Below are positions 1-64,000 of a DNA stretch of 64,000 nt, in pieces. Below the pieces are notes generated by a model, which was given only the letters and a program-made list of their open reading frames with translations, searched no databases and was not told the origin of the DNA. Position numbers and translations under genes: made by a program. Position 1 is the stretch's first letter. Each line of letters starts with the position of its first letter. This DNA comes from Streptomyces ferrugineus (GTDB lineage: Bacteria > Actinomycetota > Actinomycetes > Streptomycetales > Streptomycetaceae): contig NZ_CP063373.1 of NCBI RefSeq assembly GCF_015160855.1, forward strand, positions 310,001 to 374,000, read 5' to 3'.

Positions 1-2
1 AC

Positions 3-2669
3 GACGGCCTCGTCGTCCTGGTGCTGGCGCCCGAGGCCTATCTGCCACTGCGTCAGGTGGGCGCGCAGTATCACGCGGCGGCCGAGGGGCTGTCCGCGGC
101 CGAGGAGATCTTCGAGGTGCTGGAGACGCCGACGCCGACGTCGGGCACGGCAGCCGTGCCGGCGGGAGCGGTGACGTTCGAGGGCGTCTCGGTCCGCTAC
201 CCCACCCGCTCCGCCGACGCTGTGTCGGGTGCGTCCTTCACCATCGAGCCCGGGGAGACGGTCGCGCTCGTCGGGCCGAGCGGTGCGGGCAAGTCGACGT
301 TGCTGAACGTGCTGTTGGGCTTTGTGCGGCCCACGGACGGGCGGGTGCTGGTCGGGGGAGTCGATCTCACCGAGCTCGACCTGGAGGAATGGCGCTCGCG
401 GATCGCCTGGGTGCCGCAGCGGCCCCACCTGTACGCCGGGACGATCGCCGAGAACGTACGGCTGGCATGCCCCGACGCGGACGATGAGGCCGTACGGCGG
501 GCGCTGGCGGACGCCGGGGCGCTGGAGTTCGTGGACGCGCTGCCCGAGGGCGTCGACACCGTGCTGGGTGAGGAAGGGGTCGGGCTGTCGGCGGGGCAGC
601 GGCAGCGGCTCGCGCTGGCCCGGGCGTTCCTCGCGGACCGGCCGGTGCTGCTGCTCGACGAGCCGACGGCCGCGCTCGACGGGGCCACCGAGGCCGAGGT
701 CGTCGACGCCGTGCGCAGACTCGCCGTGGGGCGGACGGTGCTGCTGGTGGTGCATCGGCCGGCGTTGCTGGGCGTGGCGGACCGGGTGGTGCGGCTTGCC
801 GAGGCCGAGACGCCCGAGGCCCTGCCCAAGACGGCCGTCGACCGTTCCACCAAGAGGGAAGGGCACGGGCGTGCCGCTTCTGAGGACGCCGAGGCCGCAC
901 CTGTCGCGGCTGCGGACGGGCGTGGTGTCCTCTCCCGCGTCCGCGCCATGTCCGGTCCCCGGCGTGGCCGTCTCGCCCTCGCCCTGCTGCTGGGGAGCCT
1001 CGCGCTCGGCAGTGCCGTCGGGCTCATGGCCACCTCCGGGTGGCTCATCTCACGGGCCTCGCAGCAGCCGCCCGTGCTCTATCTGATGGTGGCCGTGACG
1101 GCGACGCGGGCCTTCGGCATCGGGCGGGCCGTGTTCCGGTACGCCGAGCGGCTGGTGTCGCACGACGCGGTGCTGAGGATGCTGGCCGATACCCGGGTCG
1201 CCGTCTACCGGCGGCTGGAGCGGCTGGCACCCGCCGGGCTGCGCCGTACGCGCCGGGGCGACCTGCTGTCGAGGCTCGTCGCCGATGTGGACGCGCTGCA
1301 GGACTACTGGCTGCGCTGGCTGCTGCCCACGGCCGCCGCGGCCGTCGTGTCCGCGGGCGCCGTCGGCTTCACCGCCTGGCTGCTGCCCGAGGCCAGTGCC
1401 GTGCTCGCGGTCGGCCTGCTGGCGGCCGGGGCCGGAGTCCCGCTCATCACGGCCGCCGTCGCCCGCCGCGCCGAACACCGGCTGGCCCCTGCCCGAGGCG
1501 CCCTCGCGACCCGTGTGACGGATCTGCTCACCGGCACCGCGGAGCTGACCGTCGCCGGCGCGCTGCCCGGCCGTGCGGCCCAGGCGCGGCGGGCCGACGG
1601 GGCGCTCACCAGGATCGCCTCACGGGCCGCCGCCGCGACGGCGCTCGGCGATGGGCTCACCGCGCTGATCTCCGGGCTCACCGTCGCCGCCACCGCCCTC
1701 GTGGGCGCCCAGGCGGTCTCCGACGGGCGGCTGAGCGGCGTGACCATGGCCGTCGTCGTCCTCACCCCGCTGGCCGCCTTCGAGGCCGTCCTGGGGCTGC
1801 CGCTCGCCGTGCAGTACCGGCAGCGGGTCGGCAGGAGCGCCGAGCGCGTGTACGAGGTGCTGGACGCGCCCGAGCCCGTACGGGAGCCGGAGCGCCCCCG
1901 GCAGGCGCCCGCGTCGCCCTTCCCGGTCGCCGTGCGGGGCCTGACCGCCCGTCACGCGGGCCAGGACCGGGACGCGCTCGCCGGTCTCGACCTGACCCTG
2001 GAGGAGGGCCGCCGGATCGCCGTCGTCGGTCCGTCCGGGTCCGGCAAGACGACGCTGGCGCAGGTGATGCTGCGCTTCCTGGACACGGACGCGGGCTCGT
2101 ACACGCTGGGCGGCGTCGACGCGTACGCGCTGGACGGCGACGACGTGCGGCGGCTCGTCGGGCTGTGCGCGCAGGACGCGCACCTCTTCGACAGCTCCGT
2201 GCGCGAGAACCTGCTCCTCGCCAAGAAGGACGCCACCGAGGCGGAACTGCGCGACGCCCTCAAGCGCGCCAGGCTGCTGGACTGGGCCGACGGCCTGCCC
2301 GACGGGCTGGACACACTGGTGGGCGAGCACGGGGCGCGGCTGTCGGGCGGGCAGCGGCAGCGGCTGGCGCTCGCACGTGCGTTGCTGGCCGACTTTCCCG
2401 TCCTGGTCCTCGACGAGCCCGCCGAGCATCTCGACCTGCCCACCGCCGACGCCCTCACCGCCGACCTGCTGGCCGCCACGGAGGGCCGTACGACACTGCT
2501 CATCACCCACCGTCTGGCCGGGCTGGAGGCGGTGGACGAGGTGGTCGTCCTGGCGGAGGGGCGTGTGGTGCAGCGGGGGCCGTTCGCGGAGCTGGCCACC
2601 GTGGACGGGCCGTTGCGGGGGATGGTGGAGCGTGAGGAGGCGGCGGATCTGCTCGTGGGGGCGCCGTAG
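3..2669 (+). CDS. cydCD: CydDC-type thiol/haem ABC exporter, fused, 5' end missing
   Basis: This is the C-terminal 888 residues of a fused CydD-CydC ABC exporter; the frame is open to the left edge, so the first transmembrane domain lies outside the window. The first nucleotide-binding domain has Walker A GPSGAGKST, signature LSAGQRQR and Walker B VLLLDEPTAALD. A second transmembrane region follows (about residues 315-600, including ATSGWLISRASQQPP). The second ATPase has GPSGSGKTT, LSGGQRQR and VLVLDEPAEHLD. CydDC exports reductants (cysteine/glutathione; haem has also been proposed) and is needed to assemble cytochrome bd oxidase. Actinobacteria often carry the two half-transporters as one chain downstream of cydAB, which would lie just left of the window. 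Confidence 0.93.
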   Translation, partial: DGLVVLVLAPEAYLPLRQVGAQYHAAAEGLSAAEEIFEVLETPTPTSGTAAVPAGAVTFEGVSVRYPTRSADAVSGASFTIEPGETVALVGPSGAGKSTLLNVLLGFVRPTDGRVLVGGVDLTELDLEEWRSRIAWVPQRPHLYAGTIAENVRLACPDADDEAVRRALADAGALEFVDALPEGVDTVLGEEGVGLSAGQRQRLALARAFLADRPVLLLDEPTAALDGATEAEVVDAVRRLAVGRTVLLVVHRPALLGVADRVVRLAEAETPEALPKTAVDRSTKREGHGRAASEDAEAAPVAAADGRGVLSRVRAMSGPRRGRLALALLLGSLALGSAVGLMATSGWLISRASQQPPVLYLMVAVTATRAFGIGRAVFRYAERLVSHDAVLRMLADTRVAVYRRLERLAPAGLRRTRRGDLLSRLVADVDALQDYWLRWLLPTAAAAVVSAGAVGFTAWLLPEASAVLAVGLLAAGAGVPLITAAVARRAEHRLAPARGALATRVTDLLTGTAELTVAGALPGRAAQARRADGALTRIASRAAAATALGDGLTALISGLTVAATALVGAQAVSDGRLSGVTMAVVVLTPLAAFEAVLGLPLAVQYRQRVGRSAERVYEVLDAPEPVREPERPRQAPASPFPVAVRGLTARHAGQDRDALAGLDLTLEEGRRIAVVGPSGSGKTTLAQVMLRFLDTDAGSYTLGGVDAYALDGDDVRRLVGLCAQDAHLFDSSVRENLLLAKKDATEAELRDALKRARLLDWADGLPDGLDTLVGEHGARLSGGQRQRLALARALLADFPVLVLDEPAEHLDLPTADALTADLLAATEGRTTLLITHRLAGLEAVDEVVVLAEGRVVQRGPFAELATVDGPLRGMVEREEAADLLVGAP

Positions 2670-2813
2670 CTCCCGCGTCCCGCATGGATCGGCCCCGCGG
2701 CGTCCTCGCCGCTGCTCGCGTCAACAGCGGTACTGACCCGTCCGCAGCAACACGTCCCCCAGGCGTACGCCCTGAACGGGCTCCCGGCCCCACCGCACGC
2801 CAGGATCGCTGGC

Positions 2814-3878
2814 ATGCGTTCACATTGCCGTCGGTTCCTGGTCGTTCCGGCACTGCTGTGTGCGCTCACCCTGCTCATGGCCCGGCCCGCCGGCGCCGTC
2901 GGTGACGGAGAGGACATAGGGGTCGGGGACGACCTGGGGCTGAGCGGGCAGGTCGTGCGGCTCTACGCGGACGCGGCGCGGGCGACGGAGCGGTATGAGA
3001 CGGGGCGGCAGGAGGCCGAGGGGCAGCGCGCGGAGGCGCAGCGGATCGAGGCGCTGCTCGACCGTGAGCGGCGGGAGATCGGCGTGCTGCGTGAGGACCT
3101 GGGCCGGATCGCCCGGGCCCAGTACCGCACCAGCGGCGGGATGCCGCTGACCGCGCAGCTCATCCTCGCGTCGAGCCCGGAGCAGCTGATGCGCGGTCAG
3201 CAGGTGTTCTCGCAGACGAACATGGCGGTCAACAACGCCATCGAGAAGAGCCGTCGTGCTGAGGCCCAGCTCGTCAAGGACGAGGCCAAGGCCGCGGCGG
3301 CGTGGCGGAGGCTGGAGAAGCGCAACGCCGAGCTCGCCGAGCTGAAGAGGGACATCGAGGAGAAGCTCGAAGCGGCGCGGTGGCAGTTGCAGGGGCAGGC
3401 CGACGCCTCAGTGGCCGCCGGCTCCTGCCCCGGTGCAGTCCGGATCGACCGGAAGCAGAAGAAGTTCACCAGCGCTTGGGTCGCGCCGCTGAAGTCCTAC
3501 GAGCTGTCCGCCGCGTTCGGCAGCGGCGGACAGCGCTGGGCGAACCGGCACACCGGGCAGGACTTCGCGGTGCCGATCGGCACGCCGGTGCGGGCGGTCG
3601 GCGACGGACGCGTGGTCAAGGTGTCGTGCGGAGGCGCCTTCGGCATGGAGGTCGTCGTCGGGCACACGGACGGCTACTACACGCAGTACGCCCACCTAGC
3701 CTCCGTAGCCGTCGACCAGGGCGAGCGGGTCGACGCCGGGCAGTGGATCGGCCAGTCCGGCACGACCGGCAACTCCACCGGCCCGCATCTGCACTTCGAG
3801 GCCCGGATCACCCCGGAGATGGGATCGGCGGTGGACCCGGTGCCGTGGCTGACGGAGCGGGGGGTGCAACTCGGGTAG
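2814..3878 (+). CDS. Secreted M23 (LytM) family peptidoglycan endopeptidase
   Basis: The 354-residue product has a signal peptide (RRFLVV start, cleavage near ARPAGA), a long Arg/Glu-rich coiled coil (about 60-200) resembling cell-division hydrolase regulators, and a C-terminal M23 domain. The zinc motif HTGQDF and the HLHFE motif (in GPHLHFEARI) are present, so the domain is probably active. It should cut peptide cross-links in the wall outside the membrane. The start ATG is followed at once by the signal peptide. It converges on the HAD gene with only 15 bases between stops. The peptidoglycan substrate is a family inference. Confidence 0.88.
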   Translation: MRSHCRRFLVVPALLCALTLLMARPAGAVGDGEDIGVGDDLGLSGQVVRLYADAARATERYETGRQEAEGQRAEAQRIEALLDRERREIGVLREDLGRIARAQYRTSGGMPLTAQLILASSPEQLMRGQQVFSQTNMAVNNAIEKSRRAEAQLVKDEAKAAAAWRRLEKRNAELAELKRDIEEKLEAARWQLQGQADASVAAGSCPGAVRIDRKQKKFTSAWVAPLKSYELSAAFGSGGQRWANRHTGQDFAVPIGTPVRAVGDGRVVKVSCGGAFGMEVVVGHTDGYYTQYAHLASVAVDQGERVDAGQWIGQSGTTGNSTGPHLHFEARITPEMGSAVDPVPWLTERGVQLG

Positions 3879-3893
3879 GCCCGGGCGGAGGCC

Positions 3894-4763
3894 CTAGCGT
3901 CGTTCCGCCACGATCTGCTCGATCACGACCGCGACCCCGTCGTCGTTGTTGGCGACCGTGCGGCCCGACGCGGCGGCGATCACATCCGGGTGTGCGTTGC
4001 CCATCGCGTAGGACTGACCCGCCCACGTCAGCATCTCGACGTCGTTGGGCATGTCCCCGAAGGCCACGACCTCCTCGTGCGAGATACCGCGCTCGGCGCA
4101 GCACAGGGCCAGCGTGCTGGCCTTGGAGACGCCGGGGCCGCTGATCTCCAGCAGGGCGCTGGGGCTGGAGCGGGTGACGTTGGCGCGGTCGCCGATGGCG
4201 AGGCGGGCGAGGTTGAGGAAGGCGTCGGGGTCGAGCGTGGGGTGGTAGCTGAGGATCTTGAGCACCGGCTCGTCGGCGCCGGGCGCGTCCGGCGCCAGGA
4301 GGTCCTCGGCCGGCGCGAGCTCGTCCGGTATCTCCATGTGCAGCTTGGGATAGTCCGGCTCCTGGTAGAAGCCGTACGTCTGCTCCACCGCGTACACCGT
4401 GCCCGGCGCCGCCTCACGCAGCAGCCCCACCGCCTCCAGCGCGTTCTCCCGCGCCAGCTCCCGCACCTTCACGAACCGGTGGGCGCCGGGGCCACCGTGC
4501 AGGTCGACCACCGCTGCGCCGTTGCCGCAGATCGCGAGGCCGTGACCGTGGACGTGGTCACTGACGACATCCATCCAGCGCGCCGGGCGGCCGGTGACGA
4601 AGAACACCTCGATGCCCGCCTCCTCGGCGGCGGCCAGCGCGGCGACCGTGCGCGGGGAGACGGACTTGTCGTCCCGCAGCAGGGTGCCGTCCAGGTCAGT
4701 GGCGATGAGCCGGGGGCGCACTGCGGCGGCCGGGTTCCGGGGCTGTCGAATCGCTGAGGTCAC
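3894..4763 (-). CDS. HAD-superfamily Cof-type phosphatase
   Basis: A 289-residue Cof/YidA-like HAD hydrolase. Motif I is ATDLDGTLL; the terminal motif GDMPNDVEM supplies the Mg-binding aspartates. The GTG at 4763 is preferred over the upstream ATG at 4781 because GGGAGAA lies seven bases ahead of it. Family members dephosphorylate small phosphorylated metabolites; the substrate here cannot be read from sequence. A second Cof-type gene lies at 15399-16217. Confidence 0.85.
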   Translation of the reverse strand: MTSAIRQPRNPAAAVRPRLIATDLDGTLLRDDKSVSPRTVAALAAAEEAGIEVFFVTGRPARWMDVVSDHVHGHGLAICGNGAAVVDLHGGPGAHRFVKVRELARENALEAVGLLREAAPGTVYAVEQTYGFYQEPDYPKLHMEIPDELAPAEDLLAPDAPGADEPVLKILSYHPTLDPDAFLNLARLAIGDRANVTRSSPSALLEISGPGVSKASTLALCCAERGISHEEVVAFGDMPNDVEMLTWAGQSYAMGNAHPDVIAAASGRTVANNDDGVAVVIEQIVAERR

Positions 4764-4909
4764 CGGGTCATTCTCCCGCATATGCCCGCACGACCGTGCG
4801 GCAGTCCGCACATCTGAGGCGGCACCTGAGGAGAAACCGCCCCTGAGATCACCGCCGACAGCCCTTTCACCAGTGCTGTCGACCTCCCCGACGCACTCTG
4901 CCGCCCCCC

Positions 4910-5812
4910 TCAGCCCAGCTGTGCCACCGCGTCCATGGCGATCTGCTCGAAGACCTTCTCGTCGGCCGCGAAGTCCGAGTCGGGAATCGGCCAGTGGACC
5001 ACGATCTCGGTGAATCCGAGCTCCTGATAGCGCCCCGCGAAGTCCACGAACGCATCGAGGGACTCCAGCGGACGGCCGCGGTCCGGAGTGAATCCGGTGA
5101 GCAGAACCTTGTCGAGCCCGGCCATGTCCCGGCCGAGCGCCGCGCAGGCGTCGGCCAGCTTCTCGGCCTGTCCTTGAATGGCTTGAAGCGCCTGCTCAGG
5201 GGTGCCGCTGTCGTTCACCTTCTTGTCCCCCGTGGTCACCCAGGCCTGCCCGTACTGCGCCGCCAGCCGCAGCCCGCGCGGCCCGGTCGCGGCCACCGCG
5301 AAGGGCAGCCGGGGACGCTGCACACAGCCCGGGATGTTGCGCGCCTCGTGCGCCGAGTAGAAGTCGCCCTCGTACGACACCGAGTCCTCGGTCAGCAGCC
5401 GGTCCAGCAGCGTGACGAACTCGCCGAACCGGTCGGCACGCTCGCGCGGGGTCCACGGCTCATGGCCGAGCGCGGTGGCGTCGAAGCCGGTGCCGCCGGC
5501 GCCGATACCGAGCGTGACCCGCCCGTCCGAGATGTCGTCGAGGGAGACCAGCTCCTTGGCGAGGGTCACCGGATGCCGGAAGTTCGGCGAGGTCACCAGC
5601 GTGCCCAGCCGCAGCTGATCGGTGACGGCCGCCGCGGCGGTCAGCGTCGGCACGGCACCGAACCAGGGGTCGTCCCGGAAGCTGCGCCAGGACAGGTGGT
5701 CGTAGGTGTACGCGGTGTGGAAGCCGAGCTGCTCCGCGTGCTGCCATGCCTTGCGACCTCCCTCGGACCAGCGGCGGTACGGAAGGATCACGGTGCTCAG
5801 GCGCAAACTCAT
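4910..5812 (-). CDS. LLM-class (luciferase-like) flavin/F420-dependent oxidoreductase
   Basis: A 300-residue luciferase-like monooxygenase of the TIM-barrel family, with typical [15 protein letters not shown] and [13 protein letters not shown] segments near residues 75-110. Actinobacterial members use F420 or FMN; the substrate is unknown. The gene stands alone, with a parS site just upstream of its start. Confidence 0.85.
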
Positions 5813-5837
5813 GCGTCGAGCCTATGCGGCCGAATGG

Positions 5838-5851
5838 GTTTCACGTGAAAC
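5838..5851. other. parS centromere site (perfect 14-bp core)
   Basis: GTTTCACGTGAAAC is a perfect palindrome identical to the core of the Streptomyces parS consensus. It lies in the short gap between two minus-strand genes. parS sites load ParB and cluster around oriC, so this also indicates position on the chromosome. The flanking base departs from the 16-bp consensus on the left (G instead of T). Confidence 0.9.
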
Positions 5852-5853
5852 AG

Positions 5854-6300
5854 TCACCGCACGCGGCTGCTCAGCCACGGGCTGAGGCTGAGCATCGGCA
5901 TGAACTCCCGGTGGGTACGGTCGCCGGGCAGCGGCACGATCAGGAAGTAGCCCGGCGGGAAGCGGCGCGCCTTGACATGGGCGAGGCCGTCGAAGAGGGA
6001 GCGCAGGAAGGCGGGTACGTCGTCGCGCCGGACATCGGGGCATTCGACGCCCTCGACAGTGATCAGCGCGTCGTCCTCCGGGAAGATCCGCACGCTCACC
6101 CGGGGCGAACCGCCCAGCTCGACGTATGCCTCATGGGGCAGCGAGCCGTCCGGGTCCGTGGTGACGCCGACGCCCGCGGCGCTGCGGCGGGAGGTCTGGT
6201 CGGCGCCGATGTCGTGGCTCACCTCGATCTCACGGCCGTATTCGGCGGCGAGAGCGCGGAGTGCGGTGACGGCGGCTTCGGTGGTGGGGAATTGGTCCAT
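5854..6300 (-). CDS. Conserved hypothetical protein (immunity/Imm-like fold not established)
   Basis: A 148-residue cytoplasmic protein with no signal or membrane segment. The start at MDQFPTTEAAV (6300) is preferred because residues upstream of it look non-coding. It shows alternating hydrophobic strands (VSVRIFPEDDALITVEGV) and a Trp/Ser C-terminus, but no motif I can assign. It lies between a parS site and kptA. Function unknown. Confidence 0.7.
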   Translation of the reverse strand: MDQFPTTEAAVTALRALAAEYGREIEVSHDIGADQTSRRSAAGVGVTTDPDGSLPHEAYVELGGSPRVSVRIFPEDDALITVEGVECPDVRRDDVPAFLRSLFDGLAHVKARRFPPGYFLIVPLPGDRTHREFMPMLSLSPWLSSRVR

Positions 6301-6360
6301 ACCACCGATCATGCCGGAAGCGGCCCGGTTCGACACGGAGAAGGCGCGACTCCCGGACGG

Positions 6361-6420
6361 GCGATCAGTGCGAGTGGGGAATCAGCGCGAGTCGGGAATC
6401 AGCGCGAGTCGGGAATCAAT
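6361..6420. repeat. 17-bp tandem repeat at the 3' end of kptA
   Basis: Two exact copies of GGGAATCAGCGCGAGTC (6377-6393 and 6394-6410), followed by a partial copy and preceded by a degenerate one. The array runs from the intergenic space into the last bases of kptA. Confidence 0.85.
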
Positions 6421-6964
6421 CTGAACCGGGAAAGCGCAGGTACTCCGGCGGTACCGCCTTCGTCAGCCACACCCCGTTCGCGCTGACGTGGAAGACGTGG
6501 CCGTCCCGGTGCATGGCTCCGGTGTCCACGGAGAGCACCACCGGGCGGCCGCGCCGGGCGCCGACCCGGGTCGCGGTCTCGCGGTCGGCCGAGAGGTGCA
6601 CGTCGTGCCTGTTCATGGCCCGGAGGCCGGCGCTGCGGATCGCGTCCAGATTGCGGGCCACGGTGCCGTGGTAGAGGTACGGCGGCGGCGTCGCCGGGGG
6701 CAGTCCGAGGTCGACATCGATGCTGTGCCCCTGGCTGGCGCGGATCCGCGTGCCCTCGATCGCGAAGCGCTTCTTGTCGTTGGCGGCGACCACATGGTCC
6801 AGCTCGTCCCGGGTGAACCTGAATCCATGCGCGGCCGCGGCGGCGATGAGCGTGTCGATCTCGATCCAGCCGCCCTCGTCGAGCGTCAGCCCGATGCGCT
6901 CGGGTCGGTGACGCAGGTGCTTCGAGAGATACTTCGACACCTTCACGGTGCGTCTTTCGTCCAT
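6416..6964 (-). CDS. kptA: RNA 2'-phosphotransferase (Tpt1/KptA family)
   Basis: A 182-residue KptA. The family transfers an internal RNA 2'-phosphate to NAD+, giving ADP-ribose 1'',2''-cyclic phosphate. Visible family signatures are SKYLSKHLRHRPE near the N-terminus (the first catalytic Arg and His), YHGT in the middle, and HLSADRETA. The start MDERRTVKVSKYLS at 6964 matches the usual family N-terminus. The bacterial role is unsettled because tRNA splicing does not generate the 2'-phosphate there; RNA repair or ADP-ribosylation is likely. Confidence 0.92.
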   Translation of the reverse strand: MDERRTVKVSKYLSKHLRHRPERIGLTLDEGGWIEIDTLIAAAAAHGFRFTRDELDHVVAANDKKRFAIEGTRIRASQGHSIDVDLGLPPATPPPYLYHGTVARNLDAIRSAGLRAMNRHDVHLSADRETATRVGARRGRPVVLSVDTGAMHRDGHVFHVSANGVWLTKAVPPEYLRFPGSD

Positions 6965-7039
6965 GCCACCAGACTGCGGGAGCGACACGAATCACGCGAA
7001 CGATTTCGCTTCCGATGTTTGATCCACAACCAAGTGCGG

Positions 7040-7073
7040 TTATCCACAGGGGAATTGGCGATTCTGTGGACAA
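7040..7073. other. Pair of facing DnaA boxes
   Basis: TTATCCACA (7040-7048) and, 16 bases on, TGTGGACAA (7065-7073, TTGTCCACA on the other strand). Both match DnaA-box consensus perfectly. They lie between kptA and the end of the MerR gene. Confidence 0.65.
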
Positions 7074-7085
7074 CGAGCCGCCGCC

Positions 7086-8039
7086 TCAAGGGGTTTCGTC
7101 AAGATCAGCTGATGAGCTGTGATTTGCGGCGAGCCGGTCCAAGGACCGGGCCCGCAGCTCCCGTTCAGCCGCCAGCGCGATGAACGCCGCAGCCTGCTCC
7201 CGACCAACCAGGGCCTCGACAGCCCGCATTGTCTCCGCGGGGATCGGTACATTTCGAGAACTTTTACGGGGATCCGGCTCCTCGGCCGCGCCCAGGTGCC
7301 GGCGCAGGTGTCGCACCGCCAACCGGCGCATCGCACGGGCGAGTTCCGCGTCCATCGTGTGCTGGGCGAGCGGGCGCAGCCGTCGTACGAGAGAGGCCGC
7401 TTCGGCCGCCTCCGCCTCCGTCGGGCGATGCGGTCCGTCGAGGTAGCGGGCGAACACGTGCTCGGTGGTGAACTCCAGGAAGCGCGCGGCGATGTGCTCG
7501 ACCTGTCCCCTCAACTCCCTTAGGTGACCTGAGATCGCGGACAGCGGCACCCCGGCCGCGTGCAACTCGACCGCCACGGCCAGCTCTTGAGGGCTCGGCA
7601 CCACGAAGACGTCCGCGTCGTCGGGGACCGGCTCCAGTACGCCGAGCTCCACCGCCTCCGCCACGGCCGCGTCGTCCGGGGGGCCTCCGAAGCGCTCGTT
7701 CAGCTCGGCGCGTGAGATCCGCACCGCCTCCTCGTCGGTCCACGGCCCGTCCACCTCGGCAGCCAGGCCGAGCACCCCGCCCAGACCGCGGCCGGCGTCC
7801 CAGGCCTCCAGGAGCTCCTTGATGGAGGCCAGGGTGTAGCCGCGGTCGAGGAGATCGGCGATCTGGCGCAGGCGGACGAGATGGGTGTCCGAGTAGACGT
7901 TGGCGCGGCCACGGCGTTCGGGGCGGGGGAGCAGGCCCCGGTCCTGGTAGGCGCGGATGGTGCGGACGGTGGCACCGCTGCGGTGAGCGAGGTCCTCGAT
8001 CCGGTACGCGGACGGGGCCGGCCCGTCGGCCGAACTCAA
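7086..8039 (-). CDS. MerR-family transcriptional regulator
   Basis: A 317-residue regulator with an N-terminal MerR winged helix (about residues 12-80: YRIEDLAHRSGATVRTIRAY). The large C-terminal region (about 120-290) has no cysteine metal site, so a small organic effector is more likely than a metal. It ends close to the DnaA-box pair, and the hydrolase-SDR gene lies 58 bases upstream on the same strand. The target genes are not evident. Confidence 0.87.
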   Translation of the reverse strand: MSSADGPAPSAYRIEDLAHRSGATVRTIRAYQDRGLLPRPERRGRANVYSDTHLVRLRQIADLLDRGYTLASIKELLEAWDAGRGLGGVLGLAAEVDGPWTDEEAVRISRAELNERFGGPPDDAAVAEAVELGVLEPVPDDADVFVVPSPQELAVAVELHAAGVPLSAISGHLRELRGQVEHIAARFLEFTTEHVFARYLDGPHRPTEAEAAEAASLVRRLRPLAQHTMDAELARAMRRLAVRHLRRHLGAAEEPDPRKSSRNVPIPAETMRAVEALVGREQAAAFIALAAERELRARSLDRLAANHSSSADLDETP

Positions 8040-8097
8040 AGCCGTCGCTCCGTACCCACAGCGGTGGCTCCACCCGCACCCGTGCCTCCCGCCGCAC

Positions 8098-9861
8098 TCA
8101 CAGCGGTGGCTCCAACCGCGCGATCCTGCGCAGCGCCCTCGGCGTGAACCGCGACATCAGATACGCCCCGTGCGCCTCCGGCGTCACCGGCACCACGGCC
8201 TCACCGCGCACCACCGCCCGCAGGATCGCGTCGGCGACCTTCTCCGGCGGATAGTTGCGCAGCCCGTACAGCCGCGCGGACTTCTTCTGGCGCCGCTTCT
8301 CCTCCTCGGCGTCGACACCGGCGAAGTGCGCGGTCGAGGTGATGTTGGTGTTGACGAGGCCCGGGCAGATCGCGGTCACGCCGATGCCCTGCCCGGCCAG
8401 CTCCGCGCGCAGGCACTCGCTCAGCATCAGTACGGCCGCCTTGGAGGTGCTGTAGGCGGGCAGCGCCTTGGAGGGCTGGTACGCCGCCGCCGACGCGGTG
8501 TTGACGATGTGGCCGCCCTGCCCGCGCTCGGCCATCTGCTTGCCGAAGAGCCGGCAGCCGTGGATCACGCCCCAGAGATTGACGTCGAGGACCTTCTTCC
8601 AGTCCTCCGGTGTGGTGTCGAAGAAGGAGCCCGACAGACCGATCCCGGCGTTGTTCACCAGGACGTCCACCACGCCGTACTCTTCGGCGACCTTCACGGC
8701 GAGCTTCTCCATGGCCTGCTCGTCGGAGACGTCGACCGTCTCGGCCCAGGCCTCGGGGGCGCCGATCAGCCGGGACATCTCGGCGGTGCGGGCCGCGGCC
8801 TCGGCGTCCCGGTCGACGGCCACCACGCGCGCGCCGGCCTCGGCGAACGCGTACGCCGTCGCCCGTCCGATGCCGCTGCCCGCGCCGGTGACCAGGACGA
8901 GCTGCCCGCCGAAGCGATCGGCGTACTTCCCGGTCGCCGTCACCCCTTCCGGCCGCCCGCCCTCCACGGACGTCACGAACTCCGTGATCCACCCCACCAG
9001 TTGGTCGGGGCGCGAACGCGGTATCCAGTGCTTCGCCGGCAGCGTGCGCCGGGTCAACTGCGGAACCCACAGCTCCAGTTCGTCGTAGAGCCGTTCCGAC
9101 AGGAACGCGTCACCCAGGGGCGTGATGAGCTGCACGGGCGCGTGTGCGTAGGCGTCCGCGCGCGGACGGCGCAGCCGGGCCCGTACGTTGTCCCGGTACA
9201 GCCACGCCCCGTGCGCCGCGTCCGTCGGCAGGGACGACGTCGGGTAGCCGCCGCCGGGGACCCTCTCCACGCGCTCCAGGATGCGCGGCCAGTGTTTGCC
9301 CAGAGGGCCGCGCCAGGCCAGTTCGGGCAGTACGGGCGTGTGCAGCGCGTAGACGTACCAGGACTTGGCGCCCTGGCCGAGGAGTTGGCCTACCCGGCGC
9401 GGAGTGGGGCGCTTCAGGCGGCGGCTGATCCAGTGGCCGAAGTGGTCCAGGGACGGTCCGGACATCGATGTGAAGGACGCGATCCGGCCCTCGGTGCGCT
9501 TGACCGTGGTGAACTCCCAGGCCTGCACCGAGCCCCAGTCGTGCCCCACCAGATGCACGGGCCGGTCCGGGCTGACCGCGTCCGCGACGGCCAGGAAGTC
9601 GTCCGTCAGCTTCTCCAGCGTGAACCCGCCCCGCAGCGGCTTCGGTGCCGTCGACCGGCCATGGCCCCGGACGTCGTACAGCACGACATGGAAGCGGTCG
9701 GCCAGCCGCGGCGCGACCTCGGACCACACCTCCTTGCTGTCCGGATAGCCGTGCACCAGGATCACCGTCGGCTGCCCGACCTCGCCCAGCTCGGCGACGC
9801 ACAGCTCGATCCCGCCGGTCCGCACCCTGCGCTCACGCGCGCCCTGAAGAGCCACCGTCAC
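8098..9861 (-). CDS. Fused alpha/beta-hydrolase and short-chain dehydrogenase
   Basis: A 587-residue two-domain enzyme. Residues about 10-300 form an epoxide-hydrolase-like alpha/beta fold (oxyanion VHGYPDS, nucleophile elbow GHDWGS with Asp, as in epoxide hydrolases). Residues about 315-580 form a classical SDR (TGAGSGIG, NNAGIG, catalytic YSTSK). The start GTG at 9861 overlaps the upstream stop as GTGA and has GGAGGAG just ahead, so the gene is translationally coupled to the M24 gene. The substrate is unknown; the fusion suggests consecutive steps on a lipophilic substrate. Confidence 0.9.
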   Translation of the reverse strand: MTVALQGARERRVRTGGIELCVAELGEVGQPTVILVHGYPDSKEVWSEVAPRLADRFHVVLYDVRGHGRSTAPKPLRGGFTLEKLTDDFLAVADAVSPDRPVHLVGHDWGSVQAWEFTTVKRTEGRIASFTSMSGPSLDHFGHWISRRLKRPTPRRVGQLLGQGAKSWYVYALHTPVLPELAWRGPLGKHWPRILERVERVPGGGYPTSSLPTDAAHGAWLYRDNVRARLRRPRADAYAHAPVQLITPLGDAFLSERLYDELELWVPQLTRRTLPAKHWIPRSRPDQLVGWITEFVTSVEGGRPEGVTATGKYADRFGGQLVLVTGAGSGIGRATAYAFAEAGARVVAVDRDAEAAARTAEMSRLIGAPEAWAETVDVSDEQAMEKLAVKVAEEYGVVDVLVNNAGIGLSGSFFDTTPEDWKKVLDVNLWGVIHGCRLFGKQMAERGQGGHIVNTASAAAYQPSKALPAYSTSKAAVLMLSECLRAELAGQGIGVTAICPGLVNTNITSTAHFAGVDAEEEKRRQKKSARLYGLRNYPPEKVADAILRAVVRGEAVVPVTPEAHGAYLMSRFTPRALRRIARLEPPL

Positions 9862-10700
9862 CTCTCCTCCGCCCAGCGCCGCACATGCGGCAGATCGTCG
9901 TCCAGCCAGAAGGCGCTCTGTTCGGGATCCGCGGAGTCGGTGACGACCAGGATCTCCTCGAACTTCGCGCCCGTACCCCGGAAGCCGAGGTGGGGTTCGA
10001 CCGCCCACAGGCCCGGCTGCGGCGGATGGTCGGAGAAGCGGTACGGCGACCACAGCGGGGACCAGCCCTCGCGATGGCCGTGCAGCGCGTCGCTCGCCAG
10101 GCCCTTCAGGGACTGGGTGCCGAACCCGAAGAGATGCGCCGACCAGCGGCGCTGCCGCACCCGGTCGACCTTGTGCGCGATCACGCCGAAGGGATAGGCG
10201 CGGTGCCGGTTGGCGTAGCCCTGGCGGACCATGAGCCGGTCCACGTCCTCGTAGATCTCCCGCAGCGGCCGCCGCTCGCGCACCTCGCGCAGGATCAGCT
10301 CCCGGTGTACCTCCAGATCGGCCATCAGCTTGTCCTGCACCGGGTTGATGCCGAGCGAGCCCGAGTAGCCGATGTCGGCCGTGTAGCCGTCGTACACCGG
10401 GGCCATGTCCAGGATGAACGGCATCCCGGGCGCCAGGCGGCGGTTGGTGGGGAAGAACTGCAGCGGTATGCGGAAGTTCACGAACGCCGTGCGGTCCCCG
10501 AACCAGGCGAAGGGCAGATGGAACCAGTCCCGCACCCCGCGCTCACGCAGCCACTCGCGCTGCATGCGCGCCGCCTCACGCTCGGTGATCCCCGGCTCCA
10601 GCCGCGCCGCGACCGCCTCCGCGCACTCGTACGCCAGCCGCTGGACCTGCCTGAACCCACGCAGCTCCGGGGAGAGTCCGCGTGTCACCGCCGTAGTCAT
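9858..10700 (-). CDS. M24-family (pita-bread fold) metallopeptidase-like protein
   Basis: A 280-residue M24 fold protein. Metal-ligand-like segments are FILDMAPVYDGYTADIGYS (Asp pair), the GLWAVEPHLGF region (Glu) and a late E in KFEEILVV. It is closer to the creatinase/Xaa-Pro branch than to methionine aminopeptidase, and some catalytic His positions are atypical, so peptidase activity is uncertain. The start at MTTAVTRGLSPELRG (10700) is chosen because the upstream residues look non-coding. It forms a two-gene operon with the hydrolase-SDR fusion. Confidence 0.82.
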   Translation of the reverse strand: MTTAVTRGLSPELRGFRQVQRLAYECAEAVAARLEPGITEREAARMQREWLRERGVRDWFHLPFAWFGDRTAFVNFRIPLQFFPTNRRLAPGMPFILDMAPVYDGYTADIGYSGSLGINPVQDKLMADLEVHRELILREVRERRPLREIYEDVDRLMVRQGYANRHRAYPFGVIAHKVDRVRQRRWSAHLFGFGTQSLKGLASDALHGHREGWSPLWSPYRFSDHPPQPGLWAVEPHLGFRGTGAKFEEILVVTDSADPEQSAFWLDDDLPHVRRWAEER

Positions 10701-10880
10701 GCCACCGCCCCACTTCGTCCACGCCGACTGCGCTACGTGCCCGTAACTTGACACTGGCGAATGTGACAGTTGTTAGAGGCTGCGTCAATAGGGCTGCCGT
10801 GGGCTGTGGAAAACTCGACTTCAGGGTGACCCCTAGGGTCCCGTAGTCCTGGAGTCTGACCCCAAGACAGCTCTGCGGGG

Positions 10881-10917
10881 TGACGACCGGCGTGGTCCGC
10901 GTCACTACCTTCGAAGC
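10881..10917 (+). promoter_or_regulatory. Probable promoter of the ABC operon, leaderless transcript
   Basis: TGACGA (10881-10886) and TACCTT (10906-10911, fitting TAnnnT) are 19 bases apart, and the GTG start begins six bases after the -10. No Shine-Dalgarno sequence precedes the start, so the mRNA probably begins at or near the start codon. Confidence 0.45.
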
Positions 10918-11913
10918 GTGACTGTGATCGCGACCGAAAGCCTGAGCAAGCGGTTCCCGAGGGTGACCGCGCTTGACCGGCTCTCCGTGGACGTCGGGCC
11001 CGGTGTGACCGGACTCGTCGGAGCCAATGGAGCCGGCAAGTCCACACTGATCAAGATCCTGCTGGGTCTGTCCCCCGCCACCGAGGGCCGCGCCGAAGTG
11101 CTCGGACTCGACGTCGCCACCAAGGGCGGCGCCATCCGTGAGCGCGTCGGGTATATGCCGGAGCACGACTGTCTGCCGCCCGACGTCTCGGCCACCGAGT
11201 TCGTCGTGCACATGGCCCGCATGTCCGGCCTCCCGCCCACCGCCGCGCGTGAGCGCACCGCGGACACGCTGCGCCACGTCGGTCTGTACGAGGAGCGCTA
11301 CCGCCCCATCGGCGGCTACTCGACCGGCATGAAGCAGCGCGTGAAGCTGGCGCAGGCCCTGGTGCACGACCCGGAGCTGGTCTTCCTGGACGAGCCGACC
11401 AACGGCCTCGACCCGGTCGGCCGCGACGAGATGCTCGGCCTGATCCGCCGTATCCACACGGACTTCGGCATCTCGGTCCTGGTCACCTCCCATCTGCTGG
11501 GCGAGCTGGAGCGCACCTGCGACCACGTCGTCATCATCGACGGCGGCAAGCTCCTGCGCTCCAGCTCCACCACCGACTTCACCCAGACCACCACGACCCT
11601 CGCCATCGAGGTCACCGACACCGACGACCACCCGGACGGCACCCGCGCGGTGCGCGACGCGCTCCACGCGCGCGGGGTGGAAGTCCTGGACGGCAGCGGT
11701 GGCCTCCCCGGCGCCGGCCACATCCTGCTGCTCACCGCGCAGGGCGACGAGACCTACGACCTGGTGCGCGACGTGGTCGCCGACCTCGGCCTCGGCCTGG
11801 TGCGCATGGAGCAGCGCCGGCACCACATCTCGGAGGTCTTCACGGACAGCGATCAGGGCAGCGAGCAGAGCACCGAAGCACAGCGGAAGGAGGCGGTCGG
11901 TCATGGCAGTTGA
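10918..11913 (+). CDS. ABC transporter ATP-binding protein (ABC-2 type exporter)
   Basis: A 331-residue ATPase with Walker A VGANGAGKST, signature YSTGMKQRVKLAQ and Walker B ELVFLDEPTNGLD. A C-terminal extension after residue 220 is typical of DrrA/BcrA-type export ATPases. It is the first gene of a four-gene operon (ATPase, permease, ATPase, permease). Its end overlaps the start of the next gene by 11 bases. The substrate is unknown. Confidence 0.93.
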   Translation: MTVIATESLSKRFPRVTALDRLSVDVGPGVTGLVGANGAGKSTLIKILLGLSPATEGRAEVLGLDVATKGGAIRERVGYMPEHDCLPPDVSATEFVVHMARMSGLPPTAARERTADTLRHVGLYEERYRPIGGYSTGMKQRVKLAQALVHDPELVFLDEPTNGLDPVGRDEMLGLIRRIHTDFGISVLVTSHLLGELERTCDHVVIIDGGKLLRSSSTTDFTQTTTTLAIEVTDTDDHPDGTRAVRDALHARGVEVLDGSGGLPGAGHILLLTAQGDETYDLVRDVVADLGLGLVRMEQRRHHISEVFTDSDQGSEQSTEAQRKEAVGHGS

Positions 11914-12820
11914 GCAGCCCACGCGGACACCAGTCGCACAGTCGGGCGACCAGACCCGCATCCACAACATCGGCTACCGCACCTACGACGGCCCCCGCCT
12001 CGGCCGCTCCTACGCCACCCGGTCCCTGTACTCGCAGTCCCTGCGCGGCGCCTACGGCCTCGGCCGCTCGGTGAAGTCCAAGGTGCTGCCGATGCTGCTG
12101 TTCGTGGTGATGTGCGTGCCCGCGGCCATCATGGTCGCCGTCGCGGTCGCCACCAAGGCCAACGACCTGCCCGTCGACTACACGCGCTACGCGATCATCA
12201 TGCAGGCCGTGATCAGCCTGTACGTCGCCTCGCAGGCACCCCAGTCCGTCTCCCGAGACCTGCGTTTCAAGACCGTGCCGCTGTACTTCTCGCGGCCCAT
12301 CGAGACCGCCGACTACGTCCGGGCGAAGTTCGCGGCGCTGGCCTCCGCGCTGTTCATCCTCACCGCGGCCCCGCTGCTGGTGCTCTATGTGGGCGCGCTG
12401 CTGGCCAAGCTCGACTTCGCCGACCAGACCAAGGGGTTCGCACAGGGACTCGTCTCCGTGGCACTGCTCTCGCTGCTGTTCGCCGGCATCGGCCTCGTCA
12501 TCGCCTCGGTCACCCCGCGCCGCGGCTTCGGCATCGCCGCCGTGATCGCCGTGATGACCATCTCCTACGGAGCGGTGTCCACCCTCCAGGCCATCGCCGA
12601 GGTGCAGAACAGCTCGAGCGCCATCCCCTGGATCGGCCTGTTCTCGCCGGTCACGCTCATCGACGGTGTGCAGTCCGCCTTCCTGGGCGCCTCGTCCGCC
12701 TTCCCCGGTGGAGTCGGGCCGAACAACGGGGAAGGCGCGGTCTACGTCCTCGTCGCCCTCGGCCTCATCGCCGCGTCCTACGGCCTGCTGATGCGCCGCT
12801 ACCGAAAGGTCGGACTGTGA
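11903..12820 (+). CDS. ABC-2 type transporter permease
   Basis: A 305-residue inner-membrane protein with about six transmembrane segments (first KVLPMLLFVVMCVPAAIMVA; last VYVLVALGLIAASYGLLM). It starts at the ATG at 11903 behind AAGGAGG. It pairs with the ATPase just upstream. Its stop overlaps the next start as GTGA. Confidence 0.9.
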   Translation: MAVEQPTRTPVAQSGDQTRIHNIGYRTYDGPRLGRSYATRSLYSQSLRGAYGLGRSVKSKVLPMLLFVVMCVPAAIMVAVAVATKANDLPVDYTRYAIIMQAVISLYVASQAPQSVSRDLRFKTVPLYFSRPIETADYVRAKFAALASALFILTAAPLLVLYVGALLAKLDFADQTKGFAQGLVSVALLSLLFAGIGLVIASVTPRRGFGIAAVIAVMTISYGAVSTLQAIAEVQNSSSAIPWIGLFSPVTLIDGVQSAFLGASSAFPGGVGPNNGEGAVYVLVALGLIAASYGLLMRRYRKVGL

Positions 12821-13728
12821 CCACGCTCTCGATCGACCACGTCTCCCGCTGGTTCGGCAACGTGGTCGCCGTCAACGACATCACCATGACGATCGGCCCC
12901 GGTGTCACCGGCCTGCTCGGCCCCAACGGCGCCGGGAAGTCCACCCTGATCAACATGATGGGCGGCTTCCTGGCCCCCTCCACCGGCACGGTCACCCTCG
13001 ACGGCCAGCCGGTCTGGCGCAACGAGGCGATCTACCGGCACATCGGCATCGTCCCCGAGCGCGAGGCGATGTACGACTTCCTCACCGGCCGCGAATTCGT
13101 CGTCGCCAACGCCGAGTTGCACGGACTGGGCGCCAAGGCCGCCCAGAAGGCCCTGGCCACGGTCGAGATGGAGTACGCCCAGGACCGCAAGATCCAGACG
13201 TACTCCAAGGGCATGCGCCAGCGTGTGAAGATGGCGAGCGCCCTCGTCCACGACCCCTCGCTGCTCCTGCTCGACGAGCCCTTCAACGGCATGGACCCGC
13301 GCCAGCGCATGCAGCTGATGGACCTGCTGCGGCGGATGGGCGACGAGGGGCGCACGGTGCTGTTCTCCTCCCACATCCTCGAAGAGGTCGAGCAACTCGC
13401 CTGGCACATCGAGGTGGTGGTCGCGGGACGGCACGCGGCCAGCGGTGACTTCCGCAAGATCCGCCGACTGATGACCGACCGGCCGCACCGCTACCTGGTG
13501 CGCTCCAGCGACGACCGCGCCCTCGCGGCCGCGCTGATCGCCGACCCGTCGACGTCCGGCATCGAGGTCGATCTGACCGAGGGCGCGCTGCACATCCAGG
13601 CCGTCGACTTCGGCCGCTTCACCGCCCTGCTGCCGAAGGTGGCGCGTGACCAGGGCATCCGTCTGCTCACGGTCTCGCCGTCCGACGAGTCCCTCGAGTC
13701 CGTCTTCTCGTATCTGGTCGCGGCGTAG
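12817..13728 (+). CDS. ABC transporter ATP-binding protein
   Basis: A 303-residue ATPase with LGPNGAGKST, signature YSKGMRQRVKMAS and LLLLDEPFNGMD. The GTG start overlaps the permease stop by four bases. It is a paralogue of the first ATPase in this operon. It presumably drives the permease that follows. Confidence 0.93.
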   Translation: MTTLSIDHVSRWFGNVVAVNDITMTIGPGVTGLLGPNGAGKSTLINMMGGFLAPSTGTVTLDGQPVWRNEAIYRHIGIVPEREAMYDFLTGREFVVANAELHGLGAKAAQKALATVEMEYAQDRKIQTYSKGMRQRVKMASALVHDPSLLLLDEPFNGMDPRQRMQLMDLLRRMGDEGRTVLFSSHILEEVEQLAWHIEVVVAGRHAASGDFRKIRRLMTDRPHRYLVRSSDDRALAAALIADPSTSGIEVDLTEGALHIQAVDFGRFTALLPKVARDQGIRLLTVSPSDESLESVFSYLVAA

Positions 13729-13738
13729 GAGGCCGAAG

Positions 13739-14458
13739 ATGTACGACCCCACAGTCGCCCGGCTCACTTATCGAGCCCTGCTCGGCCGCCGCCGGGCCCT
13801 CATCCTGAGCGCGCTTCCGCTGCTGCTCATCGCGATCTCCGTGGTGGTGCGCGCGCTCGCCGGAGCCGACGACCAGACCGCCTCGGATCTGCTCGGCGGG
13901 CTGGCGCTGGCCACCATGGTGCCGATCATCGGCGTCATCGCCGGCACCGGCGCGATCGGGCCGGAGATCGACGACGGCTCGGTGGTGTATCTGCTGTCCA
14001 AGCCGGTGAAACGGCCGACGATCATCTTCACCAAGCTGATCGTGGCGATCGCCGTGACCATGGTGTTCTCGGCGCTGCCCACCTTCATCGCGGGCTACAT
14101 CCTGAATGGCAACGGCCAGCAGATCGCCGTCGCCTACACGGTGGCCGCGCTGGTCGCCTCCATCGCCTACGCCGCGATCTTCCTGCTGCTGGGCACGGTG
14201 TCCCGGCACGCGGTGGTCTTCGGGCTGGTCTACGCGCTCGTCTGGGAGGCCCTGTTCGGCTCCCTGGTGTCCGGTGCGCGCACGCTGAGCGTTCAGCAGT
14301 GGGCGCTGGCGGTGGCGCAGAAGGTCGCCGGCGGGGACATGGTGACGTCGGACGTGGCACTGCCCACGGCGACGGTGTTGCTGGCGGTGGTCACCGTCCT
14401 CGCGACCTGGTACGCGGGACAGAAGCTGCGGTCGCTGACGCTGGCCGGTGAGGAGTAA
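13739..14458 (+). CDS. ABC-2 type transporter permease
   Basis: A 239-residue membrane protein with about six hydrophobic segments (ALILSALPLLLIAISVVVRAL first). It starts at 13739 behind GGAGG, ten bases after the ATPase stop. A mid-protein ISGPEIDDGSVVYLLSKPV-like stretch (GPEIDDGSVVYLLSKPV) is typical of ABC-2 permeases of the CcmB/NatB kind. It is the last gene of the exporter operon. Confidence 0.9.
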   Translation: MYDPTVARLTYRALLGRRRALILSALPLLLIAISVVVRALAGADDQTASDLLGGLALATMVPIIGVIAGTGAIGPEIDDGSVVYLLSKPVKRPTIIFTKLIVAIAVTMVFSALPTFIAGYILNGNGQQIAVAYTVAALVASIAYAAIFLLLGTVSRHAVVFGLVYALVWEALFGSLVSGARTLSVQQWALAVAQKVAGGDMVTSDVALPTATVLLAVVTVLATWYAGQKLRSLTLAGEE

Positions 14459-14608
14459 GGGCGCCGGTGAGATGTAAGGGAGCGGGCCCTTCACCGGGCC
14501 CGCTCTTGACGGCGGCTTCACCACTGTCCAGGCACACTGGGCAAAAGGGGAAGTCCGACTGAGAAGGACGTTCGGCTGAAGGACGCTGAGAGACGGAGAG
14601 GAACGGGG

Positions 14609-14812
14609 ATGGCAGACGATTGGGACGACGACCTCGTCCTGGACGAGGACTTCATACGGTCCGCCGAGACGTCGGAGCCGTCCGCCCGGGCCCGGATGCT
14701 GGCCGCGCGCTGGCGCCGTGAGGAGCCCGAGCCGCAGCCGTGGCGCTCGGACGAGCCGCCGGCGGGGTGGTTCTTCAGCAAGGGGCGCCGGCGCAAGTGG
14801 CGGCGCCGGTAA
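14609..14812 (+). CDS. Small conserved charged protein
   Basis: A 67-residue protein with an acidic N-terminus (MADDWDDDLVLDED) and a strongly basic C-terminus (KGRRRKWRRR). The start has GAGAGGAAC ahead of it. This small protein appears to be conserved in streptomycetes, but I know no function. The Arg/Lys tail could bind nucleic acid or the membrane surface. Confidence 0.7.
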   Translation: MADDWDDDLVLDEDFIRSAETSEPSARARMLAARWRREEPEPQPWRSDEPPAGWFFSKGRRRKWRRR

Positions 14813-14874
14813 GGGGCTTGTGACGTCTTTCCGGGTGTTTTAATCAGTGGCGCCCAACTCGCCGTACATGCACC

Positions 14875-14997
14875 ATGGTTGTGTCGAAGACGCCGGTTGA
14901 GGCCGGCGCCGCGTTCTGGGAGAGGAGCAGGACGATGTCCATGCACGGCAGTACGTCCAGCTCCCATCAGGGCAGCCCGCGGCAGGCTCCGGTGTAG
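14875..14997 (+). CDS. Possible 40-residue Ser-rich leader peptide
   Basis: An ATG-initiated reading frame with an internal ATG at 14935 behind GGAGCAGG that would give a 20-residue peptide, MSMHGSTSSSHQGSPRQAPV. Five of residues 2-10 or nearby are Ser. It lies 92 bases upstream of the tRNA-like sequence on the same strand. There is no homology support, and it may be non-coding. The rest of 14813-15398 holds the tRNA-like sequence, a short repeat and no other gene I can support. Confidence 0.2.
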   Translation: MVVSKTPVEAGAAFWERSRTMSMHGSTSSSHQGSPRQAPV

Positions 14998-15088
14998 TTA
15001 CCCCACCGTCGAGCCCGCTCCGCACACGGAGCTGCCCGGGGCGGCCGCTTCGAGCACGCGATGTCGCTCTCGCGTGGGTCGCCCACCC

Positions 15089-15191
<103 letters not shown>

Positions 15192-15310
15192 GAGACGTCG
15201 CCTCTGTGGCTGGGCCGAGTTGCAGGGCTTGGGGCGCGTTGAGAAGAGCCCGGCGCTGTGGCTGAGAGGTCGGGTGCGCAGCCCGGCGCCGGTGGGGTGC
15301 CGCCCGCGCC

Positions 15311-15343
15311 CACCCTCGGCTTCGCTCGAGCGGGGGACCTCCA
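15311..15343. repeat. Streptomyces intergenic repeat-like segment (CTCGGCTTCGCTCGAG)
   Basis: ACCCTCGGCTTCGCTCGAG followed by CGGGGGACCTCCAT resembles a short sequence I recognise as recurring between genes in Streptomyces genomes. The copy number here is one. It lies between the tRNA-like sequence and the convergent HAD gene. Confidence 0.45.
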
Positions 15344-15398
15344 TCGCCCCAGCGGCACGACTGCCCGCGGCAATGGCTGCACCGGCCGTCGGCCGACG

Positions 15399-16217
15399 TC
15401 AGCCCAGCAACCGCTCCAGCACCACCGCGATCCCGTCCTCCTCATGGGAGGCCGTCACCTCGTCCGCCACCGCCTTGAGCTCCTCGTGGGCGTTGGCCAT
15501 GGCCACGCCCCTCGCCGCCCAGGCGAACATCGGGATGTCGTTGGGCATGTCGCCGAAGGCGATGGTGTCCGCCGCCTTCACACCCAGTCGGCGGGCCGCA
15601 AGCGAGAGTCCGGTCGCCTTGGACAGGCCCAGGGGGAGCAGTTCCACGATGCCCTCGCCCGCCATGGCCACCGTGACGAAGCCGCCTGCGGCGCGGCGGG
15701 CGGCTTCCGTCAGCTCGTCGTCCGTCAGGTCCGGATGCTGTATGTAGATCTTGTTCAGCGGGGCGGTCCACAGATCCGACGCGTCCGTGAACGGGGTGGC
15801 CGGGAGCGTGCCCGTGACCGCGTAGCCGGGGCCCACCATGACCTCGCCGTCCAGCCCGTCGCGGCTAGCCGCGAGGAACAGCGGCCCGACCTCCGCCTCG
15901 ATCTTGGCCAGTGCCACGCCCGCCAGTTGCCGGTCCAGGGTCACCGAGGTCAGCAGCCGGTGCTCGCCGGCGTCGTACACCTGCGCGCCCTGGCCGCAGA
16001 CGGCGAGGCCCCGGTAGCCGAGGTCGTCGAGGATGTGCCGGGTCCAGGGGACCGCGCGGCCCGTGACGACGATGTGCGCGGCACCGGCCTCGGTGGCCGC
16101 GGTGAGGGCGTCACGGGTGCGCTGCGAGACCGACTCGTCGGAGCGCAGGAGCGTTCCGTCGAGGTCGGTCGCGATCAGCCTGTAGGGGAACCCCCCGGAG
16201 GGAGACGCGGCACTCAC
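15399..16217 (-). CDS. HAD-superfamily Cof-type phosphatase
   Basis: A 272-residue Cof-like HAD hydrolase: [15 protein letters not shown] at about 15-30 and [10 protein letters not shown] near the C-terminus. The GTG start at 16217 overlaps the serS stop as GTGA, so it is translated with serS. Co-translation with a tRNA synthetase may hint at metabolite clean-up, but no substrate is evident. It resembles the gene at 3894-4763. Confidence 0.87.
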
Positions 16218-17491
16218 TTCGCGACCGGCTCCAGGACCTCCCGGCCGCCCAGGTACGGGCGCAGCACCTCGGGAACCCGGACGGAGCCGTCGGCCTGCTG
16301 GTGGTTCTCCAGGATCGCCACGATGGTGCGGGGCACGGCGCACAGCGTGCCGTTGAGGGTCGCCAGCGGGCGCACCTTCTTGTCCTCACGCACGCGGATC
16401 GACAGCCGCCGGGACTGGAACTCGGTGCAGTCCGAGGTCGAGGTCAGCTCGCGGTACTTGCCCTGCGTCGGGATCCACGCCTCGCAGTCGAACTTGCGGG
16501 AGGCCGAGGAGCCGAGGTCGGCGGAGGCGACGTCGATGACCCGGAACGGCAGCTCCAGCGACGTCAGCCACTGCTTCTCCCACTCCAGCAGGCGCTGGTG
16601 CTCGGCCTGCGAGTCCTCGGGAGCGACATAGGAGAACATCTCGACCTTGTCGAACTGGTGCACCCGGAAGATGCCCCGGGTGTCCTTGCCGTGCGAGCCG
16701 GCCTCGCGGCGGAAGCAGGGCGAGAAGCCCGCGTAGCGCAGCGGGAGCTTGTCGGCGTCGAGGATCTCGTCCATGTGGTACGCGGCGAGCGGGACCTCGG
16801 AAGTGCCGACCAGGTAGAGGTCGTCGTTGTCGAGGTGGTAGACGTCCTGCGCGGCCTGGCCGAGGAAGCCGGTGCCGGCCATCGACTGGGGGCGGACCAG
16901 CGCCGGGGTCAGCATCGGTGTGAAGCCGGCCGCCGTGGCCTGGGCCATCGCCGCGTTGACCAGGGCCAGCTCCAGCAGGGCGCCGACGCCGGTGAGGAAG
17001 TAGAAGCGCGAGCCGGACACCTTCGCGCCGCGCTCGACGTCGATCGCGCCGAGGAGGGTGCCGAGCTCCAGGTGGTCCTTCGGCTCGAAGCCCTCGGCCG
17101 AGAAGTCGCGGATCTCGCCGTGCGTCTCCAGCGTGACGAAGTCCTCCTCGCCGCCGACCGGGACGTCGGGGTGGACGAGGTTGCCGAGCCGCAGAAGCAG
17201 CTCCTGGGTCTCGGCGTCGGCCGCGTCGCGCTCGGCGTCGGCCGTCTTGACGTCGGCGGCCAGCTGGCTCGCCTTCTTCAGCAGCTCGGCCTTCTCGTCC
17301 CCCGCGGCCTTGGGGATCAGCTTGCCGAGCTGCTTCTGCTCGGCACGGAGCTCGTCGAAGCGGACGCCGGACGACCTGCGCCGCTCGTCGGCAGACAGGA
17401 GGGCGTCGACGAGCGCGACGTCCTCTCCACGGGCGCGCTGCGAGGCGCGCACTCGGTCGGGGTCCTCACGGAGCAGGCGAAGGTCAATCAC
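16214..17491 (-). CDS. serS: Seryl-tRNA synthetase
   Basis: A 425-residue class II synthetase charging tRNA-Ser, and providing Ser-tRNA-Sec where selenocysteine is used. The N-terminal coiled-coil arm (about 30-110) grips the long variable arm. Motif 2 ([19 protein letters not shown]) and the motif 3 region [17 protein letters not shown] are intact. The GTG start ([14 protein letters not shown]) at 17491 gives the normal bacterial length; residues upstream of it are not SerRS-like. Confidence 0.97.
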
Positions 17492-17648
17492 GCGCTCAAG
17501 GCTACCGGGGTGGGGTGACAGCCCACGACTCACTATTCCGAACTGCGGCTTACGTTCCGTTATGAGGCAATTGCTGGATGTGTCAACAAAAGATGTCCCA
17601 CTCCCTGGAACGGCTAAGGCGCGAGGCGGCCGGTTGACTCGAATCCCT

Positions 17649-17987
17649 TGTGGAGAACGGGACTTGGGCCTTGGTTGTCCACAGGAATCCCCAGCCTCCG
17701 AAGAGTTATCCACAGGGTGTGTGGATGGACTGTGGACGTCGGAATTGATCACTCCGTAACGCGTCGATCAAGTCGAGGATTCCCAGGACAAACCCGTTCC
17801 ATCCGCACTTTTGAGTGGAAACCGGTCGCCCCAAAGGATTGCCCAAAGGAAAAGAGTGGACGAAGGGTGACTTGCGGGCCGGTGGACGGCGAAGCATCCC
17901 GGAGGACGATTTGTCGACAGGGTCGCACCTGCTTGTCGACTTGTCCCCAGGTCGAGAAGAGGACCTGTGGATAACTCCTGTGGATAA
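17649..17987. other. DnaA-box cluster between serS and pheA
   Basis: Four boxes match consensus perfectly: TTGTCCACA at 17675-17683, TTATCCACA at 17706-17714, and TGTGGATAA at 17966-17974 and 17979-17987. Near matches occur at 17649 (TGTGGAGAA), 17720 and 17731, 17911 (TTGTCGACA), 17933 and 17941 (TTGTCCCCA). The whole gap 17492-18023 has no gene I can support. DnaA-box clusters outside oriC are known in Streptomyces and titrate DnaA. Confidence 0.7.
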
Positions 17988-18023
17988 CAACAATCGGCTG
18001 ATAGGGATGGCCGGCCCCGGCCC

Positions 18024-18950
18024 TCAGAACCGCCCGTCCTGGCAGCGCGCCACCCAGTCCGCCGCCGAGACGAACTCCTCGTCCGACGTCCCCGGCAGCC
18101 GCACATCCGCCGCCTTCATGTCCGCGCGCGGATACGAGCCCAGGAAGCGCACCTCCAGGCAGATCCGCTTGAGCCCCATCAGCGCCTCGGCCACCCGGCG
18201 GTCGGAGATATGGCCCTCGGCGTCGATGCAGAAGCAGTAGTTGCCGATGCCCGCGCCGGTCGGCCGGGACTGGAGCAGCATCAGGTTGATGCCGCGGGTG
18301 GCGAACTCGCCCAGAAGGTCGCGCAGGCCGCCGGGATGGTCGTCACGCTGCCACAGCACGACGGACGTCTTGTCCGCGCCGGACGGTGCCGCGGGCCGGG
18401 CCGGCCGGCCCACCAGTACGAAGCGGGTCTGGGCGTTCTCCGCGTCGTGGATGCCGGTCTCCAGCGCCTCCAGGCCGTACATCGCGGCGGCGAACTCGCC
18501 CGCGAAGGCCGCGTCGTACTGGCCCTCCTGGACCAGTCGGGCGGCGTCCGCGTTCGAGGCGGCCGACTCCCACTGGGCGTCGGGGAGGTTGTTCCTGAGC
18601 CAGTTGCGCACCTGGGGCTGGGCGGCCGGATGCGCCGAGACGGTCTTGATGTCCGACAGCTTCGTGCCCGGCCTGACCAGCAGCGCGAAGGTGATCGACA
18701 GCAGCACCTCGCGGTAGATCATCAGCGGCGCGCCCGCGACCAGCTCGTCGAGCGTGGTCGTGATGCCGCCCTCGACGGAGTTCTCGATCGGCACGAACGC
18801 GCCCTCGGCCTCGCCGGCGCGCACCGCGTCCAGCGCGGACTGCACGGACACGTAGGGGATCAGCTCCCGGGTCGCGGCCTCGGGAAGGGTGCGCAGGGCG
18901 GCCTCGGTGAAGGTGCCTTCGGGGCCGAGATAGGCGTAGCTCGCTGGCAT
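18024..18950 (-). CDS. pheA: Prephenate dehydratase
   Basis: A 308-residue monofunctional prephenate dehydratase converting prephenate to phenylpyruvate in phenylalanine synthesis. It opens with AYLGPEGTFTEAAL. Catalytic-region motifs include PIENSVEGGITTTLD and the conserved Thr in NAQTRFVLVG. An ACT domain for phenylalanine feedback control follows at about residues 205-280 (GGLRDLLGEFATRGINLMLL, QSRP in place of the common ESRP). No chorismate mutase domain is present. It lies directly after the DnaA-box cluster. Confidence 0.96.
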   Translation of the reverse strand: MPASYAYLGPEGTFTEAALRTLPEAATRELIPYVSVQSALDAVRAGEAEGAFVPIENSVEGGITTTLDELVAGAPLMIYREVLLSITFALLVRPGTKLSDIKTVSAHPAAQPQVRNWLRNNLPDAQWESAASNADAARLVQEGQYDAAFAGEFAAAMYGLEALETGIHDAENAQTRFVLVGRPARPAAPSGADKTSVVLWQRDDHPGGLRDLLGEFATRGINLMLLQSRPTGAGIGNYCFCIDAEGHISDRRVAEALMGLKRICLEVRFLGSYPRADMKAADVRLPGTSDEEFVSAADWVARCQDGRF

Positions 18951-19067
18951 GACCTCACCCTAATGGGCCTTGCGAAGGGCGGCGCACGCCTCTTGACCGC
19001 GCGCCGCCCCCGAGACGCCCTCACCGTCGTACACGAGTGCACAACCCGTACGACCCTCTCGTCACCC

Positions 19068-20411
19068 TCACCCCTCCAGCAACCGCTGCCCCACGTACTC
19101 CCCCTTGGCCGCCCCGCCCGGCACCGCGAACAGTCCGCTCGCCTCGTGCCGGATGTACTTCGACAGCGCGTCGCCCCGGTCGAGCTTGCGCTGGACGGTG
19201 ACGAAGCCGCGCAGCGGGTCGGCCTGCCAGCAGATGAAGAGGAGGCCCGCGTCGGGCACGCCGTCCGCGTCGATGCCGTCGTGGAATGAGAAGGGGCGCC
19301 GCAGCATCGCCGCGCCGCCGTTCTGGTCGGGCCGGGTGATGCGCGCGTGGGCGTTGATGGGGACGATCAGGTTCCCGGCCTTGTCCGTCTTCTCCAGATC
19401 CATCTCGGTCGTCTCGGTGCCCCCCGACAGCGGCGCCCCGTCGGACTTGCGGCGTCCGATGACGTCCTCCTGCTCCTTGACCGAGAGCTGCTCCCAGTCG
19501 TCGAGGAGCATGCGGATGCGGCGTACGACGGCGTAGGAGCCGTTCGCCATCCAAGCCGGGTCCTTCGAACCGGACTCGGGCACGAAGATCCGCTGGTCGA
19601 AGTCGGCCTCCGATGGCTTCGGATTGCGCGTGCCGTCCATCTGGCCCATCAGGTTGCGGGCCGTCATCGGGTGCGCGGTGGCACCCGGCGAGCGGTTGAA
19701 GCCGTTCATCTGCCAGCGCACCTTGGCCGCCTGCCCCGCGTCCTTCTGGATCGCGCGCAGGGCGTGGAAGGCGACCAGGGCGTCATTGGCGCCGATCTGC
19801 ACCCACAGATCGCCGTTGCTGCGTGCCTTGTCGAGCTGGTCGGAGGAGAAGTCGGGCAGCGGGTCCAGGGAGACGGGGCGCTGCTTCTCCAGGCCGGTGC
19901 GCGCGAAGAAGCTGTATCCGAAGCCGAAGGTGATCGTCAGCGAGGACGGCCCGGCGTCGCGGGCGACATCCGTGTCGTCCTCCTTGGCCGCCTCGCCCGC
20001 CATCAGCCGCCGTGCTGTCTCCGACCAGCGGCGCAGCAGCGCCGCCGCCTCCTTGCGTCCGGCACCCGCCGCCAGGTCGAAGGCGATGACGTGGCCGCGT
20101 GCCTGGAGGCCCTGGAGGATGCCGGGCTGATGTTTCCCGTGAAACATCACCTGATCGGCTCCCAGCGAGGCGAGCGGCGTCGCCTCGGCCGGCCGCGCGG
20201 CATATCCCACGGCCCCGCCGGCCGCACCGAGCACCAGCCCGGTGGCACCGGCGGTTCCGAGCAGCCGACGTCGCGACATGCCCTCCTTGCCGCCGGCGCT
20301 CTTGGGAAGACCGCCATTAAGTGCGGTCTCGCCCTTGAGCGCCTTCCCGGGAGTCTTGGGGGCGTCGGGGGTCTCGGGGGTACGGGCCTCCGGGATGGAC
20401 TGGTCAGACAT
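19068..20411 (-). CDS. dtpA: Tat-secreted DyP-type haem peroxidase (DtpA-like)
   Basis: A 447-residue dye-decolourising peroxidase. A twin-arginine signal (SRRRLLGTAGATGLVLGAA, about 46-66) marks Tat export of the folded haem protein. The DyP GxxDG motif is GQMDG (catalytic Asp about 259), the proximal His is in INAHARI (about 355), and the distal Arg is in MLRRPF. In S. lividans the homologue DtpA works with Sco, ECuC and the copper oxidase GlxA in copper-dependent development. Its gene order here (last gene of the copper operon) fits. A parS-like site lies inside the coding region at 20131. Confidence 0.93.
   Translation of the reverse strand: MSDQSIPEARTPETPDAPKTPGKALKGETALNGGLPKSAGGKEGMSRRRLLGTAGATGLVLGAAGGAVGYAARPAEATPLASLGADQVMFHGKHQPGILQGLQARGHVIAFDLAAGAGRKEAAALLRRWSETARRLMAGEAAKEDDTDVARDAGPSSLTITFGFGYSFFARTGLEKQRPVSLDPLPDFSSDQLDKARSNGDLWVQIGANDALVAFHALRAIQKDAGQAAKVRWQMNGFNRSPGATAHPMTARNLMGQMDGTRNPKPSEADFDQRIFVPESGSKDPAWMANGSYAVVRRIRMLLDDWEQLSVKEQEDVIGRRKSDGAPLSGGTETTEMDLEKTDKAGNLIVPINAHARITRPDQNGGAAMLRRPFSFHDGIDADGVPDAGLLFICWQADPLRGFVTVQRKLDRGDALSKYIRHEASGLFAVPGGAAKGEYVGQRLLEG
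20131..20146. other. parS-like site inside dtpA
   Basis: TGTTTCCCGTGAAACA differs from the parS consensus at one internal position (C for A). It encodes part of the dtpA region just after the Tat signal and therefore constrains the protein. Streptomyces parS sets include single-mismatch copies, so ParB binding is plausible. Confidence 0.65.
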
Positions 20412-20418
20412 GGTGCGG

Positions 20419-22401
20419 TCAGCCGATCTGCGCGTTCTTGGAGACGGTGGTCTGGTCGACGTCGGAGGTCCGTACGGTCACGGCGATCTTCCATTCGCCG
20501 GCCACGGGGATCTGCACTCCGTTCGCCGACCAGTGTCCGGTGGAGATGTGGTCGGGAACGACGGGCAGCGGCCCGATGTCCTGGGACTCGAGAGTGAAGG
20601 CGACCTTCACCTCGGGGATGTCGAAGGCGCGGCCATTGGGGCGCTGCACATAGACGTGCATCTCGTTGCCGCCCACGCGCGCGGGATCGAGATCGACCCG
20701 CACGACGCCCTTGCCGTCCTCTCCGCCGGTGTCGAAGGACATGTCCAGGGTCAGCGCCCCGGCGGCCGACGCGTCCGCGGACGAGGCCGCCGTGGCCGCC
20801 TTGGCCTGCTCCTCCGTACGCCCCGGTTCGGTCGAGGTCAGCATGGTGGTGACGGCGAGCAGGACCACCGCGACACCCGCCTCGGCCAGCACCGAGCGGC
20901 GCAGTCCGAACCGGTTCGGGTCGGCGTCCCGCTGCTGCTTCTGCCGCGCCGTGTCCCTCGCGGCCTGCTGCCGGGCGAGCTGCGCGGCGCGCTCGGAATC
21001 GCCGCCCTCCTGGTCGGACGCGGCGGCGCCCTGCTTCCCCGATCCAGAACCGGGACCGGCCCCGGCACCCGCATCAGCCGTCGACTCGGAGGCACCGGCA
21101 CCGGCCCGCGCCGCGGCATGCTCCTTCTCGCCCTCGCTCGCCCCCTCTTCCTCCCGGGGCTTCACCACGACCGCCTCGGCCAGCCGGGCCGTCCACCGCC
21201 GCGAGATCCCCGCGATCCCCACCAGCAGCACCACGAGCCCGATCTTGACCAGCAGCAACTGCCCGTATCGCGTGTCGGTGAACGCCGACCAGGAGCCGAG
21301 CTGCCGCCACGACTGGTAGATCCCGGTCGCGACCAGCGCGAGCACACTGCCGAACGCGACGCGCGAGAACCGTCGTACGGCGGGCGCGTCGACCGCGGTG
21401 TCCGCGGGCGCCCAGTAGAGGGCGACGAGCAGTGCGGCGAGTCCGCCGAGCCAGCTCGCGACGGCCATCAGGTGGACGACGTCGACGGGCATCGCGATCC
21501 CGGTCTGGAGACCGGTCGAGGCGTGCTCGGACATCGCCCAGCTCGCCGCGAGCCCCGCCGCGACCACGGTCCCGCCGATGGCGAGCCCGAAGGTCAGGTC
21601 CCGCTTCTCCTCGTCCTCCCGCTTCTCGTACGCCCCGAACAGCACCGCGATGAACAGTGCCGCCGCGGCGAGCAGCAGCAGCCGGGACACCAGCGCCGCG
21701 CCCGTCTTGGTCTGCAGCACCTGCCCGAGCAGGTCCAGGTCGAAGATGTCGCCGGCCTTGCCGCTGCCGGTGTACGAGCCGCGCAGGAGCAGCAGGCCGA
21801 GCGTGGCGGAGGTCAGGGCCAGCCAGCCGGAGACGGTGAGCCGCTGCAGCACCCGCACACCCGCCCCGCGCTGCCAGCAGGCGAGCACGAAGGCGGCGCC
21901 GCCGATCATGACGATGTAGCCGGCGTACGACACGTACCGCCCGAAGCCGTAGAGCGTGCCGACGACCCCGCCACCCGCCGTCTGGTCGGAGACGGAGACG
22001 GAGGTCTGGGAGGGGGCGCCGATGGAGAAGGTGTAGGCGCCGGCGACGGGATGGCTGTCCGCGGACACCACCTGGTAGGAGACGGTGTACGTGCCGTCGG
22101 GCAGGCCGGGGTCGAGTTTCACGGCGTAGGCCGTGCCGCTGAGGTTGGCCGGGTCGCCCTTGTCGACACGCTCGCCCTTGGGGTCGAGCACCCGCAGGGA
22201 GTCGTCGGACACGGCGACCTTCTCGGAGAAGGTCAGCGAGATCTGCGTCGGGGCCTTCTCGACCACCGCCCCCTGCCGGGGGTCGCTGCCGGTCAGCGCA
22301 GCATGCGCGGAGACCGGCCCGGCACCGGCGAGGAGCAGGCCGGTGGCGGCCAGGAGCAGCAGCACCAGGGTCCGCACGCGGGGGGCGATGGTCTGGGTCA
22401 A
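20419..22401 (-). CDS. cmtA: CopC-CopD fusion copper transport protein
   Basis: A 660-residue protein. A signal peptide ends in VSAHAALTG, exposing an N-terminal His that CopC uses as a copper ligand; the CopC domain runs to about 125 (DSHPVAGAYTF carries another His). Eight or so transmembrane segments of a CopD domain follow (about 150-400). A low-complexity cytosolic or surface linker (AAARAGAGASESTADAGAGA) and a C-terminal YtkA-like beta domain (about 550-660) complete it. It sits eight bases upstream of dtpA and 13 bases after ecuC, so one transcript is likely. The symbol follows the S. lividans homologue. Confidence 0.9.
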   Translation of the reverse strand: MTQTIAPRVRTLVLLLLAATGLLLAGAGPVSAHAALTGSDPRQGAVVEKAPTQISLTFSEKVAVSDDSLRVLDPKGERVDKGDPANLSGTAYAVKLDPGLPDGTYTVSYQVVSADSHPVAGAYTFSIGAPSQTSVSVSDQTAGGGVVGTLYGFGRYVSYAGYIVMIGGAAFVLACWQRGAGVRVLQRLTVSGWLALTSATLGLLLLRGSYTGSGKAGDIFDLDLLGQVLQTKTGAALVSRLLLLAAAALFIAVLFGAYEKREDEEKRDLTFGLAIGGTVVAAGLAASWAMSEHASTGLQTGIAMPVDVVHLMAVASWLGGLAALLVALYWAPADTAVDAPAVRRFSRVAFGSVLALVATGIYQSWRQLGSWSAFTDTRYGQLLLVKIGLVVLLVGIAGISRRWTARLAEAVVVKPREEEGASEGEKEHAAARAGAGASESTADAGAGAGPGSGSGKQGAAASDQEGGDSERAAQLARQQAARDTARQKQQRDADPNRFGLRRSVLAEAGVAVVLLAVTTMLTSTEPGRTEEQAKAATAASSADASAAGALTLDMSFDTGGEDGKGVVRVDLDPARVGGNEMHVYVQRPNGRAFDIPEVKVAFTLESQDIGPLPVVPDHISTGHWSANGVQIPVAGEWKIAVTVRTSDVDQTTVSKNAQIG

Positions 22402-22414
22402 GGCGATCTCTCCC

Positions 22415-22861
22415 TCAGTGCCCGGTCTTCGGGGTGTACGTCGCGGACTTCACCGGCATCGCGACCGTGACCGTGCCGGACTCGGCGAAGTGGAGCCGCA
22501 CGGTCACCTTCTCGCCCTGCTTCGGCTTTCGCTTCAGGTTCTCGAACATCAGATGGTTGCCGCCGCTCTTGAACACCAGTCGACCGTGCGCGGGGACGGC
22601 GAGGTCCGTGGCCTCCCGCATCGACGAACCGACCGTCTCGTGCGCGGTGACCTCGCCGACGTCGCTGGTGACGGAGGTCAACTCGTCCTTCGTACCGCCC
22701 TCGTTGGTGACGGTCAGGAAGCCGGCCGCCATGGAGTCGGAGACGGGCTGCGGCATGTAGGCGCCGCTGACGGACACGTCGGCCTTGGAGTCCTCGGAGC
22801 CGCAGCCCGCGAGGGCCAGGGCTCCGGTCAGCGCGACGGCCACCGGGGCGAGGCGCCTCAC
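22415..22861 (-). CDS. ecuC: PCuAC-family extracellular copper chaperone lipoprotein
   Basis: A 148-residue lipoprotein (lipobox LALAGC) with a PCuAC domain. The Cu(I) ligands expected of the family, H(M)x10Mx21HxM, are represented by SSMREATDL, HGRLVF and NHLMFENL. It loads copper onto Sco or other targets outside the membrane. The GTG start overlaps the sco stop as GTGA, so it is translationally coupled to sco. Confidence 0.92.
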   Translation of the reverse strand: MRRLAPVAVALTGALALAGCGSEDSKADVSVSGAYMPQPVSDSMAAGFLTVTNEGGTKDELTSVTSDVGEVTAHETVGSSMREATDLAVPAHGRLVFKSGGNHLMFENLKRKPKQGEKVTVRLHFAESGTVTVAMPVKSATYTPKTGH

Positions 22862-23511
22862 GGCTTCTCCCCCTTGATCAGCTTGGGGAGATCCTTGGTG
22901 TAGTCGTCGACGGTGGCGTCCTCGGTGTAGAGGACGTACCCGGCGTCGTTCTTCGGCGAGAACGCGACGACCTGGGTGCCGTGCGTGGAGACCATCTTGC
23001 CGTTCTTGTCCTTGTGCGGCGGCTCGATGGAGATACCGAGGGTGCGGGCGCCGGCCTGGATGGTGTCGAAGTCCCCGGTCAGGCCGACGACCTGCGGGTC
23101 GATGCCCTTGAGCCACTTGCCGAGCGCGGCGGCGGTGTCGCGCTCGGGGTCGGTGGTGACGAACACGACGCGCAGCTCGTCCTGCTCGGCCTTGGGCAGC
23201 TGCTTCTTGGCGACGGCGATGTTGTTCATCGTCAGCGGGCAGACGTCGGGGCAGTTGGTGTAGCCGAAGTAGATCAGCGTCGGCTTGCCCTGGGTCTCCT
23301 TGCGGAGGTCGTACTTCTTGCCGCTGGTGTCGGTGAGCACCAGATCCGGCTTCTCGAACGGCTTGTCGAGGACGATGGCGGCCTTGTCCGCATCGGCCTC
23401 CTCGGAGACCACGGTCACCGGCGAGGCGCCGTCGTCGCCGTTGCCGCAGGCGGAGAGGGTCAGGGTGGCGGCGGCGAGCAGTGCGGCCGCGGCGAAGGTC
23501 TTCTTACGCAT
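22858..23511 (-). CDS. sco: Sco1/SenC-type copper chaperone lipoprotein
   Basis: A 217-residue thioredoxin-fold copper metallochaperone with lipobox LSAC. The copper site is CPDVCP (Cys pair) plus a downstream His in STHGTQV. Sco proteins mature the CuA centre of cytochrome oxidase; in S. lividans Sco also supports copper-dependent morphogenesis. It is the first of the tight sco-ecuC-copCD-dtpA run. Confidence 0.95.
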   Translation of the reverse strand: MRKKTFAAAALLAAATLTLSACGNGDDGASPVTVVSEEADADKAAIVLDKPFEKPDLVLTDTSGKKYDLRKETQGKPTLIYFGYTNCPDVCPLTMNNIAVAKKQLPKAEQDELRVVFVTTDPERDTAAALGKWLKGIDPQVVGLTGDFDTIQAGARTLGISIEPPHKDKNGKMVSTHGTQVVAFSPKNDAGYVLYTEDATVDDYTKDLPKLIKGEKP

Positions 23512-23607
23512 GACGAGTCTTCTTACGCATAGAACGATGTCCCAGTTGTGAGTGATCCGGCGCGCACCGGGGACGTGCCCCGGCGCGCGCCGTGAACCGG
23601 AGGGCCG

Positions 23608-24345
23608 TCAGGCCTCGGTGCGCCGACGGCCGGCGAGCACGCCGTACGCCACGCCCAGCGCGCCGACGACGATGCCGACCACGCCCAGGACGCGGGCGGT
23701 GGTGTCGCTGCTGTCGGCCGGCTCGGCGGCGTCGGTCTTGGCGGAGGCGGCCTCGGCATCGTCGGAGTCGGAGGCCTTGTCGGAGGAGGACGAGCCGTGG
23801 TGGCCGTCCTCGGCGGCGGACAGTGCGAGCACCGGCGCCGGGTTCTCGGGCTCGTCCTGGCCCTCCTGCGGGACCTCGATCCAGCGCACGACCTCCTTGT
23901 TGGAGTAGGTCTGGATCGCCTTGAAGACGAGTTCGTCGGTGTTCTCGGGAAGCTGGCCGATGGAGACCGGGAACTTCTCGAAGTAGCCCGGCTCGATGCC
24001 CTTGCCGTCGGCGGTCCAGGTGATCTTGGAGACCGCCTCGGAGATCTTCTCGCCGTGCAGCTCGATCGGCTTGTCGAGCTTGGACTTGGTGACCTCGATC
24101 TTCCAGCCGGGCATCGGCTCCGGCATGGCGGAGGCCAGCGGGTGGTCGGTCGGGAAGGTGACCTCGAGCTTGGTGGTCGAGGCGTTGTCGCGCTCGTTGG
24201 GCACCTTGAAGTCGACGACCGCGTAGCCGCCCTTGGCCGCCGTGCCCTCGGGCTGCACGCCGACGTGGGCGAAGGCGGGGACGGACAGGGCGAGCACGGT
24301 CGTGCCGGCGAGGGCGCCCACGGCGGCGATACGAGAGGCCTTCAT
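23608..24345 (-). CDS. ycnI: YcnI-family copper-binding protein, membrane-anchored
   Basis: A 245-residue protein. The signal peptide ends at SVPAFAH, so a mature N-terminal His is available for copper binding as in YcnI/DUF1775. The DUF1775 domain spans about 30-165, and a C-terminal helix (about 205-230) anchors it. The start at MKASRIAAVGAL (24345) is chosen because the residues before it are non-coding in character. It belongs to the copper group with sco downstream. Confidence 0.88.
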   Translation of the reverse strand: MKASRIAAVGALAGTTVLALSVPAFAHVGVQPEGTAAKGGYAVVDFKVPNERDNASTTKLEVTFPTDHPLASAMPEPMPGWKIEVTKSKLDKPIELHGEKISEAVSKITWTADGKGIEPGYFEKFPVSIGQLPENTDELVFKAIQTYSNKEVVRWIEVPQEGQDEPENPAPVLALSAAEDGHHGSSSSDKASDSDDAEAASAKTDAAEPADSSDTTARVLGVVGIVVGALGVAYGVLAGRRRTEA

Positions 24346-24530
24346 TTCGGAGCACTCCACTGTGAATGAGATTCGGATTCCGGTGGTGAAGAGGAGTACG
24401 TGTGCGCCGGGTTGCCCGGTCAGAGGGAAACGACGGGAAAGAACCGTCCCTCGGTCGGAAACGGGGCACACGCGCGTGCCGCCCGACGGCGGCCCTCAAC
24501 CCACGTCAGTGGAGCGGCGGTCGCGTCGTG

Positions 24531-25400
24531 TCAGGCGGCGAGGGCGAGCGCGGTGGCCGGCGGGCCGCGCCTGATCAGCGTGTGCTGGAGGGCGACGGTG
24601 CGGGGCGCGGGGGGCACCGGTGTCTCGGTGCGCAGGAAGCGCGGGCCCGCATCGCGAGCGCCCGGCAGCCCGGCACGCAGGGCGCGCACCAGCGCGAGCG
24701 CCCCGCGCAGGGAACGTATGAGAGCCCCCTCGGCGACCGAGTGCGCCGACAGCGTGGACATCTCGGCGATCCGCAGCAGGGCCAGGTCCCCGCGGCGCAG
24801 CAGCCACCCCGCGACGATCGCCGCGAGGAGGTGGGCGAGCGCCATGGGCAGCGACGGCAGCAGCGAGGCGGCGGAGTCGGTGGTGACCGGCAGGGCGTCC
24901 ACCGACCGGTGCGAGAGATGCTCCCCCGCCCCCGTGCCTGCCCCTGTGCCTGCCCCCGCCCCCGTGCCCGTGCCGATCCGCGCCTCGGTGAGGATCCGCT
25001 GGGCCTGGGCGGGGCTGATGGCCGCCGCGGCGCTGCCGCACACGAGCCGCGCGGCCCGCTCGACGAGCGCGGCGTCGGCCAGGGAAGCGGTGGCCGAGGG
25101 CGATCCCCCGGCGATCGTCGTCCCGTGCTGCCCCAGCCCGAACAGCGTGTGCAGGACGGTCTGGCCGACCGCGAGCAGCGCCGCCGTCCCGGGCAGCGAA
25201 CGTTCGCGTCCGGTGAGCGGCACGGTGACGGCAACGACCCCCAGGAACCCCGCGCCCAGCGTCCACAGCGGGATCCTGGCGCAGGAGCCCAGCACATGGC
25301 CCATCCCGGCCAGCACGACGCAGACCGCGGCGAACACCGCGGCCCGCAGTATCCGGAGATCGCTTCCGGAGCGCGCCGTGCGCGGGTGGGGGGCAGTCAT
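24531..25400 (-). CDS. Hypothetical integral membrane protein of the copper locus
   Basis: A 289-residue protein with about five hydrophobic segments (AAVFAAVCVVLAGMGHVLG; AALLAVGQTVLHTLFGL with His; LAHLLAAIVAGWLL). A GTGAGAGTGAG low-complexity linker separates its halves. His and Cys residues within membrane segments would fit metal transport, but no family motif is clear. It lies upstream of ycnI on the same strand. Confidence 0.75.
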   Translation of the reverse strand: MTAPHPRTARSGSDLRILRAAVFAAVCVVLAGMGHVLGSCARIPLWTLGAGFLGVVAVTVPLTGRERSLPGTAALLAVGQTVLHTLFGLGQHGTTIAGGSPSATASLADAALVERAARLVCGSAAAAISPAQAQRILTEARIGTGTGAGAGTGAGTGAGEHLSHRSVDALPVTTDSAASLLPSLPMALAHLLAAIVAGWLLRRGDLALLRIAEMSTLSAHSVAEGALIRSLRGALALVRALRAGLPGARDAGPRFLRTETPVPPAPRTVALQHTLIRRGPPATALALAA

Positions 25401-25482
25401 GGCGGGCTCATCATCGCACTGGCCTTATGACCGCCATACGGCAGGTCCGCAAGATGACAAACCAACCGGAAGATCACCTTCT

Positions 25483-25497
25483 GGTGTGGGCCACACC
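25483..25497. promoter_or_regulatory. Palindrome in a divergent promoter region
   Basis: GGTGTGG-G-CCACACC is a perfect seven-base inverted repeat around one base. It lies between the minus-strand membrane protein and the plus-strand HATPase gene, and so is a candidate operator for either. No named binding consensus is recognised. Confidence 0.4.
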
Positions 25498-25623
25498 CAC
25501 ATACACCGATTCCTGCGTAGGCGCATCGACCATATGGGCGGCATCACGTCAAGGATGTGCTTACAGCGGGGCACTCGCGGCAATACGTAACGGTATGTCG
25601 AGCCGCGGCCAGGAGGCTGGAGC

Positions 25624-26073
25624 ATGAGCATCTGGTGGTCACTCCATCTGCGCCGCGAAGCCGCGAGCGTTCCTCTCGCCCGGCGCCTGCTGCTCGGCAC
25701 CATGGAGACGGCGGGCGTCGACCCCGACATCTCGTACGACCTCTCCGTCGCCCTGAGCGAGGCCTGCGCCAACGCCGTCGAGCACGGCGGCGCCACCACG
25801 CCCGACGGCTCCCCGCAGGCGTACCGCGTCACGGCCTATCTGGACGGCGAGAAGTGCCACATCGAGGTCACCGACTCGGGTCCGGGCTTCACGGCACCGC
25901 ACCGTGCCCCGCGTCCGGCGCCCTCCGACGCCGAGGACGGCCGGGGCCTGTGCCTCATCAGCGAACTCGCCGACCACGTCCAGATCGGCAACAAGCCGGG
26001 GCGGGGCGGGGCGGTGGTGAGCTTCGACAAGATCCTCAAGTGGCGTGAGGGCGCCCCTCTGGTGGCGGTGTAG
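25624..26073 (+). CDS. HATPase_c anti-sigma-factor-type kinase domain protein
   Basis: A 149-residue GHKL ATPase domain protein (N box SEACANAVEHG, G1 EVTDSGPGF, G2 DGRGLCL). Such single-domain proteins are RsbW/SpoIIAB-like anti-sigma factors or their relatives, numerous in Streptomyces. AGGAGG precedes the ATG. It is transcribed away from the copper locus and no partner is adjacent. Confidence 0.88.
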   Translation: MSIWWSLHLRREAASVPLARRLLLGTMETAGVDPDISYDLSVALSEACANAVEHGGATTPDGSPQAYRVTAYLDGEKCHIEVTDSGPGFTAPHRAPRPAPSDAEDGRGLCLISELADHVQIGNKPGRGGAVVSFDKILKWREGAPLVAV

Positions 26074-26126
26074 CGCGCCGCGTCACCGCAGGACCGCGGG
26101 GCTGCCCTCCTGCGCCGCGCAGGCGC

Positions 26127-27224
26127 TCAGGCTTCGACGAGTTCGATGAGTTCGGCCAGCAGGCCGAAGGTCAGCGCGTCCACCGGGCGGGGCGAGTCGT
26201 CGGCCTCCTCGCTGAAGGTGTTGACCATCATGACCACCGCCGTCCTGCTCCGCCTTTCGAACGCCGCGCAGGTGCTGAATCCGCCGGTGCCGCCGTTGTG
26301 CCAGGTCATGGTCCGGCCACCGGGCAGCGTGCTGATGTGCCAGCCCAGCCCGATCCGCAGGTCCTGGTCCGCGGTGAAGTGAGGGCGCTGGGTCAGCTCG
26401 ATCGCGTCCCGCAACGGTGAGCGCTCCGGACGCAGTTGCGCGTCGAGGTAGCGGATCATGTCGTCGGCGGTGCTGAACATGGAGGTGCCCGCGCCGCTGA
26501 GCACTCGATCGTGCCAGTCGGGAACGGGCTCGCCCTCCAGATGCCCGACGGCCTTGCGGGAGGCCATGTCCGGCCTCAGCGTCGTCGTGGTGTCGGTCAG
26601 GCGCAGCGGCACGGCCACCTTTCGCCGCAGCATCGCGTCCACGTCGTCGAAGGCCAGCGCCTGGCCGAGCAGCCCGTATCCGAGGTTCGAGTACTGGTAG
26701 GTGCTGCCCGGCTCGGTGCTCAGGGCCGTCTCGGCGAGACCGGCGGCCACGTCGTCCAACCTGTAGTGCGCGTACGGGTCGTAGGGATCCGCGTGCGCCA
26801 GGAGGTTCGGAGGCAGCGAGGGCAGACCGGAGGTGTGCGTCGCCAGGTCGGCCAGGGTGATCCGCCGGGGGCCTTTGCGCGGGACGGGGAACGCGGGCGG
26901 CAGGACGAGCGGCGAGTCGAGGCGGACCCTGCCCGAGCACACCGCGCGCGCGAGCGCCGTGGCGGTGAGGGTCTTGGTGATCGAGCCGAGCTGGAACACC
27001 GTCCTGCCGCCGGGCGCGGGGCCCTTCTTGGACGCGCCCGCCACATGTCGCTGTGTGCCCCGGATGACTCCGCACACCACGCTCGGGCTGCCGGCGGCCA
27101 GCGCACGGTCCAGACAACGCCGCACCCGCGCGCCCAGCTCGCCCTCGGCCGCGGTGGCGACCCGCGGCATCAACGACACACCCGCTCCGGCCGCCGCCGC
27201 GCCCAGGAACTTCCGTCGGTTCAT
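26127..27224 (-). CDS. Tat/Sec-exported serine hydrolase (class C beta-lactamase family)
   Basis: A 365-residue penicillin-binding/beta-lactamase-like hydrolase. An N-terminal NRRKFLGAAAAGAGVS signal has a Tat-like RR. Active-site motifs are SITK (Ser-X-X-Lys, in GSITKT), YSN (Y-x-N) and HNGG (in the KTG position). The start at 27224 has GGGGGAAG ahead. The substrate is unknown: a D-Ala-D-Ala peptidase, esterase or beta-lactamase are all possible. A palindrome lies upstream. Confidence 0.88.
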   Translation of the reverse strand: MNRRKFLGAAAAGAGVSLMPRVATAAEGELGARVRRCLDRALAAGSPSVVCGVIRGTQRHVAGASKKGPAPGGRTVFQLGSITKTLTATALARAVCSGRVRLDSPLVLPPAFPVPRKGPRRITLADLATHTSGLPSLPPNLLAHADPYDPYAHYRLDDVAAGLAETALSTEPGSTYQYSNLGYGLLGQALAFDDVDAMLRRKVAVPLRLTDTTTTLRPDMASRKAVGHLEGEPVPDWHDRVLSGAGTSMFSTADDMIRYLDAQLRPERSPLRDAIELTQRPHFTADQDLRIGLGWHISTLPGGRTMTWHNGGTGGFSTCAAFERRSRTAVVMMVNTFSEEADDSPRPVDALTFGLLAELIELVEA

Positions 27225-27270
27225 GTGCTTCCCCCTGCTGTCGTGTTCGGTGCTGACCACTATGGAGAAG

Positions 27271-27287
27271 TTACGTTATTACGTAAT
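27271..27287. promoter_or_regulatory. TTACGT direct repeat with ATTACGTAAT palindrome
   Basis: TTACGT occurs at 27271 and 27279, and ATTACGTAAT (27278-27287) is a perfect palindrome. It is strikingly AT-rich for this genome and lies about 50 bases upstream of the serine hydrolase start. It looks like a regulator site for the hydrolase. Confidence 0.45.
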
Positions 27288-27435
27288 GACGGATCAAGTG
27301 GTTTTCGCGGCGAGGCTGCGTTCGGCCACCCCACGCTCTTCGGGCCTCTCGGCACTCACAGCCATCGCACAGCGCTGCCCCAACCCGCTGATGGGTGGCG
27401 CCCCTGATTTCCTGCTCATGACAGGGCGTACGACG

Positions 27436-28296
27436 ATGAGCAGTCGCGAGGACGAGACGCTGGCGCGGGCCGCCGTGACCGCGCTGACCGGGCAGCTCGC
27501 CCTGGCTCCCAAGCCGGGCCTGCCCGACCCGCGCGACCTCGGCGCCCGCGTCACCCGCCGGGACCACCGCATGCTGCGCTGGTCGGCCAAGGCGCTCGCG
27601 CCCGGCCTCGCGGCGATGGCCGCCGCCGCCCGGCGCACCGGCGAGCCGACCCCCGCACTGCGCACCGGCGAGCCGACCCCCGCACTGCGCACCGAACTCG
27701 GCGCGATCGGCAGATGCACCGAACACTCGGTGGGCCTCGCGGGCGGCGGCCACCGGGGCGCCCTCTGGGCCCTCGGCCTGCTGGTCGCCGCGGCCGCGCT
27801 CGACCCCCGGGCTGACGCGCGTGACATCGCCGCGACCGCCAAGCGCATCGCCGCGCACACCGACAGACGCGCCCCGCGCAGGCCCTCCAGGGGCTCCTCG
27901 GTGTCCGCGAAGTACGGCGCGGCCGGGGCGCGGGGCGAGGCGAGGACCGGGTTCCCGCACGTACGGGGGGCGTTGGACGCCCTCACCACGTCCCGTGCGG
28001 CCGGCGCCACCGAGGAACAGACCCGTCTGGACGCCCTGCTCACCGTGATCTCCACCCTCCAGGACACCGAACTCCTCTACACCGCGGGCCCGATCGGCCT
28101 ACGGCACGTCCAGGCGGGCGCCCGCACGGTCCTGGAGGCGGGCGGCACGGCCACCGAGGCGGGCGCCCGGGCCCTGGCCGCCCTCGACGCCGACCTGCAC
28201 GCGCGCGCGTGGAGCCCGCGGGGGAGTGCGGGCCTGCTCGCGGGGGCGCTGTTCCTGGACGCACTGCCCGTCACGGCACGAGCTCGGGCCGCCTGA
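27436..28296 (+). CDS. CitG/MdcB-family (triphosphoribosyl-dephospho-CoA synthase-like) protein
   Basis: A 286-residue protein with CitG signatures: KPGLPDPRDLG for the usual KPGLVD...GAH region, and GGGHRGALWALGLL for the GxNTHKGxxFxLG region. CitG makes the prosthetic-group precursor of citrate or malonate lyases. No lyase gene is nearby, and the motifs deviate, so the role is uncertain. A 27-base exact tandem duplication adds a second RTGEPTPAL. The ATG at 27436 is chosen over 27418 because AGGG precedes it. Its 3' end overlaps the MFS gene by 26 bases. Confidence 0.7.
   Translation: MSSREDETLARAAVTALTGQLALAPKPGLPDPRDLGARVTRRDHRMLRWSAKALAPGLAAMAAAARRTGEPTPALRTGEPTPALRTELGAIGRCTEHSVGLAGGGHRGALWALGLLVAAAALDPRADARDIAATAKRIAAHTDRRAPRRPSRGSSVSAKYGAAGARGEARTGFPHVRGALDALTTSRAAGATEEQTRLDALLTVISTLQDTELLYTAGPIGLRHVQAGARTVLEAGGTATEAGARALAALDADLHARAWSPRGSAGLLAGALFLDALPVTARARAA
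27634..27687. repeat. 27-bp exact tandem duplication inside the CitG-like gene
   Basis: Two identical 27-base units (27634-27660 and 27661-27687) starting CGCACCGGCGAG encode RTGEPTPAL twice. The third copy begins but diverges. Length 27 keeps the frame. Confidence 0.9.
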
Positions 28297-29512
28297 TCCG
28301 GTCCTCCGCCCGGCGACCGGCGGCCAGACGCGCCGCCGGTCCCATCGCGTACGACGCGGCCAGCATGGCCCCGCCCAGCAGCAGCCAGCCCGGCGTCCCC
28401 CACTCCACCAGCAGGGTCGTCAGCAGGAGCGGGCCGAGGGTGCGGGCGACGGTGACGCCGGTCCCGAACAGGCCCTGGTACTCGCCCACGCGGCCCTCCG
28501 GAGCCAGATCGAACGACAGCTGCCAGGAACCCGCCGACTGGTCCATCTCGGCGACCACTTGAAGCACCGCGCCCACCACCAGGACCCCGACGGCCACCCA
28601 CAGGGAGGCGCCCGCCGACAGCGCGAACACCACGCACGCGGCCAGCATCACCCACCCCGCGCGCCGCACCGCGCGCGTGGCGGTGGCGAGCCCCGTGACG
28701 CCGCGCGCCGCCCTGACCTGGAACAGCATCACCGCACCGGTGTTGAGCACGAAGAGCGCCGAGACCAGCCAGGCCGGTGCCTCGGTCCGGCGGGTGATCC
28801 ACAGCGGCAGGACGAGGCTGAGCAGCGGCAGCCGGAGCAGCAGCACGGTGTTGAGCAGCGCGACGAGAGCGTACGGCCGGTCGCGCAGGACGCCCAGGCC
28901 GCCACGGTTTCGCACCATGGGCGCCGGGAGCCCCGGCCGCACGGACGGCAGCCGCAGCAACAGCCCCGCGCACACCACGAAGCTCACCGCGTCCAGCGCG
29001 AACACCCCGAGATACGCCGCCCGCGTCCCGGCGTGCAGCGCCAGCCCGCCCAGCCCCGCGCCCACCGCCAGACCGGCGTTGAGCGTCGACTGCAGATGAG
29101 CCAGCAGCCCGGTGCGCTCCCCGGCCGGCACCAGCCCCGCCAGCAGCGCCTGCCGGGCCGCCGCGAGCCCGGACTGCGCGGCGGCGTACGCGCACGCGGC
29201 CAGCACGAACGGCCAGAAGCCGCGCACGACCGTGAAGGACGCCACCGCGAGCCCCGTCGCGAGGGCCAGCAGCACCGCCGTACCGCGCGGGCCCCGCCGG
29301 TCGGCGAGCCGTCCCAGCGGCACCCCGACCAGCGAGCCCACCGCCCAGCCGACGGTCAGCCCGAGCCCCACGCGCGCGGGGGCGAGACCGACGACCTGGG
29401 TGAAGTAGAGGGCCGACGTCGTGTAGTAGGCGCCGTCGCCGACCGAGTTGCTCAACTGGGCGTAGGCCAGGAGGCGCGGTGGACCGGCGGGCGGGACGAG
29501 CGTGTTCGTCAT
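28271..29512 (-). CDS. Major facilitator superfamily exporter
   Basis: A 413-residue MFS protein with about 12 hydrophobic segments and a loop 2-3 GRLADRRGPRG motif typical of drug-efflux MFS carriers. The ATG at 29512 has no Shine-Dalgarno sequence and sits seven bases after a -10-like TAGTGT, so a leaderless transcript is likely. It is followed by the convergent CitG-like gene and preceded by a MocR regulator on the same strand. The substrate is unknown. Confidence 0.87.
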   Translation of the reverse strand: MTNTLVPPAGPPRLLAYAQLSNSVGDGAYYTTSALYFTQVVGLAPARVGLGLTVGWAVGSLVGVPLGRLADRRGPRGTAVLLALATGLAVASFTVVRGFWPFVLAACAYAAAQSGLAAARQALLAGLVPAGERTGLLAHLQSTLNAGLAVGAGLGGLALHAGTRAAYLGVFALDAVSFVVCAGLLLRLPSVRPGLPAPMVRNRGGLGVLRDRPYALVALLNTVLLLRLPLLSLVLPLWITRRTEAPAWLVSALFVLNTGAVMLFQVRAARGVTGLATATRAVRRAGWVMLAACVVFALSAGASLWVAVGVLVVGAVLQVVAEMDQSAGSWQLSFDLAPEGRVGEYQGLFGTGVTVARTLGPLLLTTLLVEWGTPGWLLLGGAMLAASYAMGPAARLAAGRRAEDRIRRPELVP

Positions 29513-29519
29513 GACTACG

Positions 29520-29580
29520 ACACTAGGAACGAGGTGGGTCTCTCGGCAGGACCAATCAACGGCCGTTTCAGTGGCCCAAT
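29520..29580 (-). promoter_or_regulatory. MFS promoter with MocR-type direct-repeat operator
   Basis: On the minus strand, ATTGGGCC and ATTGGTCC lie 24 bases apart (plus-strand 29573-29580 and 29549-29556), followed by a -35-like TGCCGA, 17 bases, and -10 TAGTGT (29525-29520). MocR/PdxR regulators bind such direct repeats beside the -35, and the regulator gene ends 35 bases away. Confidence 0.55.
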
Positions 29581-29614
29581 CCGAAGGTGCCGGGCGCCTG
29601 TACGCGCCTGCCTC

Positions 29615-30961
29615 TCAGCCGTCCTCCAACACCTTCCCCAGCACCTCCAACGCCTCCGGATACACCTGCTCCCGGGGCGTCCCGTATCCCACGACGAGCC
29701 CCTGCGGCCGCCCCACGCCGCCACCCGGCCCATGCCAGTGCTCCCCCAGCCGCCCCACCGCGAGCCCTTCCGCCGCCGCCCGCGCCAGCACCCGCGCCTC
29801 GTCGTCGACCGCCACCAGCGCGTGCAGCCCGGCCGCGATCCCGCGCACCTGCCGACGCGCCCCCAGCCGGTCCACAAGCCGGTCCCGGCGCCTGCGGTAC
29901 CGCAGCCGGCAGGCCCGCACATGGCGGTCGTACGCATGGCTGTCGATCAGCTCGGCGAGCGCCAACTGGCCGATGGACTCGGTGTGATGGTCACTGTGCA
30001 GCTTGGCATCGGCCACGGCGTCGACGAGCTGCGGCGGCAGCACCATCCACCCGAGCCGCAGCGCGGGCCCCAAGGTCTTCGAGGCCGTCCCCAGATACAC
30101 CACCCGCCCCGGCGCCATCCCCTGCAACGCGCCCACGGGCTGCCGGTCGTAGCGGAACTCCCCGTCGTAGTCGTCCTCGACGATCAGCCCGCCACGCGCG
30201 CGTGCCCAGTCGGTGAGCGCCCGCCGCCGCTCGGGGTGCAGCGTCACACCGGTCGGATACTGGTGCGCCGACGTGACGACCACGGCCGCGCAGTCCCCCA
30301 ACTCCTGCGCACAGGCCCCCCGTTCGTCCACCCGCACGGGCACGACGAGGCCCCCGTTGCGCCGCACCACCTCCCGATGGAACGGCAGCCCCGGATCCTC
30401 CATGGCGATGACGCCGCCCTCCAGCACGCGCGTGAGGAGCGCCAGCCCCTGCACATACCCGGAAGTGATCACGATCCGCTCCGGCGGCGCGATCACCCCA
30501 CGCGCCCGCCCCAGGTACCCCGACAGCGCGGTCCGCAGCTCGGCACGACCACGCGGATCGCCGTAGTCGTACGCCAGTGAGGGCGCCGTGGCGATGGCCC
30601 GCCGCAACGCCCGCAACCAGGCGGCCGCCGGAAACGCCCCCACGTCCGGACTCCCCGGCCGCAGATCGAAACGCGGCGCACGCGCGCGCGTGGCGGCCTC
30701 CGGCGGTTCGGCGGCGAGGGCGGGCAGCGAGGCGACCTGGGTGCCTGAGCCCTGTCGCGCGGTCAGGTAACCCTCGGCGACGAGTTGGTCGTAAGCGGCC
30801 TTCACGGTGTTCCGCGAGATCCCGAGCTCGGAGGCGAGCCGTCGGGTGGCGGGCAACGGTTCCCCGGGAGCGAGCCGCCCGTCCCGCACGGCATCACGCA
30901 GAGCCCTCTCCAACCCTGCACGGCGCCCGTCAGCGGCGGTCAGTTCCAGATGCAGGTCCAC
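29615..30961 (-). CDS. MocR/PdxR-type regulator (GntR helix-turn-helix plus aminotransferase fold)
   Basis: A 448-residue regulator. The N-terminal GntR winged helix (about 14-75; ASELGISRNTVKAAYDQLV) is joined to a fold-type I aminotransferase domain with the PLP lysine in GTASKTLGPALRLGW. Such proteins sense PLP or amino compounds. It lies upstream of an MFS gene whose promoter carries paired ATTGG(G/T)CC repeats, so it probably controls that exporter. Confidence 0.9.
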   Translation of the reverse strand: MDLHLELTAADGRRAGLERALRDAVRDGRLAPGEPLPATRRLASELGISRNTVKAAYDQLVAEGYLTARQGSGTQVASLPALAAEPPEAATRARAPRFDLRPGSPDVGAFPAAAWLRALRRAIATAPSLAYDYGDPRGRAELRTALSGYLGRARGVIAPPERIVITSGYVQGLALLTRVLEGGVIAMEDPGLPFHREVVRRNGGLVVPVRVDERGACAQELGDCAAVVVTSAHQYPTGVTLHPERRRALTDWARARGGLIVEDDYDGEFRYDRQPVGALQGMAPGRVVYLGTASKTLGPALRLGWMVLPPQLVDAVADAKLHSDHHTESIGQLALAELIDSHAYDRHVRACRLRYRRRRDRLVDRLGARRQVRGIAAGLHALVAVDDEARVLARAAAEGLAVGRLGEHWHGPGGGVGRPQGLVVGYGTPREQVYPEALEVLGKVLEDG

Positions 30962-30971
30962 ACAAACCCCC

Positions 30972-31040
30972 TCAGGGGCGCGGGGCTGTTAACGATATGC
31001 GGCTCCGCCGCGTGGGCGCGACAAGCCCCCACGACCCGCA
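30972..31040. repeat. REP-like intergenic repeat of Streptomyces type
   Basis: CAGGGGCGCGGGGCTGTTAAC through CGTGGGCGCGACAAGCCCCCACG contains nested hairpins (for example CGTGGG 31011-31016 with CCCACG 31028-31033). I recognise this general sequence (GGGGCGCGGGG...CAGCCCCCACG) as a common Streptomyces intergenic motif. It separates pepP from the MocR gene. Confidence 0.6.
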
Positions 31041-31091
31041 GACCGCAACGATGGCCGGGCACCCCTCCGGCACCCGGCCATCAATCTCACA

Positions 31092-32552
31092 TCAGCCCTT
31101 CAGAGAGGCCATCCACGACTCGACCTCGTCCGACCGCCGGGGCAGCCCCGCGCTGAGGTTCCGGTTCCCGTCCTCCGTCACCAGGATGTCGTCCTCGATC
31201 CGCACCCCGATCCCCCGGTACTCCTCCGGCACCGTCAGATCGTCGGCCTGGAAGTACAGCCCCGGCTCGACGGTCAGCACCATGCCCGCCTCCAGAGTGC
31301 CGTCGACATACGACTCCACGCGCGCGGCGGCGCAGTCATGGACGTCCATGCCGAGCATGTGCCCGGTGCCGTGCAGCGTCCAGCGCCGCTGGAGACCGAG
31401 CTCCAGCACCCGCTCCACCGGTCCCTCGACCAGCCCCCACTCGACCAGCTTCTCGGCGAGCACGCGCTGCGAGGCGTCATGGAAGTTCCGGTACTTCGCG
31501 CCCGGCTGCACGGCCGCGATACCGGCCTCCTGGGCCTCGTACACGGCGTCGTAGATCTTCTTCTGGATCTCGCTGTAGCGGCCGTTGATCGGCAGCGTGC
31601 GCGTGACGTCGGCGGTGTAGTACGTGTGCGTCTCGACGCCCGCGTCGAGCAGCAGCAGGTCACCCGAGTGCACGGGCCCGTCGTTGCGCACCCAGTGCAG
31701 CGTGCAGGCGTGCGGGCCGGCGGCGCAGATGGAGCCGTAGCCGACGTCGTTGCCCTCGACGCGCGCGCGGAGGAAGAAGGTGCCCTCGATGTAGCGCTCG
31801 CTCGTCGCCTCGGCCTTGTCGAGGACCTTCACCACGTCCTCGAAGCCGCGAACCGTGGAGTCGACGGCCTTCTGCAGCTCGCCGATCTCGAAGTCGTCCT
31901 TGACCAGCCGCGCCTCGGACAGGAAGACCCGCAGCTCCTCGTCCCGCTCGGCGGTGACCTTGTCGGTCAGCGCGGCCTCGATGCCGGCGTCGTAGCCACG
32001 GACGACGCGTACGGGACCCGTCGCCTCACGCAGCTTGTCGGCCAGCTCGCGCACGTCGGAGGCGGGGATGCCGTACAGCTTCGCCGCCTCGGTGAGGGAG
32101 TGCCGGCGGCCGACCCACAGCTCGCCCTGGCCGGAGAGCCAGAACTCGCCGTTCTCGCGGTCGGAGCGGGGCAGCAGGTAGATCGTCGCCTCGTGGCCGT
32201 CCGCGACGGGCTCCAGGACGAGTACGCCGTCCTCGGTCTGGTTGCCCGAGAGGTACGCGTACTCGACCGACGCGCGGAAGGGGTACTCCGTGTCGTTCGA
32301 GCGGGTCTTCAGGTTGCCCGCCGGGATCACCAGGCGCTCGCCCGGGAACCGCGCCGACAGCGCGGCGCGCCGCGCCGCGGTCTCCGCGGCCTGCGGGATC
32401 GGCCGCAGATCGTGCAGCTCGGTGTCGGCCCAGCCGGACTTCATGTTCTCGGCGAGCTCGTCGGACACGCCCGGGTACAGGCCGTTCTTGCGCTGCTTGA
32501 TGGGCTCCTCGGACTCGGTCTCCAAGGTCTCCGGGGTGAGCTCGTCGGCCAC
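31092..32552 (-). CDS. pepP: Xaa-Pro aminopeptidase (aminopeptidase P)
   Basis: A 486-residue M24B metallopeptidase removing an N-terminal residue from Xaa-Pro peptides. Dinuclear metal ligands are visible in LLLLDAGVETHTYYTADVTRT (Asp, Asp), HGTGHMLGMDVHD (His), VEPGLYF (Glu) and GVRIEDDILVT (Glu). GAGGAGG abuts the ATG at 32558, whereas the GTG at 32552 has six-base spacing, so that start is preferred. An N-terminal AMP_N domain occupies about 40-190. Confidence 0.93.
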   Translation of the reverse strand: MADELTPETLETESEEPIKQRKNGLYPGVSDELAENMKSGWADTELHDLRPIPQAAETAARRAALSARFPGERLVIPAGNLKTRSNDTEYPFRASVEYAYLSGNQTEDGVLVLEPVADGHEATIYLLPRSDRENGEFWLSGQGELWVGRRHSLTEAAKLYGIPASDVRELADKLREATGPVRVVRGYDAGIEAALTDKVTAERDEELRVFLSEARLVKDDFEIGELQKAVDSTVRGFEDVVKVLDKAEATSERYIEGTFFLRARVEGNDVGYGSICAAGPHACTLHWVRNDGPVHSGDLLLLDAGVETHTYYTADVTRTLPINGRYSEIQKKIYDAVYEAQEAGIAAVQPGAKYRNFHDASQRVLAEKLVEWGLVEGPVERVLELGLQRRWTLHGTGHMLGMDVHDCAAARVESYVDGTLEAGMVLTVEPGLYFQADDLTVPEEYRGIGVRIEDDILVTEDGNRNLSAGLPRRSDEVESWMASLKG

Positions 32553-32723
32553 GGTCATCCTCCTCGATACGGCATTCGACCCCGTCCATCGTACGGTCGC
32601 GCACGCGAGGACCCGGCGGAGTGGAACGAGCCGCCCGCCGCTGCTATGGCGCAGGCCACGCGCCTGTTATGGGCGGGTGACCGAGGGCCACGAACCGCTG
32701 CTCGAAGCAGGTACTCGAAGCAG

Positions 32724-34229
32724 CTACTCGAAGCGCGCCGCCAGCAGGACGACGTCCTCGTCGCCGTCCGACCGGTCCACCCCGTCCGGCAGCACGGTGC
32801 GCAGCACGTGGTCGACGACGGCGTCCGGGTCGTGCCGGATCGACCTCGGCACCCCGGCGGCCGCCGCGTGCAGCCGGGCGAAGGCGCGGTCGGTGGCGTC
32901 GCCGGTGCGGTGCAGCAGCCCGTCGGTGTACAGCAGAACCGTCTCTCCGGCTTCGGCGGTCAGCTCCACGCTCGGCGCCTCCCAGCAGGCCAGCATGCCC
33001 AGCGGGGCGGAGACGGAGGTCTCCACGAACTCCGTGCGCCGCTCGCCGATCAGCAGCGGCGGGGCGTGTCCGGCGCCGGCGAGCGTGATCTTGCGCAGGG
33101 CGGGCTCGCAGTAGGCGAACAGAGCGGTGGCGGAGCGGGCGGGCTCGGTCAGTCTGAGCAGCAGTTCCAGGTCGGACAGGACCGCGACCGGGTCCTCGCC
33201 CTCCATCACGGCGTACGCCCGCAGGCTGGCCCTGAGCCGTCCCATCGCGGCGACCGCGCTGGGCCCCGACCCGGTCACCGAGCCGACCGCGAGGCCGAGC
33301 GCGGCGTCCGGCAGCGGCAGCGCGTCGTACCAGTCGCCGCCCCCGCGCGGGCTGGTGCGGTGCCGGGCCGCGAGCTGGACGCCGACCACCCGGGGCAGCC
33401 GGGAGGGAAGCAGTTCCTCGGTCATCGTCCGCATGCACGCGCGCGTGCGCTCGACTTCGAGCAGCCGGGCCAGGTGCTCGGTGGCGTAGCGGGTGTACAG
33501 GCCGATGAGGTGACGCCGGCCCTCGGCCGGTTCGGCGGGCTCGTCGTACAGCCACACGGCGGCGCCGAGGCGGCCGGCGGCCTCGGTGGCCAGGGGGAGG
33601 GCGTAGCTGGCGGCGTAGCCGAGGCGGGCGGCGACCTCGCGGTGGCGGGGGTCGAGTCCGTCCTCGGAGAGCAGATCGGGCTGGGCGATCTCGCCGTCGC
33701 CGCCGGGCAGTCCGTCGAGGATCCGCCCGTACGACATCGCGCTGCGCGGCACGGTCTCGATGTGCCCGAGGTCCGCGCGGGCGAGGCCGAGGCCGATGGT
33801 GGTGTCCGGGCCCAGTCCGTCCGCGGGTTCCAGTACGACGAGTCCGCGCCGGGCGCCGACGAGGGCGGATCCGGCGCGCAGCAACTCCTCCAGGGCCTCG
33901 GCGAGCGCACTCGTGCGGGCCAGCCGTTCGGTGAGTTCGTGGAGGGTCGTGAGGTCCGAGACCCAGCCGGCCAGGCGGTCCTGGAGGAGGGCGCCGGGTG
34001 CGTTGGGAGGGGCCACCGCCGGGGTGCCCGAGGGCGCGGGCGCGACAGTGTGTGCGGGTGAGGGAACCGTTGAATCGATTCCGGCCACTTTCGGAGGGTG
34101 AGGGGCGTTCATGGCGTCCGGCTTTCCGACCGGTGCGTATTGCTCAAAAGCATCGCAAACCCCCATGTCATTCTGCGCCGCTAGCAGTGTCTCCACATGT
34201 ACACGCACTCGTGAGGGGATGTCCAGCAT
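32724..34229 (-). CDS. GAF-containing PP2C (SpoIIE/RsbU-type) serine phosphatase
   Basis: A 501-residue phosphatase of the RsbU type. Residues about 90-280 look like a GAF domain; about 290-500 form the PP2C SpoIIE domain with metal-binding RGGGDWYDAL and SDGLLHR-like LYTDGLLHRTGD, plus final DGDEDVVLLA. RsbU-type phosphatases dephosphorylate anti-anti-sigma factors and so release sigma factors. The start at MLDIPSRVRVHVET (34229) follows GGCAGGACA. Two stand-alone HATPase proteins in the window are possible counter-players. Confidence 0.88.
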   Translation of the reverse strand: MLDIPSRVRVHVETLLAAQNDMGVCDAFEQYAPVGKPDAMNAPHPPKVAGIDSTVPSPAHTVAPAPSGTPAVAPPNAPGALLQDRLAGWVSDLTTLHELTERLARTSALAEALEELLRAGSALVGARRGLVVLEPADGLGPDTTIGLGLARADLGHIETVPRSAMSYGRILDGLPGGDGEIAQPDLLSEDGLDPRHREVAARLGYAASYALPLATEAAGRLGAAVWLYDEPAEPAEGRRHLIGLYTRYATEHLARLLEVERTRACMRTMTEELLPSRLPRVVGVQLAARHRTSPRGGGDWYDALPLPDAALGLAVGSVTGSGPSAVAAMGRLRASLRAYAVMEGEDPVAVLSDLELLLRLTEPARSATALFAYCEPALRKITLAGAGHAPPLLIGERRTEFVETSVSAPLGMLACWEAPSVELTAEAGETVLLYTDGLLHRTGDATDRAFARLHAAAAGVPRSIRHDPDAVVDHVLRTVLPDGVDRSDGDEDVVLLAARFE

Positions 34230-34733
34230 TGTCCTGCCGGGATTCCTGGTGTCCGTGGGTAACCGGAGTACTCGGCGTAGACCTCTTGCGCAAAGGCAAA
34301 GTTGGCTTAAAACTGCCTCAGGGAACGGGGTATTGCGGTCGACTGGTTTCGCTCCACGGAGCGTCACAGCGGTCGTGATGGGTACGTACTCGGTGAAGGC
34401 CAGGGGTGGTTGACAGCCACCCGGAACCTGGTGCCGGACCCGGGCGTCTTAGCCACCGACGATCGTGCCCCATCCTCCCGTGGCGGAGGCGAAGAGAAAT
34501 ACGCGCGACGGCAAAACGCCAGACTTCGCCACCCCACGCCACGCCCATGCTTTTGATAGACGCAGTATGGACGAGGCCGCCACGGAAGCAGCCAAACGCT
34601 CGACCCATAGGGGTTCCCCTTGCTCAGGGCAGGGGTGTGATGCGCCAACAGGTACGCACAGTGAAGTGATCGACACATGGTGTGATGTGGTCCACGGTGT
34701 TGCCAGCGGTGCAACGGAAAGGAACGAGCGCTC
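34230..34733. other. Intergenic region without a supported gene
   Basis: The 504-base gap separates two divergent genes, the PP2C phosphatase and the primase-polymerase-like gene. Its right end carries a Shine-Dalgarno AAAGGAACG for the plus-strand gene. I see no RNA gene or array, and the short frames here lack the codon bias of the neighbours. Confidence 0.55.
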
Positions 34734-35393
34734 ATGCGCGAGATCCTCGGAAGGCGACGCAGGCTCCTGCGCGGTGACGGGAGGCCTGAGCTGATCAGCG
34801 CGGCCCTGACCTTCGCGACGGAATGGCAGTGGCCCGTACTCCCGGGAGCGACGACGCATCCGCAGGGGCACTCCCGCTGCGGCTGCCCCGACCCGGAGTG
34901 CACGGTTCCAGGTGCCCACCCCTTCGATCCCGGGCTCCTCGCGGCCACCACCGACGAGCGCATGGTGCGCTGGTGGTGGGGCAACCGGCCCGCGGCGCCG
35001 ATCATCCTCGCCACCGGCGGCAAGGCGCCCTGCGCGGTCAGCCTCCCCGCCCTGCCGGCCGCTCACGCACTGACCGCCCTCGACCGCATGGGCATGCGCC
35101 TCGGCCCGGTCGTCGCCTCGCCCGCCCGCTGGGCGATCCTGGTCAAGCCGTACTCCATGGAACAGCTGGGCGAACTGCTCTACGCCAAGGACTTCGTCCC
35201 CGGCTCCCTGCGCTTCCACGGCGAGGGCGGCTATCTCGCCCTGCCCCCGTCCGAGACGGGTCAGGGCCCGATCAGCTGGCAGCGTGCCCCGCTGCCCGGC
35301 TCGGCCTCCCCGTGGGTGCCGGATGTGGAGGCAGTGGTCGACGCGGTGGTCGAGGCCCTCACTCGTACGGGTGTGAGCGCCCCCGAGTTGTAG
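34734..35393 (+). CDS. Primase-polymerase (AEP) family protein, active site apparently lost
   Basis: A 219-residue bifunctional DNA primase/polymerase-fold protein. It carries the family N-terminus (AALTFATEWQWPVLPGA) and the Cys-rich CGCPDPECTVPGAHPFDP. The gene at 57222 keeps the DLDTK-type acid pair and the SGGRH motif, but here these read AVSLPA and are absent. It is thus probably non-catalytic and may be regulatory. It stands alone downstream of a 500-base gap. Confidence 0.78.
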   Translation: MREILGRRRRLLRGDGRPELISAALTFATEWQWPVLPGATTHPQGHSRCGCPDPECTVPGAHPFDPGLLAATTDERMVRWWWGNRPAAPIILATGGKAPCAVSLPALPAAHALTALDRMGMRLGPVVASPARWAILVKPYSMEQLGELLYAKDFVPGSLRFHGEGGYLALPPSETGQGPISWQRAPLPGSASPWVPDVEAVVDAVVEALTRTGVSAPEL

Positions 35394-35448
35394 GGGTCTC
35401 CGGCGTGCGCGGAACGGAGCACACCCGCATGGTCGTTATCTTCCGGAT

Positions 35449-36117
35449 ATGCCGCGTCATTCCAGGGGAAAAAGGGCACCGTCGTCGCATCGCCGCGGGC
35501 CGAACCAGCGAAGAGTCCGTCTGATCGCCCTCGCGTCCGTCGCGGCGGCCGCCGTGGCGCTGCCACTGGCCTGGGCGGCCGCCGGCCAGGTCGTCGAGGC
35601 GGGCCGGGCCGCCGTGGGCACATCCGCGCGCGACGCCGTACGGTCCTCCCCGCCCGCCCCGAAGGACGGCACCGCGCGTCCGTCCCCGCGCGGTGACGCC
35701 AAGGCACCCACGGCCACGCCCACCGACTCCCCGGTCCTGCTCGACCTGGGCCTTTCCACCGCGGTGCGCTGCGGTCCCGAACTCACCTCGCCCGAGGGCG
35801 TCGAGGCGCAGACCTGTGTCCTCACCCAGGGCGAGGACACCTGGGCGCGGACCTACTACCGCAATGCGACCGGCGATGCGCTGGACTCCGTACTGAGCCT
35901 CATGGGGCCCGGTGGGCGCACGGTGCAGATGCGCTGTGCGGTGGGCGCCGACGACGAGCCGGGTACCTGCGAGACGCCCCGGGAGCGCACGCGCGCGGGT
36001 ATGGACGCCTACACGGCGGTCACGGAGTTCGCCGAGCGGGCCGGGGGCGGGGCTCTACTGCTGCGCGCCACGAGCAACTCCGCGCCGGACAATTCCGGGG
36101 GATCCACCGGCGGTTGA
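35449..36117 (+). CDS. Hypothetical membrane-anchored secreted protein
   Basis: A 222-residue protein with a basic N-terminus, one membrane helix (LIALASVAAAAVALPLAWAAAG, about 26-47) and an extracellular domain after a Pro/Ala-rich linker. A Cys pair (RCGPELTSPEGVEAQTC) could form a disulfide. The -10-like TATCTT ends six bases before the ATG and no Shine-Dalgarno sequence is seen, so the transcript may be leaderless. Function unknown. Confidence 0.72.
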   Translation: MPRHSRGKRAPSSHRRGPNQRRVRLIALASVAAAAVALPLAWAAAGQVVEAGRAAVGTSARDAVRSSPPAPKDGTARPSPRGDAKAPTATPTDSPVLLDLGLSTAVRCGPELTSPEGVEAQTCVLTQGEDTWARTYYRNATGDALDSVLSLMGPGGRTVQMRCAVGADDEPGTCETPRERTRAGMDAYTAVTEFAERAGGGALLLRATSNSAPDNSGGSTGG

Positions 36118-36158
36118 CGTACGACGTCATTCCGTAAACGCGCGCACATATGGAAAGA

Positions 36159-36196
36159 CCCGGTTGCTGGCGACGGGGGATGCACCAGCAACCGGG
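36159..36196. terminator. Strong bidirectional terminator hairpin
   Basis: CCCGGTTGCTGG (36159-36170) and CCAGCAACCGGG (36185-36196) form a perfect 12-bp stem around a 14-base loop, without a long T tract, as is common in Streptomyces. It lies between convergent genes. Confidence 0.85.
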
Positions 36197-36360
36197 CTAA
36201 TGGAACGGTAACAAGAGATCGGCGGTTCGCAAATTCGATCCGGGCTTTCAAGTCACGGATTCCCTTGCTCCGCACGGGAGTTGTGATCGGATTCACCCCT
36301 CCCGGACGGGCCGGCTCGGCTGAACGGCGGTTCAGCCGAACCCGATCTCCGCGGCCCGGG

Positions 36361-37326
36361 TCAGCTCAGCGTGACCTGCCGGTTGGTCAGACCGCCACGC
36401 GCGCGACGCTCGTCCGCCGTGAGCGGAGCGTCCGTGGCCAGGGCCGTGGCGAGGCGCTCGGCGAACTCGGCCGCCGGCTTCTCCACATCCTCGGCGCCGA
36501 CGCCGCTCGGCAGGTCCCACACCGGCACGGTGAGGCCGTGAGCGCGGAAGGAACCCACCAGCCGGGTGCCCTCGCCGAGATTCGACCGGCCTGCCGCGTG
36601 CAGCCGCGCGAGGGCGTCCAGAAGCTGCTCCTCGGGGTGCGGCATGACCCAGCGCAGGTGGTTCTTCTCCGGCGTCTCGCACCAGTAGGCGGCGTCCACG
36701 CCGGTCAGCTTCACCGTGGGGATGGCCGCGGCGTTGGCCCGCTCCAGGGAGGCGGCCACCTCCGGGGTGGCGTTCTCCGCGTCCGGCACCCAGAACTCGA
36801 AGCCCGAGTGCACAACTGGCTCGAACGCGCCTTCGGGGTCGAGCAGATCCTGCAGCCGCGGACCGTCGGCGGGGGCGCGGCGGCCCTGGACCGGGGTGCC
36901 GGGCTGGGCGGCGAGGGCCTGCTGGAGGGTGTCGGCGAGGTCGCGGCTGATGTCGCCCGACGCCGTGTCGTTCTGCAGGCCGAGCAGCACCGTGCCGTCG
37001 TCGCGGCGCAGGGCCGGCCAGGCCATCGGCAGTACGGTGGCCAGCGTGACCGACGGGACGCCCTCGGGGAGGCCGCCCTTCAGGGGCAGCTCGACGGTGG
37101 CGGCGGGCACCAGCTCGCGCAGGGCCACCCAGTCGCACTCGCTGGGCAGTCCCTCGAACGGGCGCTGCACCAGCTCGGTCACGGCCTGCGCGGCGGCCCG
37201 GCCGTGACAGGCCTTGTAGCGTCGGCCGCTGCCGCAGGGGCAGGGCTCGCGCGCGCCGACAACCGGGATCTCTCCGTCAACGATCTGCGGGCGCTTGGCC
37301 TTGGTCTGGACTCGCTTCTTGGCCAT
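36361..37326 (-). CDS. SEC-C zinc-motif protein, conserved in Streptomyces
   Basis: A 321-residue protein with a Lys/Arg-rich start (MAKKRVQTKAKRPQ) and a SEC-C motif, EPCPCGSGRRYKACHG (about 28-43), which binds zinc in SecA tails and many unrelated proteins. The remaining alpha/beta region has no assigned function. The start at 37326 is preferred over frames upstream. It converges on the strong terminator at 36159. Confidence 0.78.
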   Translation of the reverse strand: MAKKRVQTKAKRPQIVDGEIPVVGAREPCPCGSGRRYKACHGRAAAQAVTELVQRPFEGLPSECDWVALRELVPAATVELPLKGGLPEGVPSVTLATVLPMAWPALRRDDGTVLLGLQNDTASGDISRDLADTLQQALAAQPGTPVQGRRAPADGPRLQDLLDPEGAFEPVVHSGFEFWVPDAENATPEVAASLERANAAAIPTVKLTGVDAAYWCETPEKNHLRWVMPHPEEQLLDALARLHAAGRSNLGEGTRLVGSFRAHGLTVPVWDLPSGVGAEDVEKPAAEFAERLATALATDAPLTADERRARGGLTNRQVTLS

Positions 37327-37400
37327 CGTGGGTGTCTCCCGGTTACGGCTCGTCTGGTACGGCGCGAGCCTAGCCGTTCGCGCCATGGCCGACGGGAGGC

Positions 37401-37409
37401 TGTGGACAA
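37401..37409 (-). other. Single perfect DnaA box
   Basis: TGTGGACAA equals TTGTCCACA on the minus strand. It lies between the SEC-C gene and the HATPase gene, away from other boxes. Confidence 0.5.
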
Positions 37410-37479
37410 CCCACCGGAACGTGCCGGGAGAAGAGCCGGTTCGGGGGCAGGAACGGGGCCCGTGCCGGAACCGGTGCCC

Positions 37480-38031
37480 TCAGTCCATGTCGTCGAAGGC
37501 GTCCGCGAACTCGAGGCCGGATATCGCGCCCACCGACGGCGCCGCGACGCGCGTAGCGAAGTCATCCCGTCGGTGCCCCGCGTCCGGATCGTGCACGTCG
37601 TCGTGGACCACGACCCAGACCGTGACCTCGCCGCGGGCGTCGTCCCTGACGCCCCAGTCGTCGGCGAGTGCGGTGATGATGTTCAGCCCACGGCCGCCGT
37701 GTGCGGTGACCGAGGGCGTGGCCGGAGCGGGGCGGGTGGGTCCGCCGCCGTCCGTCACCTCCACCGTGAGTCTGCCGCCCGCGTCCACGCGCCATGCGGC
37801 CCGGACGTCGCCGTCCCCGGAGAGCGCGTCACCCAGTGGCCGACCGTGTTTGCACGCGTTGCTCAAGAGTTCGGAAAGAATCAAAACGGCATCGTCGATG
37901 ACCGATTCCGCCATGCCACCCCTGCGCAACTGAGTGCGCATACGGTGTCTCGCTTCCCCCACGCCCGCAGGACCATGGGGTACGGCCATGCTCGACGACG
38001 TGGGCACCTCCTGTGCCACCACCAACGCCAC
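37480..38031 (-). CDS. HATPase_c anti-sigma-type ATP-binding protein
   Basis: A 183-residue GHKL ATPase (N box LLSNACKHG, G1 EVTDGGGPT, G2 HGGRGLNII). Residues 140-183 after the domain are Asp/His-rich. The GTG start at 38031 follows AAAGGAGG with an eight-base gap; the ATG further left has no such signal. It is a likely anti-sigma or sporulation-type kinase of the BldG/RsbW circuits; no partner gene is adjacent. Confidence 0.87.
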   Translation of the reverse strand: MALVVAQEVPTSSSMAVPHGPAGVGEARHRMRTQLRRGGMAESVIDDAVLILSELLSNACKHGRPLGDALSGDGDVRAAWRVDAGGRLTVEVTDGGGPTRPAPATPSVTAHGGRGLNIITALADDWGVRDDARGEVTVWVVVHDDVHDPDAGHRRDDFATRVAAPSVGAISGLEFADAFDDMD

Positions 38032-38337
38032 CCCCGAGACCTCCTTTGCCCCACGCCACGGTGTGGATGCCCCATTGGCCTGTACCGGAAACCGGCCAAT
38101 CAATGTCCGGTGACGCATTCGCCACGATCGAATACGGACCGAACGCGCCGGTGCACTCCCTGTAATCGAGATGGCTGGAATTTTTCGGTGTGGCCGAGAG
38201 GGGAGGATGGGGCTGAAGAGGTAGCGGGGTCAAGAGGTTGTGCAGGGATTGAAGGGGTTTTAGGGGTTTCCCTGCATGAGGTTTGCTCTGGCCGCCGGCG
38301 TTGCGTCTGCGTCGCTCCGGGCACGCGCGCGTGCGGG
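38032..38337. other. Gap holding a terminator-like hairpin for the GDPD gene
   Basis: TGCAGGGA (38241-38248) pairs with TCCCTGCA (38269-38276) around a 20-base loop, suited to ending the minus-strand GDPD transcript only if read through, or as a 5' structure upstream of the HATPase gene. Otherwise no gene or motif is evident. Confidence 0.35.
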
Positions 38338-39165
38338 TCAGCGCCCCAGCTGGTCCAGCACCGCGCGCGGGCGGTTGGTGATGATGGCGTCCACGCCCAG
38401 CTCGACGCAGAGGTCGACGTCCTGGGGCTCGTTCACGGTCCATACGTGCACCTGGTGACCGGCCCGCTTCAGGCGCTCCACATACGCCGGGTGATTGCGC
38501 ACGATCCGGATCGAGGGGCCCGCGATATGGACCCCCGCGGGCAGCCGGCCGTCCCGCAGCCGCGGTGAGACGAACTGCATCAGATAGACCGTCGGCATCG
38601 TCGGCGACGCGGCACGCACGCGATGCAGCGAGCGCGCCGAGAAGCTCATCACGCGCACCGGGGAGTCGTCGGCCGAGGCGGGCGCCTCGAGCCCGAAACG
38701 CTTCAGCAGAAGCAGCAGCCGCTCCTCGACCTGCCCCGCCCAGCGGGTCGGGTGCTTGGTCTCGATCGCCATCTCCACGCGCCGCCCCGCGTCGGCGACG
38801 AGCTCAAGGAGTCGCTCCAGGGTCAGTACGGAGGTGTCCTCGGGGTCCTCCGGCCGGAACTCCCAGTCGGGCTCCTCGGTCCGGTTCTTCCACGAGTCAC
38901 GGTTCTTGCGGGAGCCGAAGTCGAGGGCGGCGAGCTCGGCGAGCTCCAGCGCCGAGACCGCGCCGCGGCCGTTGGACGTACGGTTGACGCGGCGGTCGTG
39001 AACGCAGACGAGGTGGCCGTCCGCGGTCAGGCGTACATCGCACTCGAGGGCGTCCGCACCGTCCTCGATCGCCTTCTTGTACGCGGCCAGGGTGTGCTCG
39101 GGAGCGTCTTCGGAGGCTCCGCGGTGGGCGACGACTTGGATCTGGTGCTGCCGTGCGTGGGTCAC
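38338..39165 (-). CDS. Glycerophosphodiester phosphodiesterase
   Basis: A 275-residue GDPD-family TIM barrel that hydrolyses glycerophosphodiesters to glycerol 3-phosphate. Catalytic segments are VAHRGASEDAPEHT (His-Arg, Glu) and ECDVRLTADGHLVCVHD (Glu-Asp, His). There is no signal peptide, so it is cytoplasmic. The GTG at 39165 is chosen to match the family N-terminus; no good Shine-Dalgarno sequence is visible. Confidence 0.87.
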   Translation of the reverse strand: MTHARQHQIQVVAHRGASEDAPEHTLAAYKKAIEDGADALECDVRLTADGHLVCVHDRRVNRTSNGRGAVSALELAELAALDFGSRKNRDSWKNRTEEPDWEFRPEDPEDTSVLTLERLLELVADAGRRVEMAIETKHPTRWAGQVEERLLLLLKRFGLEAPASADDSPVRVMSFSARSLHRVRAASPTMPTVYLMQFVSPRLRDGRLPAGVHIAGPSIRIVRNHPAYVERLKRAGHQVHVWTVNEPQDVDLCVELGVDAIITNRPRAVLDQLGR

Positions 39166-39435
39166 CGCGTCATGGTGCCACCGCACCGGGGTAGACGTGC
39201 GACCGGAGCAGTTTCGCAAGCGCTGGGATTGCGCCCGTTTAGTCTCACATGACCTATATAAAGAGTGGCCGTGGACGCACAGCGACCGCTTATGGTGCTC
39301 TGACGGCCTGTGGGAAAAGCTGACGGCATACAAAAGTCATGCACAGCCGCCGCGTCGCACCGGCCATGAACAAGCGTGAACGGGCGTGACCGAGTGCGAC
39401 CGCCAACAAACAGCCGTGGATCGAGGAGAGAAGCT
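39166..39435. promoter_or_regulatory. Divergent promoter region with AT-rich TATATAAAG
   Basis: The 270-base gap between GDPD and the HtrA gene contains TATATAAAG (39255-39263), unusually AT-rich here and a possible -10 for either direction. No clear -35 at the normal spacing is seen. Confidence 0.35.
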
Positions 39436-41058
39436 GTGAGCACCGAGAACGAGGGCGCCGCGGTACCCCCGGCCCCGTCCGCACCCCCCGTGCCGGTGGA
39501 TGCTCCTGCTGCTCCGGCATCCCAGGAGCGCCCGGCTGCCGAACCCGACGCCGCCCCGACCACCCAGCTCCCGCCGGTGCCGGACGGCGCCCCGGCGCAC
39601 TCGAACGGCACACAGCCGTACGGTGCGCAGGGGGCCGGGGACGGGGCGCGGCCGCCGGCTTCGAACGGCGTACAGCCGCCCGCCGCGCAGCCACTGGCAT
39701 CCCAGCCGCCCGCCGACCAGCCGCCCACCTCCCAGCCGACCGTCTCCCAGGGGTCGGCCCCGGACGCCTCCTGGCCGCCTCCGCCGCCGCCCGGGACGCC
39801 GCCGTATGCCGAGATGGGTGCCGTCGCGGATGGTGCGGCCGGTGCAGGTGGTGCCGCCGGTGAGGGTGGTGCGGCCGGTGCGGGTGGTGCCGGTATGGGC
39901 CCCGGCTGGGGTGCCGCCTACCAGCAGCCGGCGCCGAAGTCCGGCCGCGGGCGCGGCGGGCTGCTCGCCGGTGTCCTCATCGCCGCGCTGGTCGCGGGCG
40001 GTCTGGGCGGCGGCCTCGGCTACACCCTGGCCAAGAACGACGAGACGACCTCCTCGACGACCGTCTCCGCCTCCGACAGCGGCGGCTCCATCAAGCGGGA
40101 CCCGGGCACCGTCGCCGGCGTGGCCGCCAAGGCGCTGCCGAGCACCGTCACGATCCAGGCCGAGAGCAGCGCGGGCGAGGGCGGCACCGGTACCGGCTTC
40201 GTCTTCGACACCGAGGGCCACATCGTCACCAACAACCACGTGGTGGCCGACGCGGTCGACGGCGGCAAGCTCACGGCGACCTTCCCGAACGGCAAGAAGT
40301 ACGACGCCGAGGTCGTAGGCCACGCGCAGGGCTACGACGTGGCGGTCATCAGGCTCAAGAACGCTCCGTCCGGCCTCAAGCCGCTGACGTTGGGCGACTC
40401 CGACAAGGTGGCGGTCGGCGACTCCACGATCGCGATCGGCGCTCCCTTCGGCCTGTCCAACACCGTCACGACGGGCATCATCAGCGCCAAGAACCGCCCG
40501 GTGGCCTCCAGCGACGGCACCGGCAGCAACGCCTCCTACATGAGCGCCCTGCAGACGGACGCCTCGATCAACCCCGGCAACTCCGGCGGTCCGCTGCTGG
40601 ACGCGCAGGGCAATGTCATCGGCATTAACTCGGCGATCCAGTCCGCCGCCAACGGCCTCGGCGGCACCAGCCAGTCCGGCTCGATCGGCCTCGGCTTCGC
40701 CATCCCGATCAACCAGGCCAAGTACGTCGCCCAGGAGCTGATCAAGACCGGCGAGCCGGTCTACGCCAGGATCGGCGCCTCCGTCTCCACGGGGGACACC
40801 ACCGACGGCGCCCAGATCATCGAGGAGCGCAACGGCGGCTCGGACCCGATCGAGCCCGGGGGCCCCGCCGACAAGGCCGGTCTCCAGCCCGGCGACGTCA
40901 TCACCAAGCTCGACGACCGGGTGATCGACTCCGGCCCGACCCTGATCGGCGAGATCTGGACGCACAAGCCCGGCGACAAGGTCACGCTCACCTACGAACG
41001 CGACGGCAAGTCCCACACGGTCGAACTCACCCTGGGCTCCCGCAAGGGCGACGGCTGA
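39436..41058 (+). CDS. HtrA/DegP-type membrane-anchored serine protease with PDZ domain
   Basis: A 540-residue protease. A Pro/Ala/Gln-rich cytosolic N-terminus (1-165) precedes one membrane helix (about 175-197). A trypsin-like domain follows with catalytic His268 (TNNHVV), Asp301 (YDVAV) and Ser383 (NPGNSGGPL), then one PDZ domain (about 430-530). It degrades or refolds damaged exported proteins. The GTG start follows GGAGAG. A short Gly/Ala repeat (GGAAGAGGAAGEGG) could vary in copy number. Confidence 0.94.
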   Translation: MSTENEGAAVPPAPSAPPVPVDAPAAPASQERPAAEPDAAPTTQLPPVPDGAPAHSNGTQPYGAQGAGDGARPPASNGVQPPAAQPLASQPPADQPPTSQPTVSQGSAPDASWPPPPPPGTPPYAEMGAVADGAAGAGGAAGEGGAAGAGGAGMGPGWGAAYQQPAPKSGRGRGGLLAGVLIAALVAGGLGGGLGYTLAKNDETTSSTTVSASDSGGSIKRDPGTVAGVAAKALPSTVTIQAESSAGEGGTGTGFVFDTEGHIVTNNHVVADAVDGGKLTATFPNGKKYDAEVVGHAQGYDVAVIRLKNAPSGLKPLTLGDSDKVAVGDSTIAIGAPFGLSNTVTTGIISAKNRPVASSDGTGSNASYMSALQTDASINPGNSGGPLLDAQGNVIGINSAIQSAANGLGGTSQSGSIGLGFAIPINQAKYVAQELIKTGEPVYARIGASVSTGDTTDGAQIIEERNGGSDPIEPGGPADKAGLQPGDVITKLDDRVIDSGPTLIGEIWTHKPGDKVTLTYERDGKSHTVELTLGSRKGDG

Positions 41059-41212
41059 CCGCCGGCACGAGGACGGACACGCGCGCGCAGCGCCGCCCCG
41101 CACGGGCAGCGACCACGCGCGCGTGCCGTGCCGCACGGGCAGCGACCATGCCCGTGCACCCGGATGGACTATCGTGCCTTCTCGACCTGGACTGTTCGCG
41201 ATTGGGAAGCAC

Positions 41213-42805
41213 ATGCGCGACGGGGAGGCAGAGAAGGGGGGCGGACCCGCGGTGTCCGATCTTGGGCGGCTCGTCGCCGACCGATACCTGCTGGTGGAGC
41301 GGGTGGGCAGCGGAGGCATGGGCACCGTGTGGCGGGCCGAGGACAGGCTGCTCGGCCGTCATGTCGCGCTGAAGAAGCTGCACATCCCGCCGCACCTCCA
41401 GGACGACGAGATCCGGACCCTGTACGAACGCACGCGCCGCGAGGCCCGCAGCGCGGCCCGGATCGCCCATCCCAACGTGATCGTGGTGCACGACGTGCTC
41501 GACGACGAGGGCCTGCCGTGCATCGTCATGGAGTACATACCCTCGCTCACACTGAGCGACGTACTGAAGCAGCGCGGTGCCCTGCCACCCGCCGAGGCCG
41601 CCCGGGTCGGCCGTGCGATGGCCTCCGCCCTGCGCGCCGCCCACGACGCCGGGGTCCTGCACCGGGACGTCAAGCCCGCCAACGTCCTGCTCGGCGAGGA
41701 CGGGCGGATCGTTCTCACCGACTTCGGGATCGCCATGGAGTCGGGCACGTCCTCGCTGACCAAGCCCGGCGAGTTGATCGGCTCCATCGGCTACCTGGCG
41801 CCTGAGCGGCTGCGGGGCGCGCATCCCGAGACCGGCCCCGCCAGCGACCTGTGGGCCCTGGGGGCGACGCTGTACCAGGCGGTCGAGGGCCGGGACCCGT
41901 TCCGTCGCGGCACCGCGATCGAGACCGCGTACGCCATCGCCACGGACTCCCACGAGCCCCCGCGCAACGCCGGTGAACTGGCCCCGGTGATCGAGGGCCT
42001 GCTCGTCAAGGACCCGGAGCGGCGCATGGACGTGCACGAGGCCGAACGCCGCCTGGCGGACCTGACCGGCTCACGAACCGCTCCGACCGAGCCGGCCACA
42101 CACCAGGCCAGGCCCGACGACCCCACGCTGCCCGCACCCGCACCCGCACCCGCACCGCGAACCGAGCGAACGGGCAGCGGGAGGCGCCGCCGTACGGTGC
42201 TGTGGTCGGTCCTGGCGGTGGCGCTGGTGGCCTGTTTGGCGGGCGGGGCGCTGTGGTGGCTCAAGACCGGCACGGAACGAGCGACGGCCCAACCCCCGGC
42301 GACCGACACGACGACCCCCTCCCCAGGCCCCACCTCCACCACCCCACCACCCCCCGTGCCCGCCGGATACCACCTCGAGGAGGCGGACAGCGGCCTCTCG
42401 GTGCCCGTGCGGGACGGCTGGAAGCGCAAGACGCTGCCCGGCGGTGAGGTCGTGTACATCGACCCGTCCGGCCTGGTGGGCCTGCGGGTCAACGTCGTCG
42501 AGTTCGCGGGCACGGACCCCGTACGGCACTGGCGGGAGACGGAAGAGGACCAGACCCGACGCGACAACCCCGGCTACGAACGCGTGCGGATGGCCTCGAC
42601 GACCTTCCGGGGCCGACCCGCCGGGTACTGGGAGTTCACCTTCGACGGCAGGGCACGGGAGTACCGCGCGGCGGAACTGGCCTTCGCCAGCAGCGACGGC
42701 ACCCAGTACGTGATCTACCTGTCCGCACCGGACGCGCAATGGCACGAGTACCGCCCGGCCTTCGAGACGGCCACCGACGGCGCACGTCTCACACCCACCC
42801 CCTGA
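41213..42805 (+). CDS. Membrane Ser/Thr protein kinase (Hanks type, PknB-like)
   Basis: A 530-residue receptor-like kinase. The kinase domain (about 25-285) is intact: P loop VGSGGMGTVWRAE, HALKKL-type lysine VALKKL, catalytic HRDVKPANVLL and DFGIA. A membrane helix (about 315-338) and a Pro/Thr-rich stretch lead to a C-terminal extracellular region with no PASTA repeat. Start at MRDGEAEKGGG (41213) after TTGGGAAG. It is the last chromosomal gene before the tRNA-Ser insertion site. Confidence 0.93.
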   Translation: MRDGEAEKGGGPAVSDLGRLVADRYLLVERVGSGGMGTVWRAEDRLLGRHVALKKLHIPPHLQDDEIRTLYERTRREARSAARIAHPNVIVVHDVLDDEGLPCIVMEYIPSLTLSDVLKQRGALPPAEAARVGRAMASALRAAHDAGVLHRDVKPANVLLGEDGRIVLTDFGIAMESGTSSLTKPGELIGSIGYLAPERLRGAHPETGPASDLWALGATLYQAVEGRDPFRRGTAIETAYAIATDSHEPPRNAGELAPVIEGLLVKDPERRMDVHEAERRLADLTGSRTAPTEPATHQARPDDPTLPAPAPAPAPRTERTGSGRRRRTVLWSVLAVALVACLAGGALWWLKTGTERATAQPPATDTTTPSPGPTSTTPPPPVPAGYHLEEADSGLSVPVRDGWKRKTLPGGEVVYIDPSGLVGLRVNVVEFAGTDPVRHWRETEEDQTRRDNPGYERVRMASTTFRGRPAGYWEFTFDGRAREYRAAELAFASSDGTQYVIYLSAPDAQWHEYRPAFETATDGARLTPTP

Positions 42806-42874
42806 CCACCACGCCCGCACACCGCGCGGTGCCGGTACGCTGTACCCGCTCCGCCCCCGGCGGACCGGAGCGAA

Positions 42875-42961
42875 GGTGGGTTGCCCGAGCGGCCTAAGGG
42901 AACGGTCTTGAAAACCGTCGTGGCAGCGATGTCACCGTGGGTTCAAATCCCACACCCACCG
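42875..42961 (+). tRNA. tRNA-Ser (anticodon UGA)
   Basis: A complete class II tRNA: acceptor GGTGGGT with ACCCACC, anticodon loop CTTGAAA (anticodon TGA at 42909-42911, reading UCA codons), long variable arm and T loop TTCAAAT. CCA is not encoded. Its 3' 58 bases recur at 54340, so this gene is the attachment site of the following element and remains intact. Confidence 0.97.
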
Positions 42962-42962
42962 C
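42904..42962 (+). repeat. Left attachment site of the element (3' end of tRNA-Ser)
   Basis: A 59-base segment identical to 54340-54398, starting GGTCTTGAAAACC and ending CCCACACCCACCGC. The shared identity stops at both sides (C/A before, A/C after). Reconstitution of the tRNA end by the element is typical of tyrosine-integrase elements. Confidence 0.93.
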
Positions 42963-43058
42963 AGGTGAACGGCCCCTGACCAGGCGATATGGTCGGGGGC
43001 CGTTGCTTTGCCCGCTGCCCGTCCGACCCCGCCCTTGACCGTGGTTTCCCGGTCTATC

Positions 43059-43098
43059 GGGCACGGATGGGGCACGCGAGGGGCACGTCTGATGCACG
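43059..43098 (+). repeat. Left set of GGGCACG arm-type repeats, 11-bp period
   Basis: GGGCACG begins at 43059, 43070 and 43081 (exactly 11 bases apart), with ATGCACG at 43092. The period equals one helical turn, so the copies lie on one face of the DNA. The array lies 97 bases inside the left attachment site. A matching set lies at the right end. Confidence 0.75.
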
Positions 43099-43135
43099 GC
43101 TTCAGAAGATCCATGGGCGACCAACCGCCCGTCCG

Positions 43136-43891
43136 CTAACGGTTGATCGGGATCTCGTAGACGATCTCGCAGTGAGCGGCGGGTACGACGATGTCCGCCG
43201 TCTCAACCGGCCGACCCTGGTCGCTGTAGTACGTCCGCCGGATGTGCGTGACGAGTGCGGCCTTCTGAATGCCGAGTAGTGACGCCTCCTCGGCGGTCGC
43301 CTGCCTCGGCTCGGGCTGCTCCACGGCATGGCTTACCGTGACACCGATCGCGGCCATCCGGTTCACGACTCCGGCCCCGGCGTGCGGGCCTCCCTCGGGG
43401 AGGACCACCAGTGTGCCGGCGGTGAGGTCGTACGGCTCCCAACTCGTCGACAACTGGATCGGCCTGCCGTCCGCCAGGAACTCGTACGTTGTCCGGACGC
43501 ACAGCTCGCCTTCGGCGATCCCGAGCCGCGCCGCGATGTCAGCTGGCGCCGGCACCTTGGCGTCCGTCCGGCTCTCCCAGTCGCCCTGCCTTCCCACGGC
43601 CTTCATGTCCGCCCGAAACGGCGACCTGCTGGGCTGCTCCCGCGCCGACGACCGCACGACACGCACGCGATGCCGGGGCTCGGCAACGTACGTACCGGAC
43701 CCCGCACGGCCCTCCAACACACCCTGGGAGATCAGCAACTCCTGCGCCCGCCGGACCACGTTCTCGCCCACGCCGCACTCCTGGCCGATCTGGGCGCGGG
43801 ACGGCAGACGGTCCCCCGGCTCCCACACGTGCTCCGCGATGCGCTGCCGGAGTACGTCGGCGATGCGGAGATAGGGCGGCTGCTCAGGCAT
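43136..43891 (-). CDS. GntR-family regulator (HutC type, KorSA-like)
   Basis: A 251-residue regulator. The N-terminal winged helix (about 8-75: YLRIADVLRQRIAEHVWEPG, GENVVRRAQELL) is followed by a UTRA ligand-binding domain (about 90-245). Its position beside small genes of an integrated element resembles KorSA, which represses transfer and excision genes of pSAM2-like elements. It is divergent from the small-gene operon and faces a paired CTAG operator. The ATG lies six bases after a -10-like TAGATT, so its mRNA may be leaderless. Confidence 0.88.
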   Translation of the reverse strand: MPEQPPYLRIADVLRQRIAEHVWEPGDRLPSRAQIGQECGVGENVVRRAQELLISQGVLEGRAGSGTYVAEPRHRVRVVRSSAREQPSRSPFRADMKAVGRQGDWESRTDAKVPAPADIAARLGIAEGELCVRTTYEFLADGRPIQLSTSWEPYDLTAGTLVVLPEGGPHAGAGVVNRMAAIGVTVSHAVEQPEPRQATAEEASLLGIQKAALVTHIRRTYYSDQGRPVETADIVVPAAHCEIVYEIPINR

Positions 43892-43900
43892 ATGGAAAAT

Positions 43901-43931
43901 CTAGTCCACTAGCTCTAATCTAGTTAACTAG
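43901..43931. promoter_or_regulatory. Paired CTAGTnnACTAG operator and promoter of the GntR gene
   Basis: CTAGTCCACTAG (43901-43912) and CTAGTTAACTAG (43920-43931) are near-perfect palindromes with centres 19 bases apart. On the minus strand TTAACT, 18 bases and TAGATT form a promoter fully covered by the two. Autorepression by the adjacent GntR protein is likely. Confidence 0.7.
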
Positions 43932-43969
43932 CTTTACTCAAAGTGATCGCTGGTGACGGAGGCTGACCT

Positions 43970-44248
43970 GTGCCCGCTTCGGGAGTTAGCGCGGCGGCCA
44001 TCGCCGCCCGGCTGTCCGCCCTCGGGCTCCTCACGCGAGTGGAGGAACACCCCCGGCACACGTCGGTCGAGGCGGAGGTGCCGGAATCGGTCTCCGCCGA
44101 GACATGGCGGGAGGTCTTACAAGTGGTGGCCGAGGCCGATCAGTTCGGGCTCCTCGCCACCAGCCTGAACGGCCGCACCCTCTGGGCGGTCGTACGCAAA
44201 GCGGTCCCCACGACGGGCGATGTCGGGGGACCGAGCCATCAGCGATAG
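43970..44248 (+). CDS. Small hypothetical protein of the element
   Basis: A 92-residue protein starting at GTG with GGAGG seven bases ahead. The sequence AAAIAARLSALGLL and later WREVLQVVAEADQFGLL is helical. No family motif is recognised. It is the first gene of the six-gene operon transcribed from the CTAG operator region. Confidence 0.7.
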   Translation: MPASGVSAAAIAARLSALGLLTRVEEHPRHTSVEAEVPESVSAETWREVLQVVAEADQFGLLATSLNGRTLWAVVRKAVPTTGDVGGPSHQR

Positions 44249-44260
44249 GAGCTGAACAGC

Positions 44261-44572
44261 GTGCTCAACCGTATCCGCCGCGCCGTCTTCCTCACCAGGG
44301 CGCGCTACTTCCGCAAGGGCAGGCACCGCCGCCCCTTAACGCCCGCCCGGCTGTCGACCTCTTCCGCCTCCCCTACGTCTGCTGACGCGTCGACAGTCGT
44401 CGTGAAACGGGCCTCCATCGGCCCGGACCATCGACACTCGCTCAGAGGCGAGGACACCGCGCTCGTCCGCCCGTATGTGCTGGCCTGGGAGCGGCGTGTG
44501 CGGGCGCGCCCTGTGGTCATCGCTCCGCACCTGCCGGCCGACGCCTGGTCGACCCTCGCGGGGGTCAACTGA
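44261..44572 (+). CDS. Small basic hypothetical protein of the element
   Basis: A 103-residue protein, Arg-rich at the N-terminus (NRIRRAVFLTRARYFRKGRHRR). GTG start with AGGAG nine bases ahead. The C-terminus (RPYVLAWERRVRARP) resembles small proteins common in Streptomyces element operons. Function unknown. Confidence 0.65.
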   Translation: MLNRIRRAVFLTRARYFRKGRHRRPLTPARLSTSSASPTSADASTVVVKRASIGPDHRHSLRGEDTALVRPYVLAWERRVRARPVVIAPHLPADAWSTLAGVN

Positions 44573-44775
44573 TGCCTTCTCGACAACGGCCGCCCATCAC
44601 CGACGCCTCGGCTGTCCCCTACCGCTCGATCGCCTGCCGCATCGGCACGCACCCCGTCTGCGCGGAATCCTCCCCGGCATCGGCGCCGGGCGACCTCCCG
44701 GTGATCTACGAAGCGTGCGACTGCCCGTGTCACTCGGCATGCGACCAGTCCACGCAAGCGGAGGTGGCACGGTGA
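44572..44775 (+). CDS. Small Cys/His-rich protein of the element
   Basis: A 67-residue protein with four Cys and several His residues (CRIGTHPVCAE; CDCPCHSACD), arranged as a possible zinc site. Its start overlaps the preceding stop (A-TGA-TG type). Similar peptides are common in element operons; function unknown. Confidence 0.65.
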   Translation: MPSRQRPPITDASAVPYRSIACRIGTHPVCAESSPASAPGDLPVIYEACDCPCHSACDQSTQAEVAR

Positions 44776-44996
44776 ACGAAATGGCCCTCGGCGGCGCGCT
44801 GGCCTCCAGCATCGAGGTCACGGCAGCGACCGTGCAGCGCGGCGACATCATCCAACTCGGCGGCCAGGCTTGCCGGGTGGGCGATCTCTTCCAACTGCCC
44901 CAGGGAACCAAGCAACTGGTCTTCGAGTCGGGTGAGCTGCTGACCATACACACGCGTACCCGCCTGGTGGCCGTGCGGACGCTGAGAAGGCGGTGA
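44772..44996 (+). CDS. Small hypothetical protein of the element
   Basis: A 74-residue protein (MNEMALGGALASSIEVTAA...). GTG start overlaps the preceding stop by four bases (GTGA). A beta-rich middle (VQRGDIIQLGGQACRVGDLF) suggests an SH3-like small barrel. Function unknown. Confidence 0.62.
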   Translation: MNEMALGGALASSIEVTAATVQRGDIIQLGGQACRVGDLFQLPQGTKQLVFESGELLTIHTRTRLVAVRTLRRR

Positions 44997-45736
44997 CCGG
45001 AACCGTGCCGTCTCGCCACCAGGACATCGCCGATGACCTCCGGAGCCAGATCACGACCGGCCGGATCCAGCCTGGCGAACGTCTGCCGTCCGAAGCCGAC
45101 TTGGCCGACCGGTACAAGGTCAGCACGGTGACGCTGCGGAGAGCCCTCGCGGTGCTCCAGGGCGAAGGCCTCGTCGAAAAGATCCACGGCAAGGGGAACT
45201 TCGTGCGCCGTCCCCACCGCAAGATCATGTACGTCGGCGGATGGGGAACGCTGGACCCGTGGACCGCCGCCGAAGCTGCTCTGCGTGTCACCGTTCGCAG
45301 CACAACAGTGCAGGCTTACGGGCATCTCACGACCTTGTTGAATGTGCCGGTGGGCAGTCCCCTCGCCGAGTTCTCCTGCGCCAGCCACGCGGGAGAGTCA
45401 CCGCACGGGCTGGCCCGCATCTACATCCCTCGCGACCTGGCACCCGTCGGAGACCTCGACGACGCGTCCTCGTGCTGGGAGGCGGCCACGAGATTCGCCG
45501 TCCTCAGCCCGGCGCCGGCCGCTGTCCGGGAGACGGCATGTGCCCGCGCACCGACACCGGACGAAGCCTCCGCACTCCGGATCGGACACGCTGCGCCAGT
45601 CCTCGGGATCACGCGCGTCGCAACCGACGTCACCGGGCGAATCGTCGAAGCCGCCCTCCTGGTGTTCCCGGGGGACCGTGTCGACGCGGTTTTCGCCACC
45701 CACCACATGACCCAAGAGAGGCAGATCCAAGCATGA
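44993..45736 (+). CDS. GntR-family regulator with UTRA domain
   Basis: A 247-residue regulator. Winged helix at about 8-72 (SRHQDIADDLRSQITTGRI; STVTLRRALAVLQ), UTRA domain after about 85. It overlaps the small gene before it by four bases and is followed by another four-base overlap. It is a second GntR-type protein in one element, transcribed with the operon rather than against it. Confidence 0.86.
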   Translation: MTGTVPSRHQDIADDLRSQITTGRIQPGERLPSEADLADRYKVSTVTLRRALAVLQGEGLVEKIHGKGNFVRRPHRKIMYVGGWGTLDPWTAAEAALRVTVRSTTVQAYGHLTTLLNVPVGSPLAEFSCASHAGESPHGLARIYIPRDLAPVGDLDDASSCWEAATRFAVLSPAPAAVRETACARAPTPDEASALRIGHAAPVLGITRVATDVTGRIVEAALLVFPGDRVDAVFATHHMTQERQIQA

Positions 45737-46035
45737 CGGCTCGGAACGAACTGCGGCTTCTCCCGTGGGCGGGTCCGGAGGGCAAGCCCTGCTACTTGAG
45801 CACCGACGACCAGGACGGCTACATGTCCCGGCTGGCGGACAACATGGAAGCCGTCCAACTCGGCGCGGCGGCCGAACTGCTGGAGCGGGCCTCCCAAACC
45901 CTCGACGACCAGGACGCGGGTCCGGAGGACGTACTACTGCTGGCGAAGGAACTGACCGGGGCCTTGCGAGACGTACTCCGCGTCGCCACCAGCCGCGGTC
46001 ACCTTCTCACCGCGAACGAACCACACGGCATCTGA
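45733..46035 (+). CDS. Small hypothetical protein, last of the operon
   Basis: A 100-residue, largely helical acidic protein (MSRLADNMEAVQLGAAAELL; GPEDVLLLAKELTGALRDVL). ATG overlaps the GntR stop by four bases. No motif recognised. It resembles small DUF-type proteins that end such operons. Confidence 0.65.
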   Translation: MTARNELRLLPWAGPEGKPCYLSTDDQDGYMSRLADNMEAVQLGAAAELLERASQTLDDQDAGPEDVLLLAKELTGALRDVLRVATSRGHLLTANEPHGI

Positions 46036-46197
46036 AAAGGACCTGCCGGCCCTGGCTCCGTAGGTCTGTAGAGATCGGTCAGACGAAGCTGAAGACGATC
46101 GAGCCACTCCAGGCGACCGGCGCCAGTTGCGCTGCTGCCCATGCAGCAGCGCAACACACCGCGAGCTACGCCGCCCCAAGGTTTATGAGCTGACCTC

Positions 46198-46647
46198 TCA
46201 GTAGAGCAATATCACCAAAAGACATGCCGCGAGATTAATCAGGAAGCTGAGCGTGGCCGCCGGGGGAAGATTGAACCAGAACTTCGTCGCCCAATCGACC
46301 GGTTGCTTCACCCCAACGGCAATCAGCCCAAAACACAGAGCTAAGAATGCCGAAATGGAATAGAAGACTATAAGCCAACTAGGGGTCTTGGTTGAGACGA
46401 TTACTTCCAGAGCCAGCACAGGGACCAGAAATGCACCCACCGCTTGGCTTGCATCGGAAGCCCAGTTAGACAGTGCGACAAGCCGGGCTTTACTGTATTT
46501 CCAATCATCGGCCTTCTCTCCCACCCTCCTCTCGGCTACCTTCGAAAGAACGAATGTGAGCACACTTACGGCAGCAGAAGTAACGAAGGGCGCCACCACT
46601 TTGTAGGGGACTGCCAAATACTCGACGTCATAGGCGGTTGGCGGCAT
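46198..46647 (-). CDS. Hypothetical membrane protein of the L30-like cassette
   Basis: A 149-residue protein with four hydrophobic segments (VAPFVTSAAVSVLTFVLSKV; AVGAFLVPVLALEVIVS; LIVFYSISAFLALCFGLIAV; LSFLINLAACLLVILL). The start at 46647 (MPPTAYDVEYLAVPY) has GAGGGT ahead; a longer form from 46710 is possible. It is the third gene of a minus-strand group with two uncharacterised soluble proteins. A membrane effector, such as a pore, is an inference from context. Confidence 0.62.
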   Translation of the reverse strand: MPPTAYDVEYLAVPYKVVAPFVTSAAVSVLTFVLSKVAERRVGEKADDWKYSKARLVALSNWASDASQAVGAFLVPVLALEVIVSTKTPSWLIVFYSISAFLALCFGLIAVGVKQPVDWATKFWFNLPPAATLSFLINLAACLLVILLY

Positions 46648-46661
46648 CTCAGACCCTCGAC

Positions 46662-47018
46662 TCAAGGAACCGTAACCGACAGTGTTACTTCCTTTGACTC
46701 CAATCGGCAATAGGGAGCCTTTGTCGACACCTTCATGACGACGCGCTGCCTCTTATCTGTAGCCTTTCCGCCGCTATGCTCCAGTTCCACTTTTCCTATA
46801 GGCTCGCTCACTCGACGCCAGCCGCAAGGGCCAACCGTTACACGGCCAGTCTCCCAAAGGTGCTCATTTGGCGTGCCGGGATACCGAAGCGGAGGGCTAC
46901 ATGAGGATGTTATCTCCACAGTCACCTCCTGCTCCAGAGTATTGGTGATGTGTATCTCATGGAATGCCTGGACTCCGGATCCAAGATGGTGGCGCCGTAC
47001 ATTAATTCCGGCCTTCAT
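46662..47018 (-). CDS. Hypothetical beta-rich protein of the L30-like cassette
   Basis: A 118-residue protein starting at MKAGINVRRHHLG (47018). Alternating strands (FHEIHITNTLEQEVTVEIT; RVVMKVSTKAP; EVTLSVTVP) suggest an immunoglobulin-like beta sandwich. The gene overlaps the upstream gene's end. No family recognised. Confidence 0.6.
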   Translation of the reverse strand: MKAGINVRRHHLGSGVQAFHEIHITNTLEQEVTVEITSSCSPPLRYPGTPNEHLWETGRVTVGPCGWRRVSEPIGKVELEHSGGKATDKRQRVVMKVSTKAPYCRLESKEVTLSVTVP

Positions 47019-47874
47019 CCGCACGCCCTCTGCCACCCTTGCATTCCTCTTCTTGCAGGTCATCGAGGATCACCTCCATCTCCCGAATGCTTGGCAGGAG
47101 CTTTACTAGACTCCTGGCAACCCTCGGTGTTGCACTGGCCGGAATAATCCGAGAGAAGACATCAAAATCATCTCTTGGGCATCGCAGTCCGCCCTGCGAA
47201 TATCCGCTTTCTCCTGAATTTGGGGAGAGCCAGGTAAAGGAAAAATCCCAAGAAGGGGGTGTGTGATAGTCGACGCGAATGAATGACACCGAGGAGGGCG
47301 AGCGGCGGGCTTCGTTGAGTGCTTTGTCTGCGGATCCTGTGACTGCCGCTCGGCCATCGTGCCACCAAGTCTCCCCTGAAGATTCTTCGAAGCTTGTCGA
47401 CGCGGGAAGTAGATGCGTGAGTCTCTTGAGGGCCCGAGCGAGGGAGAACTCAATCGACCAGGTGAGCGCGACGTCTTCGCCCGCACTCAGAGCCCTCAGA
47501 TACTGACGATTCCCGAACTCAAATACCAAGGATTTCGAGTTGATTTCTTCCAGATCTTCCTCGGTGGCTGAAACGACCTCAATCACATCGCGGCCTGTCT
47601 CCGGCTTGATCTCTACCAGATGGGAGACTGACCTGATCATTCCCTGTATTGCGGGTTCAGTTAAATCAACGAACCGCAATTGACCGATACCGCGAAGTCC
47701 AAGGGCGGCAAGGATTCTCGCTTGCCGTTGTGTACCCGGGCGCTTGCGTTGTACCACTGCGGCTCTCTCGCCCACCGTCAGGCGAAGCGGCTTCCGCGTA
47801 GCATGCTTGCTTTTCTCATAGATCCGATTTGCTCCATAGTCGTTGTCTCGAGCTGCCTCACTACCTGAATCCAT
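47002..47874 (-). CDS. Hypothetical protein with an N-terminal ribosomal-L30-like domain
   Basis: A 290-residue protein. Residues about 28-92 read like ribosomal protein L30: LRLTVGERAAVVQRKRPG, then ALGLRGIGQ, then a PAIQGMIRSVSHLVEI segment that aligns with the L30 signature GLGLRRIG...PAIRGMINAVSFMV. The C-terminal 200 residues (Glu/Asp-rich start, Trp-containing SWDFSFTWLSP, and helical end) are unassigned. The ATG at 47874 has GGAGGT close ahead; the spacing is unusually short. It heads a three-gene low-GC cassette. Confidence 0.65.
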   Translation of the reverse strand: MDSGSEAARDNDYGANRIYEKSKHATRKPLRLTVGERAAVVQRKRPGTQRQARILAALGLRGIGQLRFVDLTEPAIQGMIRSVSHLVEIKPETGRDVIEVVSATEEDLEEINSKSLVFEFGNRQYLRALSAGEDVALTWSIEFSLARALKRLTHLLPASTSFEESSGETWWHDGRAAVTGSADKALNEARRSPSSVSFIRVDYHTPPSWDFSFTWLSPNSGESGYSQGGLRCPRDDFDVFSRIIPASATPRVARSLVKLLPSIREMEVILDDLQEEECKGGRGRADEGRN

Positions 47875-48094
47875 ACCTCCAGTTGACGGCAGTCCCACGT
47901 CGCCCGCCACTCAGCGGGTGGGCCCCTGCGCCAGCAATTCGGGCCCGGGCCTGTCGTGGGGCCCGCATCGCACGGTGCGGGTTCAGGGAAGTCTCCTCTC
48001 AGGAGTCCGATCGTTCGGATCGTCGTCCCCAACGACCAACGACCACCCGAACCAGCGATGGCGCGATAAATCGAACACATGATTGAATCTGGGT

Positions 48095-48313
48095 ATGCGA
48101 TCGTTCCCCGACGACCTCGTCCAGGCACAGCAGGAGTGGAGCGCCACCTACCACCGGCTGGCCGGCGGGCCGGGCCGAACCGAGCTGCGCCGCCGTCTGT
48201 ACCGGCTCTCGACCGAGGTGCTCTTCCACCCGTACTGGCGGGAAGGCGGCCGCACCCCGGCGGCATGGGCGGAGCTGCGGAAGCAGGGGCGGGGAGGAAG
48301 GAGCTGGAGGTGA
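48095..48313 (+). CDS. Small conserved Streptomyces protein
   Basis: A 72-residue protein starting MRSFPDDLVQAQQEWSATYHRLA, Arg-rich with a helical core. Similar small proteins are frequent in Streptomyces mobile regions (recognised from memory). It is followed by a second small gene on the same strand. Confidence 0.6.
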   Translation: MRSFPDDLVQAQQEWSATYHRLAGGPGRTELRRRLYRLSTEVLFHPYWREGGRTPAAWAELRKQGRGGRSWR

Positions 48314-48346
48314 CCGGCTTCATCCCGCACGAGGGCGTCGCGGGCC

Positions 48347-48778
48347 ATGGCCGAGCTACCGCCTGACGCGCGACGGCTGCGGGCGATCCTCGCGAACCTC
48401 GACGAACAGATCGCCAGCCACGAGACCGTCGGCATCTACCTGCGCCTCCAGCGCGAAGCCGTACGCGCGGCACTCACCCGCGCCGAGAACCGACACGCAC
48501 CCCGGCTGCCGAAGTCCCCACAGCCGCGACAGGCACCCGCGGCCCTCTCGCCGTTCGCGCCCTCCAGGGAAATGCGGCAATCAACGGGCTTCGTCGTCCA
48601 GCAAAAGCGCACGCCGAACGGTCCCGAGCCCGCCGTGATCCGCACGGGCGACTGCACGATGATCGAGGGCACACCCCATCGGATCGGCGACCATGACGCC
48701 CGCGCCGCCCTCACCGACCCCAACATCGAACCGTGCGCCTTCTGCCGCCCGGACAGCGAGCTGGGGATACTGGATTGA
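48347..48778 (+). CDS. DUF6233-like small protein
   Basis: A 143-residue protein. The N-terminal helix-rich region (RRLRAILANLDEQIASHETVGIYLRLQ) and the C-terminal CAFCRPDSELGILD with a Cys pair match what I recall of DUF6233. Function unknown; common in streptomycete mobile regions. Confidence 0.65.
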   Translation: MAELPPDARRLRAILANLDEQIASHETVGIYLRLQREAVRAALTRAENRHAPRLPKSPQPRQAPAALSPFAPSREMRQSTGFVVQQKRTPNGPEPAVIRTGDCTMIEGTPHRIGDHDARAALTDPNIEPCAFCRPDSELGILD

Positions 48779-48984
48779 GTCCGCACTGCGTAACTGGGCG
48801 GGCCATCAGCTTGGGAAGCTGCGATCATTCGCAGCCCATCCGTGCTCTGACCTGCGCGAACGGGTGAGGTGCGGCGTCGTCGGGTTCGGCTGACTTTACC
48901 GTGACTCCCCGCTGTTCCCCGCCCGATCTGGTGCGCTTGTGGTGCGGGACCGGTCAACATCGCGGTAATGGCTACGGTCGGTCC
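48779..48984. other. Short gap without a gene
   Basis: The 206 bases between two plus-strand genes hold no recognised motif. Confidence 0.4.
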
Positions 48985-49461
48985 ATGCAATGGATCACCT
49001 TGATCAGCACCATAGTTGGCGCGGCGATCGCTACAGGGTCCGCCATGCTTTTGGACCGTCAACGCTGGAGGCGAGAGCACCTTGATCGCGAAACGCAAGC
49101 GCGTCGCACGCTGTACGGGGAGTACCTGGCCGGCCTGTCCGAGGCCCGTCACGCCTGCGGCAACGTGGCTCGGGACCCGGACATGGCACCCTCGACGCGC
49201 CGGACTACGGCCCGCGAGGCGTTCGGGCCGTGCATCGGACTGAGGTACCAGATGACCATCAGCGCGCCCAGTCGTGTCGTAGAGGCATCGGAGGATGCCT
49301 TCCGCCGTCTGCGAGACCTCCGTGATCGCGTCATGGAGGGAGTCGCAGCCACTGAGCCCGTTTACCTGGAAGGCCGCCGAAGTTATGACGACGCCCTTGC
49401 TGCGCTGCGGGCACGCATGAGAGACGACCTGCGCATCAGCGAAGACGGCACCGCGCCCTGA
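48985..49461 (+). CDS. Hypothetical single-span membrane protein
   Basis: A 158-residue protein with an N-terminal membrane helix (WITLISTIVGAAIATGSAMLL) and a charged helical cytosolic domain (REHLDRETQARRTLYGEYLA). Start ATG at 48985 with weak GGTCGG ahead. It resembles small proteins widespread in Streptomyces. It converges on the ATPase gene. Confidence 0.6.
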   Translation: MQWITLISTIVGAAIATGSAMLLDRQRWRREHLDRETQARRTLYGEYLAGLSEARHACGNVARDPDMAPSTRRTTAREAFGPCIGLRYQMTISAPSRVVEASEDAFRRLRDLRDRVMEGVAATEPVYLEGRRSYDDALAALRARMRDDLRISEDGTAP

Positions 49462-49543
49462 GCCCGTCCGACGGCTGCCCCCTTGGGCATATACACAAGC
49501 CTGGTGCCGTTTGTTGGCGGCAGTTGGTCGTGGAGGCAAGGAC

Positions 49544-52162
49544 CTATGCCTGACCTCGCCGCGTCAGCCCCAGAGCGAGCCTGTATAGGTCGGGCACTCT
49601 GTACCGACGTACGTCGTCTTGCGTGCCTTCGTAGATCTCCAAGAGGCCCACTTCGAGAGCGAGGTCAACACGCTCGGCAGCGGTTGGGTCAACTGCTTCG
49701 ATTTCGCCCGGCTCGATCGGGGTCCTCCGCAAGCTCCTGAGAGCTTCCACAACGCCATCGAGCTCAGGGAACTCCTCTTGCAGAGCGCTAAGTGCTTCGA
49801 CGCTAACCTTGTCAAGGCTAGGTACGAGAGCCCGCGGCCTCATGATGCTGCGGTCGTAACTGCTCCGCGCTTCTTCCCGCTTTTCCCATTGGACGGCCTC
49901 ATGGAAAAGTTGGGAGAGTGAGCGTGGTCCGTGATCTCCTTGACCGTCGGCTAGACGATTCCACACCCAGTTACGTGTGAAGGTTGTCTTGCCTCCCTTC
50001 ATTCGCTCTCCGACGAGCACATTCCAGGCACGGCGCACCTCATCGTCCCGCCAATCGTCGACAGATGGGCCGACTCGCGTTTCCGCAAGCATCTCTCGGT
50101 AGATTTCACTGCGAATTGCTTGCTTGAGTACGGTCTTGAAATAGTCGTTCTGATCCCGCCACATAAGCTGAACAGAGCGCCCGTATAGATGACTCTTGTT
50201 TTCGAACCGAAGCTGTTGCCAGATGTCCACTCGGAGCATCACTTTAAAAGACAGCAAAGAGAGATGCGCTTCTGACTCTGTCAAGAAGGTCATCAAACCC
50301 GTTACAGCACGAGTCCTTCTCTTCCGGCTCTCGGCATTGTTCCCGAATCCAGTATCGAGGCCGTCAAAGAGGAGCATGTGTCGGTTCTTTGCACTGCTGT
50401 TGATGTCTCTCAGCCATCGAGATCCGAGAAGGCCAGCCATGGGGCGGCTCATCATATGCTTGATCACGTCGAGTGTGGACAGCTCGTCGTAGACGGCATC
50501 AAGAGATTCTTTATTGATTTCGAATCTAGCGGGCGGATCTGCACGCTCCTCTGGCGGCAGGGCGAAATATGCGGCCAATGCCGTGTAGCAAGGCCAGAAG
50601 GTTGTCCACGCGGACTCCCCTGGGAATTCCGATTCGACAATCTCCAGAGCCTCGGACCCGAGGGTCCACTTGTAGGAATTCCTGAAGGCGTGAGGGGAGA
50701 AAACGACAACTGGATTTTCGTTTTCGCGATACCTCTCCATGAGCCAGCGAAAAACAGCCGTCTTCCCTGTGCCTTTACGGCCAATTACTAGCGGCGATCG
50801 AGCATCAAGTGCTTGTTGCGCTACGCGAGTGTGCACGAAGTCATCAAGAAGACTCGCTTGCTGCTCTGCTGTGCCAGTAGAGAAGTCGAGTTGCTCCAGT
50901 ACATCATGCTTTCGATTTCTGCTTGAAGCTGAGAGGGCGTATGTCTGGGGCAGCAACTGCTCCAGCCAATCTGCCACGGCTCCGTAGGCTTCACGAGTTG
51001 CGACGCCATTACTTACCTTGTCTCGAAAGGCGGTATCTGGCGAGTAGCTTACGGCGTGAGTAATTTCGTCTGCTCGAAGGGGGTCGTATTCTCCAGGGCG
51101 GCGGCTTTGGGCGTCACCGATCCAGTGGTCGATCCATGTGACTGCGCGCGTGAGGACAGTCTCTGCAGACGGTCCGGGCGGCACTGGAGAAACGATGAAC
51201 CGGGGCTCGGGTGTCAGCGGAGTGTCGGATGTTGCCCTACGGCTCTTGGCAGACATTAGAGCTTTCACGAGAAGCTCAGTCCCCCGCTCTGCCTGGGGAT
51301 GGGGGTAAAAACAAATGATGGCTAGATCCGACACGTCGAACAAAAGGGGTGCGGCAACCGGCGAGATGCCAGTGCGAGAATCAAGAAGAATCAAATCCGG
51401 CTCAAGCGCTGATTCTTTGGCCAACTGCAAGAGTTGGTGAAGTGGATTGCCAGCCTCTCTGTACCAGATTTCAGGGTCCAGCAAACGAAGCCGATCGGCG
51501 TAGTCGCTACTGAGCCGTCCTGCCGGCAGGCAATAGAGTTCCTCACCCTCGTTGACTCGCAGTACGTGATCTCGAATGTCGACCTCATCACCTCGCTCTA
51601 GAGCCAGGAGAAGGGGAAGGACTCCTTGATCTTCCCTAGGTTCGGGGCAGCCCAAGACGGTAGCAAGCCCCGGTGCTTCGAGATCCATGTCAACGCAAAG
51701 CAATCGACGCCCACGCTCAGACAAAATGCGCGCAGCCGCTGCAAGCGCAGTTGTGCGTCCGACGCCACCTCGTAGAGAATAGAAAGTGACGATGGCTGGG
51801 AGTTCGATGTCTTGGTCGAGATCGGTGGCGAATGTGAGCTCATCGGCTGAGAGTGGACGGCTTAGGACTTCATGCCAAAGAGGCATTTGACCGGTAGATT
51901 CACTGAATGGTGGTCCGTACCATTCCTCTTCACCGGGAGTGATTAGCTCAGCAGTCGATACAATATTCGCCACTCCCTTGAGGAGCAACTTACGTCGTTC
52001 TGAATCATCTAGAGCATCCAGCGATTCGTGAACTACTCGAACCAGATAAGATCCAAATCCGTCTTCAGTGACGTAAATTTGAGCGTCAGTCAAACCGGCG
52101 GAATGGGCGTTCCCTTCGATCTGTTGCCGGACAGATCGATTAGTCGTGGCCTCGCCGGTCAT
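49544..52162 (-). CDS. Two-P-loop ATPase with KGGVGR-type motif, putative defence component
   Basis: An 872-residue protein. Residues 131-138 RGGVGRTT resemble the deviant Walker A of ParA/MinD-type ATPases, with CVDMDLEAPG (about 156-165) and LILLDSRTGIS (about 257-267) matching their other motifs. A second P loop lies at 461-468 (GRKGTGKT), with Walker B LLFDGLDTG near 597-605. KGGVGR-variant ATPases of this sort occur in islands and are suspected defence proteins. It overlaps the HEPN stop by four bases (ATGA) with AGGAGG ahead. Confidence 0.82.
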   Translation of the reverse strand: MTGEATTNRSVRQQIEGNAHSAGLTDAQIYVTEDGFGSYLVRVVHESLDALDDSERRKLLLKGVANIVSTAELITPGEEEWYGPPFSESTGQMPLWHEVLSRPLSADELTFATDLDQDIELPAIVTFYSLRGGVGRTTALAAAARILSERGRRLLCVDMDLEAPGLATVLGCPEPREDQGVLPLLLALERGDEVDIRDHVLRVNEGEELYCLPAGRLSSDYADRLRLLDPEIWYREAGNPLHQLLQLAKESALEPDLILLDSRTGISPVAAPLLFDVSDLAIICFYPHPQAERGTELLVKALMSAKSRRATSDTPLTPEPRFIVSPVPPGPSAETVLTRAVTWIDHWIGDAQSRRPGEYDPLRADEITHAVSYSPDTAFRDKVSNGVATREAYGAVADWLEQLLPQTYALSASSRNRKHDVLEQLDFSTGTAEQQASLLDDFVHTRVAQQALDARSPLVIGRKGTGKTAVFRWLMERYRENENPVVVFSPHAFRNSYKWTLGSEALEIVESEFPGESAWTTFWPCYTALAAYFALPPEERADPPARFEINKESLDAVYDELSTLDVIKHMMSRPMAGLLGSRWLRDINSSAKNRHMLLFDGLDTGFGNNAESRKRRTRAVTGLMTFLTESEAHLSLLSFKVMLRVDIWQQLRFENKSHLYGRSVQLMWRDQNDYFKTVLKQAIRSEIYREMLAETRVGPSVDDWRDDEVRRAWNVLVGERMKGGKTTFTRNWVWNRLADGQGDHGPRSLSQLFHEAVQWEKREEARSSYDRSIMRPRALVPSLDKVSVEALSALQEEFPELDGVVEALRSLRRTPIEPGEIEAVDPTAAERVDLALEVGLLEIYEGTQDDVRRYRVPDLYRLALGLTRRGQA

Positions 52163-52548
52163 CGCCTTCCTCCTCTGTTGTGCGGTCGAGCGTAACGAAT
52201 GCGAGAGGTTACGTATGATGCTAGTTCTTGTGCTCCACGGAGGAGTTCTTCTGCTGAGGATCCGTCAGGCAACTTGGCGCTATATCTTAGACTCGTAGTC
52301 CATGTATCCATGAAGGCCTTCTTGTGGCCGCTTAGATCCTGGCTTCTGAGTCCGGCCGCATCCCAGAGCCCCCGAAGGTCATGTCCAGCCGAGCCTGATC
52401 GAGGGAAGGATTTCCCCTTTTTATTCAGGAGAGTCTTAAGTTTGCATTCGACGACGTATCCAACCAGGTAGACAGCGCCGCACAACTGGTTGTGCTCTTG
52501 TAGCAGCTTGGCTTCCCGTTGGCGTGCTCGCGCTGCATCCTCTAGCAA
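52159..52548 (-). CDS. HEPN-domain protein, putative defence RNase
   Basis: A 129-residue all-helical protein. LLQEHNQLCGAVYLVGYVVE matches the first helices of HEPN proteins, and RYARPH (Arg118 to His123) gives the Rx4-6H motif of HEPN ribonucleases. The start is TTG at 52548, the first in-frame candidate after a stop, with AGGGGGG nine bases ahead. Its stop overlaps the ATPase start, so the two are translated together. A toxic RNase controlled by the ATPase is the likely arrangement. Confidence 0.75.
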   Translation of the reverse strand: MLEDAARARQREAKLLQEHNQLCGAVYLVGYVVECKLKTLLNKKGKSFPRSGSAGHDLRGLWDAAGLRSQDLSGHKKAFMDTWTTSLRYSAKLPDGSSAEELLRGAQELASYVTSRIRYARPHNRGGRR

Positions 52549-52684
52549 GATACCGTCCCCCCTGCCATGATCCTTGGCAGTCTAGCGGCGATCGCTGATT
52601 CGGTTGCGTCCATGGAGATGGTGTACGGGTTCGACCTGATCCGGGGGTTTGCTCCGGCGTCGGGATGATGCCCGCATAGATGAA

Positions 52685-54001
52685 CGGCCACCGGCTGATC
52701 TTCGAGGTGTCGAAGCCCGAAGGAGATCAGCACGATGACCGCACCTGACAGTCTGCCCCTGCACGCCCTTGCCGAGGACAACCTCGCCGCGGCGAGTCCC
52801 GATCTGCTGCGCGCGATGATCAAGACATTCGCCGACGCGCTCATGTCCGCGGAGGCAGACGCGCTCTGCAATGCCGAATACGGGCAGGTCAGCGACGAGA
52901 GAGTCAATCACCGCAACGGATATCGCTCGCGTGAGTGGGACACGAGGGCCGGCACCGTGGAACTCGCCATCCCCAAGCTCAGGAGCGGGAGTTACTTCCC
53001 GCACTGGCTTCTCGAACGACGTCGCCGGGCCGAACAGGCCCTCATCTCGGTGGTCGCCACCGCCTACCTGCTGGGGGTGTCCACCCGCCGTGTCGAGAAG
53101 CTCGCCGAGTCGCTCGGCGTCACCCAGCTGTCCAAGTCGCAGGTCTCAGCGATGGCCCGGCACCTCGACGAGCAGGTCGCCGCCTTCCGCAACCGGCCCC
53201 TGGACCAGGGCCCTTACGCGTTCGTCTGGGTCGATGCGCTGACCCAGAAGGTCCGCGAGGGCGGCCGGATCATCAGCGTCCACGCCCTGATCGCTGTCGG
53301 CGTCAACGCGGACGGTCACCGCGAGATCCTCGGCATCGATGTCGCCACCGCCGAGGACGGCGCCGGCTGGCTGGCCTTCCTGCGCTCGCTGATCGCTCGC
53401 GGCCTGTCCGGCGTCCAGCTGGTCATCTCCGACGCCCACGCCGGCCTGGTCGACGCCATCGGCGCGGTCCTGCCCGGCTCATCGTGGCAGCGATGCCGCA
53501 CGCATTACGCCCGCAACCTGCTCAGCCAGGTCCCGAAATCGGCCCAGCCCTGGGTGGCCACGCTGCTGCGGACCGTCTTCGAACAACCCGACACCGACGC
53601 CGTGAAGGCCCAGATGCAGCACGTCCTGGATGCGCTGGAGGCCAAGTTCCCCAAGGCCGCAGCCCACTTGGACACCGCCCAGCACGACCTGCTGGCCTTC
53701 ACCGCGTTCCCGCGGGAGATCTGGCGGCAGATCTGGTCGAACAACCCGCAGGAACGGCTGAACAAGGAGATCCGCCGCCGCACCGACGTGGTCGGCATCT
53801 TCCCTGACCGCAGCGCCGTCATCCGCCTGGTCGGCGCCGTGCTGGCCGAGCAGAACGACGAGTGGACCGAAGCCCGCCGCTACATGGGACTTGACCTGCT
53901 GGCCAAGGCCCGCCTCCACCCGATCGAGTCAGAAACCGACGAGACCGTCCTCCCGACCGAACTCACCGCATAGCTTCAAAACGAGATCACCGAGTGGCCG
54001 T
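52685..54001. mobile_element. IS256-family insertion sequence (inner terminal repeats)
   Basis: The transposase gene lies between imperfect inverted repeats: ACGGCCACCGGCTGATCT (52685-52702) and the complement of AGATCACCGAGTGGCCGT (53984-54001), matching at 14 of 18. The true ends probably extend a few bases outwards. No target duplication could be identified. It lies in the space between the HEPN gene and the right end of the element. Confidence 0.7.
52735..53973 (+). CDS. IS256-family transposase (mutator type)
   Basis: A 412-residue DDE transposase that appears intact: NHRNGYRSREWDTRAG N-terminal region, WVDALTQKV (first Asp), VISDAHAGLVDAIG (second Asp) and NPQERLNKEIRRR (Glu). The start MTAPDSLPLHALAED follows AAGGAG. 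Codon use is host-like. Confidence 0.93.
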   Translation: MTAPDSLPLHALAEDNLAAASPDLLRAMIKTFADALMSAEADALCNAEYGQVSDERVNHRNGYRSREWDTRAGTVELAIPKLRSGSYFPHWLLERRRRAEQALISVVATAYLLGVSTRRVEKLAESLGVTQLSKSQVSAMARHLDEQVAAFRNRPLDQGPYAFVWVDALTQKVREGGRIISVHALIAVGVNADGHREILGIDVATAEDGAGWLAFLRSLIARGLSGVQLVISDAHAGLVDAIGAVLPGSSWQRCRTHYARNLLSQVPKSAQPWVATLLRTVFEQPDTDAVKAQMQHVLDALEAKFPKAAAHLDTAQHDLLAFTAFPREIWRQIWSNNPQERLNKEIRRRTDVVGIFPDRSAVIRLVGAVLAEQNDEWTEARRYMGLDLLAKARLHPIESETDETVLPTELTA

Positions 54002-54075
54002 CGATACACCACTCCAGCGGACGTGACCTGTTGATGGGGTGTTCGAAACGTCAGCACAGGTGGCAGAAGCTCAAG

Positions 54076-54219
54076 ATGATCGTTCTGCGCACCAAGGTCG
54101 GGAACGTGAGTCGCTCCGTGTTTCCGACAGCCAAAGAGAAGTTCAATGGTGCTCTCGCCGTAGGAGGGCTGCTGTCGGCTGTCGCCGCAGTGATCGTTCC
54201 CGCTGTGACTGGCGGCTGA
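54076..54219 (+). CDS. Possible small membrane peptide near the right end
   Basis: A 47-residue frame MIVLRTKVGNVSRSVFP ending in a hydrophobic helix (GALAVGGLLSAVAAVIVPAV). No Shine-Dalgarno sequence, no homologue known. It ends directly before the right arm-type repeats. Confidence 0.3.
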   Translation: MIVLRTKVGNVSRSVFPTAKEKFNGALAVGGLLSAVAAVIVPAVTGG

Positions 54220-54221
54220 GC

Positions 54222-54258
54222 GGGCACGATCGCGCGTCTGGGGCACGTAGAGGGCACG
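54222..54258 (+). repeat. Right set of GGGCACG arm-type repeats
   Basis: GGGCACG begins at 54222, 54241 and 54252. The last two are 11 bases apart as in the left set. The array is 82 bases inside the right attachment site, and in the same orientation as the left set. Confidence 0.7.
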
Positions 54259-54339
54259 ACAAGCACGGCTGCGACTGCGGCGGCCTGCTTTCGCCGCTCT
54301 GACCTGCGTGGGAGCGGAGATCTCGCCCGACTCCCGAAA

Positions 54340-54398
54340 GGTCTTGAAAACCGTCGTGGCAGCGATGTCACCGTGGGTTCAAATCCCACACCCACCGC
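54340..54398 (+). repeat. Right attachment site (tRNA-Ser 3' end remnant)
   Basis: The 59-base copy identical to 42904-42962, lacking the 5' half of the tRNA. It is not a functional tRNA gene. It marks the right border of the 11.4-kb element. Confidence 0.93.
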
Positions 54399-54426
54399 CA
54401 CAGGTCAGCGTAGGACCGGGTCAGAA

Positions 54427-54451
54427 GGGGTGCCCCTCACGAGGGCACCCC
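54427..54451. terminator. Terminator hairpin after the attachment site
   Basis: GGGGTGCCC (54427-54435) and GGGCACCCC (54443-54451) form a nine-base stem. It probably was the terminator of the tRNA-Ser gene before insertion moved it here, since it lies 29 bases after the tRNA remnant. Confidence 0.65.
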
Positions 54452-54481
54452 TTCAGCCGGTTTTGGAAACTCTGAGGGTGA

Positions 54482-54513
54482 AGGGCTGATCCCGTTCAAA
54501 TGGGATCAGCCCT
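54482..54513. terminator. Strong terminator hairpin between convergent genes
   Basis: AGGGCTGATCCC (54482-54493) and GGGATCAGCCCT (54502-54513) form a perfect 12-base stem around eight bases. It ends the minus-strand small gene that stops at 54518. Confidence 0.8.
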
Positions 54514-54517
54514 CGAC

Positions 54518-54712
54518 TTACTCCGGGATTCCGAGAATGCGGCGTCCCCACCTCTGGAAGCACCGGATGGCAGATGCCGTCTGCTTGCGGGCAGCAGCCC
54601 ACCAGCCACTGACGTGGTCGCGCCACCAGGTGGCAGACACACTGACTATCGGCGCCGTGATGAACACCAAGAAGGCGAGCAGGAGCAACCGCTCCCATGG
54701 TGAGTGGAACAC
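54518..54712 (-). CDS. Small membrane protein
   Basis: A 64-residue protein with one hydrophobic segment (LLLLAFLVFITAPIVSVSA) followed by a Trp/Arg-rich amphipathic tail. GTG start has GAGGAG six bases ahead. It lies 80 bases downstream of the hypothetical gene on the same strand and just before the terminator. Function unknown. Confidence 0.55.
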   Translation of the reverse strand: MFHSPWERLLLLAFLVFITAPIVSVSATWWRDHVSGWWAAARKQTASAIRCFQRWGRRILGIPE

Positions 54713-54792
54713 CAGGTCTCCTCACGACCTTGGCCCAGCGCGTACCGCAGTACCGCTTGATGCCCCTCCCAAGAGGCGTACGACAGTGCGCG

Positions 54793-55557
54793 CTAGGACG
54801 CCAAAGAAAAGCGGGAGAGTAGGAGCTGCGGTGCCCGCGGAACACGGGTGCCCTGGAGCCGCGCTACAGCACAAGGCGCTACGTACGCCGGCTGAGGCGG
54901 AGGCGCGGCAAGCCGTACCGGCATCGCGCGCAAGAGATCGAGGAGGAGCTCGACCAATTGCTCCAGCAGCTGCAAGATCGAAGTCACGGCTTGCTGCAGA
55001 GCCGACCAGTCTCGTGGCTCGAAGACCCGATCGGGGGGAGGTGCGGCGGCCCGGAAGGTGGCGAGTCTGTCGGGTTCAGGTCGTGTGGTTTGGCGTGCGT
55101 GTTCGCCAACGAGCCCGGACGCGGCTTTCAGAGCGTCTCGGAGCAGGGCTTCGACATCCAGCAGAAGCTTCTGCTCACGCGCCCACTCTTGGCGGAAGAC
55201 GACGTCAAGTGAAAGCAACGGGCCCATGGTCAAGTCGCCGTACGACGGTTCTGGTCTCCAGCGCCGAGGGAAGAATGCCCTGCGCTTCGGACGCCAGCGG
55301 GTATGACGACTGACAGCCTCAGATGGCTTTGCAAGTAGCTCTGCCATGAATTTCGCCATTGACCTGTGCGCATGCTCCTTGGTGTCACCGTCGCAGCACC
55401 CGCAGGTCTGTGGACCTACGGGGAGCACGAAAGGGGTGACCGGGAAGCGCATGGTGGCAATGTAGCGCAGCCATCGAAGGGCTGGACCCAGTCCATTGGG
55501 TGACTTCGGTACGGTCAAAGTGACGGGCGCGACAGCCCACGCCTTCGACCGAGCCAA
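54793..55557 (-). CDS. Hypothetical protein with CGCCDGDT motif
   Basis: A frame of up to 254 residues from a TTG at 55557; the ATG at 55452 (MRFPVTPFVLPV) would give 219. It includes PQTCGCCDGDT, a helical Leu-rich C-terminal half (LLEQLVELLLDLLRAM), and Arg-rich stretches. It lies just outside the right attachment site. No family assignment; the start is uncertain. Confidence 0.5.
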   Translation of the reverse strand: MARSKAWAVAPVTLTVPKSPNGLGPALRWLRYIATMRFPVTPFVLPVGPQTCGCCDGDTKEHAHRSMAKFMAELLAKPSEAVSRHTRWRPKRRAFFPRRWRPEPSYGDLTMGPLLSLDVVFRQEWAREQKLLLDVEALLRDALKAASGLVGEHARQTTRPEPDRLATFRAAAPPPDRVFEPRDWSALQQAVTSILQLLEQLVELLLDLLRAMPVRLAAPPPQPAYVAPCAVARLQGTRVPRAPQLLLSRFSLAS

Positions 55558-55625
55558 GGCGCGCGCGGCCCGTCTGAGTAGCTGTGCTCATGCGCGGTCC
55601 CCGCCCCGGCGGCATGCTGAGCGCC

Positions 55626-55934
55626 ATGCAGGGAAGTGAGCCGTCGATCGGTCGGCAGGTCGGGGTCAGTGTGGCGCTTCTTGTCATCGACCTGATGGTC
55701 ATCGCCTGGTTGGTGTTCATCCGTTACGGGATGACCGGCTGGGCCGACAGCTACGACAGCGTCAATCCGCCCAGCGCGCCCAAGGAGGCGTTGCGGGGAA
55801 TGTGGCTGCTGGTCGGGGGCGCGGTCGTCACGGGTGGTGGTCTCCTCGGCCTGGGATGGCGCGTCCCGGGTGTCGTGCAGATCGTCGTCCTGGGAGCCGG
55901 AGCGGGGCTACTGGCCTTCTACGCCGGCCGTTGA
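55626..55934 (+). CDS. Small integral membrane protein
   Basis: A 102-residue protein with three hydrophobic segments (VGVSVALLVIDLMVIAWLVF; LLVGGAVVTGGGLLGLGW; VVQIVVLGAGAGLLAF). The start MQGSEPSIG at 55626 is preferred; upstream ATG or GTG codons are also possible. It overlaps the end of the convergent DinB gene. Appears conserved in streptomycetes; function unknown. Confidence 0.65.
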   Translation: MQGSEPSIGRQVGVSVALLVIDLMVIAWLVFIRYGMTGWADSYDSVNPPSAPKEALRGMWLLVGGAVVTGGGLLGLGWRVPGVVQIVVLGAGAGLLAFYAGR

Positions 55935-56447
55935 ATCCCGCAGTAGCCGCAACTGCCCGATCTCCGCCACGTTCTTCATCAGCTCGGCGTTCACCCAGCC
56001 GATCATGTGCGCCACGGTGTACTGCGGGTCCTCCGTCCAGGGAAACGACGCGCCGGCCTCCAGGTCGCTCTCGTCGAGCCCGTCCAGCGCCGCGAGCCAC
56101 TCGGCGCCCAGCTCACGCAGCCATGTGACGGTCGCCGCCCCCTCGCCGGGCCAGGTGACCTCGGTCCGCTCCCGGGGCGGGCGGCCCCGCAGATGGTCCG
56201 TGGCCACGCCCCACCACCAGCCGATGTGCCAGCTCAACCAGGCGATGGTCGGGACCGGGACGGGGTCCGGCTCGGTCTCGGCCCAGTCCGGCACCCAGGT
56301 GCCGTCGGCGCCCCGGTGCACCGTCCAGCAGTACGGTCCCGGCTCCCACAGGAAGTGCTCGGGCCGGAGCCGATCGAGGTGGTACTCGAACAGCGCCCAC
56401 GTCAGGTCGAACTGCCGGCGCAGCAGGTCACGTCGGGAATCGCTCAC
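55908..56447 (-). CDS. DinB-superfamily protein
   Basis: A 179-residue four-helix bundle protein of the DinB/YfiT type, with metal-binding-site-like His residues (LSWHIGWWWG; TVAHMIGW). Such proteins are thiol-dependent S-transferases or hydrolases (mycothiol in actinobacteria). The partner substrate is unknown. Confidence 0.82.
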   Translation of the reverse strand: MSDSRRDLLRRQFDLTWALFEYHLDRLRPEHFLWEPGPYCWTVHRGADGTWVPDWAETEPDPVPVPTIAWLSWHIGWWWGVATDHLRGRPPRERTEVTWPGEGAATVTWLRELGAEWLAALDGLDESDLEAGASFPWTEDPQYTVAHMIGWVNAELMKNVAEIGQLRLLRDSTAGVEGQ

Positions 56448-56499
56448 GGGCCGACCCTGGCATACGGCATCCCCTTGCCGGCAAGCCGATTTCCCGGAC

Positions 56500-56750
56500 G
56501 TGGCCGCCCCCGGCGGGAGCCGCTCGGTGCTCAGGGTCCCGCGTCAGCCGTCTCCCCGGCGGGAGCCGCTCGGGGCGGCACGGTCCCGCGTCAGCCGTCT
56601 CCCCGGCGGGAGTCGCTCGGTTGCTCACGGTCCCGCGCCAGCCCTCTCCCCGCCCCAAGCCGCTCGGTGCTCACAGTCCCGCCCCAGCCCCTCCCCGCCC
56701 GCCCCAAGCCGCTCAGAGCTCACAGTCCCTTGCCAGCCCCTCCCAATCGA
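56500..56750. repeat. 46-49 bp minisatellite
   Basis: Five diverging units containing (G)CCGCTCGG at about 56520, 56566, 56613, 56660 and 56709, so periods 46, 47, 47 and 49. The unit carries CCGGCGGGAGCCGCTCGG followed by CAGGGTCCCGCGTCAGCCG-like bases. It separates the DinB gene from the next minus-strand gene, into whose 3' end the last unit may run. Confidence 0.8.
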
Positions 56751-57171
56751 TCTCCCGCAGCGCGTCCTCCGCGTCACAGCCGGACGGCACATGCGTGGTC
56801 GGCTGGAACCAGATGATCGTCAGGGCGGAGCGGTGCAGGACCGGATCGTGCGCGCGGTCGAGGGCCGCGGAGCGGAACACCCCCACGCAGGCCACGGCCG
56901 GCAGCACCTCGACCGGCCCGAACGCGCCCGCGTACTGGTCGGGATACTCCCGCGGCGGCGGCACGAGGTGCACCGGCACGGAGGGGTGGTCCCCCTCCGC
57001 CGTGCGGACCAGGCTCCTGATCGTCATGTCGTTGACCACCTTGCAGGGGTAGCCCTCCAGCATCCCGCCGTACGTCGAGGAGAACCGCAGCTCGGAGAGG
57101 TCGAGCGAGCGGCCGGACGTGAGGACGACGCGTGTCAGCGACATGGTCGGCGCTTTGGGGCGGTGGTGCAT
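56713..57171 (-). CDS. Conserved hypothetical protein
   Basis: A 152-residue protein starting MHHRPKAPTMSLTRVVLTSG (57171, with GGGAG ahead). Composition suggests a small alpha/beta domain; YPCKVVNDMTI and HLVPPPREYPDQYAG are the clearest blocks. No family motif. The 3' end touches the minisatellite. It lies downstream of the primase-polymerase gene on the same strand, 50 bases away. Confidence 0.65.
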   Translation of the reverse strand: MHHRPKAPTMSLTRVVLTSGRSLDLSELRFSSTYGGMLEGYPCKVVNDMTIRSLVRTAEGDHPSVPVHLVPPPREYPDQYAGAFGPVEVLPAVACVGVFRSAALDRAHDPVLHRSALTIIWFQPTTHVPSGCDAEDALREIDWEGLARDCEL

Positions 57172-57221
57172 CGAGCTCCCGTGAATTTCCGGGCCGTTCA
57201 GTAGCCCGACTGCTGACTTCC

Positions 57222-58088
57222 TCAGGGCCGGTGCCCCGTCATCCGCGCCGCCGACGCGATCGTCGCGCGGGCCTCGCGTTCGGTCAGGCCGGTGTTGAGG
57301 GCCGCCTCGACGAGGGGGTCGACGAGGGCGGGGCCGATGCCGTCCTCGTAGGCCCGGCAGGCCGCCCAGAACAGGCGGGTGTTGCGCTGGCCCTCGTGGG
57401 CGGCGAGCACGAACTGGACGAGTCCCTGGCCGTGGCCGCCGGTCGACGGGGGCGCGGGGTGGTGGGCACGGGGTGGGGGGAGCAGGAGGCGCAGGAGGGC
57501 GCGCGGGCAGGGCGCGGGGCCGATGTGGGCCGTGCCGGGGGCGGTGCTGTAGACGCCGTGGTCGGTGCGGGAGCCGGGGCCTACGAGATAGCCGCCGGCG
57601 CCGCGGATGTCGATGCCGGGCGCGAGTCGGCCCGCCGAGTTGGGGACGACGATGTCGGCCGGGCCGGTCAGCCACACGTGGCGGCCGCCGCTCGGGGTCA
57701 GTACGACGACCGTGGGCGGAATCGTGAACAGGTGGCGCAGCGCCAGTTCGCGCAGGGCGGCGGAGGAGTCCGTATCGGATTTGGTGTCGAGGTCGATGCC
57801 GATCAGGTGGTGCGGGGGCAGTCCGCACGCGATGCCGTAGCCGGTCGCCCAGGGGGCGGCCGCGAAGAGTTCGCGGATGCGGGCGGGGTCGGAGGAGGCG
57901 TCGTAGACGCCGTGCCCGGAGCGGCCGCACTCGCCGTGGCAGGGCGCGGGGTCGGGGTCGTCGCGGTGCGGGGAGCGCAGGGCCGGGAGCTTCGTCCGGG
58001 ACAGGGGGATGACGGCCAGTCCGCGTTCGGCGGCTGACAGGGCGTGTGCGAGGGCCAGCGTCGTGGCCTGCCGGTCGGTGGTGGCCAT
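57222..58088 (-). CDS. Bifunctional DNA primase/polymerase (AEP) domain protein
   Basis: A 288-residue prim-pol protein. It has a CHGECGRSGHG-like zinc-binding stretch, the catalytic acid pair in HLIGIDLDTKS (about 90-105), and SGGRHVWLTGP. The active site appears intact, unlike the homologue at 34734. Such proteins occur in Streptomyces chromosomes and elements. Role in replication or repair is not known. Confidence 0.85.
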   Translation of the reverse strand: MATTDRQATTLALAHALSAAERGLAVIPLSRTKLPALRSPHRDDPDPAPCHGECGRSGHGVYDASSDPARIRELFAAAPWATGYGIACGLPPHHLIGIDLDTKSDTDSSAALRELALRHLFTIPPTVVVLTPSGGRHVWLTGPADIVVPNSAGRLAPGIDIRGAGGYLVGPGSRTDHGVYSTAPGTAHIGPAPCPRALLRLLLPPPRAHHPAPPSTGGHGQGLVQFVLAAHEGQRNTRLFWAACRAYEDGIGPALVDPLVEAALNTGLTEREARATIASAARMTGHRP

Positions 58089-58463
58089 GCCTCCATGTTC
58101 GTACGGATGTTCGAAAAAGGAAAGAGGAATTGGCCTCGACCCGCCGCCGACGCGCCGGTCGACGCAGATTGGCCGGAAGCGTGCCGGAACATTTCCTTCC
58201 TTGTGCCGCTTGGGGTGGGGGTGTCCGGACTGCCTGGCATGGGGGTCAGAAGTGGCGAAAGGGGTTTATCGACTTGTCATCACGCTTGAGGGCGAATCGG
58301 GGCTTCCGGGGTGGTTCGCCGGGGATTCGGTGGGCAACTCTGATCTCGCGACGTCGTGAACGACTCCGGGGCGGACGGCCAACTGCCTTGGAACATGCCG
58401 TACTTCATGCACCGCCAATGCGTCCGGCGGGGAGCCTGGGCGCACCTGTTCTGGAGGAACAAC
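58089..58463. other. Intergenic region, divergent promoters, no gene
   Basis: The 375-base gap between the prim-pol gene and the small secreted protein contains ATGTTCG twice (about 58095 and 58107) near the prim-pol start, and otherwise no recognised gene or RNA. Confidence 0.45.
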
Positions 58464-58790
58464 ATGGCAAGCATCCGTACCGCCCGCGTCATCGCAGCCG
58501 TCTCCGCCCTTCCGCTCGCCGTCGCCCTCTTCTCCGGCGTCGCGACGGCGGACAACGGCGCCATCGCGGACGACGGATCCAGCGCGGCTGTCACCAACGC
58601 CGCTCAGGGCCTCATCGGCAGCGGGGTCGGCGGCGACAACTGGGGCAACTCGTCCACGACCCAGCAGCAGGCGACCGGCTCCGGTGCCTCGAACCAGAGC
58701 AACACCGCCCAGGTCAACGGTTCCGCCTTCACGTCGGTCAACCAGGGCAACGACAACACGTCGGTCAACTTCACTCCGCTCTGGTGGTGA
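58464..58790 (+). CDS. Small secreted Gln/Asn/Ser-rich protein, curlin-like spacing
   Basis: A 108-residue protein. A signal peptide (about 1-29; ALPLAVALFSGVATA) is followed by a mature part with repeated N/Q/G-S-N patterns (QQQATGSGASNQSNTAQVNG, SVNQGNDNTSVN) reminiscent of curlin repeats, ending in TPLWW. ATG with TGGAGGAA six bases ahead. No chaplin Cys pair. A surface or amyloid-forming role is inferred only from composition. Confidence 0.75.
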   Translation: MASIRTARVIAAVSALPLAVALFSGVATADNGAIADDGSSAAVTNAAQGLIGSGVGGDNWGNSSTTQQQATGSGASNQSNTAQVNGSAFTSVNQGNDNTSVNFTPLWW

Positions 58791-58866
58791 GCTGAGGGGG
58801 TCGGTGCCCAGGTGCTCAGGCATCGGCCCCCTCGGAACTGTGGGTGTGCTGTGGGGTGTAACGCGT

Positions 58867-58906
58867 CTGCGCGGCGGTACTTCGGTGCCGCCGCGCAGGC
58901 GTTTTT
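58867..58906 (+). terminator. Intrinsic terminator with UUCG tetraloop
   Basis: A 14-base stem from CTGCGCGGCGG (58867) through a C-TTCG-G loop to CCGCCGCGCAG (58888-58898), then GCG and TTTTT (58902-58906). This is a textbook hairpin plus T run, ending the small secreted protein gene. Confidence 0.9.
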
Positions 58907-58913
58907 GTCGGTC

Positions 58914-58946
58914 TTGACAGTGGTTCGTATCTGACGGACAGTCAGA
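58914..58946 (+). promoter_or_regulatory. Promoter and TetR-type operator of the chsH2-like operon
   Basis: A perfect -35 TTGACA (58914-58919) and, 17 bases on, a -10-like GACAGT. The inverted repeat TCTGAC-GGACA-GTCAGA (58930-58946) overlaps the -10, a good repressor site. Confidence 0.55.
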
Positions 58947-59131
58947 AACCCAAAAACCCTCGGTGGTGCCTCGCCTCGTGTCACGAGCCTCGCCTCGTGA
59001 CACATCGTGGAGCCTCGTGGACGTTGCCGCGAAGAAAGTGGGAACCGGATCGGCGGTCGCGGTGTACCAGAAGTGTCAGTGCGATGCGCGATGCGCGATG
59101 CGCGGTGGGCGATGCGGACGAGGGGGCGACG

Positions 59132-60175
59132 GTGAGCTACGGGCCGGGGGTGAGCCACGAGGTGGCGGTGGACGAGGAGTTCGAGAAGCGGCTGAAGGCC
59201 TACGAGGGCCGGCCCGCCGCGGTGGCGCGCGCGGGCAAGGACCCGGTCAACGCACCCATGATCCGGCACTGGTGTGAGGCGATGGGCGACACCAACCCGG
59301 CGTACGCGGGCCGGGACGCCATCGCGCCGCCCACCATGCTCCAGGTGTGGACCATGGGCGGCCTCTCCGGCCATACGGGGCGCGCGCACGCCTACGACGA
59401 GCTGCTCGGCCTGCTCGACGAGGCGGGCTACACCTCGGTGGTCGCCACGGACTGCGAGCAGGAGTATCTACGGCCCCTGCGGCCCGGGGACGAGATCACC
59501 TTCGACTCGGTCATCGAGTCGGTGTCGGAGCAGAAGACGACGAAGCTGGGCACCGGGCACTTCGTCACCACCCGCATGGACCTCCGCGTCGGCCCCGACC
59601 TCGCGGGCACCCACCGCTTCCGCATCCTCAAGTACACGCCGATACGGCGCACAGAGCGGACGGAAGAGCCCCCGCAGGGCCGGCAGCAGAGGCCGTCGCA
59701 GCCGGAGCAGGAGGCGAAGTCGTCGCAGTCGGCCCCGCGACACAAGCCCGCTCGCCCCCGCCCCGTCGTCAACCGGGACAACGCCGGCTTCTGGGAGGGC
59801 GTCCGGCGGCGCAGGCTGCTCATCCAGCGCTGTACCGACTGCGGCGGCCTGCGTCACCCCTGGCTGCCGGGCTGCAACGCCTGCGGGGGCATGGACTGGG
59901 ACACGGTCGAAGCGGGCGGCGAGGGGACGGTCTATTCATACGTCGTCATGCACCACCCGCCCTTCCCGGCCTTCGACCCTCCCTACGCCGTCGGCCTGAT
60001 CGAGCTGGCCGAGGGCGTGCGGATGATCGGCAATGTGCTGGGGGTGCCGTGCGACAAGGTGCGGATAGGGCTGCCGGTACGGCTCGAATTCCAGGAGTAC
60101 GACGAGGAGTTGGTGCTGCCGGTCTGGCGCGCCCAAGACGGGACCGCTCAGGAGGGGACGTATGAACACCGGTGA
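59132..60175 (+). CDS. chsH2: ChsH2-like MaoC hydratase with DUF35 OB/zinc domain
   Basis: A 347-residue protein. An N-terminal MaoC-like hot-dog domain (about 5-180) is followed by a C-terminal DUF35 domain with zinc ribbon CTDCGG...CNACGG (about 240-265) and OB fold. It matches ChsH2 of mycobacteria, whose MaoC part pairs with ChsH1 as a hydratase and whose DUF35 part binds the aldolase Ltp2. GTG at 59132 follows GAGGGGG. It is the first gene of the operon. Confidence 0.88.
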   Translation: MSYGPGVSHEVAVDEEFEKRLKAYEGRPAAVARAGKDPVNAPMIRHWCEAMGDTNPAYAGRDAIAPPTMLQVWTMGGLSGHTGRAHAYDELLGLLDEAGYTSVVATDCEQEYLRPLRPGDEITFDSVIESVSEQKTTKLGTGHFVTTRMDLRVGPDLAGTHRFRILKYTPIRRTERTEEPPQGRQQRPSQPEQEAKSSQSAPRHKPARPRPVVNRDNAGFWEGVRRRRLLIQRCTDCGGLRHPWLPGCNACGGMDWDTVEAGGEGTVYSYVVMHHPPFPAFDPPYAVGLIELAEGVRMIGNVLGVPCDKVRIGLPVRLEFQEYDEELVLPVWRAQDGTAQEGTYEHR

Positions 60176-60632
60176 CGAACTGCCCCCGCTGGAGATCCCG
60201 ATCACCCGCACACTGATCGTCGCCGGGGCCATCGCCTCCCGCGACTACCAGGACGTGCACCACGACGCGGAGTTGGCCCGCCGGAAGGGCTCCCCGGACG
60301 TCTTCATGAACATCCTGACGACGAACGGCCTGGTCGGTCGCTACATCACCGACCACTTCGGACCCAAGGCCGCACTGCGCAAGGTGGCCATACGGCTCGG
60401 GGCGCCCAACTACCCGGGAGACACGATGGTGTTGAGAGGCAGGGTGGAGGAGGTCGACGGCGACACGGCGACGGTACGCGTGACCGGGGCCAACGGCATC
60501 GGCAAGCACGTGACCGGCACGGTGACGGTCACTGTCCCCCGGGCAGGGGAAGTCACCGTCCCGGCGGCAACGGCGGCAACGGCGGAAGCGGCGGAAGCGG
60601 CGGTCACCGCGTCCCGCGAGGAGTCGGCATGA
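60162..60632 (+). CDS. chsH1: ChsH1-like MaoC dehydratase
   Basis: A 156-residue single hot-dog protein with hydratase-2-like DYQDVHHDAELARRKGSPDV and SPDVFMNILTTNGLV. It should form the active heterodimer with the MaoC part of ChsH2. ATG with GGAGG seven bases ahead; it overlaps the upstream gene by 14 bases. The Ala-rich C-terminal tail is unusual. Confidence 0.87.
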   Translation: MNTGDELPPLEIPITRTLIVAGAIASRDYQDVHHDAELARRKGSPDVFMNILTTNGLVGRYITDHFGPKAALRKVAIRLGAPNYPGDTMVLRGRVEEVDGDTATVRVTGANGIGKHVTGTVTVTVPRAGEVTVPAATAATAEAAEAAVTASREESA

Positions 60633-61795
60633 GCGTGCGCGAGCGGGACTCCCTCGGCGGCCGGGCGGCGATCGTAGGAGTCGGGGCCACCGAGTTCTCC
60701 AAGGACTCCGGGCGCAGTGAGCTTCGGCTGGCCGTGGAGGCAGTGCGGGCCGCGCTGGACGACGCGGGGCTGACGCCGGCGGACGTGGACGGGATGGTCA
60801 CGTTCACGATGGACACCAGCCCGGAGATCACCGTGGCTCAGGCCTGCGGGACGGGTGAGCTGTCCTTCTTCTCCCGTGTCCACTACGGCGGCGGCGCGGC
60901 CTGCGCGACCGTCCAGCAGGCGGCGCTGGCGGTGGCGACGGGGGTCGCGGAGGTGGTGGTCTGCTACCGGGCGTTCAACGAGCGGTCGGGCCGGAGATTC
61001 GGCTCGGGCGTGCAGCACCGGGAGCCGTCGGCGGAGGGCGTGGCGCTGGGCTGGTCCCTGCCGTTCGGGCTGCTCACCCCGGCCTCCTGGGTGGCGATGG
61101 CGGCCCAGCGGTATCTGCACACCTACGGGCTGACGCCGGAGGCGTTCGGGCATGTGGCGGTGACGGACCGCAAGTACGCGGCGACCAACCCGGCCGCGTA
61201 CTTCCACGGCAGACCCATCACGCTCGCCGACCATGCGGCCTCGCGCTGGATCGTCGAGCCGCTGCGGCTGCTGGACTGCTGCCAGGAGACGGACGGCGGC
61301 CAGGCGCTCGTCGTCACGTCCCTCGACCGGGCCCGTGACCTGCCCCACCCGCCGGCCGTCATAGCGGCGGCGGCCCAGGGCGCCGGCCGGGGGCAGGAGC
61401 AGATGACGAGCTTCTACCGGGACGACCTCACCGGGCTGCCGGAGATGGCCGTGGTGGCGCGGCAGCTGTGGCGGACGGCGGGGCTGGGGCCGGGGGAGAT
61501 CGACGTGGGGATCCTGTACGACCACTTCACTCCGTTCGTGCTGATGCAGCTGGAGGAGTTCGGGTTCTGTGGAAAGGGGGAGGCCACGGGCTTCGTGGCC
61601 GAGGAGCGGCTGCCGCTCAACACACACGGGGGGCAGCTGGGGGAGGCGTATCTGCACGGGATGAACGGAATCGCGGAGGGGGTGAGACAGGTGCGGGGGA
61701 CGTCCGTGAACCAGATATCCGGGGCGGAGCGGGTGCTGGTGACGGCCGGGACAGGGGTGCCGACCTCGGGGTTGGTCCTTACTGCCGACGGGTGA
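60629..61795 (+). CDS. ltp2: Thiolase-fold lipid-transfer protein / retro-aldolase (Ltp2-like)
   Basis: A 388-residue thiolase-superfamily protein (IVGVGATEFSKDSGRSE opening, VHYGGGAACATVQQAALAV middle, CQETDGGQALVV, and GTSVNQISGAERVLV end). Ltp2 cleaves the C17 side chain in cholesterol breakdown with ChsH2. The start overlaps the chsH1 stop as ATGA. Substrate in Streptomyces is uncertain. Confidence 0.88.
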   Translation: MSVRERDSLGGRAAIVGVGATEFSKDSGRSELRLAVEAVRAALDDAGLTPADVDGMVTFTMDTSPEITVAQACGTGELSFFSRVHYGGGAACATVQQAALAVATGVAEVVVCYRAFNERSGRRFGSGVQHREPSAEGVALGWSLPFGLLTPASWVAMAAQRYLHTYGLTPEAFGHVAVTDRKYAATNPAAYFHGRPITLADHAASRWIVEPLRLLDCCQETDGGQALVVTSLDRARDLPHPPAVIAAAAQGAGRGQEQMTSFYRDDLTGLPEMAVVARQLWRTAGLGPGEIDVGILYDHFTPFVLMQLEEFGFCGKGEATGFVAEERLPLNTHGGQLGEAYLHGMNGIAEGVRQVRGTSVNQISGAERVLVTAGTGVPTSGLVLTADG

Positions 61796-61941
61796 CCCCC
61801 AGGGGTAATCCCGCAGTACAGGTCCCCCTCTCGTCCACCTTCAGGAGGTGGAGTCAGCCCCACCCCTACAACCTGAGGCGGACGCTGCTTCGGCACCTGC
61901 GGCCGATCCGCCGAAGTAGGGGCCGCTCATAGCGTGGAGCC

Positions 61942-62511
61942 ATGACCACACCCGTCTGCACCAGCGCTTCCGAGGCCGCTACATCAGCGGGGCTGTCCTT
62001 TCCGAACGTGACGTACCCCTCCTTCACGTCGTACGTACGGGCCCGCCAGCCGGTGCTGCTGCGTACCGCCCGCTCGCTGACCGCGAACCCGAGCGATGCG
62101 GAAGATCTGCTGCAGACCGCGCTGACCAAGACCTATGTGGCCTGGGAGCGCATCGAGGACCATCGTGCGCTCGACGGCTATGTGCGCAGGGCGCTGCTGA
62201 ACACGCGGACGTCGCAGTGGCGCAAGCGCAAGGTCGACGAGTTCGCCTGCGACGAGCTGCCCGAGCCGGAGCCCGTGGCCGGCCAGGACACCGACCCCGC
62301 GGAACAGCAGGCGCTGCACGACGCGATGTGGCGCGCGATCATGCGGCTGCCGGCGCGGCAGCGGGCGATGGTCGTCCTGAGGTACTACGAGGACCTCAGC
62401 GAGGTCCAGACGGCCGACGTGCTCGGGGTCTCGGTGGGCACGGTGAAGTCGGCGGTGTCGAGGGCGCTCGGCAAGCTGCGGGAGGACCCGGAGCTGGGGC
62501 TCGTTCGGTAG
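61942..62511 (+). CDS. ECF RNA polymerase sigma factor (SigE-type)
   Basis: A 189-residue sigma factor: region 2 (SYVRARQPVLLRTARSL; SDAEDLLQTALTKTYVAW) and region 4 (RLPARQRAMVVLRYYEDLSE; VLGVSVGTVKSAVSRAL). No anti-sigma gene is adjacent in the window. It transcribes towards the acyl-CoA ligase; the gap between is 170 bases. Confidence 0.92.
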   Translation: MTTPVCTSASEAATSAGLSFPNVTYPSFTSYVRARQPVLLRTARSLTANPSDAEDLLQTALTKTYVAWERIEDHRALDGYVRRALLNTRTSQWRKRKVDEFACDELPEPEPVAGQDTDPAEQQALHDAMWRAIMRLPARQRAMVVLRYYEDLSEVQTADVLGVSVGTVKSAVSRALGKLREDPELGLVR

Positions 62512-62606
62512 GGGGAGTGCGGGAGCGGCGGCGGAGGTTCCCTCGCGCCTTAGCGGCAGAGCCCTGTGAACGCAACGTGACATGATCGATCGGCCCGCCC
62601 TAGTGA

Positions 62607-62622
62607 CATACCGCGCGGTATG
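62607..62622. promoter_or_regulatory. Perfect 16-bp palindrome upstream of the acyl-CoA ligase
   Basis: CATACCGCGCGGTATG is a perfect palindrome 60 bases before the ligase start and 95 bases after the sigma-factor gene. Shape and length suit a TetR-family dimer controlling the ligase. Confidence 0.55.
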
Positions 62623-62681
62623 CGCGCAGAATCTCCGCAACCCTTACTACCGCGTAGGCAATGTCGCCCCGGGAGGACGCC

Positions 62682-64000
62682 GTGCTGAGCACCATGCAGG
62701 ACGTACCGCTGCTGATCTCGAGGATCCTGACCCACGGGTCGACGATCCACGGCACATCACAGGTGACCACCTGGACCGGCGAGGCCGAGCCGCACCGCCG
62801 TTCCTTCGCCGAGGTCGGCGCCCGTGCGGCCCAGCTGGCGCACGCCCTGCGCGAGGACCTGGGCGTGACCGACGACCAGCGGGTCGCCACCCTGATGTGG
62901 AACAACGCCGAGCACGTCGAGGCGTACTTCGCGATCCCCTCCATGGGCGCGATCCTGCACACCCTCAACCTCCGGCTCCCGCCCGAGCAGCTCGCGTGGA
63001 TCGTCAACCACGCCGCCGACCGCGTCGTCATCGCCAACGGCTCGCTCCTCCCCCTGCTCGTCCCGCTGCTCCCGCACCTCAAGACGGTCGAGCATGTGGT
63101 GGTGTCGGGGCCGGGTGACCGTTCCGGGCTGGCGGGCGCCTCCGTTCAGGTGCACGAGTACGAGGAACTGATCGCCGGCAAGCCGATGACGTACGACTGG
63201 CCGGAGCTGGACGAGCGGCAGGCCGCCTCGATGTGCTACACGTCCGGGACCACCGGGGACCCGAAGGGCGTCGTCTACTCCCACCGCTCGGTCTACCTGC
63301 ACTCCATGCAGGTCAACATGGCCCAGTCGATGGGTCTGACCGACCAGGACACGTCGCTGATCGTGGTGCCGCAGTTCCATGTGAACGCCTGGGGCCTGCC
63401 GCACGCCACCTTCATGACCGGCGTCAACATGCTGATGCCGGACCGCTTCCTGCAGCCCGCGCCGCTCGCCGAGATGATCGAGGGCGAGCGGCCGACGCAC
63501 GCGGCCGCCGTGCCCACCATCTGGCAGGGACTGCTCGCCGAGCTCACCGCCAAGCCTCGCGACGTCTCCACCCTCGGCCAGGTCACCATCGGCGGCTCGG
63601 CCTGCCCGCCCTCGCTCATGGAGGCGTTCGACAAGCTGGGCATGCGGGTCTGCCACGCCTGGGGCATGACGGAGACCTCCCCGCTCGGCACGGTCGCCCG
63701 GCCGCCGGCCCATGTGGTGGGCACCGAGGAGGAGTTCGCGTACCGGCTCACCCAGGGCCGCTTCCCGACGAGCGTCGAGGCCCGCCTCACCGGCCCCGGC
63801 GGCGAGCGCCTCCCCTGGGACGGCGAGTCGGCCGGTGAGCTGGAGGTGCGAGGCCCCTGGATCGCGGGCGCCTACTACAACGGCCCCGACGGCGAACCGC
63901 TGCGCCCCGCCGACAAGTTCAGCGCAGACGGCTGGCTGAAGACCGGCGACGTCGGCATCATCTCCCCCGACGGCTACCTCACCCTCACCGACCGCGCCAA
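62682..64000 (+). CDS. Long-chain acyl-CoA ligase (AMP-forming), 3' end missing
   Basis: At least 439 codons of an ANL-superfamily ligase that activates fatty acids to acyl-CoA via acyl-AMP. The A3 motif YTSGTTGDPKG lies at about residues 186-196; a later WGMTETSP is the A5-type motif. The GTG at 62682 follows GGAGG with five-base spacing; an ATG four codons on is the alternative. It runs off the window end. Confidence 0.93.
   Translation, partial: MLSTMQDVPLLISRILTHGSTIHGTSQVTTWTGEAEPHRRSFAEVGARAAQLAHALREDLGVTDDQRVATLMWNNAEHVEAYFAIPSMGAILHTLNLRLPPEQLAWIVNHAADRVVIANGSLLPLLVPLLPHLKTVEHVVVSGPGDRSGLAGASVQVHEYEELIAGKPMTYDWPELDERQAASMCYTSGTTGDPKGVVYSHRSVYLHSMQVNMAQSMGLTDQDTSLIVVPQFHVNAWGLPHATFMTGVNMLMPDRFLQPAPLAEMIEGERPTHAAAVPTIWQGLLAELTAKPRDVSTLGQVTIGGSACPPSLMEAFDKLGMRVCHAWGMTETSPLGTVARPPAHVVGTEEEFAYRLTQGRFPTSVEARLTGPGGERLPWDGESAGELEVRGPWIAGAYYNGPDGEPLRPADKFSADGWLKTGDVGIISPDGYLTLTDRA

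Follow-up and report, generated by a model that had tools for sequence, protein, structure and literature searches.

The gene pair analysed here is a fused variant of PDC-M28, an already catalogued candidate system whose three-gene form often lies inside a known phage-defence locus. It consists of a gene for a small HEPN protein and a gene for a large ATPase (Table 1), and lies in a window of 64,000 nucleotides (positions 310001-374000 of a 9.96-Mb genome, a single contig), which has Streptomyces as its closest named relatives and probably belongs to a Streptomyces-type genus. On balance the pair probably acts as an ATPase-gated HEPN RNase causing abortive infection.

The gene pair and its island

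Both reading frames described from the sequence alone, a TTG-initiated HEPN protein of 129 residues and an ATPase of 872 residues, were found as claimed, with a 4-bp ATGA overlap, and both are open, as stated there. The TTG start is supported because it occupies the same alignment column in 12 of 21 homologues (seven are annotated longer and two shorter) and because DNA similarity to locus L004 (Streptomyces sp. DH37) stops about 50 bp upstream of it. The common start column also rules out a truncation of the HEPN gene by the adjacent transposase gene. The pair is real and intact, and under strong purifying selection in one pairwise comparison, with L004 (dN/dS of 0.084 for HEPN and 0.056 for the ATPase). 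DNA similarity to L004 and to a Streptacidiphilus locus, L005 (67% over 49544-52586, with one stray 36-bp match), is confined to the pair, indicating a discrete cassette at differing sites.

The placement of the pair in a mobile element was borne out. A 63-nt direct repeat (98%) of the 3' end of a tRNA-Ser gene bounds an 11.4-kb island (42900-54398), and the flanks meet at one intact tRNA-Ser in all five relatives examined, out of 17 others with a match among the 41 genomes searched. Besides the pair and a Mutator-family transposase, the island encodes two GntR-type regulators and includes genes of unknown function. No integrase was found in it, all 18 integrase matches in the genome lying outside, and a scan that asked for 16 of 20 matches found no terminal inverted repeats of the transposase element. 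Three overlapping minus-strand genes at 46198-47910 include one with an L30-like domain (PF00327, 7.3e-9) and otherwise match no family. A Prim-Pol gene (PF09250, 2.1e-36) at 57222-58088, just outside the island, is possibly a remnant of another element.

Table 1. Features of the tRNA-Ser island, the gene pair and its encoded proteins (window coordinates)
Feature	Coordinates	Strand	Basis
attL, 3' part of tRNA-Ser(tga) gene 42875-42962	42900..42962	+	direct repeat
GntR/UTRA regulator	43136-43891	-	island gene
GntR/UTRA regulator	44993-45736	+	island gene
Discrete cassette, about 3.07 kb, extent of L004 DNA similarity (85.5%)	49531..52599		DNA comparison
ATPase gene, 872 aa, ATG start, equivalent of fused M28B+M28C	49544..52162	-	ORF, family profiles
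Sll1717/STAND/ORC-CDC6-like ATPase domain, residues ~427-816 (limits approximate)	49715..50884	-	Pfam, NCBIfam, PADLOC, structure match
Second P-loop GRKGTGKT, intact	50759..50782	-	alignment
KGGVGR-variant MinD/BcsQ/ParA-like domain, residues 122-302	51257..51799	-	NCBIfam, structure match
First P-loop RGGVGRTT, Walker-A Lys to Arg136	51749..51772	-	alignment
BolA-like N-terminal domain, residues ~1-85	51908..52162	-	profile search; secondary structure
HEPN protein gene, 129 aa, TTG start (PDC-M28A-like, PF05168/AF0298-type)	52159..52548	-	ORF, family profiles, fold
R118..H123, Rx4H of the sequence-only reading, not conserved	52180..52197	-	homologue alignments
R88-Y89 codons, 118/120 (one gap, one mismatch)	52282..52287	-	alignment
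H56 codon, His in helix 2-3 loop, 120/120	52381..52383	-	alignment, model; alternative His in PMC3710099
K38 codon (E-x3-K), 120/120	52435..52437	-	alignment
E34 codon, conserved acid, helix 2, 120/120	52447..52449	-	alignment, model
Mutator-family transposase, upstream of HEPN gene	52735..53973	+	Pfam
attR, repeat of tRNA-Ser 3' end	54336..54398	+	direct repeat, 98%

Fold and candidate active site of the HEPN protein

The HEPN fold (HEPN-T superfamily, PF05168) is confirmed, the predicted structure matching solved HEPN proteins. The profile part of the assignment stood in five of the ten relatives scanned, which pass the PF05168 cut-off, and failed in the window protein itself (20.5 bits, below the cut-off of 22). 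A Foldseek search with the model gave no match at E 0.001, and sequence searches against the PDB returned nothing or unrelated chains.

The catalytic argument of the sequence-only reading, which took R118-H123 as the HEPN Rx4H motif, was wrong; the conserved set is E34/K38/H56/R88. The letters RYARPH are literally present, but H123 occurs in 1 of 31 and 1 of 120 HEPN homologues, each time the window's own sequence, and lies inside the low-confidence tail of the model; this lack of conservation rules out R118-H123 as the active site. A canonical conserved Rx4-6H is absent, any such motif within the last 45 residues occurring in 14 of 120 homologues. In the predicted structure E34 lies in helix 2 and H56 between helices 22-43 and 58-64. 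For AF0298-type HEPNs, an alternative site has been proposed that consists of a His in the helix 2-3 insert, a helix-2 acid and a basic residue (PMC3710099). The window HEPN has the features of this AF0298-type HEPN-T set, with R88 as the putative, not superposed, equivalent of the basic residue.

A role for HEPN as a non-catalytic subunit, binding RNA or serving as an adaptor while the ATPase does the work (on nucleic acid, for instance), is distinctly unlikely. Such a role would agree with the lack of a conserved Rx4-6H among homologues, with the RNase activity of AF0298-type sites being a proposal (PMC3710099), and with the three of 12 evaluable fused loci in which HEPN is broken or absent beside an open ATPase. 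Conservation of E34, K38 and H56 in 120/120 and of R88 in 118/120 homologues, and of all four in 18/18 split forms, nevertheless exceeds the need of a scaffold. AbiV, which shares the HEPN fold and which a PDB title names as an RNase in an antiphage system, also has the alternative His according to the available text of PMC3710099, again arguing for a catalytic subunit.

Domain architecture of the ATPase

The ParA-like GGVGRTT loop and second GKT P-loop first described for the ATPase are both present, the latter as GRKGTGKT. The protein passes the NCBIfam cut-offs for AAA_KGGVGR (157.3 bits against 90) and ATPase_Sll1717 (104.9 bits against 75). Homologue alignments covered 120 listed ATPases of 1024 found, all 120 of which keep the second P-loop as GRKGxGKT. 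In the first P-loop the Walker-A Lys is Arg, a change that the sequence-only reading did not contain, in all 116 listed ATPases that span it (115 matched by pattern, P0100 reading RGGIGRS; the remaining four are N-terminally shorter). The structural model (mean pLDDT 80.9, pTM 0.55) matches BcsQ, MinD and ParA first and, poorly superposed, CED-4 (E 3.4e-4, rmsd 12.8) and Cdc6p (E 4.1e-4, rmsd 13.9), while the ATPase of a Nostoc plasmid scores barely above the Pfam ORC-CDC6-like cut-off (27.3 against 27). These model matches and the Nostoc Pfam match fit a protein in which a STAND/CDC6-like domain comes after a MinD-like one; the relative orientation of the domains in the model is untrustworthy because of the pTM.

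The ATPase also has a BolA-like N-terminal domain, a further feature missing from the first description. A profile of 11 ATPase N-termini retrieved 12 PDB chains at E<=1 (best 4.5e-5), nine of them named BolA or BolA-like and the other three being 4pui (SufE-like), 1xs3 (hypothetical) and 1v60 (RIKEN cDNA product). The predicted elements run helix-strand-strand-helix-helix-strand-helix, an order that we take to agree with the BolA fold, and the JGI names of four homologues contain 'stress-induced morphogen', presumably a BolA name. The evidence for this assignment is the profile search together with the secondary structure, since the Pfam BolA model reached E 0.028, below its cut-off, in one of ten proteins and was not listed at E 1 for the window ATPase. 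The domain is present in 116 of the 120 listed ATPases (those reaching so far) and in the Nostoc protein, with the proviso that some of these ATPases went into the profile, and their own matches arise by construction. Of the 116, 104 have Arg or Lys at the position after a conserved Arg, which we take to be the BolA metal-ligand His site, and 3 have His; this BolA feature is generally not kept.

Other KGGVGR-type proteins were also encountered. Two Rhizobium plasmids and one Massilia plasmid (L021, L022, L023) carry a KGGVGR ATPase after an MqsA-annotated gene, not HEPN, and in the window's genome L020 (6619-10761) encodes a 1380-aa protein that combines a KGGTGR loop with another P-loop. The BolA-like domain was found neither in these four proteins nor, with the N-terminal profile, in two split M28B proteins.

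Relation to PDC-M28 and to its split form

The pair has a counterpart in a defence database, the PDC-M28 profiles of PADLOC-DB matching it at 7.5e-7 (M28A), 3e-27 (M28B) and 3.6e-17 (M28C), the last two on one fused protein and each over part of the profile. In the split loci PDC-M28 consists of three separate genes, and because B and C are fused here the pair is a variant and not a standard member, which weakens the statement that it is PDC-M28 and not that it works like PDC-M28. HEPN, KGGVGR ATPase and Sll1717-type ATPase parts stand in the same order on one strand in both forms, and the same E34/K38/H56/R88/Y89 residues are present. The window form differs in having B and C as one 872-aa protein (24-40% identity, over parts, to split B and C), in its BolA-like N-terminus, absent from both split M28B proteins tested, and in lying outside any Pgl or Hma locus.

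A search of 295 congeneric genomes for PDC-M28C gave 24 with a match at 1e-20, a limit that the window's own genome did not reach; at 1e-8, four of 396 phylum genomes had a match, the window's included. Twenty of the 24 were fetched, one more was already at hand as L017 (G012), and three were left out. Of the 20 fetched loci, 13 have split M28 flanked by PglW and PglX, as does L017, making Pgl/type-2 BREX a frequent home of this form; two of the 20 have PglX only and five have neither, and M28A was detected in 17. The M28 genes are co-directional with pglW/pglX in six of the 13 and opposite in seven, as also in L017. The two orientations of the HEPN/KGGVGR/Sll1717 trio at pglW-pglX (L083-L095, L017) give the impression of repeated insertion or exchange. 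The window pair, by contrast, stands apart from the pglW and pglX of its own genome, which are adjacent elsewhere with no gene between. On a Calothrix plasmid M28A, M28B and M28C are separate genes; HmaC (5.3e-118) is adjacent to them, and a gene with a type III restriction subunit annotation lies nearby.

A guilt-by-embedding approach, by which some Hma-embedded candidates proved antiviral, is described in the available text of PMC12988326, where PDCs are called unvalidated; the available text of PMC11811056 calls them unpublished candidates. The PDC-M28 profiles probably derive from embedded instances in such a screen, and for this reason Pgl association is partly circular as proof of defence, while the positions remain genomic facts. 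HEPN RNases are among the backup effectors of BREX-type loci in an account of BREX diversity, the available text of which does not describe this trio (PMC12839542).

Partnership and distribution of the fused form

Fourteen fused-ATPase loci were examined (the window, L004, L005, L006 and L036-L045), two of which are not evaluable, L041 beginning at a contig end and L045 being a fragment. A HEPN sequence lies directly upstream of the ATPase in 11 of the 12 evaluable loci. HEPN is open in the window, L004, L006, L036, L038, L042, L043 and L044, and open to the contig end in L039. L005 and L040 have a broken HEPN gene next to an ATPase frame that is open; in L037, where the ATPase is open too, no HEPN was found. 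Junctions printed for ten loci read ATGA in seven, GTGA in one and neither in L043 and L039. Contig sizes offer a hint and no more: of the first 52 ATPases listed, 17 (counting the window's) agree exactly in longest-contig size with one of 58 HEPN entries; a further such coincidence, P0113, was added once its match was noticed.

The main rival explanation, though an unlikely one, is a toxin-antitoxin pair stabilising the island, in which an HEPN RNase toxin would be held by a ParA-like ATPase antitoxin without dedicated phage sensing. A toxin-antitoxin role has been proposed for the less common HEPN (MAE_18760)-ParA/Soj dyad (Anantharaman et al. 2013, PMC3710099, available text), which likewise places HEPN beside a ParA/MinD-type ATPase, and cassette-like mobility, ATGA coupling and an integrase-less island would suit it. 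However, the window ATPase has two further domains and, as an 872-aa three-domain protein, is large for an antitoxin, and the MAE_18760 family is listed in the available text as keeping Rx4-6H (PMC3710099), whereas the window HEPN has no conserved one. Split relatives sit within Pgl loci, and there is no sign of toxin-driven retention, since L005, L040 and L037 keep an open ATPase despite a broken or missing HEPN. The pair differs also from MntA-HepT (HEPN-MNT), its partner matching ATPase families only, not nucleotidyltransferase, and its HEPN being without conserved Rx4-6H.

The fused form is rare and patchy, being found by profile search in 3 of 343 genomes of the genus and 9 of 394 of the class, each count including the window's; the profile was used in place of single-sequence searches, which, run on 120 relatives and on 396 phylum genomes, recovered no copy other than that of the window. 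The gene pairing is seen in two phyla, and the Nostoc plasmid carries the fused form with HEPN (2.4e-10 to M28A) near hsdR. A phage collection gave no match at the limits set, and matches in six viral contigs were partial, with 22-28% identity. No PADLOC hit was found at 1e-12 among 62 neighbour ORFs at eight fused loci (crude ORF calls, 62 of 135 called, 8 of 12 loci), and on this basis a defence island around the fused form was rejected. L038, L039, L040 and L043, from one genus that appears to be Frankia-type, have common flanking genes as far as the contigs reach, with thrS on one side and glutamine-synthetase and glnE on the other (from set-level Pfam families and mutual similarity, not member by member; L043 is without the adjacent glutamine synthetase). 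These same housekeeping neighbours in four genomes give the appearance of fixed inheritance in that genus. As a functional partner glnA/glnE was rejected, being found in one genus only.

Such neighbours, together with the BolA-like domain and the 0 of 62 neighbour ORFs, would suit a chromosomal stress or regulatory module with no tie to phage, but this is improbable given the patchy distribution, the discrete cassette at differing sites, the island and plasmid carriage and the split form in Pgl loci.

Proposed function and significance

Several observations underlie the ATPase-gated RNase preferred here: the two genes occur together in two phyla and are coupled, the HEPN fold is confirmed, key residues are conserved, one pairwise comparison shows purifying selection, the island has an empty site, and the split form is found in Pgl loci. 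HEPN would be an RNase effector with an AF0298/AbiV-type site (E34, K38, H56, R88), bound and held inactive by the coupled ATPase. An infection cue would reach the BolA-like or STAND/CDC6-like part of the ATPase, and a nucleotide-driven rearrangement through the intact second P-loop would release or assemble HEPN, which may then cut RNA so that growth stops.

The defence role suggested by the sequence-only reading stands as a candidate, supported by the PADLOC match and by split relatives in Pgl loci and beside an Hma gene. The literature searched yielded no report of demonstrated defence by any PDC-M28 member and no mechanism for PDC-M28. Against the proposal also stand the unvalidated status of PDCs, the absence of hits among the 62 neighbour ORFs, the fixed housekeeping site in one genus, the loss or breakage of HEPN in three loci, the missing canonical HEPN motif, the partial circularity of the Pgl association and the negative Foldseek result for the HEPN model.

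A broader reading, possible but doubtful, is that the ATPase is an immune receptor made up of a BolA-derived sensor without the metal-ligand His, a MinD-like domain binding and not hydrolysing ATP (Lys to Arg) and a CED-4/CDC6-like STAND motor, licensing an HEPN RNase with a non-canonical site; M28B-M28C fusion and gain of the BolA-like domain may then have freed the module from Pgl loci onto its own islands and plasmids.

Like many other candidate systems, PDC-M28 is unpublished, and its parts now have testable assignments, namely HEPN residues expected to be catalytic, a P-loop expected to work and, within an ATPase of immune type, a domain resembling BolA. That the split form recurs between pglW and pglX is relevant to the question of how Streptomyces phage growth limitation gains further effectors.
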